Assembly: GCA_903916735.1 (NCBI GenBank)
Contig: CAIWXX010000096.1
Coordinates: 1 to 64,000, forward strand
DNA length: 64,000 nt
Source: an uncultured Acidobacteriota bacterium
GTDB lineage: Bacteria; Acidobacteriota; CAIWXX01
Direction of reading: 5' to 3'
The translations under genes and the position numbers were made by a program. Below are positions 1 through 64,000 of the stretch, in pieces; the first letter of the stretch is position 1, and every line of letters starts with the position of its first letter. The notes below the pieces were generated by a model. That model had not been told where the DNA came from and searched no databases. It was given only the letters and a program-made list of their open reading frames with translations.

Positions 1-304
1 GGTCTCCCTGCATCTTGTTCCAATCCAATTCAATACGCGCGATGCAGCTCATCGGATACCAATCACCTCGGTCATCATATCCCAGCACCGCTCAACAAAA
101 CCCGAGAGGCCAATAACCAAGACCATCTGATCCGACGCGTCCCTCTATCTTCGCCATTCACTACCAGCCAGCCTCCGCGACTTGGCCGTAGCCTTGATAA
201 TCCGCCTTTCACAACTTGAAATTAATTCTGTAGGCGAGTAGCATAGTGCGTTGGGCATTTAAATCATACAAAATAGAGAAGAAAAATGAAGGAGGAAGTC
301 AATC
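1..304. other. Upstream region of the SPFH gene
   Basis: No complete gene is visible. A minus-strand ATG at position 52 opens a frame that runs off the left edge after 17 codons, which is too little to call. A possible plus-strand promoter lies at 216-244. The last 20 bases carry a strong AAGGAGG ribosome-binding site for the gene at 305. Confidence 0.5.
216..244 (+). promoter_or_regulatory. Possible sigma-70-type promoter of the SPFH gene
   Basis: TTGAAA (216-221) and TAGCAT (239-244) are separated by 17 bases, leaving a leader of about 55 bases. The match is moderate and rests on sequence alone. Confidence 0.35.
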
Positions 305-1216
305 ATGTCAGGAATCACCGTTCTTGTCATCATCGTTGCCATTGTCCTGGTTATCTGGCTGCTGTCTCAATCTATTCATACCGTCAGGCCAACCAATCGA
401 GGTTTAGTTGAACGCTTCGGCAAATATAGCCGTTTCGCGAACCCTGGTATTATCTTTCTTATTCCGTTTATTGAACACCTGGTACGGATTAATATCACCG
501 AAAACATGATCGACGCTGGATTACAGGAAATTATCACCAGCGATAGTTTGAATGCCCAGGTTGATGCACAGGTTTATTTCAAAGTGCGCCCTGATGAAGA
601 GAGCGTTAAAGCATCTCAATACAATGTGTACAACTATATGGTGCAGATTGTTGCGCTGGCCAGGACGACACTCAGAAACATCATCGGTACAATGACACTG
701 AAAGATGCCAACAGCGAACGCGGCAAAATTAACAGCGCCTTGTATAGCAACCTTGCTACGGAGACCAAGAGCTGGGGCCTTGAAATTGTTCGTACTGAAC
801 TTAAAGAAATCAATCCTCCTACCGATGTGCAGGAGACAATGAATAAAGTCGTCAAAGCCAGCAACGAAAAAATTGCTGCAATTGACTTCGCGACCGCTCG
901 TGAAACTCAGGCAGATGGTGAAAGACGCGCCGCTATCAAGGTGGCTGAGGGACAAAGGCAGGCCGCAATCCTGCAGGCTGAAGGCCAGAAGCAGGCCAAG
1001 GTACTGGTAGCTGATGGTGAAGCTCAGGCAATTAAGCTGGTGAATGAAGCCGCAGACCTTTACTTTAAAGGAAATGCACAAACGCTTCGACAATTACAGG
1101 CAGTAGAGACATCGCTCACCAACAACTCTAAGGTAGTTATCCCCACCGGTTCTTCACTGGTGAATGTTATCGGAGGACTGGCTGGCATAGATACCACCCA
1201 TCCGCCGGCGAAATAA
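305..1216 (+). CDS. SPFH/Band 7 (stomatin-like, slipin) membrane protein
   Basis: A 303-residue protein with one N-terminal membrane helix (about residues 4-22). An SPFH/Band 7 domain follows (the VRPTNRGLVERFGKY start and the NPGIIFLIPFIE stretch are typical), then an Ala/Glu/Gln-rich coiled coil (about 180-250) with the repeated AEGQ/ADGE pattern seen in stomatins. Family members form large membrane-bound oligomers that organise lipid microdomains and often regulate a partner protease. The usual NfeD partner is not visible, though its place could lie left of the window. The start is supported by AAGGAGG. The third positions look more AT-rich than in the ribosomal genes and mobile debris follows directly, so transfer is possible but unproven. 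Confidence 0.9.
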   Translation: MSGITVLVIIVAIVLVIWLLSQSIHTVRPTNRGLVERFGKYSRFANPGIIFLIPFIEHLVRINITENMIDAGLQEIITSDSLNAQVDAQVYFKVRPDEESVKASQYNVYNYMVQIVALARTTLRNIIGTMTLKDANSERGKINSALYSNLATETKSWGLEIVRTELKEINPPTDVQETMNKVVKASNEKIAAIDFATARETQADGERRAAIKVAEGQRQAAILQAEGQKQAKVLVADGEAQAIKLVNEAADLYFKGNAQTLRQLQAVETSLTNNSKVVIPTGSSLVNVIGGLAGIDTTHPPAK

Positions 1217-1274
1217 CCCTTAGTCAGCAGTTTCTGGAACAGTAAATCAAAGCGTCTGAATGGGGCCATCTGAA

Positions 1275-1303
1275 TGGGGCCAGGTCTTCATTTTTCATTT
1301 TTT
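1275..1303 (+). repeat. Left REP-type element end (copy 1)
   Basis: This starts TGGGG, contains CAGGTCTTCA and ends in a T-rich TTTTCATTTT tract. It matches the reverse complement of 56632-56660 with only a few differences. The motif is of the kind that borders REP-associated tyrosine transposase genes, and the decayed start of such a gene lies 45 bases downstream. Confidence 0.55.
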
Positions 1304-1348
1304 GTTGTCTTGTTGGTGTTGGAAGGAAACGCGAGATAGCATGAAGAC

Positions 1349-1516
1349 ATGCGTCGGCCGACGAGGATTGAGTTCGATGGTTCGCTCTACTATGTCATGT
1401 CCCGCAGCGTGGGCCGCATGGTGGGTCTTTCTCGAAGACTCCAATCGGATCGGGCCGGCCCAAGAAGTGGGGTCGCGGCCCTTTGGGGCGAGGCGACGGC
1501 GAAGGACTCATCGTGA
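1349..1516 (+). pseudogene. N-terminal remnant of a REP-associated tyrosine (Y1) transposase
   Basis: This frame encodes 55 residues opening with MRRPTRIEFDGSLYYVMSRS. That is the signature start of TnpA-REP/Y1 transposases (family consensus: basic-Pro-R-I-E-F-x-G-x-x-Y-H-V-x-x-R-G). After about 22 residues the match stops, and the frame ends at TGA 1514. The catalytic HUH motif and tyrosine are absent, so this is a dead fragment. A REP-type end sits just upstream at 1275-1303. Confidence 0.6.
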
Positions 1517-1797
1517 GACCGGCGGCGGTGGAGGTTCGACGCTCGGAGAGCATCTAGTGCCGTGAACACCAAAGACGAGGCTCGGGCTCAGGATCTATCG
1601 TGAGAACAGGGGGGGAGCGCGATGGCTCAGGCTCGGATAATGAAGCGAAACGACCCTCTCTTCTAGGCTCCCTGTTATGCCCTGCTTTCACTTGATCGCA
1701 GTGCACGAAGGGCCCTGAGCAACCCCGAGGAAGCAACATTGAAGATATGGTCAACTGCGTGGGATGCACTCCGTCCCGAATCCTGAGAAGATGATGT
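1517..1797. other. Gap between two transposase remnants
   Basis: GC-rich sequence with no frame I can support. The reading frames here are short and unlike any family I recognise. It probably belongs to the decayed mobile block, since it lies between a Y1 transposase fragment and an ISL3 fragment. Confidence 0.4.
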
Positions 1798-2343
1798 TTG
1801 AAATACGACATCGACGCAGGAGGAAAGGACAGAGTGCAACTCAAGACTATACTGAATCGAATCCAAAAGCATCCCGGTTTCGTCTATGGAAAAGCCCGAC
1901 TTGTCGAATACAAGGAGCAACTCGCTCTGGAAATCGAGATGAACCCACGGGCCAATGGACTGGCCCACTGCTCGTGCTGTGGTCTATTAAGGCCGGGGTA
2001 CGACATTCTGCCTCAACGACGCTTTCAGTTTGTCCCGCTGTGGGGGATCATGGTTTTCTTCCTCTACGCAATACGGCGAGTCGAGTGCCCCCGATGCGGG
2101 ATCGTTGTCGAAAAGGTGCCATGGGCCGATGGGAAAAATCAGACGACAACCACATACCAATGGTTCCTCGCGGGATGGGCGAAGATGCTTTGCTGGACGG
2201 ATGTGGCCAAAGTCTTCCGTACGAGCTGGGAAACGGTGTTCCGTTCCGTGGAAATGGCGGTTGAGTGGGGACGGTCACACATGGATCTCGAAGGAGTCAC
2301 GGCCAGCCCTGACGCACGTCTTGTGAAGTCGTTAGTATTCTGA
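1798..2343 (+). pseudogene. Truncated ISL3-family transposase (N-terminal part)
   Basis: The 181-residue frame contains the ISL3 zinc-finger region (CSCC near residue 59 and CPRC near residue 97, followed by VEKVPWADGK). The helix-turn-helix stretch comes next (YQWFLAGWAKML to MAVEWGRSHMDLEGVTA). In full-length ISL3 transposases of about 400 residues the DDE catalytic domain starts here. Instead the frame runs into 12 unrelated residues and stops. The catalytic core is therefore missing, and the sequence right after it belongs to a different transposase family. A TTG start at 1798 is assumed. Confidence 0.8.
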
Positions 2344-2390
2344 GCTATGGGTGGTATCTGGGATTTATTTTGTCGCGAAGAAGTGACTAG

Positions 2391-3392
2391 ACATTCGGCT
2401 CGTATTTTGAGATGATAGGGTGGATTGCCATCGATGGCACTCAGAAGCATGTACGGCGCGATCTTCTGAGCGAGCAGTGGCTTGAAGAAAGTCATGTAAA
2501 GAAGGGCGAGGATCGCGTAAAGCAATACTATGTCTATGTGCTGGAAGCGAATCTGGCCTTCCGTAATGGGATGAGCATTCCCTTGCTCACGGAGTTTCTC
2601 GATTACACGCAAGGTGACACGAGCAAAGAGAAACAGGACTGTGAAACGAGAGCGTTCAGCAGACTGGCCGTGCGGCTCAAACGAGAGTCCCCACGGCTTA
2701 CTGTCATGGTGCTCCTGGACGGACTCTACCCCAATGACCCGATCATGAAGATCTGCGACAAGAACCGGTGGCAATTCATGATCGTCCTGCAGGACGGTTC
2801 TTTGCCGTCGGTGTGGGAAGAATACCGAGGGTTGAAACGCCTTCAACCGGAGAATCGCCTCGCTCGAACATGGGGCAATCGCCGACAGCAGTTTCAATGG
2901 GTCAACGACATTTAGTGCGAGTATGACTCAGGCGGATCCAAGCAACGGAGAAATGTTCACGTCGTTGTCTGCAATGAAAGCTGGGAGCGTATCGACAACG
3001 AGACGGGTGAAAAGCTGATGCAAACCTCACGGCATGCATGGCTCTCCAGCAAACCACTGCATCGCGGCAACGTCCACGAACGCTGCAACATCGGAGCACG
3101 GCATCGCTGGGCTATCGAATCCGGGTTTCTCGTCGAAAAGCGTCACGGCTACAACTACGAGCACTGCTTCTCGTTCGACTGGAACGCCATGAAGGGCTAT
3201 CACTACTTGATGCGTCTCGCGCACACCATCAACGTCTTGACCGTGTACTCCACGGCTCTTATCAAAATCGTCCGGTCTTTGGGTGTGCGGGCTTTCATCG
3301 AATTTCTCAGAGAGACACTCGCAGGCCCTTGGCTTGATCCGGCCCGCGTGCGTGAGCGCCTCAACGCCACATTCCAACTCCGGTGGGACTAA
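2391..3392 (+). pseudogene. DDE transposase remnant, N-terminally truncated, with internal amber stop
   Basis: One reading frame runs from after a stop at 2388 to 3392. A single TAG at 2913-2915 divides it into a 167-residue part (ATG 2412) and a C-terminal part. First Asp motif: IAIDGTQK. Second Asp motif: VLLDGLY. C-terminal Glu motif: RHRWAIESGFLVEKRHGYNY, then FDWNAMKGYHYLMRLAHTIN, typical of IS4/ISNCY-like DDE transposases. All three acidic residues are present, so only the upstream N-terminal part and the one codon are lost. The residues on both sides of the TAG continue the family pattern. An active product would need amber suppression, so I treat it as a pseudogene. Confidence 0.75.
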
Positions 3393-3605
3393 CGCAATTC
3401 AGATGATTCCCCTCCTAAACACGCCGAAGCCTTACGCCAACCCCGATGAACTGCATCCAAGTAGTCCCACCATCGGCTGATTGCCCACGGACTTCGCACC
3501 TACTCGCCCATAATCCATCCGCATGTCCCAAAGAGGTCTCACACGGACGCATCCTTGCCACCCAAACATCCTTCATACGTCAGCGCTGGGGCCTTCCAAA
3601 ATCTG
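3393..3605. other. Non-coding spacer before the str operon
   Basis: Between the transposase remnant and the rpsL promoter I see no supportable gene. It may include the lost right end of the insertion, but no inverted terminal repeat could be matched by eye. Confidence 0.5.
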
Positions 3606-3633
3606 TTGACTACGAATTTATTCTATGTATAAT
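3606..3633 (+). promoter_or_regulatory. Promoter of rpsL-rpsG-fusA
   Basis: TTGACT (3606-3611), a 16-base spacer and a perfect TATAAT (3628-3633) make a strong sigma-70-type promoter. It lies about 75 bases before rpsL and just downstream of the mobile debris. Confidence 0.75.
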
Positions 3634-3706
3634 GAAAAGGTTGTCCCATAGAGGGACCGGATTTCTGATCCTGGCCCTGTGGGCGATGAATGGCTGAGGA
3701 GGAAAT

Positions 3707-4111
3707 GTGCCGACAATTAACCAGTTGATACGGAAAGGTCGCGATCTGCAGAAATCCAAGACCAAGAGTCCCGCTCTGATTTCGTGCCCACAGAAGCGAG
3801 GGGTTTGCACAAGGGTTTACACGACGACCCCGAAGAAGCCAAATTCGGCTCTCCGCAAGGTTGCCCGCGTGCGCCTGACGAATGGCATCGAAGTCACGAC
3901 CTACATTCCGGGCATCGGACACAACCTTCAAGAGCATTCGATTGTTCTGATCCGTGGCGGCAGAGTCAAGGATCTTCCGGGCGTTCGCTATCACGTCATC
4001 CGGGGGACTCTGGATTGCTCCGGCGTCGAGAGCCAGTCCACTGCAGCCAATGCCCGTCGCATGCGCAGTCGTTCGAAATACGGAAGTAAGCGGCCCAAGG
4101 CACAGGCGTAG
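3707..4111 (+). CDS. rpsL: 30S ribosomal protein S12
   Basis: A 134-residue S12 protein of the decoding centre. The diagnostic segments [20 protein letters not shown] and [17 protein letters not shown] are intact. The lysine of TPKKPNS and the lysine of GGRVKDLPG, the usual sites of streptomycin-resistance changes, have the wild-type residue. The start is GTG at 3707 behind GGAGG. It is the first gene of the str operon, with rpsG 13 bases downstream. Confidence 0.98.
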
Positions 4112-4124
4112 AAGGAGTTAACAC

Positions 4125-4595
4125 ATGCCGCGGAGAAGAATTGTTCAAAAACGGGAAGTTCTCCCTGATCCGATTTATAACAGCGTGCTCCTGCAACAGT
4201 TCATTAATTCGGTGATGCGCAAAGGGAAAAAGAGCTTGGCGGAGGGGATTGTTTACACTGCTCTCGATCAGGTGAAGCGGAAGGCCAATGACGATCCGCT
4301 CAAGGTATTTAAGAAGGCGATTGATAACATCAAGCCGGCGCTCGAAGTGAAGAGCCGCCGAGTCGGCGGATCTACATACCAGGTGCCGGTCGAAGTGAAT
4401 ACGAACAGGCGGGTTTCACTGGCGTTGCGATGGTTGATTTCCTATGCGACAGCCCGGCCTGAAAGAGCCATGCAGGATAAGATCGCCAGCGAGATTCTCG
4501 ATGCAGCCAACCTCAAGGGTGGCTCTATCAAAAAACGTGAAGATACTCACAAAATGGCTGAAGCCAATAAGGCGTTCGCCCATTATCGATGGTAA
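4125..4595 (+). CDS. rpsG: 30S ribosomal protein S7
   Basis: A 156-residue S7 protein, which nucleates assembly of the 30S head and contacts the E-site tRNA. It starts [20 protein letters not shown] and ends with [14 protein letters not shown], both standard. Its length is normal and a GAAGGAG site precedes the ATG. It is cotranscribed with rpsL. The 233-base gap to fusA is unusually long for a str operon. Confidence 0.98.
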
Positions 4596-4720
4596 GACGG
4601 GGTCGATTATTTAATGAAAAAAGCACACTGCGAGTATGGGAGATGGCAAACCGTTCAAGATGCCGTCAATCTCACTTGCGGGTATGCGACATCATCGGCT
4701 TCGCTTAGAAGTGCTCTGCA

Positions 4721-4749
4721 GCCGGGTTTCCGGCATCGTACTTTTTTTT
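4721..4749 (+). terminator. Small hairpin plus T-run in the rpsG-fusA spacer
   Basis: GCCGG and CCGGC pair around a four-base loop (4721-4734). Seven bases later comes a run of eight T. The stem is short and the T-run displaced, so it is at best a weak attenuator that could lower fusA expression relative to rpsL-rpsG. Confidence 0.3.
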
Positions 4750-4828
4750 CAGACCATCTTTTCCTTTCCATCTCAAGGAAACCCTATCGCCCTCCGCTCC
4801 GATCCATATCTTTCTGAGGTCATTAATC

Positions 4829-6913
4829 ATGCCACGTGCGACTCCCCTGGATAAAACTCGCAACATCGGCATCATGGCGCATATTGATGCCGGCAAAACG
4901 ACGACAACAGAGCGTATTCTTTTCTATACAGGGATCACGCACAGGATTGGGGAGGTCGACGAAGGCACGGCGACAATGGACTGGATGGAGCAGGAGCAGG
5001 AGCGGGGAATTACGATCACATCCGCTGCGACCACGGCTTTCTGGCGCGATCATCGCATCAATATCATCGATACTCCGGGCCATGTCGATTTCACTGCGGA
5101 AGTCGAGCGTTCTTTGCGGGTCCTGGATGGAGCGATCGGAGTTTTCTGTGCTGTCGGTGGTGTTCAGCCTCAGTCCGAGACCGTCTGGCGCCAGGCTGAT
5201 AAGTACCGAGTGCCGCGGATCGCTCTCGTCAACAAGATGGATCGGACTGGCGCGGATTTTGAGAGGTGCGTCCATGAAATTCACCAGAAACTTGGCGCAC
5301 ATCCGCTTCCCATTCAGATCCCCATTGGGCGCGAGGATGTTTTTAAGGGGGTCATTGATCTTGTCGAGATGCGTGCAATTATCTATGACAGCGATACAAA
5401 AGGCGCCGATTATCGTGTGACGGAAATTCCGTCGGAGCTATCAGCCGACGCCAAACAAGCCCGCGAAAAGCTGATCGAGGCGCTTTCGGAGACCGATGAT
5501 CGGATCCTTGATGATTATCTGCATGGTCGTGAAACGCCTCTCGATATCATCAAAGCAGCCATTCGCAAGGTGACGCTGTCGATCACTCATATTCCGGTTA
5601 TTTGCGGCGCGACTTTCAAGAATAAATGCGTGCAGCCGCTGCTGGACGCGGTCGTCGATTATCTACCGTCCCCGATCGATGTCCCACCTCTCGAAGGTGT
5701 CGACCTGAATGGAAAGACCGTCGCGCTCCCGGCCTCGGACGATAGCCCTTTTGCTGGGCTAGTCTTCAAAATCATGAACGACCCGTTCGTTGGGCAACTT
5801 GCATTTTTCCGCGTCTATTCCGGCGTTCTTTCGACAGGGTCTTTTGTTTACACATCCAACAAGGGCAATCAGGAAAGGGTTGGGCGGCTTCTGAAAATGC
5901 ACGCCAATAAGCGCGAAGAGATCAAAGATGTTTTCGCTGGGGACATTGCAGCCGCTGTTGGGCTGAAGAATGTCGTCACAGGCGACACGATCTGCGAGAA
6001 AAATCATCCTGTTATTTTAGAATCAATCTCTTTTCCTGAACCGGTCATACGTCTGGCGATTGAACCGAAAACCAAAGCGGATTCGGACAAGATGGGAACG
6101 GCTCTCGGGAGGTTGGCCCAGGAAGATCCAACATTCCGGATCACTGTGGACAGCGCCACAGGTCAAACGATAATTGCTGGGATGGGTGAGCTTCATCTGG
6201 AAATCATTGTCGATCGTCTGCTGCGGGAGTTCAGTGTTGCTGCCAACGTCGGCAAGCCTCAAGTCGCGTACAAGGAAAGCCTAATGGCGGTGGCTAAGGG
6301 GGAAGGGCGCTACGTCCGACAGACAGGCGGCCGTGGTCAATATGGGCATTGTAAGGTTGAAGTCGGTCCCAATGATAAGGGCAAAGGGTTCCTCTTCGTC
6401 AACCAGATCAGGGGTGGTTCCGTCCCGAGGGAATACATTGGGCCTGTGGAGCGTGGGATCGAGGAAGCATGCGCGCGCGGGGTGTTGGCTGGATATCCAG
6501 TAACCGATGTCAAGGTCACTCTCTATGACGGCTCCTACCACGAAGTCGATTCAAGCGAAATGGCCTTCAAGATCGCCGGATCGATGGCATTTCAGGATGC
6601 TGCCAAGCGAGCCAAACCGGTGCTGATCGAACCGATCATGAAGGTGGAAGTTGTCGTTCCGGAAGAATACATGAGCGCCGTCATCGGCGACCTAAATTCA
6701 CGGCGAGGCCACATCGAAGCCATGGAGACCCGGCTCGGCACAAAAATCATCGCATCGACAGTGCCGCTTTCCGAAATGTTCGGTTATGCAACCAGCCTGC
6801 GCTCGCTCACGCAGGGCCGGGCCACTTATACGATGCACTTCGCCGAGTATTCAGAAGTCCCCAAGGCCGTAGGCGATGAAATCATCGCACGAATTCAGGG
6901 TCGATCGGAATAA
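4829..6913 (+). CDS. fusA: Elongation factor G
   Basis: A 694-residue translational GTPase that drives ribosomal translocation. G1 is AHIDAGKTT, the switch region contains [10 protein letters not shown]3 is DTPGHVD and G4 is NKMD. Domain IV contains the GGRGQYGH stretch and domain V ends with [19 protein letters not shown]. The length is that of canonical EF-G, not of EF-G2 or mitochondrial-type variants. The start ATG 4829 is followed by [20 protein letters not shown]. No tuf gene follows, although fusA-tuf is the common order. Confidence 0.98.
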
Positions 6914-7032
6914 TTTTATGTTATGGAAGCGCGAGGAATAATGAGAACGTGCGTGACAGGCACAAAGACGGTCAGCCCGATTGACACGGACGTTGCCCGG
7001 TTGTCAGTTTTTCTCAAATTCTTTCGTTTTTT

Positions 7033-7066
7033 GCTTCCCTTTTAGATAAATCCTATGGTATGATCG
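7033..7066 (+). promoter_or_regulatory. Candidate promoter of the S10 operon
   Basis: TTGCTT (7033-7038) and TATGGT (7056-7061) have a 17-base spacer. An alternative overlapping -10 is TATGAT (7061-7066). This 251-base spacer is the only sizeable gap before rpsJ and separates the S10 genes from fusA. Confidence 0.5.
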
Positions 7067-7164
7067 GCGTTTGCGCTGTTTGATGCGGCGTGAATAGATC
7101 GGGAAACCGAAGACGATTGGGAAAGTCCAATTTAGATCTTTGAACAGAAGGACCGGCTAAAGCG

Positions 7165-7491
7165 ATGCAAGCAGAAAAAATTCGAATCAGATTGAAGGCC
7201 TACGACAACAGGGTTCTCGACTCGTCGACGGTTGAGATCGTGAGGAGAGCCCGGAGCAGCGGAGCCCGGGTGCTTGGGCCGATTCCCCTCCCGACACAGA
7301 TCAGCCGTTATACGGTGTTGCGCTCCCCCCACGTTGACAAGAAGAGCCGGGAGCAGTTTGAGATTCGCACTCATAAGCGGCTGATTGACATCCTGGATCC
7401 GACGCAAAAAACGGTGGACGAGCTGACGAAGCTCGAACTTCCAAGCGGCGTCGATGTTGAGATCAAGGCTTTCCCACGAATCGTGAAGTAG
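7165..7491 (+). CDS. rpsJ: 30S ribosomal protein S10
   Basis: A 108-residue S10 protein of the 30S head, also the NusE subunit of antitermination complexes. The segments [19 protein letters not shown] and [17 protein letters not shown] are diagnostic. It is slightly longer than the usual 102 residues because of a short N-terminal lead. It is the first gene of a 17-gene ribosomal operon. Confidence 0.97.
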
Positions 7492-7503
7492 AGGGGCGAT
7501 CAG

Positions 7504-8133
7504 ATGGTGCAAGGACTCATCGGCAAAAAGATCGCGATGAAGCAGGTCTTCTGTGAAGACGGGACTGTTGTTCCCGCTACTGTCATCCAGGCGGGACCCT
7601 GCGTCGTCATTCAGAGAAAGACGATTGAACGCGACGGATACTCCACAGCCCAACTGGCCTTCGTCGAAGGCCGCCCACCGAAAAGGGTGAACAAGCCCTG
7701 TGGCGGCCATTTCAAGAGGGCGAATCTTCCCCCTGCGCGGCTTCTCCACGAGTTCCGGCTGGCGGAGGGCTCAGATGTCAAGGAAGGGGATTCCGTTCTT
7801 GTGGCGATGTTCGCCAAGGACGAGATGGTCCACATCACAGGCATCAGCAAGGGCAAGGGTTTCGCTGGGGTTATCAAGCGCCATCATTTCCATGGCGGCG
7901 CTGCTTCGCACGGATCGATGTTCCACCGCGCGCCGGGATCGATTGGATCCTCGGCATATCCATCTCGTGTCCTGAAGGGCATGAAGGCCGCCGGCCATAT
8001 GGGGGATCGCCGGACGACGGTCCTCAATCTCCAGGTTCTCCAAGTGGATCCGGATTCTCACCTGCTGGTTGTCAAAGGTGCTGTCCCTGGGCGAAGCGGC
8101 GGCTATGTCTTCATTCGCCGTGCTGGGAAGTAG
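7504..8133 (+). CDS. rplC: 50S ribosomal protein L3
   Basis: A 209-residue L3 protein, an early assembly protein whose loop reaches the peptidyl-transferase centre. The start [16 protein letters not shown], the methylated-glutamine-loop region ([20 protein letters not shown]) and the C-terminal [19 protein letters not shown] are all standard. It lies 12 bases after rpsJ, with GAGGGG as its ribosome-binding site. Confidence 0.97.
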
Positions 8134-8146
8134 GGAGGGGGGCCGC

Positions 8147-8764
8147 GTGAACATCGACATCATCAACATCCGCAACGAGAAAGTTGGCGAAGCTACAGTA
8201 CCGGACGAAATCTTCCAGACTGAAGTGAACGTCTCGGTCATTCATCAAGCTGTCACGATCTATCTGGCACATCAACGTCAGGGGACAGCCTGTACAAAAA
8301 CCCGCGGCGAAGTCTCCGGCAGCGGCCGCAAACTCTGGAAACAGAAGCACACAGGCCGCGCGCGTGTCGGGTCCATTCGGACGCCGCTCTGGCGCCATGG
8401 CGGCACAACCTTCGGCCCGAGACCTCGATCATATGATTTGAAATTCCCCAAGAAAATGCGCAATCTGGCGCTGCGATCGGCGATTGTCTCGAAATATCAA
8501 GAGGGGAAATTTCTACTGCTCGACGAACTGAACTTGGTGGATGCGAAGACGAAGAATGCCGCGCAGGTCTTCAAAGGCCTCGGCCTCACATCGGCGCTCG
8601 TCCTTGATCTCTCTGAAAACCGGCTTCTGCGCAGGGCGATGCAGAATCTCAATAAATTTCTATTCGTGACTGACCCAGTGATTCCCGTCTACCATATCTT
8701 GAAGCACGACCGGCTCGTTGTCACTGTACGGGCTCTCGGGTCGCTGCTTGAGGCACTGCAATGA
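8147..8764 (+). CDS. rplD: 50S ribosomal protein L4
   Basis: A 205-residue L4 protein lining the nascent-peptide exit tunnel. The extended loop is recognisable from GRKLWKQKHTGRARVGSIRT followed by PLWRHGGTTFGPRPRSY. I chose the GTG at 8147, behind GGGAGGGGGG, because it gives the normal N-terminus (MNIDIINIRNEKVG). A longer in-frame extension back to 8069 would overlap rplC. Its stop overlaps the rplW start (ATGA). Confidence 0.95.
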   Translation: MNIDIINIRNEKVGEATVPDEIFQTEVNVSVIHQAVTIYLAHQRQGTACTKTRGEVSGSGRKLWKQKHTGRARVGSIRTPLWRHGGTTFGPRPRSYDLKFPKKMRNLALRSAIVSKYQEGKFLLLDELNLVDAKTKNAAQVFKGLGLTSALVLDLSENRLLRRAMQNLNKFLFVTDPVIPVYHILKHDRLVVTVRALGSLLEALQ

Positions 8765-9051
8765 TCGAGAAATACGACATCATCATCCGGCCATTGTTGA
8801 CCGAGAAAAACACGATGATCAAGGAGAAAGCCAAGACGGTCTGTTTCGAAGTCCATCCATGGGCAACCAAGATTCAGATCAAGAAGGCTGTTGAGCAACT
8901 CTTCAATACCAAGATCGCTTCGGTCAGAGTCGCTACAATCTCCGGCAGGATGAAGAGGCGCGGCCGTATCACAACCCGCACTCCAGATTGGAAGAAAGCC
9001 TTCGTGAAAATTGCGGAAGGCCAGAAGATGATCGAGTTCTTCGAGACATAA
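8761..9051 (+). CDS. rplW: 50S ribosomal protein L23
   Basis: A 96-residue L23 protein at the exit-tunnel mouth, the docking site for trigger factor and SRP. It shows the usual IRPLLTEKNTMIKEKAKTVC start, the KIQIKKAVEQLFNTKIASVR core and the RGRITTRTPDWKKAFVKIAEG tail. It overlaps rplD by four bases, suggesting translational coupling. Confidence 0.97.
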   Translation: MIEKYDIIIRPLLTEKNTMIKEKAKTVCFEVHPWATKIQIKKAVEQLFNTKIASVRVATISGRMKRRGRITTRTPDWKKAFVKIAEGQKMIEFFET

Positions 9052-9060
9052 GGATCTCAC

Positions 9061-9882
9061 ATGGCACTGAAGACCTACAAACCGACGACACCAGGCCAAC
9101 GCGGCAAGACGTGCCTCACATTCGAGGAATTGACTACGAACCGGCCGCACAAGCCACTCACAACCACTCTGAAACGTACAGGCGGCCGGGATAATCTTGG
9201 GCTGCTCTCTGTTCGCCACAGGGGAGGAGGCCACAAGCGGCGTTACCGGATCATCGATTTCAATCGCGAGAAGAAAGGGATAGTTGCTAAGGTTCTCTCC
9301 GTTGAATATGATCCCAATCGGTCTGCCAATATCGCTCTCATCTGCTACGCAGACGGTGAAAAGCGTTACATCCTACACCCTCAGGGTTTGCAGGTCGGGC
9401 AGACGATCATCTCCGGCGCCGATGTGGATATTCTGGTCGGCAATGCACTGCCACTCCGTAACATGCCCCTCGGCACGATGATTCACAATATCGAGTTACG
9501 ACCGGGTAAGGGTGGGCAGGTTTGCAGAAGCGCCGGGAGTACTGCGCAGCTTCTTGCCAAAGAAGACCGGTACGCTCAGCTCCGATTGCCCTCCGGTGAA
9601 GTCCGTAGGGTGTTGCTTGAATGCGTCGCCACAGTCGGGCAAGTCGGGAATCTCGACTGGGAAAATGTTTCTATCGGCAAGGCCGGCCGGAACCGTTGGC
9701 TGGGAATACGGCCGACGGTCCGTGGCGTCGCCATGAACCCTGTGGATCACCCACTTGGTGGCGGCGAAGGCAAAACATCCGGTGGTCGGCACCCGGTATC
9801 ACCGTGGGGTCAACCGACGCGTGGTTTCAAGACACGCCGGGTCAAGCGTTCAAATACGTTCATTGTCAAGCGGAGAAAATAG
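9061..9882 (+). CDS. rplB: 50S ribosomal protein L2
   Basis: A 273-residue L2 protein, essential for subunit joining and the peptidyl-transferase centre. It has [38 protein letters not shown] with the conserved histidine, and the C-terminal [20 protein letters not shown]. Length and order are canonical. The gene ends one base before the rpsS start. Confidence 0.98.
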
Positions 9883-9883
9883 T

Positions 9884-10189
9884 ATGGGCAGGTCGCTGAA
9901 GAAAGGTCCGTTCATCGACGAACCGCTCCAGAAGAAAGTCGAAAAGATGAACCAGTCGAATAAGCGGGAGGTTATCAAGACCTGGTCGCGACGTTCGACG
10001 ATCATCCCGGATATGGTCGGACACACAATCGCCGTCCATAATGGGAAAAAGTTCATTCCGGTTTTCGTCACGGAGAACATGGTTGGCCACAAGCTGGGGG
10101 AATTTTCGCCTACTCGGCAGTTCAGAGGGCATTCTTCGAAGGCCGAGAAGGCAGCGGCAGTCGCCGCTTCAGCTCCGGCCAAGACTTAG
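9884..10189 (+). CDS. rpsS: 30S ribosomal protein S19
   Basis: A 101-residue S19 protein of the 30S head. The ATG at 9884 gives the family start [16 protein letters not shown] longer frame back to 9755 would lie inside rplB. The core [20 protein letters not shown] and [15 protein letters not shown] are intact. The Ala-rich tail ([17 protein letters not shown]) is somewhat longer than in most homologues. Confidence 0.97.
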
Positions 10190-10207
10190 CGGGGGAGGAG
10201 GAAAAAC

Positions 10208-10549
10208 ATGGACGTCAGAGCGATAGCCAAGTTCGTGCGGATTTCTCCTCAGAAAACCCGGCTGGTCGTGGACCTGGTCCGCGGCAAGCAGGTCGAAGAG
10301 GCGCTGGCAATTCTCAGGTTCACCAATAAGCGCGCGTCGAAGTTGATCGAGAAGGTTTTGCGGAGTGCCATTGCCAATGCTCAGCAGAAATTCCCGACCA
10401 CCGATGTGGATAACCTCTTTATCAAGAAGGTGTTCGTGAACCAGGGGCCGACTCTAAAAAGAATCCGTCCGGCGCCGATGGGCAGAGCCTATCGGGTGCT
10501 GCACCGGATGAGTCACATCACGGTCGAATTGGACGAGAGGAGCGCGTAA
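10208..10549 (+). CDS. rplV: 50S ribosomal protein L22
   Basis: A 113-residue L22 protein lining the exit tunnel. Diagnostic parts are [20 protein letters not shown], the [16 protein letters not shown] segment and the tunnel hairpin [20 protein letters not shown], the region where macrolide-resistance changes occur. The start follows GGGGGAGGAGG. Confidence 0.97.
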
Positions 10550-10551
10550 AG

Positions 10552-11211
10552 ATGGGCCAGAAAGTACATCCGTACGGGTTCAGGCTCGGGTACAACAAAA
10601 CCTGGCGTTCGCGATGGTTTGCGAAGAAAGAGTATGCCAATCTTCTTCACGAGGACATTCGCATGCGCCGGATGATCAAAGAGCGGTTCCAGCACGCTGG
10701 CGTATCGGATGTCGAGATCGAGCGGGGCGGGAACAACAAGGTGAGAGTTCTCATTCACACGGCGCGTCCCGGGATCGTCATCGGGAAAAAGGGGCAGGAG
10801 CTCGATAAACTCCGCGCCGACCTCCAGAAGGTTTTCCAGCGCGAAGTCGTTGTCGGGATCCACGAAGTGGACAAGCCCGAGTTGAACGCGCAGCTGATCG
10901 CCGAGAACATCGCCTTGCAGCTGAAAATGCGAGTCGCCTTTCGCCGCGCGATGAGGAAGGCAGTCGAAACGACGCATAAATTCGGAGCGCGCGGAATCAA
11001 GGTGCGCTGTTCCGGTCGTCTGAACGGAGCGGAAATCGCCCGTGCTGAATGGTATCTCCAGGGTCGGCTTCCGCTGCACACACTCAAGGCTGACATTGAT
11101 TACGGCTTCGATGAAGCATTCACAACATACGGACAGATTGGCGTAAAAGTGTGGGTCTACCGTACCGATGTGCTCAAGAGACCGTTCAAGAAGGCGGAAG
11201 TCGAGGCGTAG
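10552..11211 (+). CDS. rpsC: 30S ribosomal protein S3
   Basis: A 219-residue S3 protein at the mRNA entry channel. It starts [20 protein letters not shown], has the KH-domain GxxG loop in [18 protein letters not shown], and has the C-terminal domain with [17 protein letters not shown]. The acidic/basic C-terminal tail found in some species is short here. It starts two bases after rplV. Confidence 0.98.
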
Positions 11212-11236
11212 AGCCTGATCTGGGAGAAACGAAGCC

Positions 11237-11662
11237 ATGTTGATGCCGAAGAAAGTGAAGTACCGCAAGCAACAGCGCGGGCGTATGCGCGGAAAAGCGT
11301 GGCGCGGCAGTCTGGTCTCCTTCGGGGATTACGGCTTGCAGGCGCTGGAGTGCGGCTGGATGTCCGACCGCCAGATCGAAGCTGGCCGAATAGCCATGAC
11401 GCGTTTCGTGAAGCGCGGTGGGAAGATCTGGATCCGCGTCTTCCCCGACAAGCCGATCACCAAAAAACCGGCTGAAACCCGCATGGGAAAAGGCAAAGGG
11501 GCGCCGGAGGGTTGGGTGGCGGTGGTTCGTCCGGGCAAGGTCCTGTTCGAGATGGAAGGTGTCTCAGAGGAAATAGCCCGGGAAGCCATGCGGCTCGCAG
11601 GCCATAAAATATCGATGCGCACACGCTTCGTGATGCGCTTTGGCCAGGAGACCCAGAAATGA
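11237..11662 (+). CDS. rplP: 50S ribosomal protein L16
   Basis: A 141-residue L16 protein near the A and P tRNA sites. [20 protein letters not shown] is the canonical start, and [20 protein letters not shown] and [12 protein letters not shown] are the conserved core. Its stop codon overlaps the rpmC start (ATGA). Confidence 0.97.
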
Positions 11663-11853
11663 AAATCCAAAAAGCTCGAGAACTGCAGGGTGACGAGATT
11701 GGCCTGAAAATTGATGAAATTCAAGCACAACTGTTCAAGCTCCGCATTCAGCAGTCGATCGGCCAGGAAACCAATCCGATGAAGGTGCGGAGCCTTCGGA
11801 AAGATATCGCCCGGTTGAAGACGGTTCGAGCCGAGCAGGCACAGAAGGAATAG
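11659..11853 (+). CDS. rpmC: 50S ribosomal protein L29
   Basis: A 64-residue L29 protein next to the tunnel exit. It is two long helices with the expected [20 protein letters not shown] and [16 protein letters not shown] pattern. It overlaps rplP by four bases and precedes rpsQ by 12. Confidence 0.94.
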
Positions 11854-11865
11854 GAGCTGCTGACG

Positions 11866-12114
11866 ATGGGGACGAAGGCATCGAAAGTCGGAACGGTAAT
11901 TTCCAACAAGATGATGAAGACTGTGACCGTAGCCGTCGAGCGCAAAGTCCGGCACCCGCTCTATGGCAAGGTCATAAAGAAAACGAAAAAATTTCTCGCG
12001 CATGATGAGAGTCAAAGCGCGAAAGTAGGCGATGTAGTGTTGATCGAGGAAACCAAGCCGCTCAGCAAGCTGAAGCGGTGGCGTGTCCGCGAAGTGATTG
12101 TCCAGTCGAAGTAG
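11866..12114 (+). CDS. rpsQ: 30S ribosomal protein S17
   Basis: An 82-residue S17 OB-fold protein that binds 16S rRNA early in assembly. It has [39 protein letters not shown] and the [14 protein letters not shown] end typical of the family. Normal length and position. Confidence 0.97.
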
Positions 12115-12142
12115 CGGTCCGGCCGTCACGGGAGAATAAGTC

Positions 12143-12511
12143 ATGATTCAGATGAGAACGATCCTGGAGGTAGCCGATAACTCCGGGGCCAAAAAGATCA
12201 GTTGCATTCTGCCAATCGGGGGGAGCGTCGGCCATATCGCCTCCCTCGGCGACATCATCACGGCGAACGTGCGCGAAGCCGCTCCAGACAGCGAGATTAA
12301 AAAGGGCAAGGTTGTCAAGGCGGTCATCGTGAGAACACGTAAAGAAGTACGCCGCCGCGATGGATCTTACATCCGTTTCGACCAGAACGCTGCGGTGCTC
12401 ATCAATGAGCAGAAGGAGCCGATCGGCAACCGCGTGTTTGGACCGGTCGCACGGGAATTGCGCGAGCGCAAGTTCATGAAGATCATCTCGCTCGCCCCGG
12501 AAGTTCTCTAG
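12143..12511 (+). CDS. rplN: 50S ribosomal protein L14
   Basis: A 122-residue L14 protein at the subunit interface. It starts [20 protein letters not shown] and contains [20 protein letters not shown] and [20 protein letters not shown]. Its length matches the family exactly. Confidence 0.98.
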
Positions 12512-12529
12512 GAGCAAGGAAGGGCACTC

Positions 12530-12859
12530 ATGGGCTCGATATTCGAGATCAGAAGGAATGACACGGTTCAGGTGATTACCGGTCGCGATAAGAGCAAGCA
12601 GGGCAAGGTGCTGAAGTTGCTGACGGCGCGAGATCGAGTCGTTGTAGAAGGCATCAACATGGTAAAACGCTCACAACGCCCCAATCCCTCGCGCAACATC
12701 AAGGGGGGGATCCTCGAGAAGGAGTCGCCGATCCATATCAGCAACATCATGCTGGTGTGCCCGGAATGTCAGAAGATTACCCGCATCGGCCACAGGATCC
12801 TTGACGACGGCACTCGGCAGCGTATCTGCCGTCGTTGCCATTCAACTCTGGAGAAGTAG
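12530..12859 (+). CDS. rplX: 50S ribosomal protein L24
   Basis: A 109-residue L24 assembly-initiator protein with a KOW motif (VQVITGRDKSKQGKVLKLL) and VEGINMVKRSQRPNPSRNIK. The C-terminal part carries CPECQ and CRRCH pairs, a zinc-ribbon-like knuckle present in many bacterial L24 proteins. Confidence 0.97.
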   Translation: MGSIFEIRRNDTVQVITGRDKSKQGKVLKLLTARDRVVVEGINMVKRSQRPNPSRNIKGGILEKESPIHISNIMLVCPECQKITRIGHRILDDGTRQRICRRCHSTLEK

Positions 12860-12862
12860 CAC

Positions 12863-13408
12863 ATGGCTGTACCGAGGCTGAAAGAAAAGTACTACAAAGA
12901 GATCCGCCCCGCTCTGATGAGTGAGCTCGGGATCACAAACGTCCTCGCCGCGCCACGCCTGGAAAAAATCGTCGTGAACATGGGAGTTGGAGAGGCGACG
13001 CAAAACATCAAGATCATGGACAGTGCCGTCGACGAACTCGGTCGCATCACCGGACAAAAGGCCGTCATCAGGCGCGCTCGAAAATCGATCGCCGCTTTTA
13101 AATTGCGGACAGGCATGCCGGTTGGGGCCACTGTCACCCTTCGGGGCGATCGTATGTACGAGTTCTATGATCGGCTCGTGAGCATCGCGCTGCCGCGCGT
13201 ACGCGATTTCAGGGGCCTTCCAACGACGAGCTTCGATGGACGGGGAAACTACTCGGTTGGATTGCGCGACCAGTTGATCTTCCCTGAGATCGATTATTCC
13301 AAAGTGGAAAAAACACGCGGCATGAACGTTACCATCTGTACGACGGCCGGTGACAATTCACGCGCGATAATGCTTCTGCGCGCACTCGGCCTGCCGTTCA
13401 AGAAGTAG
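12863..13408 (+). CDS. rplE: 50S ribosomal protein L5
   Basis: A 181-residue L5 protein that binds 5S rRNA and contacts the P-site tRNA. It shows [20 protein letters not shown], the [20 protein letters not shown] core and the [20 protein letters not shown] stretch. Canonical length and order. Confidence 0.98.
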
Positions 13409-13426
13409 AGAGCAAGGAGAACGCGA

Positions 13427-13612
13427 GTGGCCACGAATGCAATGATCGCCAAAGCGAAAAGGAAACCCAAGTTTTCAACCCGCAAATACAACCGCTGCCG
13501 CATCTGCGGAAGGCCGCGCGGCTTCCTGGGCAAGTTTGCGATGTGTCGCATCTGCTTCCGCAATCACGCCCTGCGCGGGGAAGTCCCAGGCGTCGTCAAG
13601 GCGAGCTGGTAG
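13427..13612 (+). CDS. rpsN: 30S ribosomal protein S14, zinc-binding (type Z)
   Basis: A 61-residue S14 of the short zinc-binding kind. The two cysteine pairs ([11 protein letters not shown] and [10 protein letters not shown]) mark the C+ form. The start is GTG at 13427 after AAGGAG. The presence of the C+ form implies zinc use for the ribosome. I see no zinc-free paralogue in the window. Confidence 0.96.
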
Positions 13613-13621
13613 GAGGACACC

Positions 13622-14020
13622 GTGAAAGTGACAGATCCCATCGCCGATATGCTCACCCGGATCCGGAACGGACTCGATATCCGCCATCCTGCGGTGTCGA
13701 TGCCCTCGTCTCGTCTGAAGCTGCAAGTCGCCCGGATCTTGAAGGAAGAAGGATACATTGAGAACTTCCTTGCCAGCGAGGAAGGTCCGCAGGGAACACT
13801 CAAGATCATTCTCAAGTACACATCCGGAAACGAACCCGTCATTCAGGGAATCGTCCGCTATTCCAAACCCGGCCGCCGCCAATACTGCAATAGGAGCGAT
13901 ATTCCGCAGGTATTGAGCGGGTTGGGAACCGCCATCATCTCGACCTCCAAGGGCGTCATGACAGGCAGGGAAGCGATTGCGACCGGAGTCGGTGGAGAGG
14001 TTCTCTGCACGATCTGGTAA
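13622..14020 (+). CDS. rpsH: 30S ribosomal protein S8
   Basis: A 132-residue S8 protein, a primary 16S rRNA binder and, in model bacteria, the repressor of the spc operon. It has DPIADMLTRIRNGLDIRHPA, the YSKPGRRQYCNRSDIPQVLS region and a C-terminal GGEVLCTIW. The start is GTG at 13622 behind AGGAGG. Confidence 0.97.
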   Translation: MKVTDPIADMLTRIRNGLDIRHPAVSMPSSRLKLQVARILKEEGYIENFLASEEGPQGTLKIILKYTSGNEPVIQGIVRYSKPGRRQYCNRSDIPQVLSGLGTAIISTSKGVMTGREAIATGVGGEVLCTIW

Positions 14021-14050
14021 GTGGAAGGGGAACGAAGGGAGAGACGACCG

Positions 14051-14593
14051 ATGAGCAGAATAGGACGCAAGCCGATTGTTGTGCCGAATAGCGTCAAGGT
14101 TCAAATAGGCGACGGCGAATTACAGGTCCAGGGACCCAAGGGAAGGACCAGCTGCCTTATCCCGCCTGATATTACATTCAGTCTCGATGGAAATAGCCTG
14201 GTCGCGAAGCCGGCGAAAGATGACAAATCTTTATCGCCGATGCATGGACTCGCACGGAGCCTGGCCGCCAACGCGGTGAATGGCGTTGTCAACGGCTATA
14301 TGAAAAACCTTGAAATTGTCGGTGTCGGGTTCAAAGCGCAGAAGAAGGGTCGAACCGTTGTGTTCAACCTCGGTTATTCGCATCCCATCGAATATCCGTT
14401 GCCTGAAGGGATCGATATTGCGATTGATGAGAAGCTCACCAAGTTGAGTGTCACCGGAGTCGATAAGCAACTCGTCGGCCAAGTCGCCGCGAATATCCGT
14501 CGCATGCGATCACCTGATCCATATAAAAATAAGGGTGTTCGCTTCGCCGGCGAAGTGCTCAAGAAGAAAGCTGGGAAAACCGGAGCGAAATAG
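14051..14593 (+). CDS. rplF: 50S ribosomal protein L6
   Basis: A 180-residue L6 protein near the factor-binding site. The ATG at 14051 gives the canonical MSRIGRKPIVVPNSVKV start. A GTG 30 bases upstream would add a charged leader and is less likely. The C-terminal RRMRSPDPYKNKGVRFAGE is diagnostic. It is the last ribosomal gene: rplR, rpsE, rpmD, rplO and secY, which normally follow, are absent from the window. Confidence 0.97.
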   Translation: MSRIGRKPIVVPNSVKVQIGDGELQVQGPKGRTSCLIPPDITFSLDGNSLVAKPAKDDKSLSPMHGLARSLAANAVNGVVNGYMKNLEIVGVGFKAQKKGRTVVFNLGYSHPIEYPLPEGIDIAIDEKLTKLSVTGVDKQLVGQVAANIRRMRSPDPYKNKGVRFAGEVLKKKAGKTGAK

Positions 14594-14596
14594 GCG

Positions 14597-14614
14597 CTGC
14601 GGAATCTTCCGCAG
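14597..14614 (+). terminator. Hairpin after rplF
   Basis: CTGCGGA and TCCGCAG pair perfectly (7 bp) around a four-base loop, starting three bases after the rplF stop. No T-run follows, so it may be a 3' stabilising hairpin or a non-canonical terminator. It marks the point where the ribosomal operon ends. Confidence 0.45.
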
Positions 14615-14777
14615 AGTGAGCCTTGATAGAGGAGCGTCGAACTCGCTCGTTATGCTCTTCATTGTGCGACTGGGTGAGGGGCTCTGGTGTGCGGAGTTTC
14701 CAGGATCTTGCCGAGCCTGAACATAAGTCGCGATGTTCTCTGATGATAGAGTTCTTAACCGGTTTTCGATCGCATCG

Positions 14778-15344
14778 TCAGTAGATCAAAGGCACCAGCC
14801 GTTTCGTCTTCTTACAATATTGATAATACCGATCACCGAAGTGATCAATCAGCGCCCTTTCTTCAACACGAATTCGATAGAGAAATGCCAGGAGAATAGG
14901 TCCGAAAATCACGATGATTGTCATCCAATTCGAAAAGGCCACCCCCAACCCTAAGAATGAGAGTGCGCTGCCGCTGTAAGCCGGATGCCGGATGAATTTA
15001 TAGATTCCAGATTGGATCAGCTCGTGATCTTTGTTGATCGCAACATCAACTGTGAAATATTTCTTGAGCGTGATAATGGCGATCCATCTGATGATGAGGC
15101 CGGCGATGATGAGAGATATGCCAGTGAGTGAGATGATAAAAGTCGCCATCGAAATATGACCAATGCGGGAAACCCCAATCACATTACCGACGGTCACACA
15201 AACGATGATCGTGACCCACAAAACGCGCAACGAGTGCTTGTCAAGTTTTGAATCGGAGGCGCGCGAATGCATCAATCGAGTGAGGACGATTTCTGACGCG
15301 ACCCAGATCGCTGAGATGATGAGGAAGTTAATGCTTAGATTCAT
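14778..15344 (-). CDS. Isoprenylcysteine methyltransferase-like integral membrane protein
   Basis: A 188-residue polytopic protein (about five membrane helices). The C-terminal motif is that of the ICMT/PEMT family: LIQSGIYKFIRHPAYSGSAL, then VEERALIDHFGDRYYQYCKK. In this family the RHPxY and EE motifs bind S-adenosylmethionine and substrate. Bacterial members methylate lipids or other small hydrophobic targets, and the real substrate here is unknown. I chose the start MNLSINFL at 15344. A frame 29 residues longer exists but adds a poorly plausible leader. It is oriented against rplF and stands alone. Confidence 0.8.
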   Translation of the reverse strand: MNLSINFLIISAIWVASEIVLTRLMHSRASDSKLDKHSLRVLWVTIIVCVTVGNVIGVSRIGHISMATFIISLTGISLIIAGLIIRWIAIITLKKYFTVDVAINKDHELIQSGIYKFIRHPAYSGSALSFLGLGVAFSNWMTIIVIFGPILLAFLYRIRVEERALIDHFGDRYYQYCKKTKRLVPLIY

Positions 15345-15634
15345 ATTGCGATGCTTCAACAATACAACTATTTGCAGAATCAGAGAACAGTCATTGTGGG
15401 GTGATTGCGATATTTTTGCAGAATCGTCCATGACGGTCGAACTCTCGCTGAGCTCCTGGAGTTCGCGATTTTTTAAGGCAGGGAGAGCGGGTCGATCAAG
15501 TTGGCCGAATGATTTCAGTTACATTCATTCATGAGGGAACGCTTAGGACTGACAAATGAGGAACGATCGCCGCATTCACGCCATTTTTTTAATTCTGCAA
15601 TTGCTGCATAGGGTTGGAAACACATCATGATACA

Positions 15635-16717
15635 ATGGGCTCCATGGCGGCGCCGAATAGATTGCGATATTTGGACCTGCTGCGAGGGTGGGCCGTGCTT
15701 TTCATGTTTGAAACCCACGCTTACAATGCATGGTGCAATCCTGATGCGAAGCTGACGGCTTATTACCGTCACACTCGTCTCCTGGGCGGTCTCGCTGCGC
15801 CCCTCTTCCTCTTTCTCGCAGGGATGTCGTTTGTCCTCATGGAGAATTCTCTTCGTCGGAAAGGTGCGTCGCCAAAGACAATCCGGCAGACCCTCATTCG
15901 CCGCGGTTTCTGGATTCTCATTGCGGCGTTCCTATTCCGAATCCAATCCTTTCTCTTCCAATGGAACCTCGCGAAGGTAGACGCCGTTCTTAGGGTGGAT
16001 ATCCTCAATTGCATCGGCCTTTCACTTCTGCTCATTTCGGCAGTGTTGATAGTCATCCCTGAGCATTGGCGGTTTGTATCTCTGGGGGCAATCGCTGCTG
16101 TTTTCAGCATGGTGACACCGCCGCTTTATGAAATCGATTTCCGATCCTTCCTGCCTACGATTGTGGCAAACTATATCAATGGGCATGGTCCGGCGGCTCT
16201 CTTTCCAATTTTTCCGTGGTTTGCCTTCGCACTAGCAGGAGCCGCAGTCGCCGTGCTTCTTTTGCGAAACCGGAGTGATGCTGCAACGGAAAACCGTTTT
16301 ATTCAGTACATCGGACTTTTTTCGGTTTGTCTTTTTATCATTTCCGTTCTGATCACTCGATCGCCTTTTCAGTTCTATCGCCATCAGGACTTTTGGCTGA
16401 CAAGCCCGGAGTGGGTCCTGATGCGACTCTGTGCCGTCGGCGTATTAATGCTCTTCTGCTATTATTGGCGACGGTTCTTCTCGATGACTAAATTCAGTTT
16501 GGTCGAACAGCTCGGTAAGCATTCCCTACTCATGTACTGGGTCCATGTAGAAATCGTCTACGGGGTAGTATCTCATCCGATTAAGGGGCGACTCGGCGTC
16601 TGGCCGGCTTCCTTCGGCTTGTTGCTTCTCACAGTCGCGATGCTGGCTCTATCCTTTGTTCCGGGAAAGTATAGAGAGTGGAAAAAGAATCGACAATCTG
16701 CCGTTGCCGTTGGCTGA
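15635..16717 (+). CDS. DUF1624 / heparan-alpha-glucosaminide acetyltransferase-like membrane protein
   Basis: About 360 residues with roughly ten membrane helices. The N-terminal RLRYLDLLRGWAVLFMFETH matches the family start, where an arginine/aspartate pair and a histidine (FETHAYNAW) are conserved. Members transfer acyl groups across the membrane to glycans, but the substrate here is not predictable. The ATG at 15635 is chosen. A TTG at 15614 and an ATG at 15644 are alternatives, and no clear ribosome-binding site decides. A basic tail (KYREWKKNRQ) ends the protein. Confidence 0.75.
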   Translation: MGSMAAPNRLRYLDLLRGWAVLFMFETHAYNAWCNPDAKLTAYYRHTRLLGGLAAPLFLFLAGMSFVLMENSLRRKGASPKTIRQTLIRRGFWILIAAFLFRIQSFLFQWNLAKVDAVLRVDILNCIGLSLLLISAVLIVIPEHWRFVSLGAIAAVFSMVTPPLYEIDFRSFLPTIVANYINGHGPAALFPIFPWFAFALAGAAVAVLLLRNRSDAATENRFIQYIGLFSVCLFIISVLITRSPFQFYRHQDFWLTSPEWVLMRLCAVGVLMLFCYYWRRFFSMTKFSLVEQLGKHSLLMYWVHVEIVYGVVSHPIKGRLGVWPASFGLLLLTVAMLALSFVPGKYREWKKNRQSAVAVG

Positions 16718-16804
16718 GGGTTTTTGAGATTCCAAACCAATGAGACCCCACCGTATGGCAAAGAAACGGAACGGACCGAGCGATATGGCTCGATGATCGT
16801 GGCC

Positions 16805-17794
16805 TTACCTGAGTTGATTATATCGGCTTGTAGCGTTTCGTCCGTTGTTCTTTACCCAGAGGAGAGCACGATCGGCGTTTTCGACCAGTTCCTTTGAAAG
16901 CGATGAGATGCCTTCACCGGAATTTGTCACTTCCTGATTGGGGTTGACATCATCAGGGTAGGAGCTGACTCCGATACTGATTGTGACCTTGATCTGGATA
17001 TTGTTGACGATGAAATCCATCTCTTCGATGATTTGGCGTAGTCTTTCGGCAATCCGGACTGCGCCGTGCACATCAGTTTCGGGGAGAATGACAACAAATT
17101 CTTCGCCTCCCCATCGCGCCGCAATGTCCTGTTGTCGGCATGTATCGCGAAGAATGCCGGCGAATTTTTGGAGCACCACGTCACCGGCAAGGTGACCGTA
17201 TTCGTCGTTCAAGTTTTTGAAGCGATCCAGATCGATCATCAAAAGAGAAAGCAGACGCATGTTCCGATTAGCGATGGAAAGCTGACGCTTGAGAGTTTCT
17301 TCGAAATAGTTCTTGTTGAAAAGCTGCGTGAGGCCGTCCTTTGTAGCCATATCGTAAAGGCGCTGATGGTACCTCACTTCGCCTTCATCGCGAGCCTGGA
17401 TCTTGAGGATGGTTTCGCCGAGCCGCACCTTATCCCCCTGGCGCAGGATAGCGCGTGAGACTTCTGCGTTATTGACGAAAGTACCGTTGGTGGAACCGAG
17501 GTCCAGCAGTTCCACCATGAAGAACCCTTCTTCATTGGGAGCTGCAAGAATCGTGAGTTTCGCGTGTCGGCGGCTAACTCGCGCATCATTGAGTTGGATA
17601 TCCGATTCTTCGCTTCGGCCGATGACGGTGACATCTTTGTTCATCCGGTGTTCTCGCCCGAAATCAATATCCGCGCCGGCAATGATGGTCAGGAAAAGGT
17701 TATCGCGTCCCGGAAACAAATCTTCCCGCCTCAACCAGACAGTCGGTCTTGTCTGATCAACTTCCAGCGGTTCCGGCAATGAGGATTTATCCAT
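16805..17794 (-). CDS. Diguanylate cyclase with N-terminal FHA domain
   Basis: A 329-residue soluble protein. An FHA phosphopeptide-binding domain spans about residues 55-132 (GRS at 59, SRRH at 74, STNGT at 101). A GGDEF domain follows (about 150-325) with active-site GGEEF at 229-233. An RxxD inhibitory site (RQQD, 220-223) lies exactly five residues before GGEEF, so product inhibition by cyclic di-GMP is expected. Activity would thus respond to a threonine-phosphorylated partner. No kinase or c-di-GMP receptor is adjacent. It has its own strong promoter and reads away from the BMC operon end. Confidence 0.93.
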   Translation of the reverse strand: MDKSSLPEPLEVDQTRPTVWLRREDLFPGRDNLFLTIIAGADIDFGREHRMNKDVTVIGRSEESDIQLNDARVSRRHAKLTILAAPNEEGFFMVELLDLGSTNGTFVNNAEVSRAILRQGDKVRLGETILKIQARDEGEVRYHQRLYDMATKDGLTQLFNKNYFEETLKRQLSIANRNMRLLSLLMIDLDRFKNLNDEYGHLAGDVVLQKFAGILRDTCRQQDIAARWGGEEFVVILPETDVHGAVRIAERLRQIIEEMDFIVNNIQIKVTISIGVSSYPDDVNPNQEVTNSGEGISSLSKELVENADRALLWVKNNGRNATSRYNQLR

Positions 17795-17815
17795 TATTCA
17801 ATTAGTCTTCACATT

Positions 17816-17845
17816 ATTATAGAAATGACCTGTAAATACTGTCAA
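17816..17845 (-). promoter_or_regulatory. Promoter of the FHA-GGDEF gene
   Basis: On the minus strand TTGACA (17845-17840) and a perfect TATAAT (17821-17816) lie 18 bases apart, about 21 bases before the start codon. This is one of the best consensus matches in the window. Confidence 0.8.
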
Positions 17846-18038
17846 ATGATGAGAGCGGGTGGCTTTTGACGTCATGCCTTTTTCTACCTGCGGGCGGCTG
17901 TAAAGACAGCGAAAAATCAAGGATCGGAAGGAAATCGGGATCAGCAAAAGAGGATATGATTGTCAAGCCTTTGCTGTCGCCACTTAAGAGGAGCGGATGA
18001 AACTTATGGGACTGCTTTGTTAGCTCACTTATTAACAG

Positions 18039-18061
18039 CATCATCGATGAGACTGATGATG
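18039..18061 (-). terminator. Weak hairpin after the last BMC-P gene
   Basis: CATCATC and GATGATG pair (7 bp) around a nine-base loop, starting five bases past the stop of the third pentamer gene. There is no T-run. It could end the BMC transcript, but support is weak. Confidence 0.3.
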
Positions 18062-18065
18062 ACTG

Positions 18066-18344
18066 TCAGGCCCCATCGAAGAGGTTGATATGGTCGATGA
18101 TTCCGACAACGGCGCAATCGACGGGACTGAGATCCTTCCCGAGCAAGAGCTGAGCGGCGCGCCCTTCCTGCACCAGAAGCACTCGGTCTCCAACCCCCGC
18201 ATCAATCATATCAATGGCCATGACGGGTTCTCCGCGTTGAGCGCTGGCAAGATCCAATGGTTGAACCATGAGTAATTTCGCACCGATCAGCTTCGAGTTT
18301 TTCTGCGATGCGACGATCGTACCTGTGACCATTCCGATTATCAC
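18066..18344 (-). CDS. BMC pentamer (BMC-P, EutN/CcmL family) shell protein, copy 3
   Basis: 92 residues, a full EutN/CcmL domain that forms the pentameric vertices of a microcompartment. Family features are the start MIIGMVTGTIVASQKNSKLI, the VDxxxAGxG-type turn (AIDMIDAGVGDRVLLV) and the C-terminal VVGIIDHINL. It overlaps the previous pentamer gene by four bases. It differs clearly in sequence from the other two copies, so these are old paralogues and not a recent duplication. Confidence 0.95.
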   Translation of the reverse strand: MIIGMVTGTIVASQKNSKLIGAKLLMVQPLDLASAQRGEPVMAIDMIDAGVGDRVLLVQEGRAAQLLLGKDLSPVDCAVVGIIDHINLFDGA

Positions 18345-18622
18345 TGCTTTTTCTCTTCCGGCCAGAAAACAGAGTCGATGATCCCGATAACCCCAAGATC
18401 GGTCGGCACTTCTGTCGGGAGGAAAGGAAAGGCGGCTTCCTTTCCGCGCACGAGGATCACCTCTTCATCGTACCCCGAGCCGATGGAATCAACGGCGATG
18501 AGTGCACGGCCTTTGAAGGAGCCGTCTTTGCCGATCGGTTGTACGATGAGGAGTTTTTTTCCTTCGAGGCCACGGTCTTTCTGAGTCGCATATAGATTCC
18601 CGATGACTTTGCCTCGAATCAT
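18341..18622 (-). CDS. BMC pentamer (BMC-P, EutN/CcmL family) shell protein, copy 2
   Basis: 93 residues. It has GKVIGNLYATQKDRGLEGKK, AVDSIGSGYDEEVILVRG in the pore-loop position, and GVIGIIDSVFW, then a charged tail (PEEKKQ). The GSGYDE turn replaces the AGxGE found in the other copies, so the pore of this pentamer may differ. ATGA overlaps join it to both neighbours. Confidence 0.95.
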   Translation of the reverse strand: MIRGKVIGNLYATQKDRGLEGKKLLIVQPIGKDGSFKGRALIAVDSIGSGYDEEVILVRGKEAAFPFLPTEVPTDLGVIGIIDSVFWPEEKKQ

Positions 18623-18912
18623 TTCTTTTTCCCATACCCGGAATCAGGTCGCAGTGTGATCGAGTCGATGATTCCGACAATGGCCGCATCAACCGGGCAA
18701 TCCTTCAGCCCGGCCGCCATGCGTGCTGAACTTCCCGTCACGATGAGAACATTTTCACCGGCACCAGCGTCGACGGTGTCCACCGCGATTGTGAAACCGC
18801 TTTCATCGGTTTCAAGAGGGTCAATGTGTCTGATGACGAGAAGCTTGAAATTCCGAAGCTTTTCGTCCTTTCGCGTTGCGACGACTGTCCCAATGACGCG
18901 GCCGAGTATCAA
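18619..18912 (-). CDS. BMC pentamer (BMC-P, EutN/CcmL family) shell protein, copy 1
   Basis: 97 residues, with GRVIGTVVATRKDEKLRNFK, AVDTVDAGAGENVLIVTGSS and AIVGIIDSITL, then a Lys-rich end (GYGKKK). The start is TTG at 18912 behind an AAGGATAGG site, which is consistent with low vertex stoichiometry, since pentamers are needed in far smaller numbers than hexamers. A 137-base gap separates it from the BMC-H gene, the only real gap in the operon. Confidence 0.95.
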   Translation of the reverse strand: MILGRVIGTVVATRKDEKLRNFKLLVIRHIDPLETDESGFTIAVDTVDAGAGENVLIVTGSSARMAAGLKDCPVDAAIVGIIDSITLRPDSGYGKKK

Positions 18913-19049
18913 GTGCCTATCCTTGTCTTAATCATTCGTCTTTGTAATGCAGGGGAGCCGGAATGCCAAGGCGATTGTGCGAGGTTTGCTGCACATCGGC
19001 TTCTGCCATGATCTCATTATCAATGCATTTCTCCGCGGCATCCTTGCGA

Positions 19050-19352
19050 CTAGGTCATTTCTGTGACGTTCTTGCCGTACATCTTGCCGATCGGCAATGT
19101 ATCTTCAAGGTTGATGTGAGGTCGTGGAATCACATGCACTGATACGAGTTCACCAACTTTCCGAGCGGCAGCGGCACCGGCATCAGTTGACGCCTTTACG
19201 GCTGCCACATCGCCTCGAACAATGGCTGTCACATAGCCGGCGCCGATTTTTTCGTAGCCGATGAGCACAACGTTGGCAGCTTTGACCATTGCATCGGCGG
19301 CTTCGATCATGGCGACCAGGCCCTTGGTTTCGATCATCCCCAATGCTTCCAT
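19050..19352 (-). CDS. BMC hexamer (BMC-H) shell protein
   Basis: 100 residues, a single Pfam-type BMC domain. It starts [20 protein letters not shown], has the pore-loop motif [15 protein letters not shown] and ends [18 protein letters not shown], close to PVM-type and Eut/Pdu hexamers. Hexamers tile the shell facets and their central pore passes small metabolites. It follows the aldolase gene and has a strong AGGGAGGA site, in keeping with high expression. It is the only hexamer gene in the window, so this shell would have one facet protein unless more are encoded elsewhere. Confidence 0.96.
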
Positions 19353-19373
19353 CGATTATCCTCCCTGGATGCT

Positions 19374-20144
19374 TCAGTTCCTGAATGAGCGGACAGCCTC
19401 TTCAATGAGGCCGATGAGCTCGTCGTGTGTCAGCGTGATGCGGTCGGTGCCGGTAACCGGACAGGTTCCGTTGCAGGGAACGGGACACTGGACTCGGGGC
19501 CCCTCGATTCCATACCTCTGTCTTAATGCAACCAGCTTCTCCACATTTTCGGCAGAAAGCGGTTGAATGCGTCCGAGTGTTCGTGCCACCAGGTTGATCT
19601 CGGCGTAGTGCTCGAGTGTCTCCATCTTGAAATATGCATCAAGCAGATCTTTGCCGATCGTCAGCGCGCCATGATTGGCTAGCAGAAGAGCATCGTAGTC
19701 GCGAATATATCGCCCGACGACTTCTGCTAGCTCGGTGGTTGATGGAGTGCCGTATTCTGCAAGGGGAACACAGCCGAGCAAGACGACGACCTCGGCCATG
19801 AGTGCCGGATCCAGAGGGATGCCCGCAACAGAGAAGCCGGTGGAGATTGGTGGGTGCGCATGAACCACAGCAAGAACCTGCGGGCGCTCCCGATAAACCG
19901 TCAGATGCATCGGTAGCTCGGAACTGGGCTTGCGATGGCCTTCAAGACGCGTCCCGCCAAGATCGGTGATGACCAGATCATCGGTTAGCATATCACCCTT
20001 GCAAATGCCTGCCGGAGTTGTAAGGATCCTCCAATCATCGATTTTGACGCTGATGTTCCCTTCGTTGGCGACGATATATTTCCGGTCGTAGAGTTTTCGG
20101 CCGATGTCTACCATCTGCTCTTTGGCGAGCGTTAGATTATGCAT
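19374..20144 (-). CDS. Class II (zinc) aldolase with C-terminal encapsulation-type helix; fuculose/rhamnulose-phosphate aldolase-like
   Basis: 256 residues, class II aldolase/adducin fold. Expected catalytic Glu is E76 (SSELPMHLTVY). Zinc ligands are H95 and H97 (VVHAHPP) and H158 (LLANHGAL). Homologues split L-fuculose-1-phosphate or L-rhamnulose-1-phosphate into dihydroxyacetone phosphate and lactaldehyde, and in PVM-type compartments this is the signature core enzyme. After the fold come a Cys/Pro linker (CPVPCNGTCP, about 220-229) and a predicted amphipathic helix (HDELIGLIEEAVRSFRN, 240-256), the classic layout of an encapsulation peptide. The start MHNLTLAKEQ at 20144 sits inside the preceding YHS gene, and seven upstream residues in frame are less likely. 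Confidence 0.9.
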   Translation of the reverse strand: MHNLTLAKEQMVDIGRKLYDRKYIVANEGNISVKIDDWRILTTPAGICKGDMLTDDLVITDLGGTRLEGHRKPSSELPMHLTVYRERPQVLAVVHAHPPISTGFSVAGIPLDPALMAEVVVLLGCVPLAEYGTPSTTELAEVVGRYIRDYDALLLANHGALTIGKDLLDAYFKMETLEHYAEINLVARTLGRIQPLSAENVEKLVALRQRYGIEGPRVQCPVPCNGTCPVTGTDRITLTHDELIGLIEEAVRSFRN

Positions 20145-20377
20145 GCCGGATATTTCCTGCGGCATTCGTCGCTACAGAAGTAGATGGTTTCGCCGCTTGA
20201 TTTCAGTGTGAGGGCCTGTTTTTGCGGCAGATAGGTGTTGCAGACAGGATCTTTGACGAGCCACTGATCAGGCGAACGGGCCGGCGTCTTGGGTTGGCTT
20301 TTCTTGATTCCTCCGAGGAGAGCTCGCCACAGAAAATAGACAAGCACGATACCGAAAATCCTGAATAACATCATCAT
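20132..20377 (-). CDS. Membrane-anchored YHS/TRASH-type cysteine domain protein
   Basis: 81 residues. One N-terminal membrane helix (about 4-24, LFRIFGIVLVYFLWRAL) is followed by a small cytoplasmic domain. This has DPVCNTYLP and a YFCSDECRRKYP ending, three cysteines in the arrangement of YHS/TRASH metal-binding domains. It is the first gene of the BMC operon and overlaps the aldolase start by 13 bases. Its role is unknown: metal sensing or delivery of zinc to the aldolase is conceivable, but nothing in the sequence proves it. Three Met codons occur in a row at the start. Confidence 0.75.
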   Translation of the reverse strand: MMMLFRIFGIVLVYFLWRALLGGIKKSQPKTPARSPDQWLVKDPVCNTYLPQKQALTLKSSGETIYFCSDECRRKYPACII

Positions 20378-20389
20378 TTCCGAGGTATG

Positions 20390-20418
20390 AGTCTAAGTGG
20401 ATCGAATGGGTGTGTCAA
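20390..20418 (-). promoter_or_regulatory. Promoter of the BMC operon
   Basis: On the minus strand TTGACA (20418-20413) and TAGACT (20395-20390) have a 17-base spacer. Only 12 bases separate the -10 box from the YHS start codon, so the leader would be five or six bases long. No inducer-binding site or activator gene is recognisable nearby. Confidence 0.65.
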
Positions 20419-20593
20419 CATGGTTCACATGAGCAAAAAATCTTGCCTCCGGATGAGGGTGGAGCTTGACATCTGCTTGGTGAACGAACACTATGTGCCA
20501 TGAATGATTAGAGCCGGTTTTATAGAAGAGGATGAAGCGCGATTTCATAAGAGCGGCCACTTCGTATTGGGGGGGCCGAGTCGAGGAGGACAT

Positions 20594-21010
20594 TTGACTC
20601 CTTCAGCCAAAATCACAATATCCAATGAACTCGACAAGATCAGAACTGTCCAGGATTTCGTCGAAGCGTTTTGCGTATCCCACAACCTCGCTCTGGATCT
20701 TGTGAATAACATCAATCTCTGTCTTGAAGAAGTCCTGGTCAACGTGATCAATTATGGATACGACGATGGCGATGTCCATCAAATCGACATTGATTTGGCG
20801 CTGAGCGATTGCCAGCTCGAAATTTCCATCAAAGATGACGGTAAGCCTTTCGACCCGCTTCAACGGCCAGATCCTGATCTGGAACAACCTCTGGAAGACC
20901 GTCCCATCGGCGGACTTGGTATTTTCCTTCTGAAAAAACTCATGGATGGATTGGAATACGATCGGCGAGAGGGCAAGAATATTCTCGTCATGAAAAAACG
21001 GGTGACATAG
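20594..21010 (+). CDS. Anti-sigma factor-type serine kinase (RsbW/SpoIIAB-like HATPase)
   Basis: 138 residues, GHKL ATPase fold. The N box is LEEVLVNVINYGY with E46 and N50, G1 is KDDGKPFDP with D82-G83, and G2 is GGLGIFLLKKLMD. Such proteins bind a sigma factor and phosphorylate a STAS antagonist. The start is TTG at 20594 behind AGGAGG, giving a normal length. The same frame extends 30 residues upstream without a ribosome-binding site. A STAS gene follows on the same strand. No sigma factor or PP2C phosphatase is visible nearby. Confidence 0.9.
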   Translation: MTPSAKITISNELDKIRTVQDFVEAFCVSHNLALDLVNNINLCLEEVLVNVINYGYDDGDVHQIDIDLALSDCQLEISIKDDGKPFDPLQRPDPDLEQPLEDRPIGGLGIFLLKKLMDGLEYDRREGKNILVMKKRVT

Positions 21011-21115
21011 AAAGCTCATCGATGACAAATTCATTTCGGCAGCAAGGAAACACGTCGGTGTTCGGTTCAGAGGCTGGGTTCTTTTCATTTCGCCTTTCTG
21101 AAACGGATTTTGCCG

Positions 21116-21166
21116 CCGGCCGATGGTCGCCGTATTGTCGGCAGATCCCGGCGGACGGCCGGTTTT
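21116..21166 (+). terminator. Hairpin with T-run between kinase and STAS genes
   Basis: An imperfect stem pairs CCGGCCG with CGGCCGG (7 bp). After an internal loop CGCCG pairs with CGGCG (5 bp). TTTT follows at 21163. It could terminate part of the transcription coming from the kinase gene, making the STAS protein and kinase unequal in amount. Confidence 0.5.
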
Positions 21167-21196
21167 GAGATAATCGCACGAGGATGGAGTAACACC

Positions 21197-21532
21197 GTGG
21201 AGATCAGAGAAGAAAAACTTGGAAACACACTGCTTTTTGAAGTGAAGGGGAGGCTGGATGCGGCGACATCCGGGGATTTCGAGAAAATAATATTTGCCCG
21301 CCTGGAGGCCGGTGAAGGCAGGCTTCTTTTCGACCTCGCCAATCTCAGCTATATCAGTAGTGCCGGATTGCGTGTTTTTCTCGTGACTGCCAAGAAACTG
21401 ACAAAGCACAAGGGAATCATGGCTCTTTGTGGCCTCCAGGAGCATGTCAAAGAGGTTTTCGATATCTCCGGTTTTACATCGATTCTCACCATTTATTCGA
21501 CTCGCGATGAGGCCATCGAGCGAATCAAGTAA
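21197..21532 (+). CDS. Anti-sigma factor antagonist (STAS domain)
   Basis: 111 residues, one complete STAS domain (VEIREEKLGNTLLFEVKGRL start). The expected phosphorylated serine is S55 in the SYISSAGLRV segment. When unphosphorylated it would bind the upstream kinase and free a sigma factor or other target. The start is GTG at 21197 behind GGATGGAG, and the frame extends upstream only through the hairpin. It pairs functionally with the kinase gene at 20594. Confidence 0.92.
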   Translation: MEIREEKLGNTLLFEVKGRLDAATSGDFEKIIFARLEAGEGRLLFDLANLSYISSAGLRVFLVTAKKLTKHKGIMALCGLQEHVKEVFDISGFTSILTIYSTRDEAIERIK

Positions 21533-21712
21533 ATTCAGCTCCTCGCGATTTTTCGCTGCCCCGGTCTACGGGAAAGACAATCCATCTTCGTTGCGATGGA
21601 ATGTGTCATATTGGTCTGGGGGCTGATCGCGGTGTAGCAACTTCAGAACCATGGCTAAACCGCTGTTTTTAGGGCATTTGATAGGGCCGATCGAGCGCAC
21701 AATCTTGACTTT

Positions 21713-22582
21713 GTGCAAAAGAAATGTTACACATGCGGAGAAGTCGGCAGCCGCCGGGAGGCATGCGGACGATGCGGGTTTATCCGCTCTGGCTCTGGAG
21801 GGGTCGATATAATAGGTAAGGGATGCCTCCTTGAAAACGAATATTATGGGATGCCAATGACAACTAGAAAGCTGAATGAGGAACGAAAGGCGGCGCACGT
21901 ACCAGTCACAACGGTTGACCATGGAGCCGTTATGAAGGACGATTTGCCTCCGATTAAGCACGACGATATCGAGATCAGCTTCGACGAAACCGGAGCGATC
22001 CCGATCGTCAGGGAACCTGTTGGTGAATCAGCTGATACTGAAAAGGATGCTCCTCGGGCTGTGCCTATCGAAGACACACTTGAATACCAGAGACTGCTCC
22101 AGGATAAGGCCGTCTTGGCCGATCAGCTTCTTCGACAGAAGGCCGATTTCGAGAATTTTCGAAAGCGACAGGAACGGGAGAAGGCTGAATTCCAGACCTA
22201 TGCGAATTTGCAGTTGATCTTGGATCTGCTGCCGTTTCTCGACAATATGGAGAGGGCTCTGGAACACGCTGAACATGCGAACAATTCCGGATTCATCGAC
22301 GGAATCCAGCATATTCATCGTCAGGTGCTCGATGTTTTGGCGAAACACGGTGTGACAAAAATCGACACCGAGAGCGTTCCATTCGATCCCAATCTCCACC
22401 AGGCAATCGGCTTCCTCGAAAGGGAGGACATTGAAGAGGGCTGGGTTGCTGACGAGATTTTAAAGGGGTATATGATTCGGGATCGGTTGGTACGCCCTGC
22501 GGTTGTTCGTGTCGCCTGTGCCCCTGCCGGAGGGCAGGCTGAAAACAAAATGGATGATCCATCGGCGATCAAGGTTGATTGA
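21713..22582 (+). CDS. grpE: GrpE nucleotide-exchange factor, possibly with an N-terminal zinc ribbon
   Basis: The core (from about residue 125) is standard GrpE: a long coiled coil (RQKADFENFRKRQEREKAEF), LQLILDLLPFLDNMERALEH and a beta domain ending VRPAVVRVA. It releases ADP from DnaK. The open frame begins at GTG 21713. Its first 46 residues contain two CxxCG knuckles (C5/C8 and C18/C21), a zinc-ribbon pattern unusual for GrpE. Starts at ATG 21851, 21857 or 21932 would remove it, the last having the best ribosome-binding site (GGAG). A TTGACT just before 21713 may be a promoter element. The first gene of grpE-dnaK-dnaJ. No CIRCE operator was found. Confidence 0.85.
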   Translation: MQKKCYTCGEVGSRREACGRCGFIRSGSGGVDIIGKGCLLENEYYGMPMTTRKLNEERKAAHVPVTTVDHGAVMKDDLPPIKHDDIEISFDETGAIPIVREPVGESADTEKDAPRAVPIEDTLEYQRLLQDKAVLADQLLRQKADFENFRKRQEREKAEFQTYANLQLILDLLPFLDNMERALEHAEHANNSGFIDGIQHIHRQVLDVLAKHGVTKIDTESVPFDPNLHQAIGFLEREDIEEGWVADEILKGYMIRDRLVRPAVVRVACAPAGGQAENKMDDPSAIKVD

Positions 22583-22729
22583 CGAACAGCCCTGTAAGAC
22601 TGCCAAGCAGATGACGTGGAATCGAGGGATATCCTGGGAGGTGAAGTCGTATCCGAGCGGAGCCGCCAGCGGCGGGAAAGAAGACCCAGCCTCATTGGAT
22701 CACTTTCGAGAATTTAGCAAAGGGGGCAG

Positions 22730-24598
22730 ATGAGCAAGATAATCGGGATCGATCTGGGGACGACCAACTGTTGCGTCGCCTATCTTGAAGGTGGTGAAGC
22801 GCATGTCATTCCTAACCAGGAAGGTGCCCGCACGACTCCATCAATTGTGGCTTTCACGGACAAGGGCGAACGGCTAGTCGGACAGCTCGCAAAGCGCCAA
22901 TCGCTGATCAATCCACGAGGGACTCTCTATGCCGTCAAGCGCCTCATCGGGAGAAAATACGAATCAGCTGAAGTGACTGAAGCCCGGAATAGACTCCCAT
23001 ATGAACTGGTTAACGCGCCGAACGGCGACATCCGAATCAAGATCACCGACAAGGATCTTGCTCCTCCCGAAATCTCCGCCATAGTTCTCCAGAAGCTGAG
23101 GGATGCCGCCGAGGCCTTTCTACATGAGAAGGTGATGGAGGCGATCATCACATGTCCAGCCTATTTCAACGATAGTCAGCGCCAGGCGACGCGTGATGCA
23201 GGCATTATCGCCGGGCTCGAAGTGCTGCGGATCATCAACGAGCCGACGGCCGCAGCCTTGGCCTATGGCCTCAACAAGCAGAAAGCCGAAACAATTGCCG
23301 TTTTCGATCTCGGCGGCGGGACATTTGATATTTCGATACTGGAGCTTCAGGAGGGCGTGTTCAAGGTTCTTTCGACATCGGGCGATACGTACCTCGGTGG
23401 CGAGGACTTCGATCAGCGGATCATGGAACATCTCATCGAGGAGTTCAAGCATACGACGAACATCGACCTGCACAACGACAAGATGGCGCTCCAGCGGGTC
23501 AAGGAGGCTTCCGAAAAGGCCAAATGTGAGCTTTCAACCGCTGTCGAAACTGAAGTCAACCTTCCCTTCATCTCCGGTGACAAGACCGGACCAAAACATC
23601 TGGTCACCAAGCTCTCTCGCAGCAAACTAGAACAGCTTTGCGATGAACTCCTGGAACGGACCCGCGGACCGTGCGAACAGGCATTGAAGGATGCCAAGCT
23701 GGCACCGGATCAGATCGATACGGTGCTGCTGGTTGGCGGGCAGACTCGCATGCCGAAAGTCGCCTCTGTTGTCGAGAAAATTTTCGGAAAGATACCGAAT
23801 AACTCCATCAATCCTGATGAAGTAGTCGCCATTGGTGCGGCGATACAGGGGAGCATCATCAAGGGAGAAGTTCAAGACCTCATCCTGATGGATGTCGCTT
23901 CGTTGTCTCTCGGCATCGAAACCAAGGGAGGCACGTTCACCAAGGTTATTGAACGCAACACACCCATTCCCACGAACAAATCAATGACATTTACAACTGT
24001 CCAGGACAATCAGAAAATGGTCCGTGTCCATGTGCTGCAAGGGGAACGCGAGATCGCCGAGATGAATAAATCATTGGGCGTGTTTATGCTGACCGGCATT
24101 CCGGAATCTCCTGCCGGTACGCCTCACATTGACGTCACCTTTACTATTGATGCAAACGGGATCGTTGATGTGACGGCCGTGGATCGGGCATCGGGGAACA
24201 AGCAGGAAATACAGATTTCCGCGAGTAGCGGGCTGACTGAGACCGAGATCCAGCGAATGATTGAATCGGCTCGGGAGTTCTCCGACGAGGACAAGGCACG
24301 CAAGGAGATGATCAAGTGGCAGACGAGGCTCGAAAGCCTCATTGCCTCTTCGCAAGCGTCCTTCAACGAGGTCCAGAATCTTCTGAAAGCCGAAGATCGC
24401 CGGACGTTCGAAGCGGCGATGGAGGAGGCCAAAAAGGTTGTCACGAAAACGGATCCTTCTGAACTGAAGATCGCCCATGATCACCTCGAGTTGGCCGCGC
24501 GAGCCATCAGTAACTCGCTCATGGAAATGTTCGGTGCCCAACAGAAGCAGCAGGGTAAGCCGGCGGAGCCGGCGCCGACCGAGCAGAAGCAGTCATGA
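22730..24598 (+). CDS. dnaK: Chaperone DnaK (Hsp70)
   Basis: 622 residues. The nucleotide-binding domain has GIDLGTTNCCVAYLEGG, FDLGGGTFDISILE and VLLVGGQTRMPKV. The substrate-binding domain has SLSLGIETKGG and DVTFTIDANGIVDVTAVDRA. The lid is helical and the tail is Gln/Pro-rich (QQKQQGKPAEPAPTEQKQS) without the common terminal EEVD-like or DADFEEV ending. The tail is the only departure from the norm. It lies between grpE and dnaJ with a 147-base upstream gap. Confidence 0.98.
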   Translation: MSKIIGIDLGTTNCCVAYLEGGEAHVIPNQEGARTTPSIVAFTDKGERLVGQLAKRQSLINPRGTLYAVKRLIGRKYESAEVTEARNRLPYELVNAPNGDIRIKITDKDLAPPEISAIVLQKLRDAAEAFLHEKVMEAIITCPAYFNDSQRQATRDAGIIAGLEVLRIINEPTAAALAYGLNKQKAETIAVFDLGGGTFDISILELQEGVFKVLSTSGDTYLGGEDFDQRIMEHLIEEFKHTTNIDLHNDKMALQRVKEASEKAKCELSTAVETEVNLPFISGDKTGPKHLVTKLSRSKLEQLCDELLERTRGPCEQALKDAKLAPDQIDTVLLVGGQTRMPKVASVVEKIFGKIPNNSINPDEVVAIGAAIQGSIIKGEVQDLILMDVASLSLGIETKGGTFTKVIERNTPIPTNKSMTFTTVQDNQKMVRVHVLQGEREIAEMNKSLGVFMLTGIPESPAGTPHIDVTFTIDANGIVDVTAVDRASGNKQEIQISASSGLTETEIQRMIESAREFSDEDKARKEMIKWQTRLESLIASSQASFNEVQNLLKAEDRRTFEAAMEEAKKVVTKTDPSELKIAHDHLELAARAISNSLMEMFGAQQKQQGKPAEPAPTEQKQS

Positions 24599-24682
24599 AA
24601 AAGCACATGGTGTGCGCCGGCAGTGGATTGCTGATGTAATCAGCCGGCAGCAAGAGAATGTTAGTGAGGAGCAAACGACGAC

Positions 24683-25783
24683 GTGAGTAAGCGGGATTAT
24701 TATGAGGTACTCGGCGTTCCACGAAACGCCGGTGAGTCGGATATCAAGAGCGCCTATCGAAAGCTGGCCGTCAAATATCACCCGGATAAAAATCCAGGCG
24801 ATCATTCGGCTGAGGAACAATTCAAGGAGGCGGCAGAAGCCTATAGTGTTCTCGGCGATCCTGAAAAGCGGCGGATGTATGATACATATGGCCACCAAGG
24901 GCCGGCGGCTGGCGGATTCGGCGGATTTGATCCGACGGTCTTCACCGGTTTTGAAGACATCCTCGGGGACTTTTTTGGCTTCGGCGATATTTTCGGCCAA
25001 AGGCGGAGACGGGGAGCACAACGCGGCCAGGATCTTCGGTTTGATCTGGAAATCACTTTCGAACAGGCGGCGTTGGGGACGGAAACCAAAGTCAAGGTGC
25101 CGCGGTCGGAAACTTGCGGTGAGTGTGGAGGAACCGGCTCGTCCAGCGGCCATCGAACCAACTGCCCGACATGCCATGGACGAGGTCAAGTTCGATTTCA
25201 GCAGGGATTTTTCTCAATTAGCCGCACATGTTCCACATGCGGCGGCGAAGGACGTGTCGTAAAAGACGCTTGTAAGAGCTGTCGGGGTGAAGGCCGGCTA
25301 CGAAAAGAACGAGCTTTCAACCTAAAAATACCAGCCGGCGTTGATAACGGGAGCCGGCTCCGATTGCAGAGTGAAGGCGATGCCGGACCAGAAGGCGGCC
25401 ATCGGGGTGATTTGTACGTTTTCATTCATATCAAAGAGCACGAGTTTTTCAGGCGCGAGGAAAGCAATATCTACTGTAACGTGCCGATCAGCTACGCTCA
25501 GGCAGCGTTAGGGGATACCATCAAGGTGCCGACGCTGTTCGGAGAAGAAACAGTCAAAGTCCCCGAAGGCACGCAGACGGGCACCGTCTTCCGACTCGAA
25601 GGAAAAGGAGTACCCAGCCTGGATGCCTTTGGACGTGGTGACCAGTATGTGACAGTGAATGTCGTTGTTCCGAGGCATCTTAATCGGGAACAGAAAAAAC
25701 TCCTTCAAGAGCTTGCGCGTCTCTGTGAAGAACAGGGCGATCAGAAAAATGTCTTCGAAAAGGTGAAGGAGATTTTCAATTAG
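24683..25783 (+). CDS. dnaJ: Chaperone DnaJ (Hsp40, type I)
   Basis: 366 residues. The J domain has the HPD motif ([10 protein letters not shown]). A Gly/Phe-rich linker follows ([15 protein letters not shown]). Four CxxCxGxG zinc repeats ([32 protein letters not shown]) and the C-terminal substrate domains complete a type I DnaJ. It stimulates DnaK ATPase and delivers substrates. The start is GTG at 24683 after GAGGAGC. Third gene of the operon. Confidence 0.97.
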
Positions 25784-26102
25784 ATGTCGTTGCCATCAAA
25801 AGATGCCTCATTTTAAATCGTCCAACCATCGCCCGGCCGGAAGACCCTTTATGGGCACACAACCGGTTTTCGCCCCATCGAGCTGTTATTCTCTCTCTTG
25901 TGCTCGCCCAGGCCTGCAAAATCGTCCGATGAAGTTTTTCTTAATTTTTCATAGGATGGGGTTAACGAAATCAGCAGAGTCCTTGGCTCAATCATTCCAT
26001 TTGATCTTTTCGTGTCAAGCGCCAGCATCCAATTCATGATGAAACAAATCGCGCTCTGTCCCGCATTTTTCCACATTCATCACAAATATTTATTTTTTCT
26101 AT
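25784..26102. other. Non-coding spacer dnaJ to TPR gene
   Basis: No supportable gene and no clear terminator for dnaJ are visible. The right end becomes AT-rich and runs into the promoter at 26103-26131. Confidence 0.5.
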
Positions 26103-26131
26103 TTGACAGCACTGTAGACTGAGGTTAGATT
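26103..26131 (+). promoter_or_regulatory. Promoter of the TPR protein gene
   Basis: A perfect TTGACA (26103-26108), a 17-base spacer and TAGATT (26126-26131), followed by a GAGGAGG ribosome-binding site near 26150. Confidence 0.7.
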
Positions 26132-26167
26132 CGTGTACGCTTATTTTCGAGGAGGAGGCCGATTTCG

Positions 26168-26950
26168 ATGAAGAAAACAACTATAATTTTGGTCATGTGG
26201 CTCCTGGCGCTGGCCGTCGGTGGGGCTAAGCTGATGGCGCTGGAAATCAGCGGCGAAGAAGCCACCCTATATGCTCAGGCTGAGGGTGAAAAGGATCCCG
26301 CTAGGCGCGTTCAGCTCCTGGAAACGTATCTGATGACCTACCCGTCCGGATACTATAAGACGACTGTCAATTACCTGGCGACGCTGACTTTCGCCCAGTT
26401 GAATCAGTCCTCCAAGGTGATTCAATATGGCGAAGAAACGCTCAGGGCAGATCCAGATAGTATCGATATACTCCTGGCCCTCGCTAATGTTTATTCCGTC
26501 AGACCGGAAACTCATCAAAAATCGATTGGATACTCTGAGCATGCTCTGGTGGTGATTGATAAAAAGGCCGGCCAACAACCTCCAAAAGGTGTTTCGGCCG
26601 ACACATGGAAGAGCGAATGTGAGAAGCTGGAAAAGAGAGCGCTGTATGTCAACAGCTTCGTCAAGGGGTTGGTAGCGATCGAAAGAAAAGATTGCGCTGG
26701 AGCGGTGGAACCTTTGAAAACTGCATACTCGATTGCCAGAAACCCGGCCATCGCGTACTTTCTTGGAATCTGCTATTCCAAGACCGGCAAATCCGTCGAG
26801 GCGATTTCTATCCTGTGTGAGGCGGTTGCGCTGAATGGAGCGAAGAAGGAACAGGCTCAGAAGGAGCTCGAACGTATCTACCAGGAGAAGAATAAAACCC
26901 TTGAGGGCCTGCAGCAAAAAATCGAAGAAGCCCGCACTCGAATCAGATAA
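26168..26950 (+). CDS. Secreted or periplasmic TPR-like repeat protein
   Basis: 260 residues with an N-terminal signal sequence (MKKTTIILVMWLLALAVGGA, cleavage probably near KLMA-LE). Helical repeats of TPR type follow: LNQSSKVIQYGEETLRADPD and a later GKSVEAISILCEAVALNGAK. A C-terminal coiled coil (about 235-260) ends in charged residues. No lipobox cysteine is present, so it is probably periplasmic. The function is unknown, and TPR proteins usually scaffold envelope complexes. It stands alone with its own promoter. Confidence 0.8.
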   Translation: MKKTTIILVMWLLALAVGGAKLMALEISGEEATLYAQAEGEKDPARRVQLLETYLMTYPSGYYKTTVNYLATLTFAQLNQSSKVIQYGEETLRADPDSIDILLALANVYSVRPETHQKSIGYSEHALVVIDKKAGQQPPKGVSADTWKSECEKLEKRALYVNSFVKGLVAIERKDCAGAVEPLKTAYSIARNPAIAYFLGICYSKTGKSVEAISILCEAVALNGAKKEQAQKELERIYQEKNKTLEGLQQKIEEARTRIR

Positions 26951-27227
26951 AATCGAATAAGGGATAGGGCAGAGACGCCGCAAGTGGTTCCCTGTCTGCC
27001 GCACGAGCGAAGTCGCCGACAGCCCGAGGGTGTCCTCAGCCACGCCGGCGGAGAGGAATCATGGAAGCGGATTATGATCGCGGCGGATTGCAATCCGTAC
27101 ATTAGAAATTGCTGATTCAAAGATGTGACCGTTCCGGCAGTTCCACTGCCAAGAATTCCGTCATCTCAACCGTCTTTTTAACCTCACGACAGTCTAGGCT
27201 CAGCGCAAAATTACAGAGGAGTTGTCT

Positions 27228-28085
27228 ATGACCTGTCTGACGGCAACTGATCTTGTCAAGAGATTCGGGAGGCGGGCCGTCGTCGATCGTGTCAACCTGT
27301 CGATCCGCACCGGAGAGATTCTTGGTCTGCTCGGTCGGAACGGCGCCGGCAAGACAACGACTTTTTCGATGATAGCAGGTCAACTCAAGCCTGATGGCGG
27401 CACTATACGTCTGGATGAGATCGACATCACGGAATACCCCTCTCACAAGCGCGCGTTGTTAGGCATCTCCTATCTCCCTCAGGAGCGATCGACGTTTCGC
27501 AAACTCACTGTCGAAGAAAACCTGCTCCTCGTTCTTCAAGAGCGCCATCTGAGCCGCGCCGATCGCAACCGGCGAGCTGATGAGCTCCTGGCTGAGCTCG
27601 GACTGGAATACGTTCGCAAAGCCCCTGCCTATACTCTTTCCGGTGGGGAGAGCCGCAAGCTGGAAGTCCTCCGTGCGCTTGTGCTGGAGCCGAAGTTTTT
27701 GATGCTGGACGAGCCATTCGCGGGGGTTGAACCGATAACAATCGCCGAAATTCAGCAGATTGCTATTCAATTGAGAGCCAAAGGTATCGGTGTCGTCATC
27801 ACGGATCATAACGTCCATGATCTTTTCGAGGTGTGCGATCGAGCCTATATCGTCGCTGACGGAAAGATTCTTATCGAAGGCACTCCACTCGAAATCGCAT
27901 CCAATTCGACGGCACGTTCAGTTTTTCTGGGTGAAGAATTTCAACTGCCCCAAAAAATCATCAGTATGCTCGAAGCGCGCGGTATGCCCGTACCGGAAGC
28001 CGCGCCGAGTCATAACGAAAAGCCTCAAGAAAAAGGCGCCGGCAAACCACGCCGGAAAAAGCCCGCGCCCGGCACTCCAGCGTAG
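27228..28085 (+). CDS. lptB: LPS export ABC transporter ATPase LptB
   Basis: 285 residues. Walker A is GRNGAGKTT, the Q-loop region ISYLPQERSTFRKLTVEENL is characteristic of LptB, the signature is LSGGESRKLEVLRAL, Walker B is FLMLDEPFAGVEP and the H-loop is ITDHNV. LptB powers lipopolysaccharide extraction from the inner membrane with LptFG. This implies an LPS-bearing outer membrane. A 35-40 residue Pro/Lys-rich tail after FLGEEFQLP is longer than usual. ATG 27228 is chosen behind GAGGAG. lptA, lptC and lptFG are not in the window. Confidence 0.93.
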   Translation: MTCLTATDLVKRFGRRAVVDRVNLSIRTGEILGLLGRNGAGKTTTFSMIAGQLKPDGGTIRLDEIDITEYPSHKRALLGISYLPQERSTFRKLTVEENLLLVLQERHLSRADRNRRADELLAELGLEYVRKAPAYTLSGGESRKLEVLRALVLEPKFLMLDEPFAGVEPITIAEIQQIAIQLRAKGIGVVITDHNVHDLFEVCDRAYIVADGKILIEGTPLEIASNSTARSVFLGEEFQLPQKIISMLEARGMPVPEAAPSHNEKPQEKGAGKPRRKKPAPGTPA

Positions 28086-28137
28086 CACCTCGATCACGAC
28101 CAACGATTGGTTCAGAAGTCGCCGGGCTGTGAGCAAG

Positions 28138-28173
28138 CCGCTCTCAGCATTATCTACTGAATACTGAGAGCGG
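28138..28173. terminator. Bidirectional hairpin between lptB and the ferritin-like gene
   Basis: CCGCTCTCAG and CTGAGAGCGG pair perfectly (10 bp) with a 16-base loop. It lies between two convergent genes, so it probably ends transcription from both sides, though neither side has a long T-run. Confidence 0.65.
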
Positions 28174-28193
28174 ATTATTAATGATTGGCATCT

Positions 28194-28703
28194 CTAAAAT
28201 GGAGAGAACGAACCGCCCTGCCAGAAGTCCTGGCGGACGCTGTTGTAGAGGTTTTGGAGTGCTTCGAAATGTTGCTTTTCCCAGTCAGCGAGGAACTGAT
28301 AGAAGCCTTTGATCTCCTTTTCAGCGGCATCGGTCGCCGCTTGAGAAAAGTAGGCAATGGCGTTATTTTCCAGGGTCATCCCGATCGAGAGCACTGACAT
28401 TTCGAATTCAGCGCCTGCTGCCTGTTCCCGAAACCTCTTGGTGAATACCATTTCAAGGATCTTCTGCATTTCCGGAATCCTGAAGTTCATCGCGAATGCA
28501 GCGGCACCTTTTTGATCGTAGCTCTTTGCGACATCGCGCAAGAATGCCTGGTGCTGAACTTCATCATCCGCCAGCTTTTCGAAGAGTTCCCGCACTGCCG
28601 GCTTATCGGCCCGCTGAGCAGTCATCGAATAAAAGGTATGGCCGTTGCTCTCAATCTGGTAGGCTTTTCTGACGATTTCAAAAATCGCATCCCGAGTGCT
28701 CAT
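28194..28703 (-). CDS. Ferritin-like/rubrerythrin-domain diiron protein
   Basis: 169 residues, four-helix bundle. Putative diiron ligands are E18 (YQIESNGHTFY), E48 and H51 (DDEVQH), E112 (TLENNAIAYF), and E142 and H145 (DWEKQH). This matches the EX28-30ExxH pattern twice, as in rubrerythrins. There is no C-terminal rubredoxin domain. Such proteins reduce peroxide or store iron in anaerobes. It is the last gene after the oxygen-sensitive 2-oxoacid oxidoreductase genes and 18 bases behind the alpha subunit, so protection of that enzyme from oxidants is a reasonable inference. Confidence 0.88.
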   Translation of the reverse strand: MSTRDAIFEIVRKAYQIESNGHTFYSMTAQRADKPAVRELFEKLADDEVQHQAFLRDVAKSYDQKGAAAFAMNFRIPEMQKILEMVFTKRFREQAAGAEFEMSVLSIGMTLENNAIAYFSQAATDAAEKEIKGFYQFLADWEKQHFEALQNLYNSVRQDFWQGGSFSPF

Positions 28704-28721
28704 TGTTTCATCCTCTCTGCT

Positions 28722-29777
28722 CTATCCGGCTATCAGCTTTTCGACACGATCGGCAAGTTCCTCCGCGCCCATGACCATCCCTCCCGCACGGCCGTAGAAA
28801 TCGACAGGGCGGAGATGCGCGATATGTGAACGAACATCTTCAACCATTTGACCTGTGGAGAGTTCAGCAACAAGAACCTTCTTGGCCTTTTGAGCGGCAG
28901 CGATGAGGGCCTCCGAGGGGAACGGGTACAGGGTTATTGGGCGGAACAGCCCGACCTTATGACCTTTTGGAGTCAGGCTATCGATGGCTGTTCGAGCGAT
29001 GCGGGCAACCGTGCCATAGGCCACGATAAGAACATCGACGTTCTCACCCGTGTTATACGTATCGTGGCGGACCTCTTTCTGCATCTGCTGATACTTCTTG
29101 TAAAGGTCCCAGTTATGTCGTTCCAGCTCTTCCGGATTGAGATGGAGTGAGTTGATGATATTCGGCTTGCGCCCTTTGGCTCCAGTCGTCGCCCACGACT
29201 TGTGTGGAAGATCTTCGGGCTTGATACCACGCTTGAATTCCACCGGCTCCATCATTTGACCGATGAGGCCATCCCCCAGGATCATGACGGGGTTGCGATA
29301 TTGATCGGCCATATCGAAGGCGTCGATCATCAGATCAGCGGCTTCTTGAACGGTCGAGGGTGCGAGAACCAGCAGGCGATAATCACCGTGACCGCCGCCC
29401 TTGGTCGCCTGAAAGTAATCCGATTGTGAGGGGAGGATGCCGCCGAGTCCAGGTCCGCCGCGCATGATGTTGACGAGGACGACCGGGAGTTCAGCACCGG
29501 CAATGTATGAGATCCCTTCCATCATGAGGCTGATGCCGGGGCTGGAGGAGGATGTGAAGGCGCGACAACCTGCACCAGCGGCTCCATAAAGCATGTTGAT
29601 GGCTGCCACTTCGCTCTCAGCTTGAACAAAAGTGCCACCAACCTGCGGCAATCGTGCGGACATATATTCGGGGATTTCGTTCTGGGGTGTGATCGGATAG
29701 CCGAAGAAGAGCCGGCAGCCCGCTTGAATTGCGGCCTCGCCGATTGCTTCGCAACCTTTCATGAGCTTCTTTGCCAT
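28722..29777 (-). CDS. vorB: 2-oxoacid:ferredoxin oxidoreductase alpha subunit (VorB/KorA type)
   Basis: 351 residues. The pyrimidine-binding TPP domain has FFGYPITPQNEIPEYM, AESEVAAINMLYGAAGAG and SSSSPGISLMMEG, closest in pattern to VorB (3-methyl-2-oxobutanoate:ferredoxin oxidoreductase). The C-terminal transketolase-like domain has FRPITLYPFP. With the beta, gamma and delta parts it oxidatively decarboxylates branched-chain 2-oxoacids to acyl-CoA and reduces ferredoxin. KorA (2-oxoglutarate) is the main alternative. Thirteen bases separate it from the gamma gene. Confidence 0.92.
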   Translation of the reverse strand: MAKKLMKGCEAIGEAAIQAGCRLFFGYPITPQNEIPEYMSARLPQVGGTFVQAESEVAAINMLYGAAGAGCRAFTSSSSPGISLMMEGISYIAGAELPVVLVNIMRGGPGLGGILPSQSDYFQATKGGGHGDYRLLVLAPSTVQEAADLMIDAFDMADQYRNPVMILGDGLIGQMMEPVEFKRGIKPEDLPHKSWATTGAKGRKPNIINSLHLNPEELERHNWDLYKKYQQMQKEVRHDTYNTGENVDVLIVAYGTVARIARTAIDSLTPKGHKVGLFRPITLYPFPSEALIAAAQKAKKVLVAELSTGQMVEDVRSHIAHLRPVDFYGRAGGMVMGAEELADRVEKLIAG

Positions 29778-29790
29778 ATCTCTCTGCTCC

Positions 29791-30351
29791 TTATTGTGCG
29801 GCCTGTGCCGGTTTACGTGCCAGACCGATCTCGTAGCCCTTGCTCAGACAGGCGTGATTAATCGATATCAGCTTTGGTTTGGCGGCGAAAGTCTCTTCGA
29901 GGACTTCCCTGATGCTGGTCATTTCCAACAAGCCTGTGGCTCCGAGAAACGCGCCGAGCGCCACCATATTGGCGGCTTTGTTGCTTCCGGCTTCCAAGGC
30001 CACTTCATTACTCGGTACCGGCACGGCCGTAATATCCGTGCGGTGAGGCATGCGGTTGATGAGAGATGTATTAACGATGATGACTCCATCTTTGCGGACC
30101 GAGTTTTCAAATTTATCGAGTGATGGAAGGTTCAGCACGATGAGTCCGTGAGGATGTTGCGAGATGGGAGAACCAATCTGGCGATCGGAGAGAACGACCG
30201 TACAATTACAAGTGCCGCCTCGCATCTCAGGGCCGTATGAAGGCATCCATGTCACTTCCAGACCGGATTTCATACCAGCATATGCCAGCAGTTTCCCAAT
30301 CAGGAGGACGCCCTGTCCTCCAAATCCCGCCATGACGATTTCATTGTACAT
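29791..30351 (-). CDS. 2-oxoacid:ferredoxin oxidoreductase gamma subunit
   Basis: 186 residues. It starts MYNEIVMAGFGGQGVLLIGK, with the family glycine-rich motif, and contains SYGPEMRGGTCNCTVVLSD, typical of the gamma (POR_C-like) subunit that completes the catalytic core. I chose the second ATG (30351) because GGAGGAGG has better spacing to it than to the ATG at 30357. It overlaps the end of the delta-beta gene by about 11 bases. Confidence 0.93.
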   Translation of the reverse strand: MYNEIVMAGFGGQGVLLIGKLLAYAGMKSGLEVTWMPSYGPEMRGGTCNCTVVLSDRQIGSPISQHPHGLIVLNLPSLDKFENSVRKDGVIIVNTSLINRMPHRTDITAVPVPSNEVALEAGSNKAANMVALGAFLGATGLLEMTSIREVLEETFAAKPKLISINHACLSKGYEIGLARKPAQAAQ

Positions 30352-31306
30352 GCGCATCCCCCTCCTCCGCCTCGGGGATTTTAAATTCCCTTATCGGGTA
30401 GTACGGTATCATGTTGTCTTTTAACCAGTCGCATGCCTCCTTGGGTGTCTGTCCCCAGTTTGTGGGGCATGTCGAGAGAACCTCGACAAGGGAAAAGCAC
30501 GTGCCCTTTAACTGATATTCGAATGCTTTGCGGATGCTCTTCTTGGCGGCGAGTATCGCTTTAGGATCGTGAACCGAAACGCGTGTGAGATAGGCCGGTG
30601 TCTTCAGTTCCTTAAGGAGCTCTACGACACGAATGGGGTAGCCGGCCAGTTTCACATCCCGTCCAGTGGGGCACGTTGATGCGACTTGCCCTGGAAGTGT
30701 TGTCGGAGCCATCTGACCACCCGTCATCCCGTAGATGGCGTTGTTCACGAAGATCACGGTGATCTTTTCGCCGCGATTGGCGGCATGCACCGTTTCAGCC
30801 ATCCCGATTGATGCCAAATCGCCGTCGCCCTGGTAGGTGAAAACGGTGAGATCCGGGCGGCCGCGTTTGATGCCTGTTGCGACGGCCATCGCACGCCCGT
30901 GCGATGCCTGTTGCATGTCACAGGCGAAGAATTCATACGCGAGCACGGAACATCCGACCGGCGCAATGCCGACGGTCCGATCCTGTACACCGAGGCCTTC
31001 GATGGCTTCAGCTACAAGTCGATGAATCACGCCATGCGTACATCCTGGACAGTAACTGAAAGGCTTCTGTGTCAGAGCAACCGAACGCGCGGTGGTCTTT
31101 CCCTTGTTCTCGACCTGTATGGCTGTATCAGGGCACATAATGAGGCAATAGCGGCAACCGGTGCATGCATCCGGCTGCACGATGACTGGGAAGAAGTAAC
31201 CCTTTGCATTAATCTCCTGGGACAAGGCCAGGACTTTTTCCGGGCAAGCGGAAATGCATAATTCGCATCCCTTGCACCGGTCTTTTTCGATGATAGGTTT
31301 GGGCAC
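30341..31306 (-). CDS. 2-oxoacid:ferredoxin oxidoreductase, fused delta (ferredoxin) and beta (TPP) subunit
   Basis: 321 residues. The first 75 hold two 4Fe-4S clusters (CKGCELCISACPEK and CTGCRYCLIMCP). The rest is the TPP-binding beta subunit, with CPGCTHGVIHRL, the diphosphate motif GDGDLASIGM and the NNAIYGMTGGQ stretch. In many VOR/KOR enzymes the delta and beta parts are separate genes, so this is a fusion. The start is GTG at 31306 behind AAAGGAG. It feeds electrons from the active site to external ferredoxin. Confidence 0.93.
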   Translation of the reverse strand: MPKPIIEKDRCKGCELCISACPEKVLALSQEINAKGYFFPVIVQPDACTGCRYCLIMCPDTAIQVENKGKTTARSVALTQKPFSYCPGCTHGVIHRLVAEAIEGLGVQDRTVGIAPVGCSVLAYEFFACDMQQASHGRAMAVATGIKRGRPDLTVFTYQGDGDLASIGMAETVHAANRGEKITVIFVNNAIYGMTGGQMAPTTLPGQVASTCPTGRDVKLAGYPIRVVELLKELKTPAYLTRVSVHDPKAILAAKKSIRKAFEYQLKGTCFSLVEVLSTCPTNWGQTPKEACDWLKDNMIPYYPIREFKIPEAEEGDAHVQ

Positions 31307-31321
31307 TCGTTTCTCCTTTCT

Positions 31322-32296
31322 CTAAATCACAACCGATCGGCGCCGGCTTCCCGAAGGACGTGCTGCAAAAAAAGGCAAGATGCGGCGCTCTAACGGTAGC
31401 AGTGGATATGAGCCTGCTAAATTCCGGCATGAAGCAATCCCCGATTGCAATCGGTTTAGTGCTGCATAGAACCGGATAGGAATCCCTGTTGAATCGGATA
31501 CCAATCGCGCTATCCCGATTCCTTCCGAAATCACTTCCGGCGTTGTCTCTTCCATCAAATGCGAGTTGGAAACAAGTCCTGTGACCTTCAGACGAGTCGC
31601 GGTTTCGATTTCGTGGAGCATTTTTATGATGGCTGGAGGATTTTCTGCGAATGGCCGGTTGGTGTTGACCACAAACAACACATCGGTGCGGTGCGATTCG
31701 ACGACCGCGCCCAGGCTGCCGATGACGCGAGCCCCGGTATCATCGCCACCCATATCGACGATGACTCGCCCGGTTGTCGCCGCTTTGCTGAGTGCGCCGC
31801 GGATCTCGGGAACGACAATCGGCAAATCGGCATAGAAATGGTCGCCCTGCGGAACGACGAGGCGAATGCCGCGCGCATCCAGTTCATCGCGGGCGATACG
31901 GCTGCGGAAATACGGCTTTACAAGATCGAGATCAACCAGTGCGACAGCTTCGCCTCCAGCTCGGAACCGGCAAGCCAGATTGATTGCAATCTCGCTTTTT
32001 CCGCTGCCGAAATGGCCGACGAGTATGATCACAGGTTTCTGAAGTGTTTCGATGACCGCACATTCCGGTGAACTGGTTTCTTCCGAATCTGCCGGTCCAT
32101 CGGCTTCAGAGGGGGTCGCTGCTACCGCAGAACGTTCCCTCTCAATCAGTAACGCGTACCCCGCGGCTGCCTGCCGCAATGGGTGAGAAAGTGCATACTG
32201 AAACCGTGGCACGAGAGGCGAGACGATATCTCCCTTTGTTGGAGTCATCGCGCTTTCGCGCTGCACTTGCGATTTCTGAGTATTGCTGCTCACCAC
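31322..32296 (-). CDS. CobQ/ParA-like P-loop ATPase linked to the VOR genes
   Basis: 324 residues. After about 85 residues of unstructured, Ser/Glu-rich leader comes a P-loop (ILVGHFGSGKSEIAINL), then ALVDLDLVKPYFRSR and VIVDMGGDDTGARV, a deviant-Walker (SIMIBI-type) ATPase pattern. Homologues often stand beside ferredoxin oxidoreductase genes, where a role in cofactor or subunit maturation is suspected but not shown. The start is GTG 32296. ATG 32248 is possible. Sixteen bases separate it from the delta-beta gene, so it is the operon leader. Confidence 0.75.
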   Translation of the reverse strand: MVSSNTQKSQVQRESAMTPTKGDIVSPLVPRFQYALSHPLRQAAAGYALLIERERSAVAATPSEADGPADSEETSSPECAVIETLQKPVIILVGHFGSGKSEIAINLACRFRAGGEAVALVDLDLVKPYFRSRIARDELDARGIRLVVPQGDHFYADLPIVVPEIRGALSKAATTGRVIVDMGGDDTGARVIGSLGAVVESHRTDVLFVVNTNRPFAENPPAIIKMLHEIETATRLKVTGLVSNSHLMEETTPEVISEGIGIARLVSDSTGIPIRFYAALNRLQSGIASCRNLAGSYPLLPLERRILPFFAARPSGSRRRSVVI

Positions 32297-32401
32297 TTTC
32301 CTGCAATCAATCGTACCGGGGCAACCTCAGATAGCATCATCTCCACAGGCTAACCATCTACCCTGTCACACTCACTCTATGTGAAGCCGGCTTTGAAATC
32401 A

Positions 32402-32432
32402 AGGAGGCCGCACACAAAATCAGCGGCCTCCT
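32402..32432 (-). terminator. Terminator after the fumarase gene
   Basis: AGGAGGCCGC and GCGGCCTCCT form a perfect 10-bp stem with an 11-base loop, 12 bases past the fumarase stop (minus strand). The sequence after it on the minus strand begins TTGATTTC, a weak T-run. Confidence 0.7.
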
Positions 32433-32443
32433 CTTCTTTGAAA

Positions 32444-34057
32444 TCAACACAACTGCTGGAAGAAATCGTTCCCTTTGTCATCGACGAGGATGAATGCCGG
32501 GAAATCGATGACTTCGATTCGGTAGACGGCTTCCATGCCGAGCTCAGGATACTCGATTACTTCCACCTTTTTGATATTCTCTTCAGCCAGAAGCGCAGCG
32601 GGGCCTCCGATTGATCCCAAGTAGAATCCACCAAATTTCTTGCATGCATCGGTCACGGCTTTGCTGCGATTGCCCTTGGCGATCATTATGAGGGATCCAC
32701 CGTGTGATTGGAAAAGATCGACATAGGAATCCATCCGGCCGGCTGTTGTCGGTCCGAAGGATCCAGATGGCATCCCCTTCGGTGTCTTTGCAGGGCCTGC
32801 ATAATAAACCGGATGGTCTTTCAAGTATTGGGGCATGCCTTCGCCCTTGTCCAGGCGCTCTTTGATTTTGGCATGCGCAATATCTCGTGCGACGATGATC
32901 GTGCCGTTGAGAGATAGCTGCGTCTTGATCGGATGCTTGGTCAACTCGGCGAGTATGTCTTTCATAGGCCGGTCGAGATCGATCTTGACGATGCCATGAT
33001 CATGCTTCCCGCGATATTTTTCCGGGATGAAGCGGCCGGGATTTCGCTCCAGCTCTTCCAACCAGATCCCATCCTGATTGATTTTAGCTTTGACATTACG
33101 ATCGGCCACACACGAAACGCCCATGCCCACAGGGCAGGACGCTCCATGCCGCGGGAGCCGAATGACACGGACATCAAGTGCGAAATGCTTGCCTCCGAAC
33201 TGAGCGCCGTATCCGGATTTGCATGCCGCGGTAAGAAGCCGTTTTTCCATGTCCAGATCGCGAAATGCCTGTCCGTGCCTGTTGCCGCTCGTCGGCAGGT
33301 TATCAAAATAGCCGGTCGATGCGAGCTTCACTGTTTTCAAGCAGGCCTCTGCCGATGTGCCGCCGACGACGAATGCAAGATGATAGGGCGGGCATGCGGC
33401 CGTCCCAAGAGCCTTCATCTTCTCGGTCAGGAATTTTTCCAGCTTATCGGGCGTGAGGAGAGCCTTGGTTTCTTGAAAGAGGCTGGATTTGTTGGCCGAC
33501 CCACCGCCCTTGGCAATAAAGAGAAAATTGTATTCCATGCCATCCGTCGCATAGATATCGATCTGGGCCGGGAGATTATTGCCGGTGTTGGCTTCATCGT
33601 ACATGTTCAGAGCGGCTGTTTGGGAGTACCTGAGGTTCTCTTCTGTATAGGTTTTGAAAACGCCCTTCGTCAAGTACTCAGCGTCGTTGATGCCTGTCCA
33701 GACCTTCTGTCCTTTCTTAGCGACAATTGTCGCGGTGCCGGTGTCCTGGCAGTTGGGGAGGACAAACTTGGCGGAGACTTCGGCATTCCGCAGCAGAGCG
33801 ATCGCGACGCAGCGGTCGTTGGGAGTCGCCTCCGGGTCTGTCAGAATGGCAGCCAGTTGCTCAAGATGCGACGGACGCAAAAGGTACGAAACATCGCGCA
33901 TGGCCTCGTTTGCCAGCAGGGCCAGCGCCGCGGGATCAACCTTGAGGATGTGTGCGCCATCAAAGTTGGTGAGTGAAACATGGTCTTTGGTGATTAGGCG
34001 ATACTTGGTCTGATCCTTCCCGATCGGGAACGGATCATGATACTCGAAATCTGCCAT
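32444..34057 (-). CDS. Class I fumarate hydratase (iron-sulfur, FumA/FumB type)
   Basis: 537 residues, with alpha and beta parts in one chain as in enterobacterial FumA/FumB. Cluster-binding cysteines probably include those in [21 protein letters not shown] and the segment around CVADRN. It reversibly hydrates fumarate to malate and the 4Fe-4S cluster is oxygen-labile. The start at ATG 34057 follows GAGGAGG, and nine in-frame residues upstream are not needed. It stands as a single gene between the VOR operon and the Ptb/Buk genes. A role in a partial TCA or propionate route is inferred. Confidence 0.92.
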
Positions 34058-34692
34058 AGCGGGATCCTCCTCGAATAAATGCACTATTAATACAGAGTGC
34101 CTTCCGCACTTATGTTGGTGGCAATCCGTGAACGACCGGTCTCAAAACTTGAGATGATGCTCATGACAAACCGGATCCGACGGCCTCCCTTCGCCACAAC
34201 ACGGATACAGCCTAACACCGCGGCTGGTTGCGTATCAACTCCTGGCTCTCTGATTCTCGCCGGAACGTCTGGACGTTTGCACATCGGCATCGAAAAATCT
34301 GCCAAAGTGCCTATTCTGTTTGCGGCACCGATCCGATGGTGTGTATTTCGTGGGAATCGATGTGGATGAGAGATGAGCGCGAGGAGTTTGAGCTGAGGGC
34401 GGAATGAAGCGGGACATTACCTTTTATTTTCTCTGCAGGGCAACGTCATGGTCAAGTCGATGCCTCATCAGGAAATTTTGAACGATGAAGTCTCAGAAAA
34501 TAATTATGAGGAACCCCTCAATCAAAACGCTTCTAGTTTTATTTTTTTTGTTTTCCACTTTCTATGCAAAATCAGCTTATTATTGCCGACTTTGACTTGA
34601 TCTTGTTTTTCTCTGAGCTCTCGTCGCCCTTAAATCAAAGATGTGCGATCCAGTGGATGAGAGTGGCTGGGATCGGTCTATAAAAAGCGTGC
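34058..34692. other. Long intergenic region before the acyltransferase-kinase fusion
   Basis: No gene is supported. A minus-strand frame (34087-34305) contains a short stretch reminiscent of ribosomal S5 but lacks the rest of that protein. The right half is AT-rich. It separates the divergent fumarase and fusion genes and probably holds promoters for both. Confidence 0.5.
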
Positions 34693-34721
34693 TTGACAAG
34701 GTGAGACAGGCATCTTAAATT
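34693..34721 (+). promoter_or_regulatory. Promoter of the Ptb/Buk genes
   Basis: A perfect TTGACA (34693-34698), a 17-base spacer and TAAATT (34716-34721). The start codon is 250 bases further on, so the transcript has a long leader with room for regulation. I recognise no riboswitch in it. Confidence 0.65.
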
Positions 34722-34972
34722 CACGGCGTGATACTGGGTTGATTGCTAAGAGCCCTGATCATCCGACATTGGGTGTTAAAATGGCGCGGGAAAGAACGGC
34801 GGGAAATCCCTGCATATGTTTGCAGTCATAATGAATGATCACAGGAGACCATTGCATCGCCCGACGATGCAGAAAGCGAGTCGGAAAGCGATCGTTCCTT
34901 CGCCCCGTGTCGGCGGTACCATATCCTGGCGCTATTTGTCTGTCTGGTGGCAATATTTTGAGAGGCGGATTC

Positions 34973-37198
34973 ATGTTCGACATTGAAGGATTACTCGATC
35001 AACAGATACTCTCCGAGCCCCGCAATCGGCCAACCGTGATTTTCACGGAGGCAATGGATGCGCGGATCGTGGAAGCCGCCTGCTATCTGGTGCGCTTTCT
35101 TCGGCCGGTGTTTCTGGCGCCGGAGGCCAGGGTGCGGGAACTGGCAACGCGGCTCCTGAGTCATGTGGATGCCAACCGGTTGGAATTCGCATTATCTGAA
35201 AGTGCTTTTGTGGAGATTTCTGAACGAAAGGATTTGATTGAGGAGTTTGCCGATGCTTATCTGGCTCACTGCCGCGAGAAAGGGCACGAGATAGACCTCG
35301 AACAGGCCCGGCGGTACGTCGTCGAACCTGTGCATTTCGGCATCTGCGCTGTCAGACAGGGGCATGCGGACACGGTGGTCGGGGGCGCGTCACATGAACC
35401 GAGGGATTATTTTCGCCCGATGCTGAGCATGCTGGCCAAGGAAGGATTCTGTTGCGAAGCTGGAATTTTCGTGCTGCCGGACGATCATCCGGACGATATT
35501 TTCCCGCACAACATCGTTGTCTTCGGTGACGTTGGTGTTAATGCAACAATGACCCCGGAAGTTCTGGCGCAGGTGGCGGTCGGGACCTGTTCAATTGCCC
35601 GTGACTTGATTCCGCCGGAAATCCTCCCGGAAATCCGCGGTGCTGTCGTGTCCTATTCAAATCGCGGATCCGATGAAGGACCCTCGCCGGACCTTGTCCG
35701 AAAAGCATCGGAATTGATACCTGACGTCCTGGCTGATCGGATCAGCCGCAGTGAAAGATACCGGTCGATTAATATCCAGGGTGAAGTCAAAGTCAGCGTG
35801 GCGTTGTCTCGCCGTTCGGCCATGTACTATCACCAGGGAGAAGACTCCGAATGGGGTGGGCCGACCGTCATCATCTGCCCGAATCTGGATATGGGGAATC
35901 TGCTGTACCACCTTCATGCAACACGCTTTCCGGCGGCGAAGAAATTTTCCGTATTATTTGGCGTCGATTTCCAGGGCGTCGATCTGGCTATGGATACAAC
36001 GCCGGAGGATATTCGCCTGACAGTGAAGGCATCGGTCTTACGGATGCACCAATATGGAAAATGGAAGCGGACACCGCATGATACATTTTTTCGCCGGTAC
36101 CGCGTGTTGGCGATCAACCCGGGGTCAACATCGACGAAAATCAGTGTGTACGATGGTGAAGAGGAGAACTTCACCACCGAGTTGCTGCATTCGGCTGATG
36201 AATTGCTGCCATTCGAAGGGAAGAGCATTACGGAGCAGTTTGGATTCCGAAAGGAAACCGTGTTAAAGGCTCTGGAAACGAGAGAACTGACGGTGGCTGA
36301 CATCGATGCCGTATCGGCACGCGGCGGATTGCTCCATCCCATTCCTCACGGGACGTATTTGGTAGGAAATGAGATGCTCACCGATTTGCGCGCCGGGAAA
36401 CGCGGAGAACATGCCTCCAATCTCGGCGGATTGATCGCACACGAGCTCGTCACAGGCACCGCGAAGCCCGCATACATTGTGGACCCAGTTGTGGTTGACG
36501 AAGTTCCAACACGCGTGAAAATCGCGGGGATCAAGGCCATCCGCAGAAAAGTCATCAGCCATGCACTCAATCAAATTGCAACGGCACGGCGGTATGCTGA
36601 GGAACACGAAACCTTTTACGAGAAGATGAACTTCATCGTCGGACATATGGGCGGCGGCATTTCGGTTGGCGCTCACAAAAAGGGTCGCTACGTCGATGTG
36701 AATAACGCACTGGATGGGGAAGGCCCATTCACGCCTCAACGGTCAGGATCGCTTCCGACCGGACAACTGATTGATCTGTGCTTCTCGGGGAAATACACCT
36801 TTGCTGAATTGAAGAAGTTGAACAAAGGACGAGGAGGTCTGATTGATTTGTTGGGGACTGCGGATCTACGGGAAGTCGAGCGGAGAATCGTGGAAGGTGA
36901 CACGGAAGCAGCCGAGGTCTTCGAAGCCATGGCCTATCGAATGGCCAAGGAAATCGCATCCTTGATTCCGGCGTTTGAGGGTGAACGTGTGGATCAGATC
37001 CTATTGACAGGTGGGATGGCGCGATCGTCCATGCTCGTGGAGAGAATTAAGGAGTTGGTAACAGCCGTTGGATGCGGAGTCACTGTGTATCCCGGCGAAA
37101 ACGAAATGTTCGCCCTTGTCAAGGGCGCACTTCGCGTCCTGAACAACAAAGAAATGGCGCGCGAGTACACAAGTGAAGACTCGGCGGCGCTTTCGTGA
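34973..37198 (+). CDS. Fusion of a phosphate acyltransferase-like domain and butyrate kinase
   Basis: 741 residues. The N-terminal half (about 1-370) matches the phosphate acetyl/butyryltransferase fold, ending FSVLFGVDFQGVDLAMDTT. The C-terminal half (about 376-741) is butyrate kinase, with LAINPGSTSTKISVYDGEE, IVGHMGGGISVGAHKKGRYV and the QRSGSLPTGQLIDLC region. Butyrate kinase turns acyl-phosphate and ADP into acid and ATP. Ptb and Buk are usually two separate genes, and here a separate ptb follows 57 bases on, so the fused transferase domain may be a second isozyme or non-catalytic. The ATG 34973 behind GAGAGGCGG is chosen. A 46-residue upstream extension is not convincing. Confidence 0.9.
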   Translation: MFDIEGLLDQQILSEPRNRPTVIFTEAMDARIVEAACYLVRFLRPVFLAPEARVRELATRLLSHVDANRLEFALSESAFVEISERKDLIEEFADAYLAHCREKGHEIDLEQARRYVVEPVHFGICAVRQGHADTVVGGASHEPRDYFRPMLSMLAKEGFCCEAGIFVLPDDHPDDIFPHNIVVFGDVGVNATMTPEVLAQVAVGTCSIARDLIPPEILPEIRGAVVSYSNRGSDEGPSPDLVRKASELIPDVLADRISRSERYRSINIQGEVKVSVALSRRSAMYYHQGEDSEWGGPTVIICPNLDMGNLLYHLHATRFPAAKKFSVLFGVDFQGVDLAMDTTPEDIRLTVKASVLRMHQYGKWKRTPHDTFFRRYRVLAINPGSTSTKISVYDGEEENFTTELLHSADELLPFEGKSITEQFGFRKETVLKALETRELTVADIDAVSARGGLLHPIPHGTYLVGNEMLTDLRAGKRGEHASNLGGLIAHELVTGTAKPAYIVDPVVVDEVPTRVKIAGIKAIRRKVISHALNQIATARRYAEEHETFYEKMNFIVGHMGGGISVGAHKKGRYVDVNNALDGEGPFTPQRSGSLPTGQLIDLCFSGKYTFAELKKLNKGRGGLIDLLGTADLREVERRIVEGDTEAAEVFEAMAYRMAKEIASLIPAFEGERVDQILLTGGMARSSMLVERIKELVTAVGCGVTVYPGENEMFALVKGALRVLNNKEMAREYTSEDSAALS

Positions 37199-37255
37199 TC
37201 ATGGTGAATGTTGATGGCATTTGGGTCGCCTATTCATGCACGAGGAGGGATATTG

Positions 37256-38182
37256 ATGGAAGTGATTCGGACTCTGGATCAATTGATCGGACAGCTGAAG
37301 GGATCGCCGTCCAAGAGAATCGCCATTGCGGCGGGGCATGATCCGCATTCAATCATAGCAGCAGCACGTGCCGCGAAAGAGGACATCGCAAATGTCATCC
37401 TGGTGGGAGACAAGGGACGGATCGAGGCGTTGTGCATAGAGAACGGCATTGACGTGCATGTTTTCCAGATTGTCGATGAAAAGGATGATGTCAAAGCCGG
37501 CACGATCGCCCGGGACATGGTACGGGATGGAAGTGCGGATGTCTTGATGAAAGGTCTGATCGGGACGGAGAAATACATGCATCTGATCCTGGACAAGGAA
37601 AAGGGATTGTTGTCGAAGGGAAATGTGCTGACGCACCTGACAGTTTTAGAGATTCCTGCATTTCAAAAGACTCATGGGAAACTGCTTTTTGTCAGCGATG
37701 TTGCAATCATTCCAGCGCCCGATCTGCCGACGAAGATAAAAATTGTTGAGTATGCTGTTGAGGGGGCACGAAGTTTCGGGATCGACAAACCTAAGGTGGC
37801 GATTCTGGCTGCGAGCGAGAAGGTGAGTGATAAAATGCCGGCGACAATGGATGCGGCGATCATCGCGAAAATGGGAGAGCGGGGCCAGATTAAAGGAGCC
37901 ATCATCGACGGACCTCTCGCTCTCGATGTTGCCCTCTCGCCTGATGCGTGCCGGATCAAGGAACTGACATCGTCCGTTAACGGGGATGCAGATGTCTTGA
38001 TCTTCCCGAATATTGAATCGGGCAACGTGTTTTACAAGGCGGCGACGCTATTGGCCGGCGGGCGCCTGGCTGCGGCTGTCGTCGGCACAACGGCGCCATG
38101 CGTTCTCACGAGTCGGGCCGATTCAGAGGAATCCAAGTTCTATTCGATCGCGCTCGGCTGCCGCCTTGCCAAGAGTCAATAA
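37256..38182 (+). CDS. ptb: Phosphate butyryltransferase (acyl-CoA to acyl-phosphate)
   Basis: 308 residues, full PTA/PTB domain: IAIAAGHDPHSIIAAARAAK, ADVLMKGLIGTEKYMHLILD and IIDGPLALDVALSPDA are typical of Ptb rather than Pta. It would convert isobutyryl-, isovaleryl- or butyryl-CoA into the acyl-phosphate consumed by the upstream kinase. The start is ATG 37256 behind GAGGAGGG. Together with VOR 5 kb away, this makes a plausible route for ATP formation from branched-chain amino acids. Confidence 0.92.
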   Translation: MEVIRTLDQLIGQLKGSPSKRIAIAAGHDPHSIIAAARAAKEDIANVILVGDKGRIEALCIENGIDVHVFQIVDEKDDVKAGTIARDMVRDGSADVLMKGLIGTEKYMHLILDKEKGLLSKGNVLTHLTVLEIPAFQKTHGKLLFVSDVAIIPAPDLPTKIKIVEYAVEGARSFGIDKPKVAILAASEKVSDKMPATMDAAIIAKMGERGQIKGAIIDGPLALDVALSPDACRIKELTSSVNGDADVLIFPNIESGNVFYKAATLLAGGRLAAAVVGTTAPCVLTSRADSEESKFYSIALGCRLAKSQ

Positions 38183-38255
38183 GCAGTTGCTTCTGATGGT
38201 CCGAGGGACAATAATGGAATGAAATGGTGTATTGATTGCAAGGAGGATGATGATT

Positions 38256-38936
38256 ATGAAATCGACGTTGGTTGGTGCTCGATGCTGGATCGGCCTTGGG
38301 ATGATCCTAGTTTTCGCGCCGTTGATGCTCGCCGATGATACGCTCACAGACAGAATCTACAATTCCAAAGAGGTTTACCAGGAACTGACCAATACCCCCG
38401 ATAAGGGAGTTCCGGATTCTCTCCTGAAGGGTTGCCGTTGTGTGGCCGTGATACCCCATGTTGTGAAAGCGGCCTTTGTTGTTGGTGGCCGACATGGACG
38501 AGGAATCGTCAGCTGCCGCAATGCCGAGGGGAGATGGAGCCCTATTGCGTTTTTGACCGTTTCAGGTGGGAGTCTCGGTTTTCAAATCGGTGCCCAGACA
38601 ACCGATCTGGTTCTTTTTATCATGAGTGAAAAAGGGGCCAAATCACTCCTCAAGAGCGAGTTCACGATCGGCGCCGATGTCAGCGCCGCCGCCGGTCCGG
38701 TTGGCCGTACTGCCAGCGCCTCCACCGACATCCGGCTCAACGCCGATATTTATGCCTATTCACGAGCGAAGGGGCTTTTTGCCGGGATCTCGTTGGAAGG
38801 TGCCAGCATCACACCCGACGAAAAGGCCGTCAGGGAATTTTACGGGGCCGAGCTTTCACCGGAGACTCTGCTTTTCCGGCAGGAAGCGCCTAAGGTGCCC
38901 GAAGCTGCAATGGCCTTTATCAAGATTCTGCCATAG
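38256..38936 (+). CDS. Secreted SYLF (YSC84) domain lipid-binding protein
   Basis: 226 residues with a signal sequence (MKSTLVGARCWIGLGMILVF, cleavage near MLA-DD). A SYLF domain follows: DSLLKGCRCVAVIPHVVKAA, VVGGRHGRGIVSCR, SPIAFLTVSGGSLGFQIGAQ and a final AYSRAKGLFAGISLEGA. The family binds acidic lipids, and its bacterial role is unknown. ATG 38256 has the best spacing to AAGGAGG. Three more Met codons lie just upstream. No operon partner is obvious. Confidence 0.9.
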   Translation: MKSTLVGARCWIGLGMILVFAPLMLADDTLTDRIYNSKEVYQELTNTPDKGVPDSLLKGCRCVAVIPHVVKAAFVVGGRHGRGIVSCRNAEGRWSPIAFLTVSGGSLGFQIGAQTTDLVLFIMSEKGAKSLLKSEFTIGADVSAAAGPVGRTASASTDIRLNADIYAYSRAKGLFAGISLEGASITPDEKAVREFYGAELSPETLLFRQEAPKVPEAAMAFIKILP

Positions 38937-38985
38937 GAGACGTACGCGCCTTGGTTCGAGTAGCGCCATCGAATGAGAAGGGTGT

Positions 38986-40566
38986 CTACCGGATTGTGAA
39001 ATTTCGATAGAAGTAAGACGTCCGGTTGTTTCCGCCGACCTTGACACGGGCTCGCAGCTGGTAGGCACCAGGCGGCGCATCACGCAGAAGAAGCCGACCG
39101 AGAGGCGCGACAGTTTGCCCATCAACTGCCGGCCAATGCCCATTAAGGAGGACCACTGTGTGCTCGTATCCCGGCGGGCCGGAAAGTTCCAGATCGCTTA
39201 GTAGATTGTATCCAGAGTGCGAGAAGCGGATCTGACCTTCCACGATGACTTCAATCTGACCGCGATTTTCGAACAGATCGCTTTCGCGGCCTCGCCCGTC
39301 GTGCAGCTCAATCTTGTCACCGGAAAACACAGCGGAGTCGTTGTCGCGTGCTTCTTCATCGATTCCGCGCGCTGCAAATATCCTGGCCAGCGCATCGACC
39401 AGTGATCTCCTGGTCCCCGCAGCCTCGATTGCTGCAACCCGCACATCAAAAAATGTCGGCGCCGGCGGTAGATGGGAAATGGTTTCGGCAAATAGCTTCA
39501 GTGCCGATAGCCGGCCAATGATCTGAGCCGTCTCAAAAAATGCGCCGGACACGATTCGACTCGCCAGATGTGGTTCGAACCTCCCGAGCTTGAGGTCGAT
39601 GCAGTCCTCTGGGTAGTGCAGATGTCCGTTGATCATCCGAGGCCTGTCGCTACCCCACTCGCCGATGCTCGCATTTCCATTCATCGCGTAGGCGAGAAAA
39701 TCACCGAACGCCTCATGAACAGCCGCTGCAAATTGGCTTTCCCCTTCCAGCATGAGCGGGGCGTTGAGCCTATCCACGATGGCATGACCATATTCATGGC
39801 AGAGAAGGTCCGCATCAGCTGCTTCCCGTTTTCCAAATGCGAGCAGATAGGGTGCCCGACGCTGATAGACCCCGTGAGTCAACCCGGCAACATTGACAAA
39901 AACAGGCGCCGTTTTTCCGGATGGCACTTCAATGCCAAGCGATTCGAGGCGATCGCGAACGTGTGAAAGGTGATAATAGGCCATCTGAGCCTGAAAGCCG
40001 TTCGTTCCGGGTGGGGAGAGATACCGGTTGTTCTCATCACTCACGGGAGCGAATACGCTGGGGTTGCCGAGATCCCTAGTGGTGCGTATCTCCCGCCCAT
40101 CGTACATTTTGAATGACTGGTTCGAAAGAGTGCCGGGGTCGAGATCATGAACGGTGGCGGAGAAGAGCCGAGGAGTCATGGTCAAATTTTCACGGACCAC
40201 GAGTAGTTGACCATCGGCTCCCATCACCAAAAGCTGTGCCGCGAGAATCTTTCGTGGGAGATTAGCGGAAACTAGCAGCATGTAAGGAAGCCCGGTCAAC
40301 GGGTCCACGGTTTCGACACTCACGGCCTCGGAATATTCCCCAAAACTGTAAACATACTCGCCGTCAGACAAAGCTGTATCAGGCTCAACTCTTTCGAGTT
40401 GATGGATTCTCAGCGGCACTCCTTGAGGCCGTTCGAAGAGCACCAGGCTTCCATGCCTCAGCACAGATGTTTGTGCAATCGAATCCAGCCACTCGATAAA
40501 ATTCATCGTGTAAGCATGCGATGGGCAGATGAACAGAATCACTAAAAGAAAGTAAACTTTCTTCAT
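38986..40566 (-). CDS. Secreted gluzincin metallopeptidase (M4/M36-like)
   Basis: 526 residues. A signal sequence (MKKVYFLLVILFICPSHAY) is followed by a pro-region, then the zinc motif HEYGHAIVD (H257, E258, H261) and the third ligand E285 in HEAFGDFLAY. This is the HExxH plus ExxxD layout of thermolysin-type and fungalysin-type peptidases. The C-terminal 110 residues look like a beta-rich secretion or binding domain. The overall sequence is remote from standard M4 and M36, so the subfamily is uncertain. The start at 40566 gives a proper signal peptide, and the longer frame upstream probably covers its promoter. Confidence 0.8.
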   Translation of the reverse strand: MKKVYFLLVILFICPSHAYTMNFIEWLDSIAQTSVLRHGSLVLFERPQGVPLRIHQLERVEPDTALSDGEYVYSFGEYSEAVSVETVDPLTGLPYMLLVSANLPRKILAAQLLVMGADGQLLVVRENLTMTPRLFSATVHDLDPGTLSNQSFKMYDGREIRTTRDLGNPSVFAPVSDENNRYLSPPGTNGFQAQMAYYHLSHVRDRLESLGIEVPSGKTAPVFVNVAGLTHGVYQRRAPYLLAFGKREAADADLLCHEYGHAIVDRLNAPLMLEGESQFAAAVHEAFGDFLAYAMNGNASIGEWGSDRPRMINGHLHYPEDCIDLKLGRFEPHLASRIVSGAFFETAQIIGRLSALKLFAETISHLPPAPTFFDVRVAAIEAAGTRRSLVDALARIFAARGIDEEARDNDSAVFSGDKIELHDGRGRESDLFENRGQIEVIVEGQIRFSHSGYNLLSDLELSGPPGYEHTVVLLNGHWPAVDGQTVAPLGRLLLRDAPPGAYQLRARVKVGGNNRTSYFYRNFTIR

Positions 40567-40631
40567 ACCTGGGATGAATATTATCATATCCATTGAGTCC
40601 ATGACGAATGATTTCCTCACAGGCGACTCTT

Positions 40632-40660
40632 TTGACTGCACCCTGGCGACATGCTAGTTT
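40632..40660 (+). promoter_or_regulatory. Promoter of tsaB, probably leaderless
   Basis: TTGACT (40632-40637), a 17-base spacer and TAGTTT (40655-40660). Only eight bases lie between the -10 box and the tsaB ATG, so transcription would start at or within a base or two of the start codon. No ribosome-binding site is present. Confidence 0.55.
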
Positions 40661-40668
40661 TCACATGA

Positions 40669-41334
40669 ATGATGGTTCTTGCGATCGACACATCGACTCA
40701 ACACGGATCCGTTGCCCTTGCTCATAAGGGTATCGTTTTGGGAATAGAAGCCAGCCGCGGGGAATCGCATTCGGTGTGGCTTCTGCGGGCGTGCGACAGA
40801 GTTTTGCGCGCAGCTGGCGTCAAGAAGAGTGACATTGAAGGTTATGCCGTTGCTATCGGACCTGGATCCTTCACAGGGCTTCGCATCGGGATCGCCACGG
40901 CGAAGGGGTTGGCCGCTGCCAGTGGCCGGCGATGTGCCGGAGTCGTGAGCCTGGAAGCCATGGCAGCCTCGGTTTTGGAGAAGCAGCCCCATCAGTTGTT
41001 GGTGCCGGTGATCGATGCGCGAAAGGGAGAGGTTTATTACGCTGTCTACCGATCTTATGGCGAAAGCCTTGAGGTCGTCCATCCGCCAGCCGCCGGATGG
41101 CCTGAGAATGTTGCAGAACTCGCTCGTGGCGGTATTCTCACCGGCACAGGCGCTGAACTTTGCCGACCGTTTATCGGGAGTGAAACTGAAATCATCTCAC
41201 TTTCTGCAGTCGCTCCTGAGATCGCCCGGCTGGGCGCTCGGATTCTGACTGCCGGACAAGGGATTGGTCCTGAAGCCCTGGAGCCTCTTTATTTGCGCAA
41301 GTCAGAGGCGGAATTAAAGAGCCAATCGAAATGA
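40669..41334 (+). CDS. tsaB: tRNA threonylcarbamoyladenosine biosynthesis protein TsaB
   Basis: 221 residues, ASKHA fold. It starts MMVLAIDTSTQHGSVALAHK and has the conserved GYAVAIGPGSFTGLRIGIAT, and IDARKGEVYYAVYR. TsaB supports TsaD in forming t6A37 on ANN-decoding tRNAs. rimI follows 31 bases later, the common tsaB-rimI pairing. The start may be leaderless (see promoter). Met 1 and Met 2 are both possible. Confidence 0.94.
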   Translation: MMVLAIDTSTQHGSVALAHKGIVLGIEASRGESHSVWLLRACDRVLRAAGVKKSDIEGYAVAIGPGSFTGLRIGIATAKGLAAASGRRCAGVVSLEAMAASVLEKQPHQLLVPVIDARKGEVYYAVYRSYGESLEVVHPPAAGWPENVAELARGGILTGTGAELCRPFIGSETEIISLSAVAPEIARLGARILTAGQGIGPEALEPLYLRKSEAELKSQSK

Positions 41335-41365
41335 TCGGTTGACGAGATCACATCGTGCTTCACCA

Positions 41366-41866
41366 ATGGAAGATGACCGCCTCTTGAATTCCATCACGAT
41401 CCGGCCGATGCAGGAATCTGATATTGATGCTGCATTTGCAATTGAATCCCAAAGTTATAGTCTCCCCTGGTCCGCGAAATCCTTCCGATATGAGCTCACT
41501 CAGAGCCCGGCGAGTCGCCTTTTTGCGGCAGTCGATGATCACAACGAAATTCTCGGCTACATCGCAACATGGCTCATCGAAGATGAGCTTCACATCAATA
41601 ACATCGCCGTTTCGCCTCCTCATCGCCGTCGGCATATCGCTGCGGCGTTACTGGAGCATGTTCTGGCCGGGGCTCGGCATGCCTCGGCGAAGATAGCAAC
41701 TCTGGAAGTCCGCCGATCGAATGAGGCAGCCATCGCGCTCTACCTTGGTCAGGGGTTTCTTCAAACCGGCTTGCGGCCTGTGTACTATCAAGATCCCACT
41801 GATGATGCACTCATTCTTTCAAAATCGCTGATCGAGCTTGACAATAACGGCAGACGCCGCCTATAG
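41366..41866 (+). CDS. rimI: Ribosomal protein S18 N-alpha-acetyltransferase RimI-like GNAT enzyme
   Basis: 166 residues, GNAT fold: ITIRPMQESDIDAAFAIESQ, ELHINNIAVSPPHRRRHIAA (acetyl-CoA loop Q/RxxGxA-like RRRHIAA) and VRRSNEAAIALYLGQGF. RimI acetylates the N-terminus of S18, and many homologues act more broadly. The acetyl-CoA loop has HIA in place of the usual GIG/GIA. ATG 41366 is chosen. A TTG 27 bases upstream is also in frame. Pairing with tsaB supports the assignment. Confidence 0.88.
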   Translation: MEDDRLLNSITIRPMQESDIDAAFAIESQSYSLPWSAKSFRYELTQSPASRLFAAVDDHNEILGYIATWLIEDELHINNIAVSPPHRRRHIAAALLEHVLAGARHASAKIATLEVRRSNEAAIALYLGQGFLQTGLRPVYYQDPTDDALILSKSLIELDNNGRRRL

Positions 41867-41902
41867 TTAGTGCGCGTCACCGGTCGCATTGGAGGAGGAA
41901 GC

Positions 41903-42847
41903 ATGAGCAAGAGATTCCTGGGCGTTACACTGATTCTGCTGGTGGGATTGGCTGGTTGCAAGACACTCACGTCAAGATACTATTTCGATAAGGGCAACCA
42001 GTTGTTTAAGGACAACAAGTACGAAAAGGCCATCGCCATGTACGATAGGGCGATTGAAGCCGATCCGGGCCTCACGATGGCGCATTTTTATCGTGGGAGT
42101 TCTTACTTCACGCTTTATAAGCCTGGTATCAAAGATCCAAAGAACGATATGCGGGCTGAACAGGCAATCGTGTCCTTCGAAAAGGTGCTTGAAATCGAAC
42201 CGCAAAATGTCAATTGCTTGCTGTCCCTGGCCGATCTCTATGACAAGCTCGGAAATGAAGAAAAGGCACTCGTCTATTACAAGAAGCGCATCGAGAATAA
42301 TCCTCAGGACCCGGCTGGGTACTATAAGCTGGCCGATTTTTATTCCAAACACGGCAAAATTGATGAGGCTGTGAAGAGCTACGAGCAGCGCATCGTTCTG
42401 AATCCCCAGGATCCGGAGGGCTATTTGTACCTGGCCAATTTCTACGGAAGTTTGCCGATTCCTCAGTTTGATAAGTCGATTGAGCAGCATCTGAAACGGG
42501 CGGATCTGCTGAAGAGCGATCCGGCCAAGCTCAAAGAAGCATATTACTCCATCGCCGTGGTCGCGTGGTCCAAGAGCTATCGCACTCCTGATCTCACCCC
42601 GCAGGATCGCATAAACGCTTTGAAGATCGGCTATGATGCCGTCGATAAAGCCATTGCCATCGATTCCGAATATCCCGAACCGGTCATCTACAAGGGACTC
42701 CTTCTGCGCGAAGAAGCGAAGATTCAGACAAACGATGCGAAGAAAAAGGAGTTTATCGCTCAGGCTGATCAGTGCAGGGACAAGTATCAGGCCTTGAAGA
42801 AAAAGCAGAAAGAAGCAGCGGCCGCCGCCGCTACCTCGGAAGAGTAG
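41903..42847 (+). CDS. TPR repeat lipoprotein
   Basis: 314 residues. A lipoprotein signal (MSKRFLGVTLILLVGLAGCK, lipobox GLAG-C) anchors it in the membrane. Tandem TPRs follow, for example KYEKAIAMYDRAIEADPGLT, KALVYYKKRIENNPQDPAGY and KIDEAVKSYEQRIVLNPQDP. The C-terminus is Lys- then Ala-rich (KKKQKEAAAAAATSEE). It is a protein-protein scaffold of the envelope with unknown partners. ATG 41903 follows GGAGGAGG. The next gene starts about 30 bases later, suggesting cotranscription. Confidence 0.88.
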   Translation: MSKRFLGVTLILLVGLAGCKTLTSRYYFDKGNQLFKDNKYEKAIAMYDRAIEADPGLTMAHFYRGSSYFTLYKPGIKDPKNDMRAEQAIVSFEKVLEIEPQNVNCLLSLADLYDKLGNEEKALVYYKKRIENNPQDPAGYYKLADFYSKHGKIDEAVKSYEQRIVLNPQDPEGYLYLANFYGSLPIPQFDKSIEQHLKRADLLKSDPAKLKEAYYSIAVVAWSKSYRTPDLTPQDRINALKIGYDAVDKAIAIDSEYPEPVIYKGLLLREEAKIQTNDAKKKEFIAQADQCRDKYQALKKKQKEAAAAAATSEE

Positions 42848-42878
42848 GACTACCGGAGCCAAAGAGGAGCTACCAGGA

Positions 42879-44633
42879 ACGAATATTTTATCGATTCTGT
42901 CAGCGCTGGCGACGGCTATCCTTTTTAGCGGAGTCTCTGTAGCGCTCGGTGCACGGCTGCGGAGTTTTAGTGGTTTTCGGCTGCCCTCTTCACTTACACT
43001 CCCTGCTGATTTCCTACTAGGCTTTTGGACGATCGGAAGCGCCTTTGCATTCATCGGATTAATTGGGTGGTTGAATAGGATAGCCCTCATCACTGTTTTT
43101 GCCATGGCCGCCCTCGCTGGGCAGTGGAAGGAAAAGGAGTGGAATTTCAGATTGGCCTTGCCTTCGATGCTCTCCTCTCTGTTACTCTTGCCGGTTGCAG
43201 CCGGTCGCCCGTTTCTGTTTTATGATTCACTCATGTATCACATCGGGCTTCCATGGCAAGCTTTGAATGATGGGAGTTTTTTACCTCATCCTGAGAACTT
43301 CCATTCGATTTTCCCTCCTTTATTTCAGTGCATCTCCTTGCTACCCTTGTCAATTGGGCAGGATCGCGTGCCCGCTCTTATTCATCTCCTTAGTTTTGTT
43401 GCGGCAGGGGCGGCAATCTCAGGGGTTTCGCAGGAAATCGGCTCTTCCAAATGGGCCGCTGACCTGGCTGCTTTCACCCTGCCGTTGCTGCCTCCTCTGG
43501 CGCTCGTTCCAGCTCTGCCATCTCCCGAAGGCTGGGCCATTCTTGGAATTATTATCGGACTTTCCCTATCATTCCTTCCCGGCCACAGTGTTGGAGTTGC
43601 AGGTCTTTTCTTCGGCATCGCAATCTCCGCACGCTTGCAGTCTATTCCATGGAGTTTTATCGGCCTGGCCATCATCCTCATTCGACAGAGGCCCCAGGTG
43701 CGATCATTTGGTTCGCTTATCGGTGGGTTGGTCATCGGCAGCCATCCCTGGTGGCTTAAGAATGGATTGTTACTCAGGCAGCCTTTCGCCCCCTTTGGGT
43801 GGCGACATTGTGAAGGCATTAGCAAATTCTTTATCGACGTTGGATCGCCGATCTATCAGGATGTGGGGTGGATCTCAATGGTGCACACAGCGCTGGCCAA
43901 TCTCGTCCCCCATCTATCCTATCTTGGCCCTTTGCTCCTGGCTGCATTGCTTGCTGCGGTTCAAGGGAGACGGAAGGGCTATTGGGTCCTGGCGCTTGCC
44001 GTCGTTGGCGGGATCGCGGCATGGCAGTTCACCAGTCTGGGAATGGCGCGGTATCTTGCGCCAAGCCTGCCCGCTCTGCTCGTGCTCGTAGCAGCGTCAA
44101 GTGGCCTCAACCAGATTGGGAAAGTAGCGGCTGGGCTGGCGCTTTGTTGTGCCTCGGTGATCAGCTTGGTGTTTTCGTTATCGGAACTTCGCAGGGTCGA
44201 TGCTTTTGCGATCGTTGCAGGTTCCCAGAAGCCGTTTGAACGAAGCGGGTTTGTTAATAGCCCGGCTGCAGCTTTTGCATCCGCGCGATCTCTTCCAGCG
44301 AGTGCTCGAGTTCTCTTCATAGGTGAAACCCGCGGATATTCTTTCCCGCGTCGTTTCATCGTGCCGACCGCGTACGACAGGCCTCTGATCGCTGATCCAA
44401 TCGAAAGGGCGTCCTCAGCCGCTGAAGTACGTGAGTGGTTGATACAGAAAGGGTTCACCCATCTTCTTGTCAATTGGGGTGAACTGAGACGGCTCTCAGT
44501 CGGCTATCCGGTGCTCCCATGGCGTTCGGAAGCCGGCCTGAAAAAATGGAATGATCTTCTTCTGCAACTCAGTCCACCTGTCATCTCTGAAAACAGGGTT
44601 GCTATTTTTGCGGTGAGGGGAGATTTCCATTGA
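42879..44633 (+). CDS. Polytopic GT-C-like membrane protein without an ordinary start codon
   Basis: About 584 residues with more than ten membrane helices. The loop FYDSLMYHIGLPWQALNDGS followed by HPENFHSIFPPLFQ resembles the D-x-x-x-Y-H motif of GT-C type, dolichyl-mannose-like glycosyltransferases. The first ATG/GTG/TTG in frame is TTG 43071, but the frame upstream is clearly coding: it gives a membrane helix (SILSALATAILFSGVSVALG) and then GFWTIGSAFAFIGLIGWL. A GAGGAG site at 42864-42869 sits nine bases before an ACG (42879), with an ATT at 42885. I therefore propose a non-canonical start, with a sequencing or assembly error as the alternative. Enzyme function is inferred. Confidence 0.65.
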   Translation, partial: TNILSILSALATAILFSGVSVALGARLRSFSGFRLPSSLTLPADFLLGFWTIGSAFAFIGLIGWLNRIALITVFAMAALAGQWKEKEWNFRLALPSMLSSLLLLPVAAGRPFLFYDSLMYHIGLPWQALNDGSFLPHPENFHSIFPPLFQCISLLPLSIGQDRVPALIHLLSFVAAGAAISGVSQEIGSSKWAADLAAFTLPLLPPLALVPALPSPEGWAILGIIIGLSLSFLPGHSVGVAGLFFGIAISARLQSIPWSFIGLAIILIRQRPQVRSFGSLIGGLVIGSHPWWLKNGLLLRQPFAPFGWRHCEGISKFFIDVGSPIYQDVGWISMVHTALANLVPHLSYLGPLLLAALLAAVQGRRKGYWVLALAVVGGIAAWQFTSLGMARYLAPSLPALLVLVAASSGLNQIGKVAAGLALCCASVISLVFSLSELRRVDAFAIVAGSQKPFERSGFVNSPAAAFASARSLPASARVLFIGETRGYSFPRRFIVPTAYDRPLIADPIERASSAAEVREWLIQKGFTHLLVNWGELRRLSVGYPVLPWRSEAGLKKWNDLLLQLSPPVISENRVAIFAVRGDFH

Positions 44634-44842
44634 GTTTTTTCTTTATCACTGCTTTCCATCTTGATGGATTCGGCGGGATGTGAAAACGAGGGTTGGGTGG
44701 GCTCAGTTAAGCGCATTGTACCTTGTGTAGCATACCAAAAATGCTGAATATGCTGCTCAGCCATCAGGATGCTTCAAGGCTCTTGAGAGCCATGATTCTT
44801 ATTTTTTTACTACATCTGTAGCGTTTTATAATTCTTCGAATG

Positions 44843-44872
44843 TTGACTTTGCCAGAGTTGCTACGCTAAGAT
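44843..44872 (+). promoter_or_regulatory. Candidate promoter of the MinD-like gene
   Basis: TTGACT (44843-44848) and TAAGAT (44867-44872) are 18 bases apart, about 40 bases before the start. The 200 bases upstream (44640-44842) hold no supportable gene. Confidence 0.5.
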
Positions 44873-44911
44873 GTGCAAGCCCGGTAAGCGGGCAGAAGAC
44901 ACACTTCATCA

Positions 44912-46159
44912 ATGGCGCGCATCATACCAGTATCCTCCGGCAAGGGCGGTGTTGGGAAAACCACTTTTTCCATCAACTACGCCATCGATCTCAGTCGATA
45001 TGGCCGGACGGTCCTGGTGGACCTGGACTTGGGAACGTCGAGTCTGCGCAACAGCCTCGATGTGGATGTGAACTATGATCTGTACCACTATTTTCGAAAA
45101 AACGTCCCTCTTGATCGATGCGTCACACCACTTGGAAGAAAGCTTGATCCTCAGAACAAATACCCGCTTTTCGGTTTCGTTGCTTCGCCCATGGGGATGA
45201 TTGATGAAATTACGAACTTTCATGACAAATACCGCGACCTGCTGATCGAGGGGATTAATTCACTCAAAGCCAGCTATGTCGTCCTCGACCTCAAAGCCGG
45301 ACTCGACAGCCGCGTCCTTGATTTTTTGCCGTACACAAATACGGGAGTTCTCGTTTTCACCCCGCACCTGCCGGCCGCGGTTTACACCGCCGCTGAAATC
45401 GTCAAAGCTATTCTTTTCCGGAAGCTCCGGCTGATCTTCACACGCAACTCGCCGCTCTACAAAATGGTCTCCGGCCTCGATTACTACAAGCTCTTCAATG
45501 ACCTTCTTGATCGGATCGAGGATACATATGATCGGACGTTCATCAATTTGGACGCATTCGTGACGGAACTGGAAGGAGCGATTCATGAGGAGAGAGTCGT
45601 CCAGTTCATACGATCTTCCATCAAGGAATTCAGAATTTTCTATGTTCTTAACAGGTTCAATGGAATTCGTGAATCGGCGGAATCCGTTGTGACTCCTTTC
45701 CATAAACGTATCAACGAAACGGTCGCAGAAGGGATGCCGATGATGAACCTCGGCTGGGTCGTGGAAGACGAGGAGATCAATCGGATGAACAATCTCAGAG
45801 TCCCGGCTGTTCTCGATCGTGTGACCCAGACGCATCATCAGGGAGGAGTCGATGACAAGATCCGCGAGTTGCGCCAGCTGTATGTCGGCCTCGGCAAGAC
45901 TGCCAGTGCCAGGAAGCTGGAGAAGAACACTCCATCGCAAGCTGTCGCTGCCCCTAGTGGACTCGATGAACAGCTCCAGGTTCTCAACACCATGTACGAA
46001 TCCGAATCGAAGAAGAGCTATCGGGACAATTTCCAATACATTACACTCCGTACCCTGTACCTGATCCGCGAACGCCCGGTTGATCATTTCGGAGACATCA
46101 GGCTAGGGCGATCCCATGCTGAGCTCCTTCAGGGGATACTCAAGCGCGAGCCGTCTTAG
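44912..46159 (+). CDS. MinD/ParA (FlhG-like) P-loop ATPase with C-terminal extension
   Basis: 415 residues. The deviant Walker A motif is SSGKGGVGKTTFSINYAIDL, and VLVDLDLGTSSLRNSLDVDV and VVLDLKAGLDSRVLDFLP follow, as in MinD/FlhG ATPases that dimerise on the membrane or a scaffold. After the ATPase fold (about residue 310) come about 100 residues of helical sequence with no recognised domain. I see no MinC, MinE, ParB or flagellar genes nearby, so the cargo is unknown. The start has no clear ribosome-binding site. Confidence 0.85.
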   Translation: MARIIPVSSGKGGVGKTTFSINYAIDLSRYGRTVLVDLDLGTSSLRNSLDVDVNYDLYHYFRKNVPLDRCVTPLGRKLDPQNKYPLFGFVASPMGMIDEITNFHDKYRDLLIEGINSLKASYVVLDLKAGLDSRVLDFLPYTNTGVLVFTPHLPAAVYTAAEIVKAILFRKLRLIFTRNSPLYKMVSGLDYYKLFNDLLDRIEDTYDRTFINLDAFVTELEGAIHEERVVQFIRSSIKEFRIFYVLNRFNGIRESAESVVTPFHKRINETVAEGMPMMNLGWVVEDEEINRMNNLRVPAVLDRVTQTHHQGGVDDKIRELRQLYVGLGKTASARKLEKNTPSQAVAAPSGLDEQLQVLNTMYESESKKSYRDNFQYITLRTLYLIRERPVDHFGDIRLGRSHAELLQGILKREPS

Positions 46160-46358
46160 ACAATCCGCCTTTTTACGTTGGAATCAGCACGGATCTGGAG
46201 TGGAGAAATGCATACGAAAACCATTTGACTAATCGGCCGGATGCTGACTCTAAGATGAGGATGTCACTCTCTTCGAGTAGAATGATGATGCGTCGCGTCA
46301 TGGCGTATTATGGTTGATGGAAGAGCTGAAGAACAATCGAGAAGGTTGGAAGAATAGG

Positions 46359-47576
46359 ATGATCACATTCCCCATTTATCTTGATAACCATGCCACGACA
46401 CCTGTTGATCCGCAGGTCCTGGATGCCATGCTGCCTTTTTTTCGGGAAAAGTATGGAAACCCATCCAGCCGAAACCACACGTTCGGGTGGGTGGCCGAGG
46501 AGGCCGTCGAGAATGCCCGGAGACAGGTGGCGCAGCTCATCAACGCAGAGCCTCGGGAGATAATTTTCACGAGCGGAGCGACAGAGAGCGACAATCTCGC
46601 ACTGAAGGGTGCGGCTCTTGCTCGGCGCGATCGTGGGCGTCACATCATCTCGGTGGCGACCGAGCATAAGGCTGTCCTGGAAACCTGCGACTCCCTTCGC
46701 GATCAGGGGTTTGATATCACATTAGCGCCGGTCGGCCGCGATGGATTGCTCGACTGCGATCTCCTCGGGCGGTCGATCCGTCCCGAGACGATACTCATTT
46801 CTGTTATGGCTGCCAACAACGAAATCGGAGTTCTGCAACCTCTCACGGAAATCGGCCGGATCGCTCGCAAACGAGGAATCCTTTTCCACACGGATGCCGC
46901 ACAGGCTGCCGGAAGGATCCAGATCGATGTGGAATCCATGTCGATTGATCTCCTCTCTCTCTCTGCTCACAAAATGTATGGGCCCAAAGGCGTCGGGGCT
47001 CTCTACGTGCGCCGGAATCCTCCTGTTCAACTCGCGCGCCTCCTGGATGGGGGCGGCCAGGAACGCGGGCTCAGGAGCGGCACTCTCAATGTACCGGGGA
47101 TTGTCGGATTGGGGAAGGCCTGTGAGGTCGCGCGCTCTCTCATGGATGATGAAGCCAACCGGCTCACTCTGTTTCGAGATCGCATGAAGGCCAGGCTTCT
47201 CTCGGAGCTGAACGATGTTTTTTTAAACGGTCATCCAAATGCCAGACTTCCGGGAAATCTGAATCTCGCTTTCAGCTATGTTGAAGGAGAGACCTTATTA
47301 ATGGGATTGCGTGACGTTGCACTTTCATCGGGGTCAGCCTGCACAACGGCGAGCGCCGATCCATCGCATGTACTGAAAGCCATCGGTCTTTCGAGTGCGA
47401 TGGCGGCCAGCTCCATCCGCTTCGGACTCGGAAGATTCACGACCGAGGAGGAAGTCGAATGGGTGACACAGAAGGTGATCGATGTTGTGCAGCAGCTGCG
47501 TGCTGTATCACCTCTGTACCAGATGATCACGGCGGGTGCCATGCCCGTGCCTGATGCATGGAAATATCCCTTCTGA
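46359..47576 (+). CDS. iscS: Cysteine desulfurase (IscS/NifS type)
   Basis: 405 residues, class V aminotransferase fold. The start is IYLDNHATTPVDPQVLDAML. The PLP lysine is in SLSAHKMYGPKGVGALYV. The catalytic cysteine is in LSSGSACTTASADPSHVL, on the long loop typical of IscS rather than SufS. It provides persulfide sulfur for Fe-S clusters and tRNA thiolation. ATG 46359 is preferred, and an in-frame start at 46314/46317 would add 15 residues. No iscR, iscU or hscAB genes are adjacent. Confidence 0.93.
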   Translation: MITFPIYLDNHATTPVDPQVLDAMLPFFREKYGNPSSRNHTFGWVAEEAVENARRQVAQLINAEPREIIFTSGATESDNLALKGAALARRDRGRHIISVATEHKAVLETCDSLRDQGFDITLAPVGRDGLLDCDLLGRSIRPETILISVMAANNEIGVLQPLTEIGRIARKRGILFHTDAAQAAGRIQIDVESMSIDLLSLSAHKMYGPKGVGALYVRRNPPVQLARLLDGGGQERGLRSGTLNVPGIVGLGKACEVARSLMDDEANRLTLFRDRMKARLLSELNDVFLNGHPNARLPGNLNLAFSYVEGETLLMGLRDVALSSGSACTTASADPSHVLKAIGLSSAMAASSIRFGLGRFTTEEEVEWVTQKVIDVVQQLRAVSPLYQMITAGAMPVPDAWKYPF

Positions 47577-47658
47577 TTCGGCCTTCTTTGCCCCAGCGCT
47601 CGTGATAACCTCTCCAAATCTCTCGATGTAACCAGTCAACATCCGACTTGGCAAATAT

Positions 47659-47687
47659 TAGGAAAGATAGGTGATTCCTGATAAAAT
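47659..47687 (+). promoter_or_regulatory. Candidate promoter of cysS, probably leaderless
   Basis: TAGGAA (47659-47664), a 17-base spacer and TAAAAT (47682-47687). The cysS ATG begins ten bases after the -10 box, and the intervening bases (GTCTTTTTT) contain no ribosome-binding site. Its first purine is the A of ATG, apart from one G. Confidence 0.4.
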
Positions 47688-47696
47688 GTCTTTTTT

Positions 47697-49085
47697 ATGA
47701 TTAAGTTTCTGAATACGCTCACTCATCGAATCGAAGATTTTCACCCGATAACTCAGGGTGAAGTCCGCATGTATACATGCGGCCCAACCGTCTATTCCTA
47801 TGCGCACATCGGAAATTTCCGCACTTTTCTTTTCGAGGATCTGCTGCGCCGTTTTCTGAAGTTCAGCGGGCTGCGCCTCACTCAAGTCATGAACATTACG
47901 GACGTTGATGATAAGACAATCCGGGACAGCAAGGCGGCCGGACAATCACTTCGCGATTTTACTGAAAAATACACCGAAGCCTTTTTTTCGGATATCGCCA
48001 CTCTTGGCGCCGAGAGAGCTGAAATTTACCCACGCGCCACCGATCATATTGACGAGATGGTGACCCTGATTAAAAAGCTGCTGGAGTCAGGTCACGCGTA
48101 CGAAAAGGATTCCTCCATTTATTACCGCATCAAGAGCTTTCCCAGCTACGGGCGGCTATCGGGGATCAATCCCGATGATCTGCAAGATGGAATTAGTTCC
48201 GATGTCGATGAATATGAGAAGGAGAGCCCAAAGGATTTTGCTCTTTGGAAAACCGCCAAGGAAGGCGAGCCTTTCTGGGAGACGGAGATTGGACCGGGCC
48301 GGCCGGGCTGGCATATCGAGTGCTCAGCCATGAGCATGAAGTACCTCGGCGAGAGCTTCGACATTCACACGGGCGGTGTTGACAACATTTTCCCACATCA
48401 TGAGAATGAGATCGCACAGAGCGAAGCTGTCGCGGGGAAGCCTTTTGTCAAATACTGGCTGCACTGTCAGCATTTGATCGTCGAAGGCGAGAAGATGAGC
48501 AAGTCCAAGGGCAACTTCTTCACTCTCCGGGATCTGCTCGCCGATGGCGTCGATCCCATGGCCATTCGATATCTGCTGCTGTCAGTTCACTACCGGCAGA
48601 TGATGAACTTCACGCGGAATGGGCTGGAAGGCGCCGCGAGTTCATTGAGGCGGCTGACGGATTTTCTGAGATCCATCCGGGATACTACGTTTGTAGAAAA
48701 AAACACTGGCGACCTGTCCCCTGTGATTAAGGAAGCACGGAGGCGTTTTATTGATGCCATGGAGTCCGACCTCAATAGCTCGGGCGCCCTCGGAGCGATT
48801 TTCGAGCTCGTCCGAGATGTCAATACTGCTCTCCAGCGTGACGGGGTGACCCGTGTTGAGGCCGCTCAGATCGAATCCCTTTTCTCCGATTTTAACCGGG
48901 TTTTTGGTGTTTTGGTGCCGCCGAAAACAGTCGATGATCAAGATATTCTTCAGTTAATTGAGGAGAGGAAAGGGGCACGGGCGAGGCGCGACTGGAAGCG
49001 TGCCGATGAGATCAGGGAGAAGCTGCAGCGGCTGGGGATTATCCTGGAAGATGCGGCGAAAGGGACAAGATTCAAGAGGGTATAA
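47697..49085 (+). CDS. cysS: Cysteinyl-tRNA synthetase
   Basis: 462 residues, class I synthetase. The zinc site cysteine is in MYTCGPTVYSYAHIGNFRT, which also carries the HIGH motif as HIGN. WHIECSAMS and FPHHENEIAQSE are conserved, and KMSKS is in EGEKMSKSKGNFFTL. It charges tRNA-Cys. The two genes around it, iscS and an aminotransferase, make loose cysteine or amino-acid context. Three bases separate it from the next gene. Confidence 0.97.
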   Translation: MIKFLNTLTHRIEDFHPITQGEVRMYTCGPTVYSYAHIGNFRTFLFEDLLRRFLKFSGLRLTQVMNITDVDDKTIRDSKAAGQSLRDFTEKYTEAFFSDIATLGAERAEIYPRATDHIDEMVTLIKKLLESGHAYEKDSSIYYRIKSFPSYGRLSGINPDDLQDGISSDVDEYEKESPKDFALWKTAKEGEPFWETEIGPGRPGWHIECSAMSMKYLGESFDIHTGGVDNIFPHHENEIAQSEAVAGKPFVKYWLHCQHLIVEGEKMSKSKGNFFTLRDLLADGVDPMAIRYLLLSVHYRQMMNFTRNGLEGAASSLRRLTDFLRSIRDTTFVEKNTGDLSPVIKEARRRFIDAMESDLNSSGALGAIFELVRDVNTALQRDGVTRVEAAQIESLFSDFNRVFGVLVPPKTVDDQDILQLIEERKGARARRDWKRADEIREKLQRLGIILEDAAKGTRFKRV

Positions 49086-49087
49086 AG

Positions 49088-50428
49088 ATGAATTATCCAT
49101 TAATCAGGACGGCTTTACCGGGACCTAAAGCGAAAGCCCTCATCGAGAGGGATAAACTGCATGTTTCTTCTTCATACACCCGCGATTATCCGCTCGTCGC
49201 GCACAAGGGGCGGGGGATACTCGTGGAGGATCCTGACGGGAATGTTTTTCTGGACATGGCGGCCGGCATCGCCGTGACATCCACAGGGCATTGCCACCCG
49301 AAAATTGTAGCGGCCATCAAGCGCCAGGCTTCTCAACTGATTCACATGTCCGGCACTGATTTCTACTACCAGCCGCAGGTGGAACTAGCCGAGCAACTCT
49401 CGAAACTTGCTCCCGGCAAACTCACCAAGAAAGTCTTCTTCGGCAACTCCGGAGCCGAGGCTGTCGAAGCCGCCATGAAGCTGTCGCGTTATTATACGCG
49501 GCGGATGCAATTTATTTCTTTTCTCGGCGCTTTTCATGGACGGACCTTCGGGGCGATGTCGCTGACGGCGAGCAAGGTCATACAGAAGCGCTCCTATGGA
49601 CCGCTAGTGCCGGGTGTCACTCACGTGCCTTATGCATATTGCTATCGATGCCCCTATGGGAAAGAGGTTGACACGTGCGATACCGAGTGCGTCTGTTTCA
49701 TCCGAGAAATCCTGTTTTCCAAAACAGTGCCTCCTGAAGAAGTGGCCGCCATTTTTGTTGAGCCGATCCAGGGGGAGGGCGGATACGTTGTCCCGCCGGA
49801 GAAATTCCATAAGGCTCTCAGGAAACTCACTTCCGAGTTCGACATCCTCTTTGTCGCGGATGAAGTTCAATCGGGGATGGGACGGACTGGCAAAATGTTT
49901 GCGATCGAGCATTTCGGCGTTGTCCCCGATATCATCGCCCTCGCCAAGGGCATCGCATCGGGTATGCCCTTGGGGGTCATCATCGCCCCGGGGAAGATTA
50001 TGCGATGGGAACCGGGTGCCCACGCATCGACATTCGGCGGTAATCCGATCAGTTGTGCTGCCGCCGTTGAAACGATCAACCTTCTCACCGACAAGCTGAT
50101 TCAGAATGCTGCCCGTATCGGTGATTACATGCTCGAACGGCTGCGCCAGATGCAGGAAAAGCATCCGCTGATTGGGGACGTGCGCGGCAAGGGGCTCATG
50201 ATCGGCGTCGAAATGGTCATGGATCGCGAGACGAAGGAACGGGCCAGGAAGGAACGCGGCGCCATCGTCGATACATGCTTCCGCAAAGGACTGTTGATGC
50301 TGGGTTGCGGAGATTGCTCGGTTCGGTTTTGCCCGCCGCTCGTCATCACGAAGCCTCAAGCGGAGAGGGCTCTGGAGCTTTTCGAAGAGGCATTGTCGGA
50401 AGTCGAGAAGAAATTCGGATACGCGTGA
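49088..50428 (+). CDS. Class III (acetylornithine/4-aminobutyrate-type) PLP aminotransferase
   Basis: 446 residues, fold type I. The PLP-binding regions are NSGAEAVEAAMKLSRYYT, FLGAFHGRTFGAMSLTAS, VADEVQSGMGRTGKMFA and PDIIALAKGIASGMPLG with the Schiff-base lysine. A Cys-rich insertion (CYRCPYGKEVDTCDTECVCF, about 196-215) occurs in a subgroup near archaeal GABA aminotransferases and broad-range amino acid racemases, so ordinary ArgD activity is not certain. It is cotranscribed with cysS (three-base gap) and overlaps yraN. Confidence 0.88.
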   Translation: MNYPLIRTALPGPKAKALIERDKLHVSSSYTRDYPLVAHKGRGILVEDPDGNVFLDMAAGIAVTSTGHCHPKIVAAIKRQASQLIHMSGTDFYYQPQVELAEQLSKLAPGKLTKKVFFGNSGAEAVEAAMKLSRYYTRRMQFISFLGAFHGRTFGAMSLTASKVIQKRSYGPLVPGVTHVPYAYCYRCPYGKEVDTCDTECVCFIREILFSKTVPPEEVAAIFVEPIQGEGGYVVPPEKFHKALRKLTSEFDILFVADEVQSGMGRTGKMFAIEHFGVVPDIIALAKGIASGMPLGVIIAPGKIMRWEPGAHASTFGGNPISCAAAVETINLLTDKLIQNAARIGDYMLERLRQMQEKHPLIGDVRGKGLMIGVEMVMDRETKERARKERGAIVDTCFRKGLLMLGCGDCSVRFCPPLVITKPQAERALELFEEALSEVEKKFGYA

Positions 50429-50805
50429 CACGCGAGACCGGGCCAAAAGGGGAGGACATCGCCGCGGAGTATCTTCTGCGGCGAGGACTCTCTATCCGAG
50501 AACGGGGTCGGCGTGATCGGCTGGGCGAAATCGACATCATTGCCGAAGATGGGGAGACTCTGGTCTTCGTCGAAGTTAAAGCTCGCACGGCCGGCACTCC
50601 GGGTGGAGAACCATGGGAGAAGATCACGCCATCCAAACTCCGCCGCATTTGCCGAATTGGCGAATCCTATGCGCAGGCGATGGGATTGGATGACAGGCCG
50701 ATGCGCATTGACGTCGTTGGAATCACCTTTGATGGAGATCAGGCTGAGACGGCGCATTATAAGGATGTGACGCGCTTCATGCCTCCGCCCAGGAATCGAT
50801 TGTAG
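50425..50805 (+). CDS. YraN/UPF0102 family nuclease-fold protein
   Basis: 126 residues. GPKGEDIAAEYLLRRGLSIR, the RLGEIDIIAEDGETLVFVEVK stretch (in which D, E and K are the nuclease-like active-site residues), and ALxRicRIGESYA-type helices match UPF0102. The family has a Holliday-junction-resolvase-like fold with unclear activity. The start GTG 50425 overlaps the preceding stop (GTGA). The same frame extends back into the aminotransferase gene, which is a shadow. Confidence 0.88.
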   Translation: MTRETGPKGEDIAAEYLLRRGLSIRERGRRDRLGEIDIIAEDGETLVFVEVKARTAGTPGGEPWEKITPSKLRRICRIGESYAQAMGLDDRPMRIDVVGITFDGDQAETAHYKDVTRFMPPPRNRL

Positions 50806-50878
50806 TCACGGGTTTCGGAAGTTGTCAACGACATTGATCTTTGTTCGGCCGATGCTGAACATTCGACCCGGATTTGGA

Positions 50879-51622
50879 CTACAGTGATTGTCGAATCAAT
50901 CTGTCCTCGCCCTCCAGCGGCACTCCCAGATAGGCTGATGTGACAGCGGAATCAACAAGGATATCCGCACTGCGCCCTTGCAGAATGACCTCACCGTTCT
51001 CGAGCACATAGGCCCTCTGCGAGTATGTCAATGCTCTTCGCACATTCTGTTCGACAAGCAGGATGGTCAGACCCTCCCGATTGAGCGTTTCGAGAGACGA
51101 ATAGATCGTATCCACGAGCAGCGGAGCGAGTCCCAGCGAGGGTTCATCCAGGAGGATGAGTTCCGGTCTCATCATGAGCGCCCGGCCGAGCGCCAGCATT
51201 TGCTGCTCGCCGCCCGAGAGCGTCCCAGCCTGCTGCCGCATGCGCTCCCTGAGCCTTGGGAACAATCCGGTAACAAACGCCATGCTTTCCTTGATTTTTC
51301 CCCTTCTGTCTTTCAAGTAGGCACCCATGAGAAGATTCTCCTCGACACTCATTGAACCGAAAACCATGCGCCCTTCCTGAACGTGGGCGATCCCCATCGA
51401 TGCGATCTTGTGCGGGGGCCTGCCGGACAGCGGAATCCCTTTGAACGTGATGCTCCCAGCTGCCGACACGACCGTGCCCGAAATGGATCTCAACAGCGTG
51501 CTCTTGCCGGCGCCGTTAGGACCGACGAGAGCCGTTATCTCACCTGCCCGTGCCTCAAGTGAGACGCCCCTCAGCACGTCGATCTTACCGTACCCGGCGG
51601 TTACCTGCTTCAGCTCAAGCAT
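50879..51622 (-). CDS. livF: Branched-chain amino acid ABC transporter ATPase LivF
   Basis: 247 residues. Walker A is GPNGAGKST, the signature is LSGGEQQMLALGRALM, Walker B is LILLDEPSLGLAP and the H-loop is LLVEQNV. This is the LivF pattern (AHVQEGRMVFGSMSVEENL). It is the last gene of livKHMGF and powers uptake with LivG. ATG 51622 follows GGGAGAAGGG and overlaps the end of livG by eight bases. The gene is GC-rich compared with those to its left. Confidence 0.93.
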   Translation of the reverse strand: MLELKQVTAGYGKIDVLRGVSLEARAGEITALVGPNGAGKSTLLRSISGTVVSAAGSITFKGIPLSGRPPHKIASMGIAHVQEGRMVFGSMSVEENLLMGAYLKDRRGKIKESMAFVTGLFPRLRERMRQQAGTLSGGEQQMLALGRALMMRPELILLDEPSLGLAPLLVDTIYSSLETLNREGLTILLVEQNVRRALTYSQRAYVLENGEVILQGRSADILVDSAVTSAYLGVPLEGEDRLIRQSL

Positions 51623-52331
51623 GCCCTTCTCCCAGGTACGCATCACGGACCGCTTTCAGTTTCATGACATCGCAGGGCCGGCCATGCGCAAGCCGCTCCC
51701 CGAAGTTCAAGACGGCCAATATATCGGCAAGCGCCACCACGGCTTTCATCACGTGTTCGACGAGAATGATGGTGAGCCCGTCTTCACGCATTTCCCGGAT
51801 CAGCCGGATGATAGGCTCCATGCGGTCCTGGCTGAGTCCACCCATCGGTTCATCGAGAAGGAGGATGCGCGGGGACGCGGCGTAAGCCCGGGCCAACTCG
51901 AGAAGCTTCAACCCTCCGACCGGCAGCGTTTCCGCCTGCTTGTGCAGATCATCCCCGAGGAGCATCCGCTCGGCGATGGATCTGGCTCTTCTCTCCGCCT
52001 CACCCCGGGAGTGCCTGAGCAACACCGGGATCATGATGTTCTCGAGAACCGTCAGTCCGGCAAAGCATCGAGGGATCTGGAATGTTCGGACAATCCCGTG
52101 CCGTGCCCTCACATGCGGAGGGAGCTTCGAGATGTCCTTCCCATCGTAATTGATCTTTCCGGCATCGACCTTCTCGTATCCCGTGATGACGTTGATGAGT
52201 GTCGTCTTGCCTGCGCCGTTGGGACCGATGACGCCGAGGATCCTCCCCTTCTCGACTGCGAGATCCAGATTCTTCAAGGCGGCAATGCCGCCAAATTTTT
52301 TCGAGACATTTTCGATGATCATCAGGTTCAC
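51615..52331 (-). CDS. livG: Branched-chain amino acid ABC transporter ATPase LivG
   Basis: 238 residues. Walker A is GPNGAGKTTLINVITG, followed by IVRTFQIPRCFAGLTVLENI as in LivG, Walker B LLLDEPMGGL and the H-loop VEHVM. The signature motif reads LPVGGLKLLELARAYA, so the canonical LSGGQ/PYGxQ-type core is replaced by PVGGLK, which keeps the two glycines. The start is GTG 52331 behind AGGAG, sharing GTGA with the livM stop. Confidence 0.9.
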   Translation of the reverse strand: MNLMIIENVSKKFGGIAALKNLDLAVEKGRILGVIGPNGAGKTTLINVITGYEKVDAGKINYDGKDISKLPPHVRARHGIVRTFQIPRCFAGLTVLENIMIPVLLRHSRGEAERRARSIAERMLLGDDLHKQAETLPVGGLKLLELARAYAASPRILLLDEPMGGLSQDRMEPIIRLIREMREDGLTIILVEHVMKAVVALADILAVLNFGERLAHGRPCDVMKLKAVRDAYLGEGHA

Positions 52332-53272
52332 AGGCGTTTTCTCCTGACCATCCCGAGGATGCCGCCGTGCATGAATCTCATAAAGACGACGAGGAGCACG
52401 CCGTAGAGCAGCAAATGACCGGTCGGGAACCGCGACCGAAGGAACTCGCATGCAGGCACCAGAATAACAGCGCCCACTACCGGCCCGAGAGCAGTCCCGA
52501 TCCCGCCCACGACCGTGAGGATGATCGGCTCGACGGACCTGCTTATGCTAAAGGCACTCTCGGGATCGAGGAAGCCGGTATGCAGGGCGAGTATTCCGCC
52601 GGCCATCCCCGCCAGAAAAGCGCTTGGGAGCAAAGCCGACATCTTACATCGCCAGGCGTCGACCCCCAGTGCGGAGGCTGCCTCCTCGGATTCGCCGACG
52701 GCATGGAGGAAATAACGCGACTTCGATTGTCCTATTGTGATCACGGCGAGCAGCGCAATGCCTGCAAGCCAGAGCGATGTGATGTAAAACAGGGCGCCGT
52801 CCGCCTCGAACAGATACAGCGGCTTCTGCTGGATCACGACTCCCTGCGTCCCCTCCGTGAAGGAACGCCACCCTTCGACGACGAGCCGTGCGACCTCAGC
52901 GAGGGCAAGAGTTGACAGTGCGAAATAGGGCCCCCGCAGCCTGAAGGCTATGCCGCCGACCAGGATCGCCGCAATCATCGCAGCAATGCCGGCAAAGGGA
53001 AGGGACAGCCAAGGCGACCACTGGAGATGGTGAGGCAGCAGCGCCACAGCGTAGGCCCCGATCCCGGCAAATCCGGCATGGCCGAAGGAAACCTGGCCGG
53101 CGAAACCGCCCAGAATGTTCCATGAGGACGCGAGCAGGACTGCAACATTGACACTGAAAAGAACATCGAACAGGTAGGGCATCCGTCTCGTGTCGATGAC
53201 GGCAGGAAGAAGGGACAGGACGCCAAGACAGAGTAACAGAGCGACAAGATCCCGATGGGAACTCCGCTTCAC
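52328..53272 (-). CDS. livM: Branched-chain amino acid ABC transporter permease LivM
   Basis: 314 residues, about nine membrane helices. The characteristic WNILGGFAGQVSFGHAGFAG and SRYFLHAVGESEEAASALGV loops and the GGIGTALGPVVGAVI segment identify LivM. It forms the translocation channel with LivH. It overlaps livH (ATGA) and livG (GTGA), indicating tight translational coupling. Confidence 0.93.
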   Translation of the reverse strand: MKRSSHRDLVALLLCLGVLSLLPAVIDTRRMPYLFDVLFSVNVAVLLASSWNILGGFAGQVSFGHAGFAGIGAYAVALLPHHLQWSPWLSLPFAGIAAMIAAILVGGIAFRLRGPYFALSTLALAEVARLVVEGWRSFTEGTQGVVIQQKPLYLFEADGALFYITSLWLAGIALLAVITIGQSKSRYFLHAVGESEEAASALGVDAWRCKMSALLPSAFLAGMAGGILALHTGFLDPESAFSISRSVEPIILTVVGGIGTALGPVVGAVILVPACEFLRSRFPTGHLLLYGVLLVVFMRFMHGGILGMVRRKRL

Positions 53273-54138
53273 CGGTTTCGCTCCCTTCCCCCGAACAGTC
53301 CCGTCGGGCGGAAAAAGAGCACCCCGAGAAACAGCACAAAGACGATGATGTCTTTCAGGCTGTGCTCGAGGAATGCGCCCCCGAGCGCTTCGGCGACGCC
53401 GAGAATCAGCCCGCCGGCTATCGCGCCGGTGACCGATTCCATGCCGCCGAGCACGACGACCGCGAAGGCCTTGATGATGAAATTACTCCCCACAAATGGA
53501 TATACATAATAGATCGGCGCGAGTACCCCGCCGGCTAACCCGGCGAGCACAACGCCCGCCCCAAATGTGGCCTGGGATATCCGTTTCACGTTGACTCCCA
53601 GGAGAGCAGCCGAGGTCCGGTCGATGGCGGTCGCCCTGATCGCCCTCCCTATGTGCGTGCGCGAAAGGAATAGCCGGAAGAGGCACATCAGAACGAGTGA
53701 AATGGCGGACGAAATCAGCGCGGGATAGCCCAGTCTGGTTCCGAGGATGTCGATGACCCGCTGGGAATAGGGGAGCGTCACGGTCCGGTAATCGGCCGTG
53801 AAGATGAGCATCGCCGATGTGGCAAGCACAAAGGAGATTCCCAGCGTGATGATCAGAGAACTCATCTCACGCCGCTTGAGCGGGATCGGATCAAGTATTT
53901 CGTAGATCAACGAGCCAAGTAGAAAGAAAAGTGGAGCGGTCAGAAACATCGACACGTATGGGCTCACCCCGAATTTCTCGAACAAGATCCACGCAGAGTA
54001 CATGCCGAGCATCACAATGTCGCCGTGGGACATGTTGATGATCCGCATGACACCGAAGATGACCGTCAGTCCGACGGCTATCAGGCCGTATATCAGGCCG
54101 GTGAAAAGGCCGTTGATGACCAGAGAACTCAGCAACAC
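53269..54138 (-). CDS. livH: Branched-chain amino acid ABC transporter permease LivH
   Basis: 289 residues, about eight membrane helices. NGLFTGLIYGLIAVGLTVIF, the INMSHGDIVMLGMYSAW segment and IGRAIRATAIDRTSAALLGV are LivH hallmarks. I chose GTG 54138, which yields the usual short MLLSSLVINGLF start eight bases after the livK stop. Longer frames would overlap livK. Confidence 0.92.
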   Translation of the reverse strand: MLLSSLVINGLFTGLIYGLIAVGLTVIFGVMRIINMSHGDIVMLGMYSAWILFEKFGVSPYVSMFLTAPLFFLLGSLIYEILDPIPLKRREMSSLIITLGISFVLATSAMLIFTADYRTVTLPYSQRVIDILGTRLGYPALISSAISLVLMCLFRLFLSRTHIGRAIRATAIDRTSAALLGVNVKRISQATFGAGVVLAGLAGGVLAPIYYVYPFVGSNFIIKAFAVVVLGGMESVTGAIAGGLILGVAEALGGAFLEHSLKDIIVFVLFLGVLFFRPTGLFGGRERNR

Positions 54139-54146
54139 GCTCGAAC

Positions 54147-55349
54147 TCAGTACTTCGGATCCCGTTCCGCAACGCGCTTCGGCCACACTTGATAGAGCTT
54201 GCCGCCGATCCACTGGCCAAGAGCCGTCAAATTGTACGCCCGATTCTGGTTGGTGTAGCCGTCGAAGTTCTCGAACTTCACCGGCCCGAAGATCGTGACC
54301 ATGGTTGTCCTCTTGAGCCCGACCCTGAGTTCTTCCCTCTGCCTGACCACGTCCCGGGATTTGACGCTTTCGAGCGCCCTGGCCAGCACCTGGATCGCCA
54401 CATACCCTTCAATCTCGTGCTCTCCGGGCGGATACCCGTATTTCGCCTCCCAGTCGCCCCGCCACTTTTTCCAGGCCGGCGAGGTCACATCACCATGCCA
54501 CGGGCCCGAGCTGAAATACCCCTCAACCGCCCCGCCGCTTTTTTCATAGATGTCCTGCATGCTGTGCCCCGCCCCTGTTCCGGAGACGAGCTTCGCCGTC
54601 AGGCCGACCTCCTTTGCCTGCTTCCCGAGAAGGATCCCGTCAGTGAGGTAGGAGGTGAAGATGATCACATCGGGCGATGCATTTTTAACCTTTAGCAGCA
54701 GCGGCTTGTAATCCAGAGCCTTCTCGCTGTAAGCCTCGCATACCCCCAGCACAAACCGATCGCTGTGTTCCTTGAAGAACGGCATGATGCCGTATTTGGC
54801 AACACCCTGGCCAAAGGCGTTGTCCACGTAGAGATAAGCGGCTTTGATCGGCTTCTTCTGCCTTTCATACACTACATTGATCAGGAAATCCTCCAGGGCC
54901 GCACTGTACATGCCTGTCGTGGGCTGCAGCCGGAAGACGCAATCGTTCCCCTGCCGGGTAATGTCGTCCAGTGCCGGGTGATCGAGCAGATACGGCGTCC
55001 GCAGTTCTTGTGCCAGTGGCGCAACGGCTAGTGCAACCCCGCTGGCCCACCCGCCGATCAGTGCGACGACATTATCCGATGTCACGAGTTTCTTTACGCT
55101 GGTCACGGCCAGGGGCGGCTGGGCCTGAGTATCGTCGATGACGAGCTGCAGCTTCCTGCCGTTGACGCCCCCCTTGGCGTTGATCTCGTCGATTGCCATC
55201 GTATAGGCCTTCTTGAACTTCTCGCCGAACGCGGCACCCGCACCGGTCATGGGGAGTGGCGCGCCGATTCTGAACGTTTCCTGTGCGGATGCCGTGACTG
55301 GAAACAGGATTATGAAAGGGATGATGAGAGCGATAACATTCCTGGACAA
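54147..55349 (-). CDS. livK: Branched-chain amino acid ABC transporter substrate-binding protein (LivK type)
   Basis: 400 residues. A signal sequence (LSRNVIALIIPFIILFPVTA, then SAQ) precedes a type I periplasmic-binding fold (FRIGAPLPMTGAGAAFGEKF, INAKGGVNGRKLQLVIDDTQ). Binding-protein families of this kind take Leu/Ile/Val, other amino acids, amides or aromatic acids, so the ligand is not certain. The start is TTG 55349, six bases behind GAGGAGG. An 18-residue upstream extension lacks a ribosome-binding site. First gene of the operon. Confidence 0.9.
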   Translation of the reverse strand: MSRNVIALIIPFIILFPVTASAQETFRIGAPLPMTGAGAAFGEKFKKAYTMAIDEINAKGGVNGRKLQLVIDDTQAQPPLAVTSVKKLVTSDNVVALIGGWASGVALAVAPLAQELRTPYLLDHPALDDITRQGNDCVFRLQPTTGMYSAALEDFLINVVYERQKKPIKAAYLYVDNAFGQGVAKYGIMPFFKEHSDRFVLGVCEAYSEKALDYKPLLLKVKNASPDVIIFTSYLTDGILLGKQAKEVGLTAKLVSGTGAGHSMQDIYEKSGGAVEGYFSSGPWHGDVTSPAWKKWRGDWEAKYGYPPGEHEIEGYVAIQVLARALESVKSRDVVRQREELRVGLKRTTMVTIFGPVKFENFDGYTNQNRAYNLTALGQWIGGKLYQVWPKRVAERDPKY

Positions 55350-55463
55350 AGCAACCTCCTCGGCCAACCGGGCGTCAATTGAAGTCGGCGAAATATAGTC
55401 CATCGTGCCGACGGCTGAGATCGTATCAGAACGGTTTATCCAACACCAAGAGTAGTGAAAAAT

Positions 55464-55643
55464 TCAATCGGGGCACGACTGATCCGGCATGTATAGGAGC
55501 CTCGCCCATGTCTTGCGTCTTTTCTTGTTCAACATCTCCGTGAGTCCCGTCCACATTGTCTCGTCGGGCAGGCTGTCCGGCTCCCGCGTGACGCCCTGCA
55601 AATCCAGATCGTTTCGCCAGGCCCACTGACCCCATCCTTCATT
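55464..55643 (-). pseudogene. Unrecognised coding-like fragment
   Basis: A 59-residue minus-strand frame follows a stop and has protein-like composition: WGQWAWRNDLDLQGV, then LTEMLNKKRRKTWARLLYMP, ending SCPD at 55464. It has no start codon or ribosome-binding site of its own. It looks like the C-terminal tail of a lost gene. I do not recognise the family. It lies upstream of livK in a decayed stretch. Confidence 0.3.
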
Positions 55644-55877
55644 TTAGAAATCAAACTGGAAGACAAGCGAAAGAGAAGGGAATCCGCGGTTGACTTGCGT
55701 TCCTCGGGCCGATATTCAGATCTCACGCGACTGGCAACCCCTGGCAACCCGCTCTCTCGTCCTTTCAAGATGCGTCGGAGGTGGCTGTAGGCAGCCGCTT
55801 CAGCCCCATCTTCGATACTCGTGGAAAGCCAGCGCTGAAGCAACAGACATCTCCGTTAGTGGATTTTGCTTTTCACA
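55644..55877. other. Unannotated decayed sequence
   Basis: A minus-strand frame here gives AAAYSHLRRILKGRE-like sequence but no start, full domain or family match. It is probably part of the same decayed block as its neighbours. Confidence 0.3.
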
Positions 55878-56189
55878 CTATGCCGCAAGCTCTTTTTGCT
55901 TTTCCAGGGCTTTGCCTGTTTTCAAGGCGCTCAGATCGCGCAAATCTCTGACGCCGAGTTCCATCCGCCGGAACCTCTCTCCTGGCCCATGCTCAGCATT
56001 GATCTCTCCGTTGACTCACTTGAACATCAAGAGCTTTTTCCATTCACGAACAGAAACACAAAGCCTGACCCTACCCTGCACCGGCGCAATCCACAGTTGT
56101 TGCTTCACGCCAAGTGCCATAATGGGTCGTTGTCGGTTGCACTTTCCGGTGAATGCCGGCTTTTGCCATGGAGACCCATCTGCCGGCAA
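55878..56189 (-). pseudogene. Small coding-like frame split by an in-frame TGA
   Basis: From TTG 56189 the frame reads LPADGSPWQKPAFTGK and on to MALGVKQQLWIAPVQGRVRL, then VSVREWKKLLMFK, and stops at TGA 56016-56018. Directly after, in the same frame, it continues for 45 residues (INAEHGPGERFRRMELG, then DLSALKTGKALEKQKELAA) to TAG. Both halves look coding. TGA is an ordinary stop elsewhere in the window, so a point mutation in a small gene is the simplest reading. The family is not recognised. Confidence 0.35.
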
Positions 56190-56344
56190 TGCTACATCCC
56201 GCGAGAGGAGTTCCTAAGAGGTATCGAAGCTGCATGAACCCTTTCTTGGCATGAATCGATGTTTTACATGGTATGAACGAGTAGTACCCATATCTGTTTT
56301 TCCATCATCGTGAGACCACATGCATAGGGGCGTGTCTTCGCTAC

Positions 56345-56602
56345 TCATTTTTGTTCGATGACGGCAACTTCAGCGCCGCGACGAATAGAGAAAACATCCC
56401 AGGGAAATTGTGCGATCTGTGGAAGATGTGTTTCGACACGAATACTCCATACATCGAGCGCGGATCCTGCACTACGCCCAGCGACGGGGTATAAACCCCT
56501 GACGGTGAGGTAGATCACTGATCCCTGGTGGAGAGGGTCGTGAGCTGTTTCAATGGCGGCAAAGACCATCCGGCGGGAGTCCGATAAGCGGCTTGCTGCC
56601 AA
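56345..56602 (-). CDS. Hypothetical small protein downstream of the spermidine-synthase-like gene
   Basis: 85 residues on the same strand and 65 bases after the 856-residue gene. The C-terminal half has protein-like character (ALDVWSIRVETHLPQIAQFP, then WDVFSIRRGAEVAVIEQK). The N-terminal part overlaps the opposite-strand transposase remnant at 56553-56639, so the real start may be further in, or the frame may itself be a remnant. No domain is recognised. Confidence 0.4.
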   Translation of the reverse strand: MAASRLSDSRRMVFAAIETAHDPLHQGSVIYLTVRGLYPVAGRSAGSALDVWSIRVETHLPQIAQFPWDVFSIRRGAEVAVIEQK

Positions 56603-56639
56603 GATCGAGTTGCTGGGCCAGCGCCTGGATCAAAAGTGA
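56553..56639 (+). pseudogene. C-terminal remnant of a REP-associated transposase
   Basis: A 28-residue frame (MAAKTIRRESDKRLAAKIEL, then LGQRLDQK) ends in TGA directly within the inverted REP-type end. Its charged, helical, Leu-spaced pattern resembles the C-termini of TnpA-REP proteins. It is short, so the call rests mainly on the adjacent element end. Confidence 0.35.
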
Positions 56640-56660
56640 AAAGTGAAGACCTGACCCCAA
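56632..56660 (-). repeat. Right REP-type element end (copy 2, inverted)
   Basis: AAGTGAAGACCTGACCCC preceded by a second GTGAAAA unit. Its reverse complement matches 1275-1303 over about 28 bases with about five differences. In full elements of this type such sequences bound the transposase gene on both sides in inverted orientation. Confidence 0.55.
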
Positions 56661-56667
56661 GTGACGA

Positions 56668-59238
56668 CTAATTCGGATGATGGAACGGCCATTGTTCCGG
56701 AGATCTTACATCCTTGCCTGCTCTGCCGGTGCTCTGGACACCGCCATTCAACATCTGCTGAAGAAAATTCTGCGCCAGCCCGTTGCCGGGGTCGAGGTGC
56801 AATGCATCTTGAGTTTTTCGAAGGCTCTGGTTCAACAACATCTTGCGAGAGGCCGCATCGGTCATTTCGACTGCTGTGACGGCCTGCGAAAGCGCGTCGA
56901 GAATGAGAAGATTCGAGCGACGAGATCTCTCCCACAGCGGCGCATCGGACCCCATAATGGGGATGTTGCCGATAGACGCATGCCTGAGCAATTCGGACAA
57001 CGTGTCGATTGGTGTACCTCGCCGTCGTCGGTCGGGGCTGAAGAACTCAACCCAAGGGCAATCATCTGTCATCGAGAGCGCATTGCCGGCGTAGGAGGCG
57101 AGGCCATCGGACGAGACCAAAAAGGATCCGATGATATCTTCGACGCGCCCGCAAGCCAGAGCGGCAAGTTCCTCATGGACTCTCGGACGCCTGCAGGCTT
57201 CTGAAATCCCCGCCGGATCGAGTGGGCCTGGTGCAGCAACCAAGAAGACGGTCGACCCTTGATAGACGAATATCATACCCAGTGGGAACACATCCAGAAA
57301 GGTTCTGATCAGGCCCGGGCCATCTGAAGGAGCCATCCCATGAAGTGGCAGCCATTGAACGTATGCGCCCATGGGGCTCAGACAACGCCGGACACCTTGA
57401 TAGAACTCACGCGAAAAGAGATTCGCTGTGCCGGCCATGCAGGGAAGTGGAGGTTCGGAGATGATGATATCGTACCGAGCCGTTGCGGCGTCGAGCCATG
57501 CTTTCGCATCATCATAGACAACATGAATACGCGGACGGACCGGCGGATGTTGGAGGAGACCCATGTTCACGGCTTGGAGCTGTGCGGACGCATCGGTGAC
57601 ATCACGTGATATTTCGATGATATCGATTGTGTCGAGAGGATGGCACGCCATCGCGGCCGCACTCGTCCCAGTGCCAAATCCAATCACCGCTCCCGTATGA
57701 GCTCGTGGCACGAGAAGCGCCGGCAGATGACCGAGCAAACGCATGTATCCATACCCCGGTCCCGCCCCAGCCATTTGAAAACTATCCACATAAAGTATGG
57801 AACCACGATAGTCGGGGTAATCTACTATCGCGACGGTGCAGGTCGCGCCTTCGCGGTAATATCGCATCACTGCCTTGCTTTCGAAGAGATGGTGTCGAAC
57901 AGCCACGGGAATCGAGAGGTGTGTCGTCAAGGCAATGACGACGATGATACCGATTGCGCTCAGCGCCGTGTACGTCCTCCGACAGAGGAGGGTTGTGCAT
58001 GCCAGAAGCAGACTGATCATCACAATGACCCACGAAAAGCGCCCGATTTGGGGGATCAGGATAAAGGTGGCGAGAGGAGCACCGATCATCGCGCCGATAG
58101 TATTCCAGAGATAGACACGAGAGAGTGTATAGCCTGGTGGGAGAGATGCTCGCGACAATACATGAGCGGCAACGGGGATCATCGCCCCGCTGATGAAGCA
58201 TGCAGGGAACACCAGCCTGAAAACATCCCAAAATAGACGGGCGAGGTAGGAATACCATCCAACAGCGCCAAGCGCTTCCCCCGTATATCCGACGGGAGTT
58301 GCGAGCGACTGCATGTAGAGGACGGGCGCAATACAGGCGATCCCGAGGCTGGAGCATAGCAGGCCCAGGAGATCAAAAGGATCACGCACTCGATTGAGGA
58401 TGGGTGCGCAGACGGCGCTGCCGAGCGCGACGCTGCCGAGATAGACAACGAGAATCGCAGAGAAAGCATAGATTGTCGTGGCGACGACAGCCACAATGAT
58501 ACGCGTCCAGAGCACCTCCAGAGCGAGCATCGACAAGCCGGAGACGAAAACCACGAACAAGGCCCGACGTGTCTCTTTTTGAAAGACGTGCCCTGATATA
58601 TCGAAAGGACTCGGTTCAACCTGGGCATGTGGTTGTCTCGACATGACAAGTGCGATGATACCGATGATGAGACTGCCGATCACGGCAACATCAGCGGTGC
58701 CACGCAGACCGAGTCGAGCGATCCCATCGAACCCGGCCCATGCGGCTCCGGACATCGCGCCAACGGTATTCGCGGCATAGAGTATGGCAGCGCGGCGCCC
58801 AAGAGAACCAGCTCCTTCAGATGCCCGCCCTAAAGCCGGATAGGTGCCACCCATGAATGTAGCCGGGATGAGCAAGACCAGGAATGCCATGCAGAGCCGG
58901 CTGCCGACGAGCAACAGAGGATACGAAACCAAGTGCGGATAGAGGAGCCGTTGAGCCATCTGCACGAACATGATGAGAGTCGGTACGCATACAGCCCAAC
59001 AAGCGATGCCTATTTCCAGCCATGCGTACAACTTCAGAGGAGTGCGGGAATTGTCTGCATATCCACCGAACAAACGGCTGCCGAGAGCGAGGCCTGCCAT
59101 GAATGCCGCAAGGACGACAGCCATCGTATGACCGGCTGCCCCAAGTGTACTCGCCAACATGCGATTCCAGGCGACTTCATAAGCAAGCGCCGATGCACCG
59201 GAGACGAAATAAAGCGTCGCCAGAATCCGCACTTTCAT
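56668..59238 (-). CDS. Membrane-fused spermidine-synthase-like protein
   Basis: 856 residues. The N-terminal half has some 12 or more membrane helices in two related blocks (YFVSGASALAYEVAWNRMLA near residue 10, FVSGLSMLALEVLWTRIIVA near 225). The second half is a spermine/spermidine synthase-like methyltransferase-fold domain with GAVIGFGTGTSAAAM as nucleotide-binding loop and DIIISEPPLP as the later acidic motif. The C-terminal 80 residues are helical (SLRKTQDALHLDPGNGLAQN, TPR-like). Fusions of this kind are common in uncultivated bacteria and have no established reaction, so aminopropyl transfer is not shown. Confidence 0.85.
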   Translation of the reverse strand: MKVRILATLYFVSGASALAYEVAWNRMLASTLGAAGHTMAVVLAAFMAGLALGSRLFGGYADNSRTPLKLYAWLEIGIACWAVCVPTLIMFVQMAQRLLYPHLVSYPLLLVGSRLCMAFLVLLIPATFMGGTYPALGRASEGAGSLGRRAAILYAANTVGAMSGAAWAGFDGIARLGLRGTADVAVIGSLIIGIIALVMSRQPHAQVEPSPFDISGHVFQKETRRALFVVFVSGLSMLALEVLWTRIIVAVVATTIYAFSAILVVYLGSVALGSAVCAPILNRVRDPFDLLGLLCSSLGIACIAPVLYMQSLATPVGYTGEALGAVGWYSYLARLFWDVFRLVFPACFISGAMIPVAAHVLSRASLPPGYTLSRVYLWNTIGAMIGAPLATFILIPQIGRFSWVIVMISLLLACTTLLCRRTYTALSAIGIIVVIALTTHLSIPVAVRHHLFESKAVMRYYREGATCTVAIVDYPDYRGSILYVDSFQMAGAGPGYGYMRLLGHLPALLVPRAHTGAVIGFGTGTSAAAMACHPLDTIDIIEISRDVTDASAQLQAVNMGLLQHPPVRPRIHVVYDDAKAWLDAATARYDIIISEPPLPCMAGTANLFSREFYQGVRRCLSPMGAYVQWLPLHGMAPSDGPGLIRTFLDVFPLGMIFVYQGSTVFLVAAPGPLDPAGISEACRRPRVHEELAALACGRVEDIIGSFLVSSDGLASYAGNALSMTDDCPWVEFFSPDRRRRGTPIDTLSELLRHASIGNIPIMGSDAPLWERSRRSNLLILDALSQAVTAVEMTDAASRKMLLNQSLRKTQDALHLDPGNGLAQNFLQQMLNGGVQSTGRAGKDVRSPEQWPFHHPN

Positions 59239-59395
59239 GAAACACAGAATATCCCAACGAAGATGATCACGCCAGCTAGGTAGGATTGTGGATTATAAGG
59301 ATTTGCTTTTTCGACTGGATCCCGGATACGGCGGTAGTGGCTGTAACTGCTTGGTGGACATAGAGAAGTCGGAACCCAAAAGGTGAATATTTTTC
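59239..59395. other. Divergent spacer, left half
   Basis: The 426 bases 59239-59664 separate divergent genes. This left part shows no gene. The right part holds the promoter at 59396-59424 and a short plus-strand frame (59396-59581) that I do not consider real, since it begins within the promoter. Confidence 0.45.
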
Positions 59396-59424
59396 TTGAC
59401 AAGATCATGGCGCCGTGATTTAAT
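59396..59424 (+). promoter_or_regulatory. Promoter upstream of the PotA-like gene
   Basis: A perfect TTGACA (59396-59401), a 17-base spacer and TTTAAT (59419-59424). The leader to the ABC gene would be about 230 bases. Confidence 0.65.
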
Positions 59425-59664
59425 GGGGCCATGTTACATAAAATCATATCAAGTTTCATTCGTGAAAAGAATAAAGTTATCCTCGTTTTCCAATTTCTGG
59501 AACATGAAAAAGCTTTCTATTGAAAGTGCCACGATTGATATCCGTCATTCCTACCTGCGAAATTCCGACTTTTCATATTAGAGGCATTTCTCGTTGACAG
59601 TCTCTGATCCATTCTGCTATTTTGCCGAAGGTCCGGATGAAGGGCGGGATTCTCGATTTCAGAA

Positions 59665-60723
59665 ATGATCGAACTCACCGATGTTGTCAAGGAGTTCGAC
59701 GGCGTCCGCGTTGTCGATCTCATCGAACTGAAGATTAAGCAGGGCGAATTTCTCACTTTTCTCGGCCCGCGCGATTCCGGCAAGACTACGATTCTACGAT
59801 TGATGGCCGGCTTTGATTATCCGACCTCAGGCCGGATTGTTATTGAAGGGCGCGATTCAACTCACGATCTGCCGCATCACCGTAACGTCCATATGATCGG
59901 CAGCGGCCCTTCGCTTTTCCCTCACATGACGGTTGCCGAAAACGTAGCCTTCGGTCTGCGGCTTAGAAAGCAGACCACTTCGGAAATAGAGCCGAAAGTC
60001 AACGACGTCCTGAAACTCCTGCATCTTAACGAATTCGCCGGGCGCATGCCGAAACAGCTTACTCGAAGCCAGCAGCAGCAAGCGGCAATCGCGCGCGCGC
60101 TCGTCCTCCATCCTGCCGCTCTTCTCCTCGATGAACCACTCGGCTCGCTGGATATTAAGGTGCGAAAGCAGATGCAAATGGAATTGAAGCATCTCCAGAT
60201 GAAACTCGGCATAGCTTTTATTTATGCGACTCGCGATCCTGAAGAATCGCTCATCATGTCCGATAGAATCGCCGTGATCATCCAAGGGCGCTTGGTTCAG
60301 ATCGGGCGCGCGGCTGAGATTTATGATCGGCCCGCGACCAGCCACGTCGCTGGCCTCATTGGTGAGACCAATCTGATCCAAGGGCGGATTGAATTCATAG
60401 GACGCAATGAAGCCACACTCCGACGCGGGGATTTTTTAGTGGCGGTCCATCGAGTTCAGGGTCTGGAACATGGATGCGATGCTTTTCTATCTGTCCGCCC
60501 CGAGAGAGTCTGGTTTTCGACGGGTGTCTCTCACAAATCCTTTCGGGGGGTTCTCAAAGAGAAGATCGATATCGGGTCTACCGTGAAATTGATCGTTGAA
60601 ACTCCCGGCATCGAAACCATGATCATTTCAACGCAGGATCGTGAATCCGCGAGCCTCGTGAGCCCCGGAGATACTCTCAACTTTGGCTGGGATGCCCAGG
60701 ATGGGCATCTCCTTCTCGGCTAG
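59665..60723 (+). CDS. Orphan PotA/MalK-like ABC ATPase with degenerate catalytic motifs
   Basis: 352 residues, with an ATPase domain and then a TOBE-type C-terminal domain. Walker A (GPRDSGKTT, 34-42) and Walker B with its glutamate (LLLDEPLGSLD, 153-163) are intact. The signature is LTRSQ (132-136) instead of LSGGQ. The Q-loop glutamine position is S80 in MIGSGPSLFPHMTV, and the H-loop histidine is R190 in IYATRDPEE. In family members the signature and H-loop contact and help hydrolyse ATP across the dimer. No permease or binding protein is adjacent. It may be a regulatory or non-canonical ATPase, and the frame is intact throughout. Confidence 0.88.
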   Translation: MIELTDVVKEFDGVRVVDLIELKIKQGEFLTFLGPRDSGKTTILRLMAGFDYPTSGRIVIEGRDSTHDLPHHRNVHMIGSGPSLFPHMTVAENVAFGLRLRKQTTSEIEPKVNDVLKLLHLNEFAGRMPKQLTRSQQQQAAIARALVLHPAALLLDEPLGSLDIKVRKQMQMELKHLQMKLGIAFIYATRDPEESLIMSDRIAVIIQGRLVQIGRAAEIYDRPATSHVAGLIGETNLIQGRIEFIGRNEATLRRGDFLVAVHRVQGLEHGCDAFLSVRPERVWFSTGVSHKSFRGVLKEKIDIGSTVKLIVETPGIETMIISTQDRESASLVSPGDTLNFGWDAQDGHLLLG

Positions 60724-60810
60724 TGTCGTGTGCGCTCGAAATACCTGACCATATCTGACACGTTATTGGTGCCCTGCTCTGCGCTGCTCTTTTTGTGCAT
60801 GTAGACGTAG

Positions 60811-60855
60811 ACGCAGACGAATTTCATCCACGACGATGACTGCGTCTGCGTTTTT
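60811..60855 (+). terminator. Terminator candidate after the PotA-like gene
   Basis: ACGCAGAC and GTCTGCGT pair (8 bp) across a 25-base loop, with TTTT directly after the stem. The loop is long, so strength is uncertain. Confidence 0.45.
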
Positions 60856-61083
60856 CAATACCAGATTAACGAATTTTTCAGATAATTGATAAGATCACAT
60901 TTGTCTGACATGACACGGTCGGATGAGAAAGCAAGATGCTATTATTGGTGCGCAGTTCTTCTGATGGGCACCTATTCTTGAGTTCGTATATCGGTCTGTC
61001 GCAAATGAGGGTAGAATAGGATGTGCCTTTTATCTTGCCGTATGGAACAATAATTGCAATGCTAACAGCCTTTTTTTTGCTTT
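60856..61083. other. Spacer before glgX
   Basis: No gene is supported. No clear ribosome-binding site is visible before the glgX ATG: the preceding bases are a T-run (TTTTTTTTGCTTT). Confidence 0.45.
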
Positions 61084-63174
61084 ATGAGTTCTAACGATAT
61101 CATACCCGGTGCAAGTTTCCCGCTCGGGGCGACGGTCATCTCCGGCGGAGTTAACTTTAGTGTTTTTTCCAGGAATGCCACATCAGTCGAACTGCTCCTC
61201 TTTGAATGTGAAGCTGATGCTCCGGTACGCCTCATCAGCCTTTCTCGTCACATGTATTGCACTTCTCACTACTGGCACATTTTTGTGCCGGGGATCCGGC
61301 CTGGCCAGATTTATGGATATCGAGTTGAGGGGCCTTCTGAAAAACACAAAGGATACGGGTTCGACTCTACAAAGGTTCTTCTCGATCCCTATGGACTCGC
61401 AGTTGTCGTCCCCAGAGATTACAGCCGATTGATGGCGAGCCGCCCGGGCGACAACATAGCGGGCGCGATGAAGAGTGTCGTGGTAGATCCGGAGCTTTAT
61501 CAATGGGAAGGCGATACTCCATTGAGGCGTCCATTCTCAAAAACAATCATCTACGAGATGCATGTCGGGGGATTTACGCGTCATGAGAGTTCGGGTGTGG
61601 CTCCCTCTAAGCGTGGCACTTACACGGGGCTGATTGAAAAGATACCCTATTTGAAAGACCTTGGGATCACTGCCGTAGAACTGCTTCCTATTTTTCAATT
61701 CGATGAACAGGATGGCCCTCCAGGCCTTGCGAATTACTGGGGCTACAGCCCGGTTTCCTTTTTCGCTCCACACGCAGCCTATAGTTCTCGCAAGGATCCG
61801 CTTGGCCCCTTGGACGAATTCCGTGATTTGGTCAAAGCGCTCCATCGCGCCGGGATCGAAATTCTCCTTGATGTAGTCTATAACCATACCGCTGAAGGCG
61901 GCCAGGACGGGCCGACACTCTGTTTTAAAGGCTTTGCAAATGATGTCTACTACATCATGGACGAAGACCGGATGCACTATGCTGATTTCGCCGGCACCGG
62001 CAACACACTCAACGCTAATCAGCCGATTGTCCGTCGCATGATCCTCGACAGCCTTCATTATTGGGTCGAGCAGATGCATGTGGACGGTTTTCGTTTTGAC
62101 CTGGCGTCTATCTTGTCGCGCGATGAATCCGGCCGGCCGATGGAGAATCCACCTGTTATTTGGGACATCGATTCTGATCCGGTCCTGGCCGGAATTAAGC
62201 TCATCGCTGAAGCGTGGGATGCAGCCGGCCTTTACCAGGTTGGCAGTTTTGTCGGGGACAACTGGAAAGAGTGGAATGGAAAATTCCGAGACGACGTTCG
62301 GAGCTTCTTCAGAGGCGACGAAGGTTCGGTCTCTCGAATCGCCACGCGAATGCTCGGCAGCCCCGATATTTTCGCTCATCAAGAACGAGAGCCGGAACTG
62401 AGCGTTAATTTCGTCACATGCCATGACGGGTTTACATTGAACGATCTCGTTTCCTACGATCACAAGCATAATGAGGCGAATGACGAAGATAATCGCGATG
62501 GAACAGATGAGAATCTGAGCTGGAACTGTGGCGTTGACGGCCTGACCATGGATGCCGAAATTCAGGAGCTTCGAAACCGACAGGCGAAGAATTTTTTGAC
62601 AGTGACGTTGCTTTCATTGGGCACGCCGATGCTCTTGATGGGTGACGAATTCCTCCGGACCCAGAATGGCAACAACAATGCGTACTGTCAGGATAATGAA
62701 ATCAGCTGGCTTGACTGGAGACTGCTGGATATCCACGATGATATCCTTCGTTTTACAAAGCAACTTATTGTTAGCCGTCTTCGCCGAGATAGCGTGGTAC
62801 CGGCGGAGAACTTGAGCCTCAACCAGATTTTGCAGCATGCACATTTTCAATGGCACGGCGTCCGCCTCGGTCAGCCCGATTGGAGCACTCATTCACACAG
62901 CCTTGCGGTATCCACTAGTAGCCGTGATGAGGCGCTTAGCTTTTACATGATGATGAATGCTTATTGGGAAGGACTCGAGTTTGAGCTCCCTCCAGCCGGC
63001 ATCGATGGCAGCCTTCACTGGCATCTATGGATTGATACCTTCCGTCAGACTCCCCATGATATCTGCTCATGGGTCGATGCGCCTTTGGTGGATTCATCAA
63101 TCTATTTCGTACAGCCTCGCTCAATAGTCGTTCTCATGACTGTTCTCAATAGGGAGGCATGTAAGAAGCCGTGA
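61084..63174 (+). CDS. glgX: Glycogen debranching enzyme (isoamylase type)
   Basis: 696 residues, a CBM48-like N-terminal domain then a GH13 catalytic barrel. Conserved regions are DVVYNHTAEGG, the nucleophile segment VDGFRFDLAS, the acid/base IAEAWDAAGLYQVG and NFVTCHDGFTLNDLVSY. It hydrolyses alpha-1,6 branches of limit dextrins from glycogen. No other glg gene is visible, but a phosphofructokinase follows 67 bases later, so glucose units could enter glycolysis. It starts after a T-run with no ribosome-binding site. Confidence 0.94.
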   Translation: MSSNDIIPGASFPLGATVISGGVNFSVFSRNATSVELLLFECEADAPVRLISLSRHMYCTSHYWHIFVPGIRPGQIYGYRVEGPSEKHKGYGFDSTKVLLDPYGLAVVVPRDYSRLMASRPGDNIAGAMKSVVVDPELYQWEGDTPLRRPFSKTIIYEMHVGGFTRHESSGVAPSKRGTYTGLIEKIPYLKDLGITAVELLPIFQFDEQDGPPGLANYWGYSPVSFFAPHAAYSSRKDPLGPLDEFRDLVKALHRAGIEILLDVVYNHTAEGGQDGPTLCFKGFANDVYYIMDEDRMHYADFAGTGNTLNANQPIVRRMILDSLHYWVEQMHVDGFRFDLASILSRDESGRPMENPPVIWDIDSDPVLAGIKLIAEAWDAAGLYQVGSFVGDNWKEWNGKFRDDVRSFFRGDEGSVSRIATRMLGSPDIFAHQEREPELSVNFVTCHDGFTLNDLVSYDHKHNEANDEDNRDGTDENLSWNCGVDGLTMDAEIQELRNRQAKNFLTVTLLSLGTPMLLMGDEFLRTQNGNNNAYCQDNEISWLDWRLLDIHDDILRFTKQLIVSRLRRDSVVPAENLSLNQILQHAHFQWHGVRLGQPDWSTHSHSLAVSTSSRDEALSFYMMMNAYWEGLEFELPPAGIDGSLHWHLWIDTFRQTPHDICSWVDAPLVDSSIYFVQPRSIVVLMTVLNREACKKP

Positions 63175-63241
63175 TCAGGTGTGGTTGAAATGAGAATCGC
63201 TTGCCGTCCATTATTAATTCATTCTTCAGAGGGTGGCGCTG

Positions 63242-64000
63242 ATGCAAGAAAGTCCATTGAATTTCGGCATTGATTGCTTGGGCGAATGCAACATTATTTC
63301 GCCCGTCCGAGGAGGACGATTCATCGGCACCGGCGATCGCCTCCTTTATGATTCTGATCTGAAGACGATCGAAGGCCAACTTGACGCCGGTTTGGTACCG
63401 CCGACTTTGGAAAAAGCCGGACCGAGAGATAAAATCTACTTCGATCCGGTGAACCTCCGATGTGGAATTGTGACTTGCGGCGGGCTCTGCCCCGGTCTGA
63501 ACGATGTCATTCGCGCCATTGTGCTCAGCCTCTACCACCACTATGGAGTTCGAGTTGTCATGGGGTTTCCATTCGGGTTTGAGGGACTGACAAAGGAACA
63601 TGGTCACACACCGAGAGAACTAACACCCGAAGTGGTGAGGGATATCCACGAAACCGGCGGCACGATCCTCGGTACATCGCGTGGCAATCAGGATGTGTGT
63701 GAGATGGTCGATACTCTGGAACGGATGAACATCGGGATCTTGTTCACAATTGGAGGCGACGGAGCCCTTCACGGGGCACAGGCGATCACTGAAGAGATCC
63801 GAAAACGAGGCCGAAAGATTGCAGTGATCGGAATTCCCAAGACGATTGATAATGATATTTCCTACGTTCAGAAGGCATTCGGGTTCGAGACGGCGGTTTC
63901 AGTGGCCAAGACCATTATCTGTTCAGCGCATACCGAAGCAACCGGAGCGCGAAACGGAATCGGGCTCGTCAAGTTGATGGGCCGGGAGTCAGGCTTTATC
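63242..64000 (+). CDS. 6-phosphofructokinase, partial (cut by window end)
   Basis: 253 residues are visible and the frame is open at the right edge. Key motifs are IVTCGGLCPGLNDVIRAIV, ILFTIGGDGALHGAQ and VIGIPKTIDNDISYVQKAFG. The glycine in GGDGA (where PPi-dependent enzymes have GGDD) suggests ATP as donor. The PKTIDND form and the long N-terminal lead place it with the plant-like/group of longer PFKs. It phosphorylates fructose 6-phosphate in glycolysis. ATG 63242 follows GAGGGTGG. Confidence 0.88.
   Translation, partial: MQESPLNFGIDCLGECNIISPVRGGRFIGTGDRLLYDSDLKTIEGQLDAGLVPPTLEKAGPRDKIYFDPVNLRCGIVTCGGLCPGLNDVIRAIVLSLYHHYGVRVVMGFPFGFEGLTKEHGHTPRELTPEVVRDIHETGGTILGTSRGNQDVCEMVDTLERMNIGILFTIGGDGALHGAQAITEEIRKRGRKIAVIGIPKTIDNDISYVQKAFGFETAVSVAKTIICSAHTEATGARNGIGLVKLMGRESGFI

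Follow-up and report, generated by a model that had tools for sequence, protein, structure and literature searches.

The window analysed here, a stretch of 64,000 nucleotides from an uncultured Acidobacteriota bacterium, carries a gene for an ABC ATPase of the PotA type that stands alone and in which several of the standard ATPase motifs are altered (hereafter the orphan). It raises the question of whether such a protein has been retained in a non-catalytic capacity or whether the gene is on its way to being lost. To our knowledge, pseudo-enzymes among importer ATPases have hardly been described, and the orphan offers a clear test case for a pseudo-ATPase regulator versus early decay: if it is retained, an orphaned transporter motor can persist after losing its catalytic motifs, and if it is decaying, it is an ordinary relic.

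The coordinates of the gene, its motifs and its surroundings are compiled in Table 1. The reading frame encodes 352 residues and is free of stops and frameshifts, as the sequence-only reading had stated, and not truncated, so that none of these three marks of a pseudogene is present. Pfam identifies an ABC_tran and a TOBE_2 domain, and the homology to PotA spans the full length of the protein, including NBD and TOBE_2. The best-scoring NCBIfam models are those of PotA, with scores below the curated cut-offs (311 of 482 bits for PRK09452 and 272 of 355.6 bits for TIGR01187). An AlphaFold2 model has a pLDDT of 93.7, a measure in which substitutions of the motif type are hardly sensed, and its best match in the PDB is E. 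coli PotA (8zx1, TM 0.91), with MalK matched as well.

Table 1. Features of the orphan gene and its surroundings, with positions counted from the first nucleotide of the window.
Feature	Position	Strand	Basis
Membrane protein with spermine/spermidine-synthase domain, 856 aa (divergent neighbour)	56668..59238	-	
Promoter TTGACA-18-TATTTT	59594..59623	+	common to orthologue upstream region
PotA-type ABC ATPase ORF (ABC_tran + TOBE_2)	59665..60723	+	Pfam, NCBIfam, AlphaFold2
Walker A GPRDSGKT (family GPSGCGKT): S36R, G37D; GKT kept	59764..59787	+	alignment
Q-loop segment HMIGSGPS (orthologue NTVFQSYA), Gln lost	59890..59913	+	alignment
Signature LTRSQQQQ (orthologue VSGGQQQR)	60058..60081	+	alignment
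Walker B ALLLDE, catalytic Glu157 kept	60118..60135	+	alignment
D-loop GSLD (orthologue GALD), Asp kept	60142..60153	+	alignment
H-loop ATRDPEES (orthologue VTHDQEEA): H190R, Q192P, A195S	60226..60249	+	alignment
C-terminal TOBE_2 regulatory domain	60487..60714	+	Pfam; well conserved vs orthologue
Isoamylase/GlgX-type glycosidase (downstream neighbour)	61084..63174	+	

The substitutions were assessed in an alignment with 93 PotA-like homologues containing 44 invariant columns. The orphan departs from the family at 14 of these (S36, G37, V78, F79, Q80, Y82, S133, G134, G135, R139, H190, Q192, A195 and F231) and its nearest orthologue at none. This comparison verifies the replacement of the Q-loop glutamine by serine (Q80S), the conversion of LSGGQ to LTRSQ and the exchange of the H-loop histidine for arginine, all of which had been read from the letters of the window, as well as the preservation of Walker B with its DE pair and the catalytic glutamate; Walker A, which had equally been described as kept, is intact in its GKT but changed in its variable residues. 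The alterations go beyond those listed at the time, in that the entire Q-loop is replaced (VFQSYA to IGSGPS), the exchange of SGG for TRS in the signature is followed by a change of Arg 139 to glutamine, Q192, A195 and F231 have changed, and the orthologue from the same family is canonical. Retained are the A-loop Phe, GKTT in Walker A, DEP in Walker B and the Asp of the D-loop, as are the TOBE landmarks and the coupling segment LFPHMTVAENVAFGL. We thus confirm that the gene encodes a full-length PotA-type ABC ATPase with altered catalytic motifs, which lacks the intact set of Walker A, Q-loop, LSGGQ, Walker B and H-loop of a PotA protein. A crude survey of motifs among the other ABC ATPases of the genome yielded no further protein of the PotA/MalK type that is altered likewise. 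A compensated frameshift as the source of the Q-loop block was considered and found unconvincing in a codon-by-codon inspection. The host genome (5.37 Mb, 98.7% complete, with the gene on contig 96) is a draft and probably metagenome-assembled, and its division into 183 contigs could point to an artefact of assembly or sequencing; with frame, codon usage and flanks all regular and with motif-specific changes that leave the frame intact, we regard this explanation as highly improbable.

The nearest orthologue, at 59% identity, belongs to another genus of the same family (genome G001; JACPPM01, Acidobacteria bacterium NC_groundwater_627), where potA heads an operon of potA-potB-potCD together with aminotransferase, aldehyde dehydrogenase and agmatinase-type genes. 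Our search of the window revealed no remnants of potB, potCD or the other operon genes beside the orphan. In searches of the whole assembly for PotB and PotD, the best PotB matches (41-45%) and the best PotD match (33%) all reside in two other Pot systems, on contigs 53 and 54, which are complete, canonical and equipped with their own PotA. Since the best matches belong to these two systems, the orthologous PotB and PotD appear to have been lost from the genome, and the earlier remark that no permease or binding protein accompanies the gene holds for the window, in the sense of partners of its own, and, for PotB and PotD orthologues, for the genome. As an observation apart, PotC and PotD are fused in one frame both in the contig-54 system (L188, 2711-4567, minus strand) and in the G001 operon (L014, 5174-7813, minus strand).

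The presence of two redundant Pot systems favours the view of a decaying transporter gene, in which potA became neutral after the loss of its permeases and by chance still lacks a stop or a frameshift. The same view gains from the distribution of the altered residues. A search of the contig collection with the single orphan protein gave no match, whereas the alignment of both orthologues recovered G001 as sole close relative, the next proteins being about 50% identical or less; searches at the level of genus, family, order and class returned this genome and G001 only, and besides G001 no match above 44% was contained in 297 genomes of the phylum. Among the genomes searched, no orthologue carries the substitutions of the orphan, an outcome that had been named beforehand, together with relaxed selection, as indicative of decay. 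Apart from the Q-loop, moreover, a single substitution separates most of the codons altered at invariant positions from a codon of the family residue, which also fits decay.

Selection was quantified with a codon model of three site classes applied to 15 sequences with our own script. The branch of the orphan is strongly relaxed (K = 0.22, LRT 46), which again speaks for decay, in comparison with K = 1.39 (LRT 2.3) on the branch of the G001 orthologue and values of 0.77-1.11 on four other branches, the lowest of them, 0.77 (LRT 7.3), being that of the contig-53 PotA of the same genome. A purifying phase followed by a fully neutral one describes the branch better than a constant K (-14340.6 versus -14345.1), also in favour of decay; in the two-phase model, neutral substitutions number 0.33 per codon or about 115 over the gene, and with the late neutral phase the total branch length of the orphan is nearly equal to that of its orthologue. 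If decay of this length were uniform, however, a frame free of stops would be expected with a probability of only about 0.05 (plausible range 0.015-0.15). Counting indels, at an assumed one per 10 or one per 20 substitutions, lowers the probability of an intact frame further. A model freeing only part of the sites has a small advantage in fit of about 2 log units.

The relaxation is strong overall, yet concentrated in the motifs. For this analysis, the 57 codons of the standard ABC motif blocks, which the sequence-only reading had named beforehand, were separated from the remainder of the gene. The neutral length amounts to about 0.7-1.0 per codon in the motif blocks and 0.10-0.15 elsewhere. 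Relaxation in the motifs thus exceeds that of the other codons about fivefold, and the rest of the protein is still constrained, the C-terminal domain fitting a neutral length of 0-0.4. Separate neutral lengths are preferred over a common one with an LRT of 22.1, and none of 230 circular shifts along the NBD was as extreme; on the branch of the orthologue, the same split reveals no motif-specific relaxation. Likewise, of the invariant columns, 13 of the 27 within motifs have changed and 1 of the 17 beyond them (Fisher p = 0.0035). Much of this signal comes from the Q-loop, where a single complex mutation may account for the entire block, and upon removal of this block the LRT falls to 7.7 and p rises to 0.024. 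The uneven relaxation speaks against uniform decay, a conclusion qualified by the fact that the motifs had been named in advance.

The upstream region and codon usage provide further evidence on this point. A consensus promoter had been proposed for the gene, and as a result of a pattern scan it is not above chance, with 3 occurrences found and 2.3 expected. What stands is its conservation: the orthologue carries TTGACA-17-TATCTT upstream, the element common to both regions consists of TTGACA followed by TGCTATYTTGCCG, and in an ungapped comparison 27 of the last 50 bases before the ATG are identical, a number reached in 0 of 20,000 shuffles. Because the same element is located at the same distance of 41 nt from the ATG of the orthologue, the promoter is probably real. 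The codon usage of the orphan is mid-range for the genome and, like the intact promoter, is at odds with decay. The claim that random decay is unlikely can thus be sustained in part: it is weakened by the lack of shared substitutions and the low K, and strengthened by relaxation that is concentrated in motifs while frame, codon usage and promoter are intact. On balance we favour a retained, non-catalytic protein, which we hold to be somewhat probable, over plain decay, which stays a serious if lesser possibility. The reading as a retained protein is based on one genome, with no close relative among the genomes searched.

Assuming retention, we propose that the orphan once served as the PotA subunit in a spermidine/putrescine importer, whose permeases and binding protein would have been lost, and that it would have been kept as an expressed and folded protein, while selection on its ATP-hydrolysis motifs was released, leaving it ATPase-dead or nearly so. 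Its preserved A-loop Phe, the GKT of Walker A and Walker B suggest that the orphan may still bind ATP, whereas the loss of the Q-loop Gln, the Ser/Gly/Gly of the signature and the H-loop His should abolish hydrolysis. As far as sequence can tell, there is good support for the early suggestion of a protein that might bind ATP with hardly any hydrolysis. H-loop mutants, among them HisP H211R with the equivalent exchange of His for Arg, keep less than 2% of ATPase activity (PMC6222333). This result, together with the concurrent loss of Q-loop, signature and H-loop, makes it very doubtful that the orphan is a still active, shared ATPase driving the permeases of the other Pot systems, which possess their own PotA, even though orphan NBDs serving several importers are known, as in case of the multitask ATPase MsmX that energises sugar importers (PMC7658222), and coupling-groove segment, Walker A GKT, Walker B and D-loop Asp are kept.

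With cis motifs and signature altered alike, the orphan would be unable to complete a good ATP site with a normal PotA, and a complex of the two should be inhibited; a non-catalytic or inhibitory role is for this reason suggested as the most consistent functional reading. Speculatively, and in line with the regulator proposed in the sequence-only reading, the retained protein could associate with the other Pot systems in a non-catalytic capacity and dampen or signal polyamine uptake, either by docking to permeases or PotA via its coupling segment or through its TOBE domain. More specifically, and with a probability that we consider low, a catalytically dead PotA-type subunit may have been selected after transporter loss to inhibit or sense in trans, in response to polyamines or ATP, with the remaining Pot systems or the divergent spermidine-synthase-like gene as target. 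In the literature on degenerate PotA proteins or ATPase-inactive orphan NBDs, we found nothing that matches.

Concerning the surroundings of the gene, a polyamine link between the orphan and the divergent spermidine-synthase-like gene is possible, and no functional link to the downstream GlgX-type gene was seen. The divergent membrane protein itself matches one other protein of the genome in two pieces. Liv-type ABC genes at about 50.5-55.4 kb constitute a separate system on the opposite strand to the orphan; near them, a class-III aminotransferase (49157-50404, plus strand) is 36% identical to the aminotransferase of the G001 potABCD operon. An Rfam scan of the window gave no match.

A different form of motif loss was observed in the pst operon of the same genome (contig 36), where two PstB genes are adjacent (11056-11823 and 11826-12683). 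The first, PstB-a, contains GPANSGKT, a Q-loop with Gln replaced by Ala (VGMIFALP) and an H-loop with His replaced by Asn (VTNN), next to an intact LSGGQ; the second, PstB-b, is canonical in Walker A, Q-loop and H-loop and has LSLEE in place of LSGGQ. This complementary tandem pattern recurs in 16 further genomes among the best matches, G001 included, hence in 17 genomes from six acidobacterial families counting this one (loci L191 on contig 36, L192-L195, L197-L204, L206-L209 and L219). Across the pairs, the changes of Gln to Ala and His to Asn and those of the signature are constant and that of Walker A is variable, with mostly GPA[N/R/K]SGK in PstB-a and signatures of the LSLEQ, LTGEQ or LSGEQ type in PstB-b. 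Such pairs are predicted to form a phosphate importer with one active ATP site, which would constitute an asymmetric importer conserved across several families of one phylum. A short literature search retrieved no description of a complementary PstB pair, and this finding is probably stronger than that of the orphan PotA.

The relation of the orphan to known systems can be summarized as follows. With E. coli PotA of the PotABCD system (PDB 8y5f/8zx1) it shares full-length homology, about 39% identity in a structural alignment and the fold of NBD and TOBE domain, from which it differs by the loss of Q-loop, signature and H-loop, the absence of PotB/C/D and scores below the curated PotA cut-offs. 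The PotA of G001 is its orthologue with the same promoter element, but has canonical motifs and is part of an operon. MsmX and MsmK are likewise orphan NBDs of the MalK/PotA kind, but their ATPase motifs are all intact and their activity has been shown (PMC7658222). Asymmetric ABC transporters such as TM287/288, BmrCD, RbsA and NupO resemble it in that one NBD has lost residues of its catalytic motifs; there, however, the partner NBD completes one canonical site, whereas the orphan is altered on both sides, its own signature included, and is not adjoined by an ABC gene for a complementary NBD.
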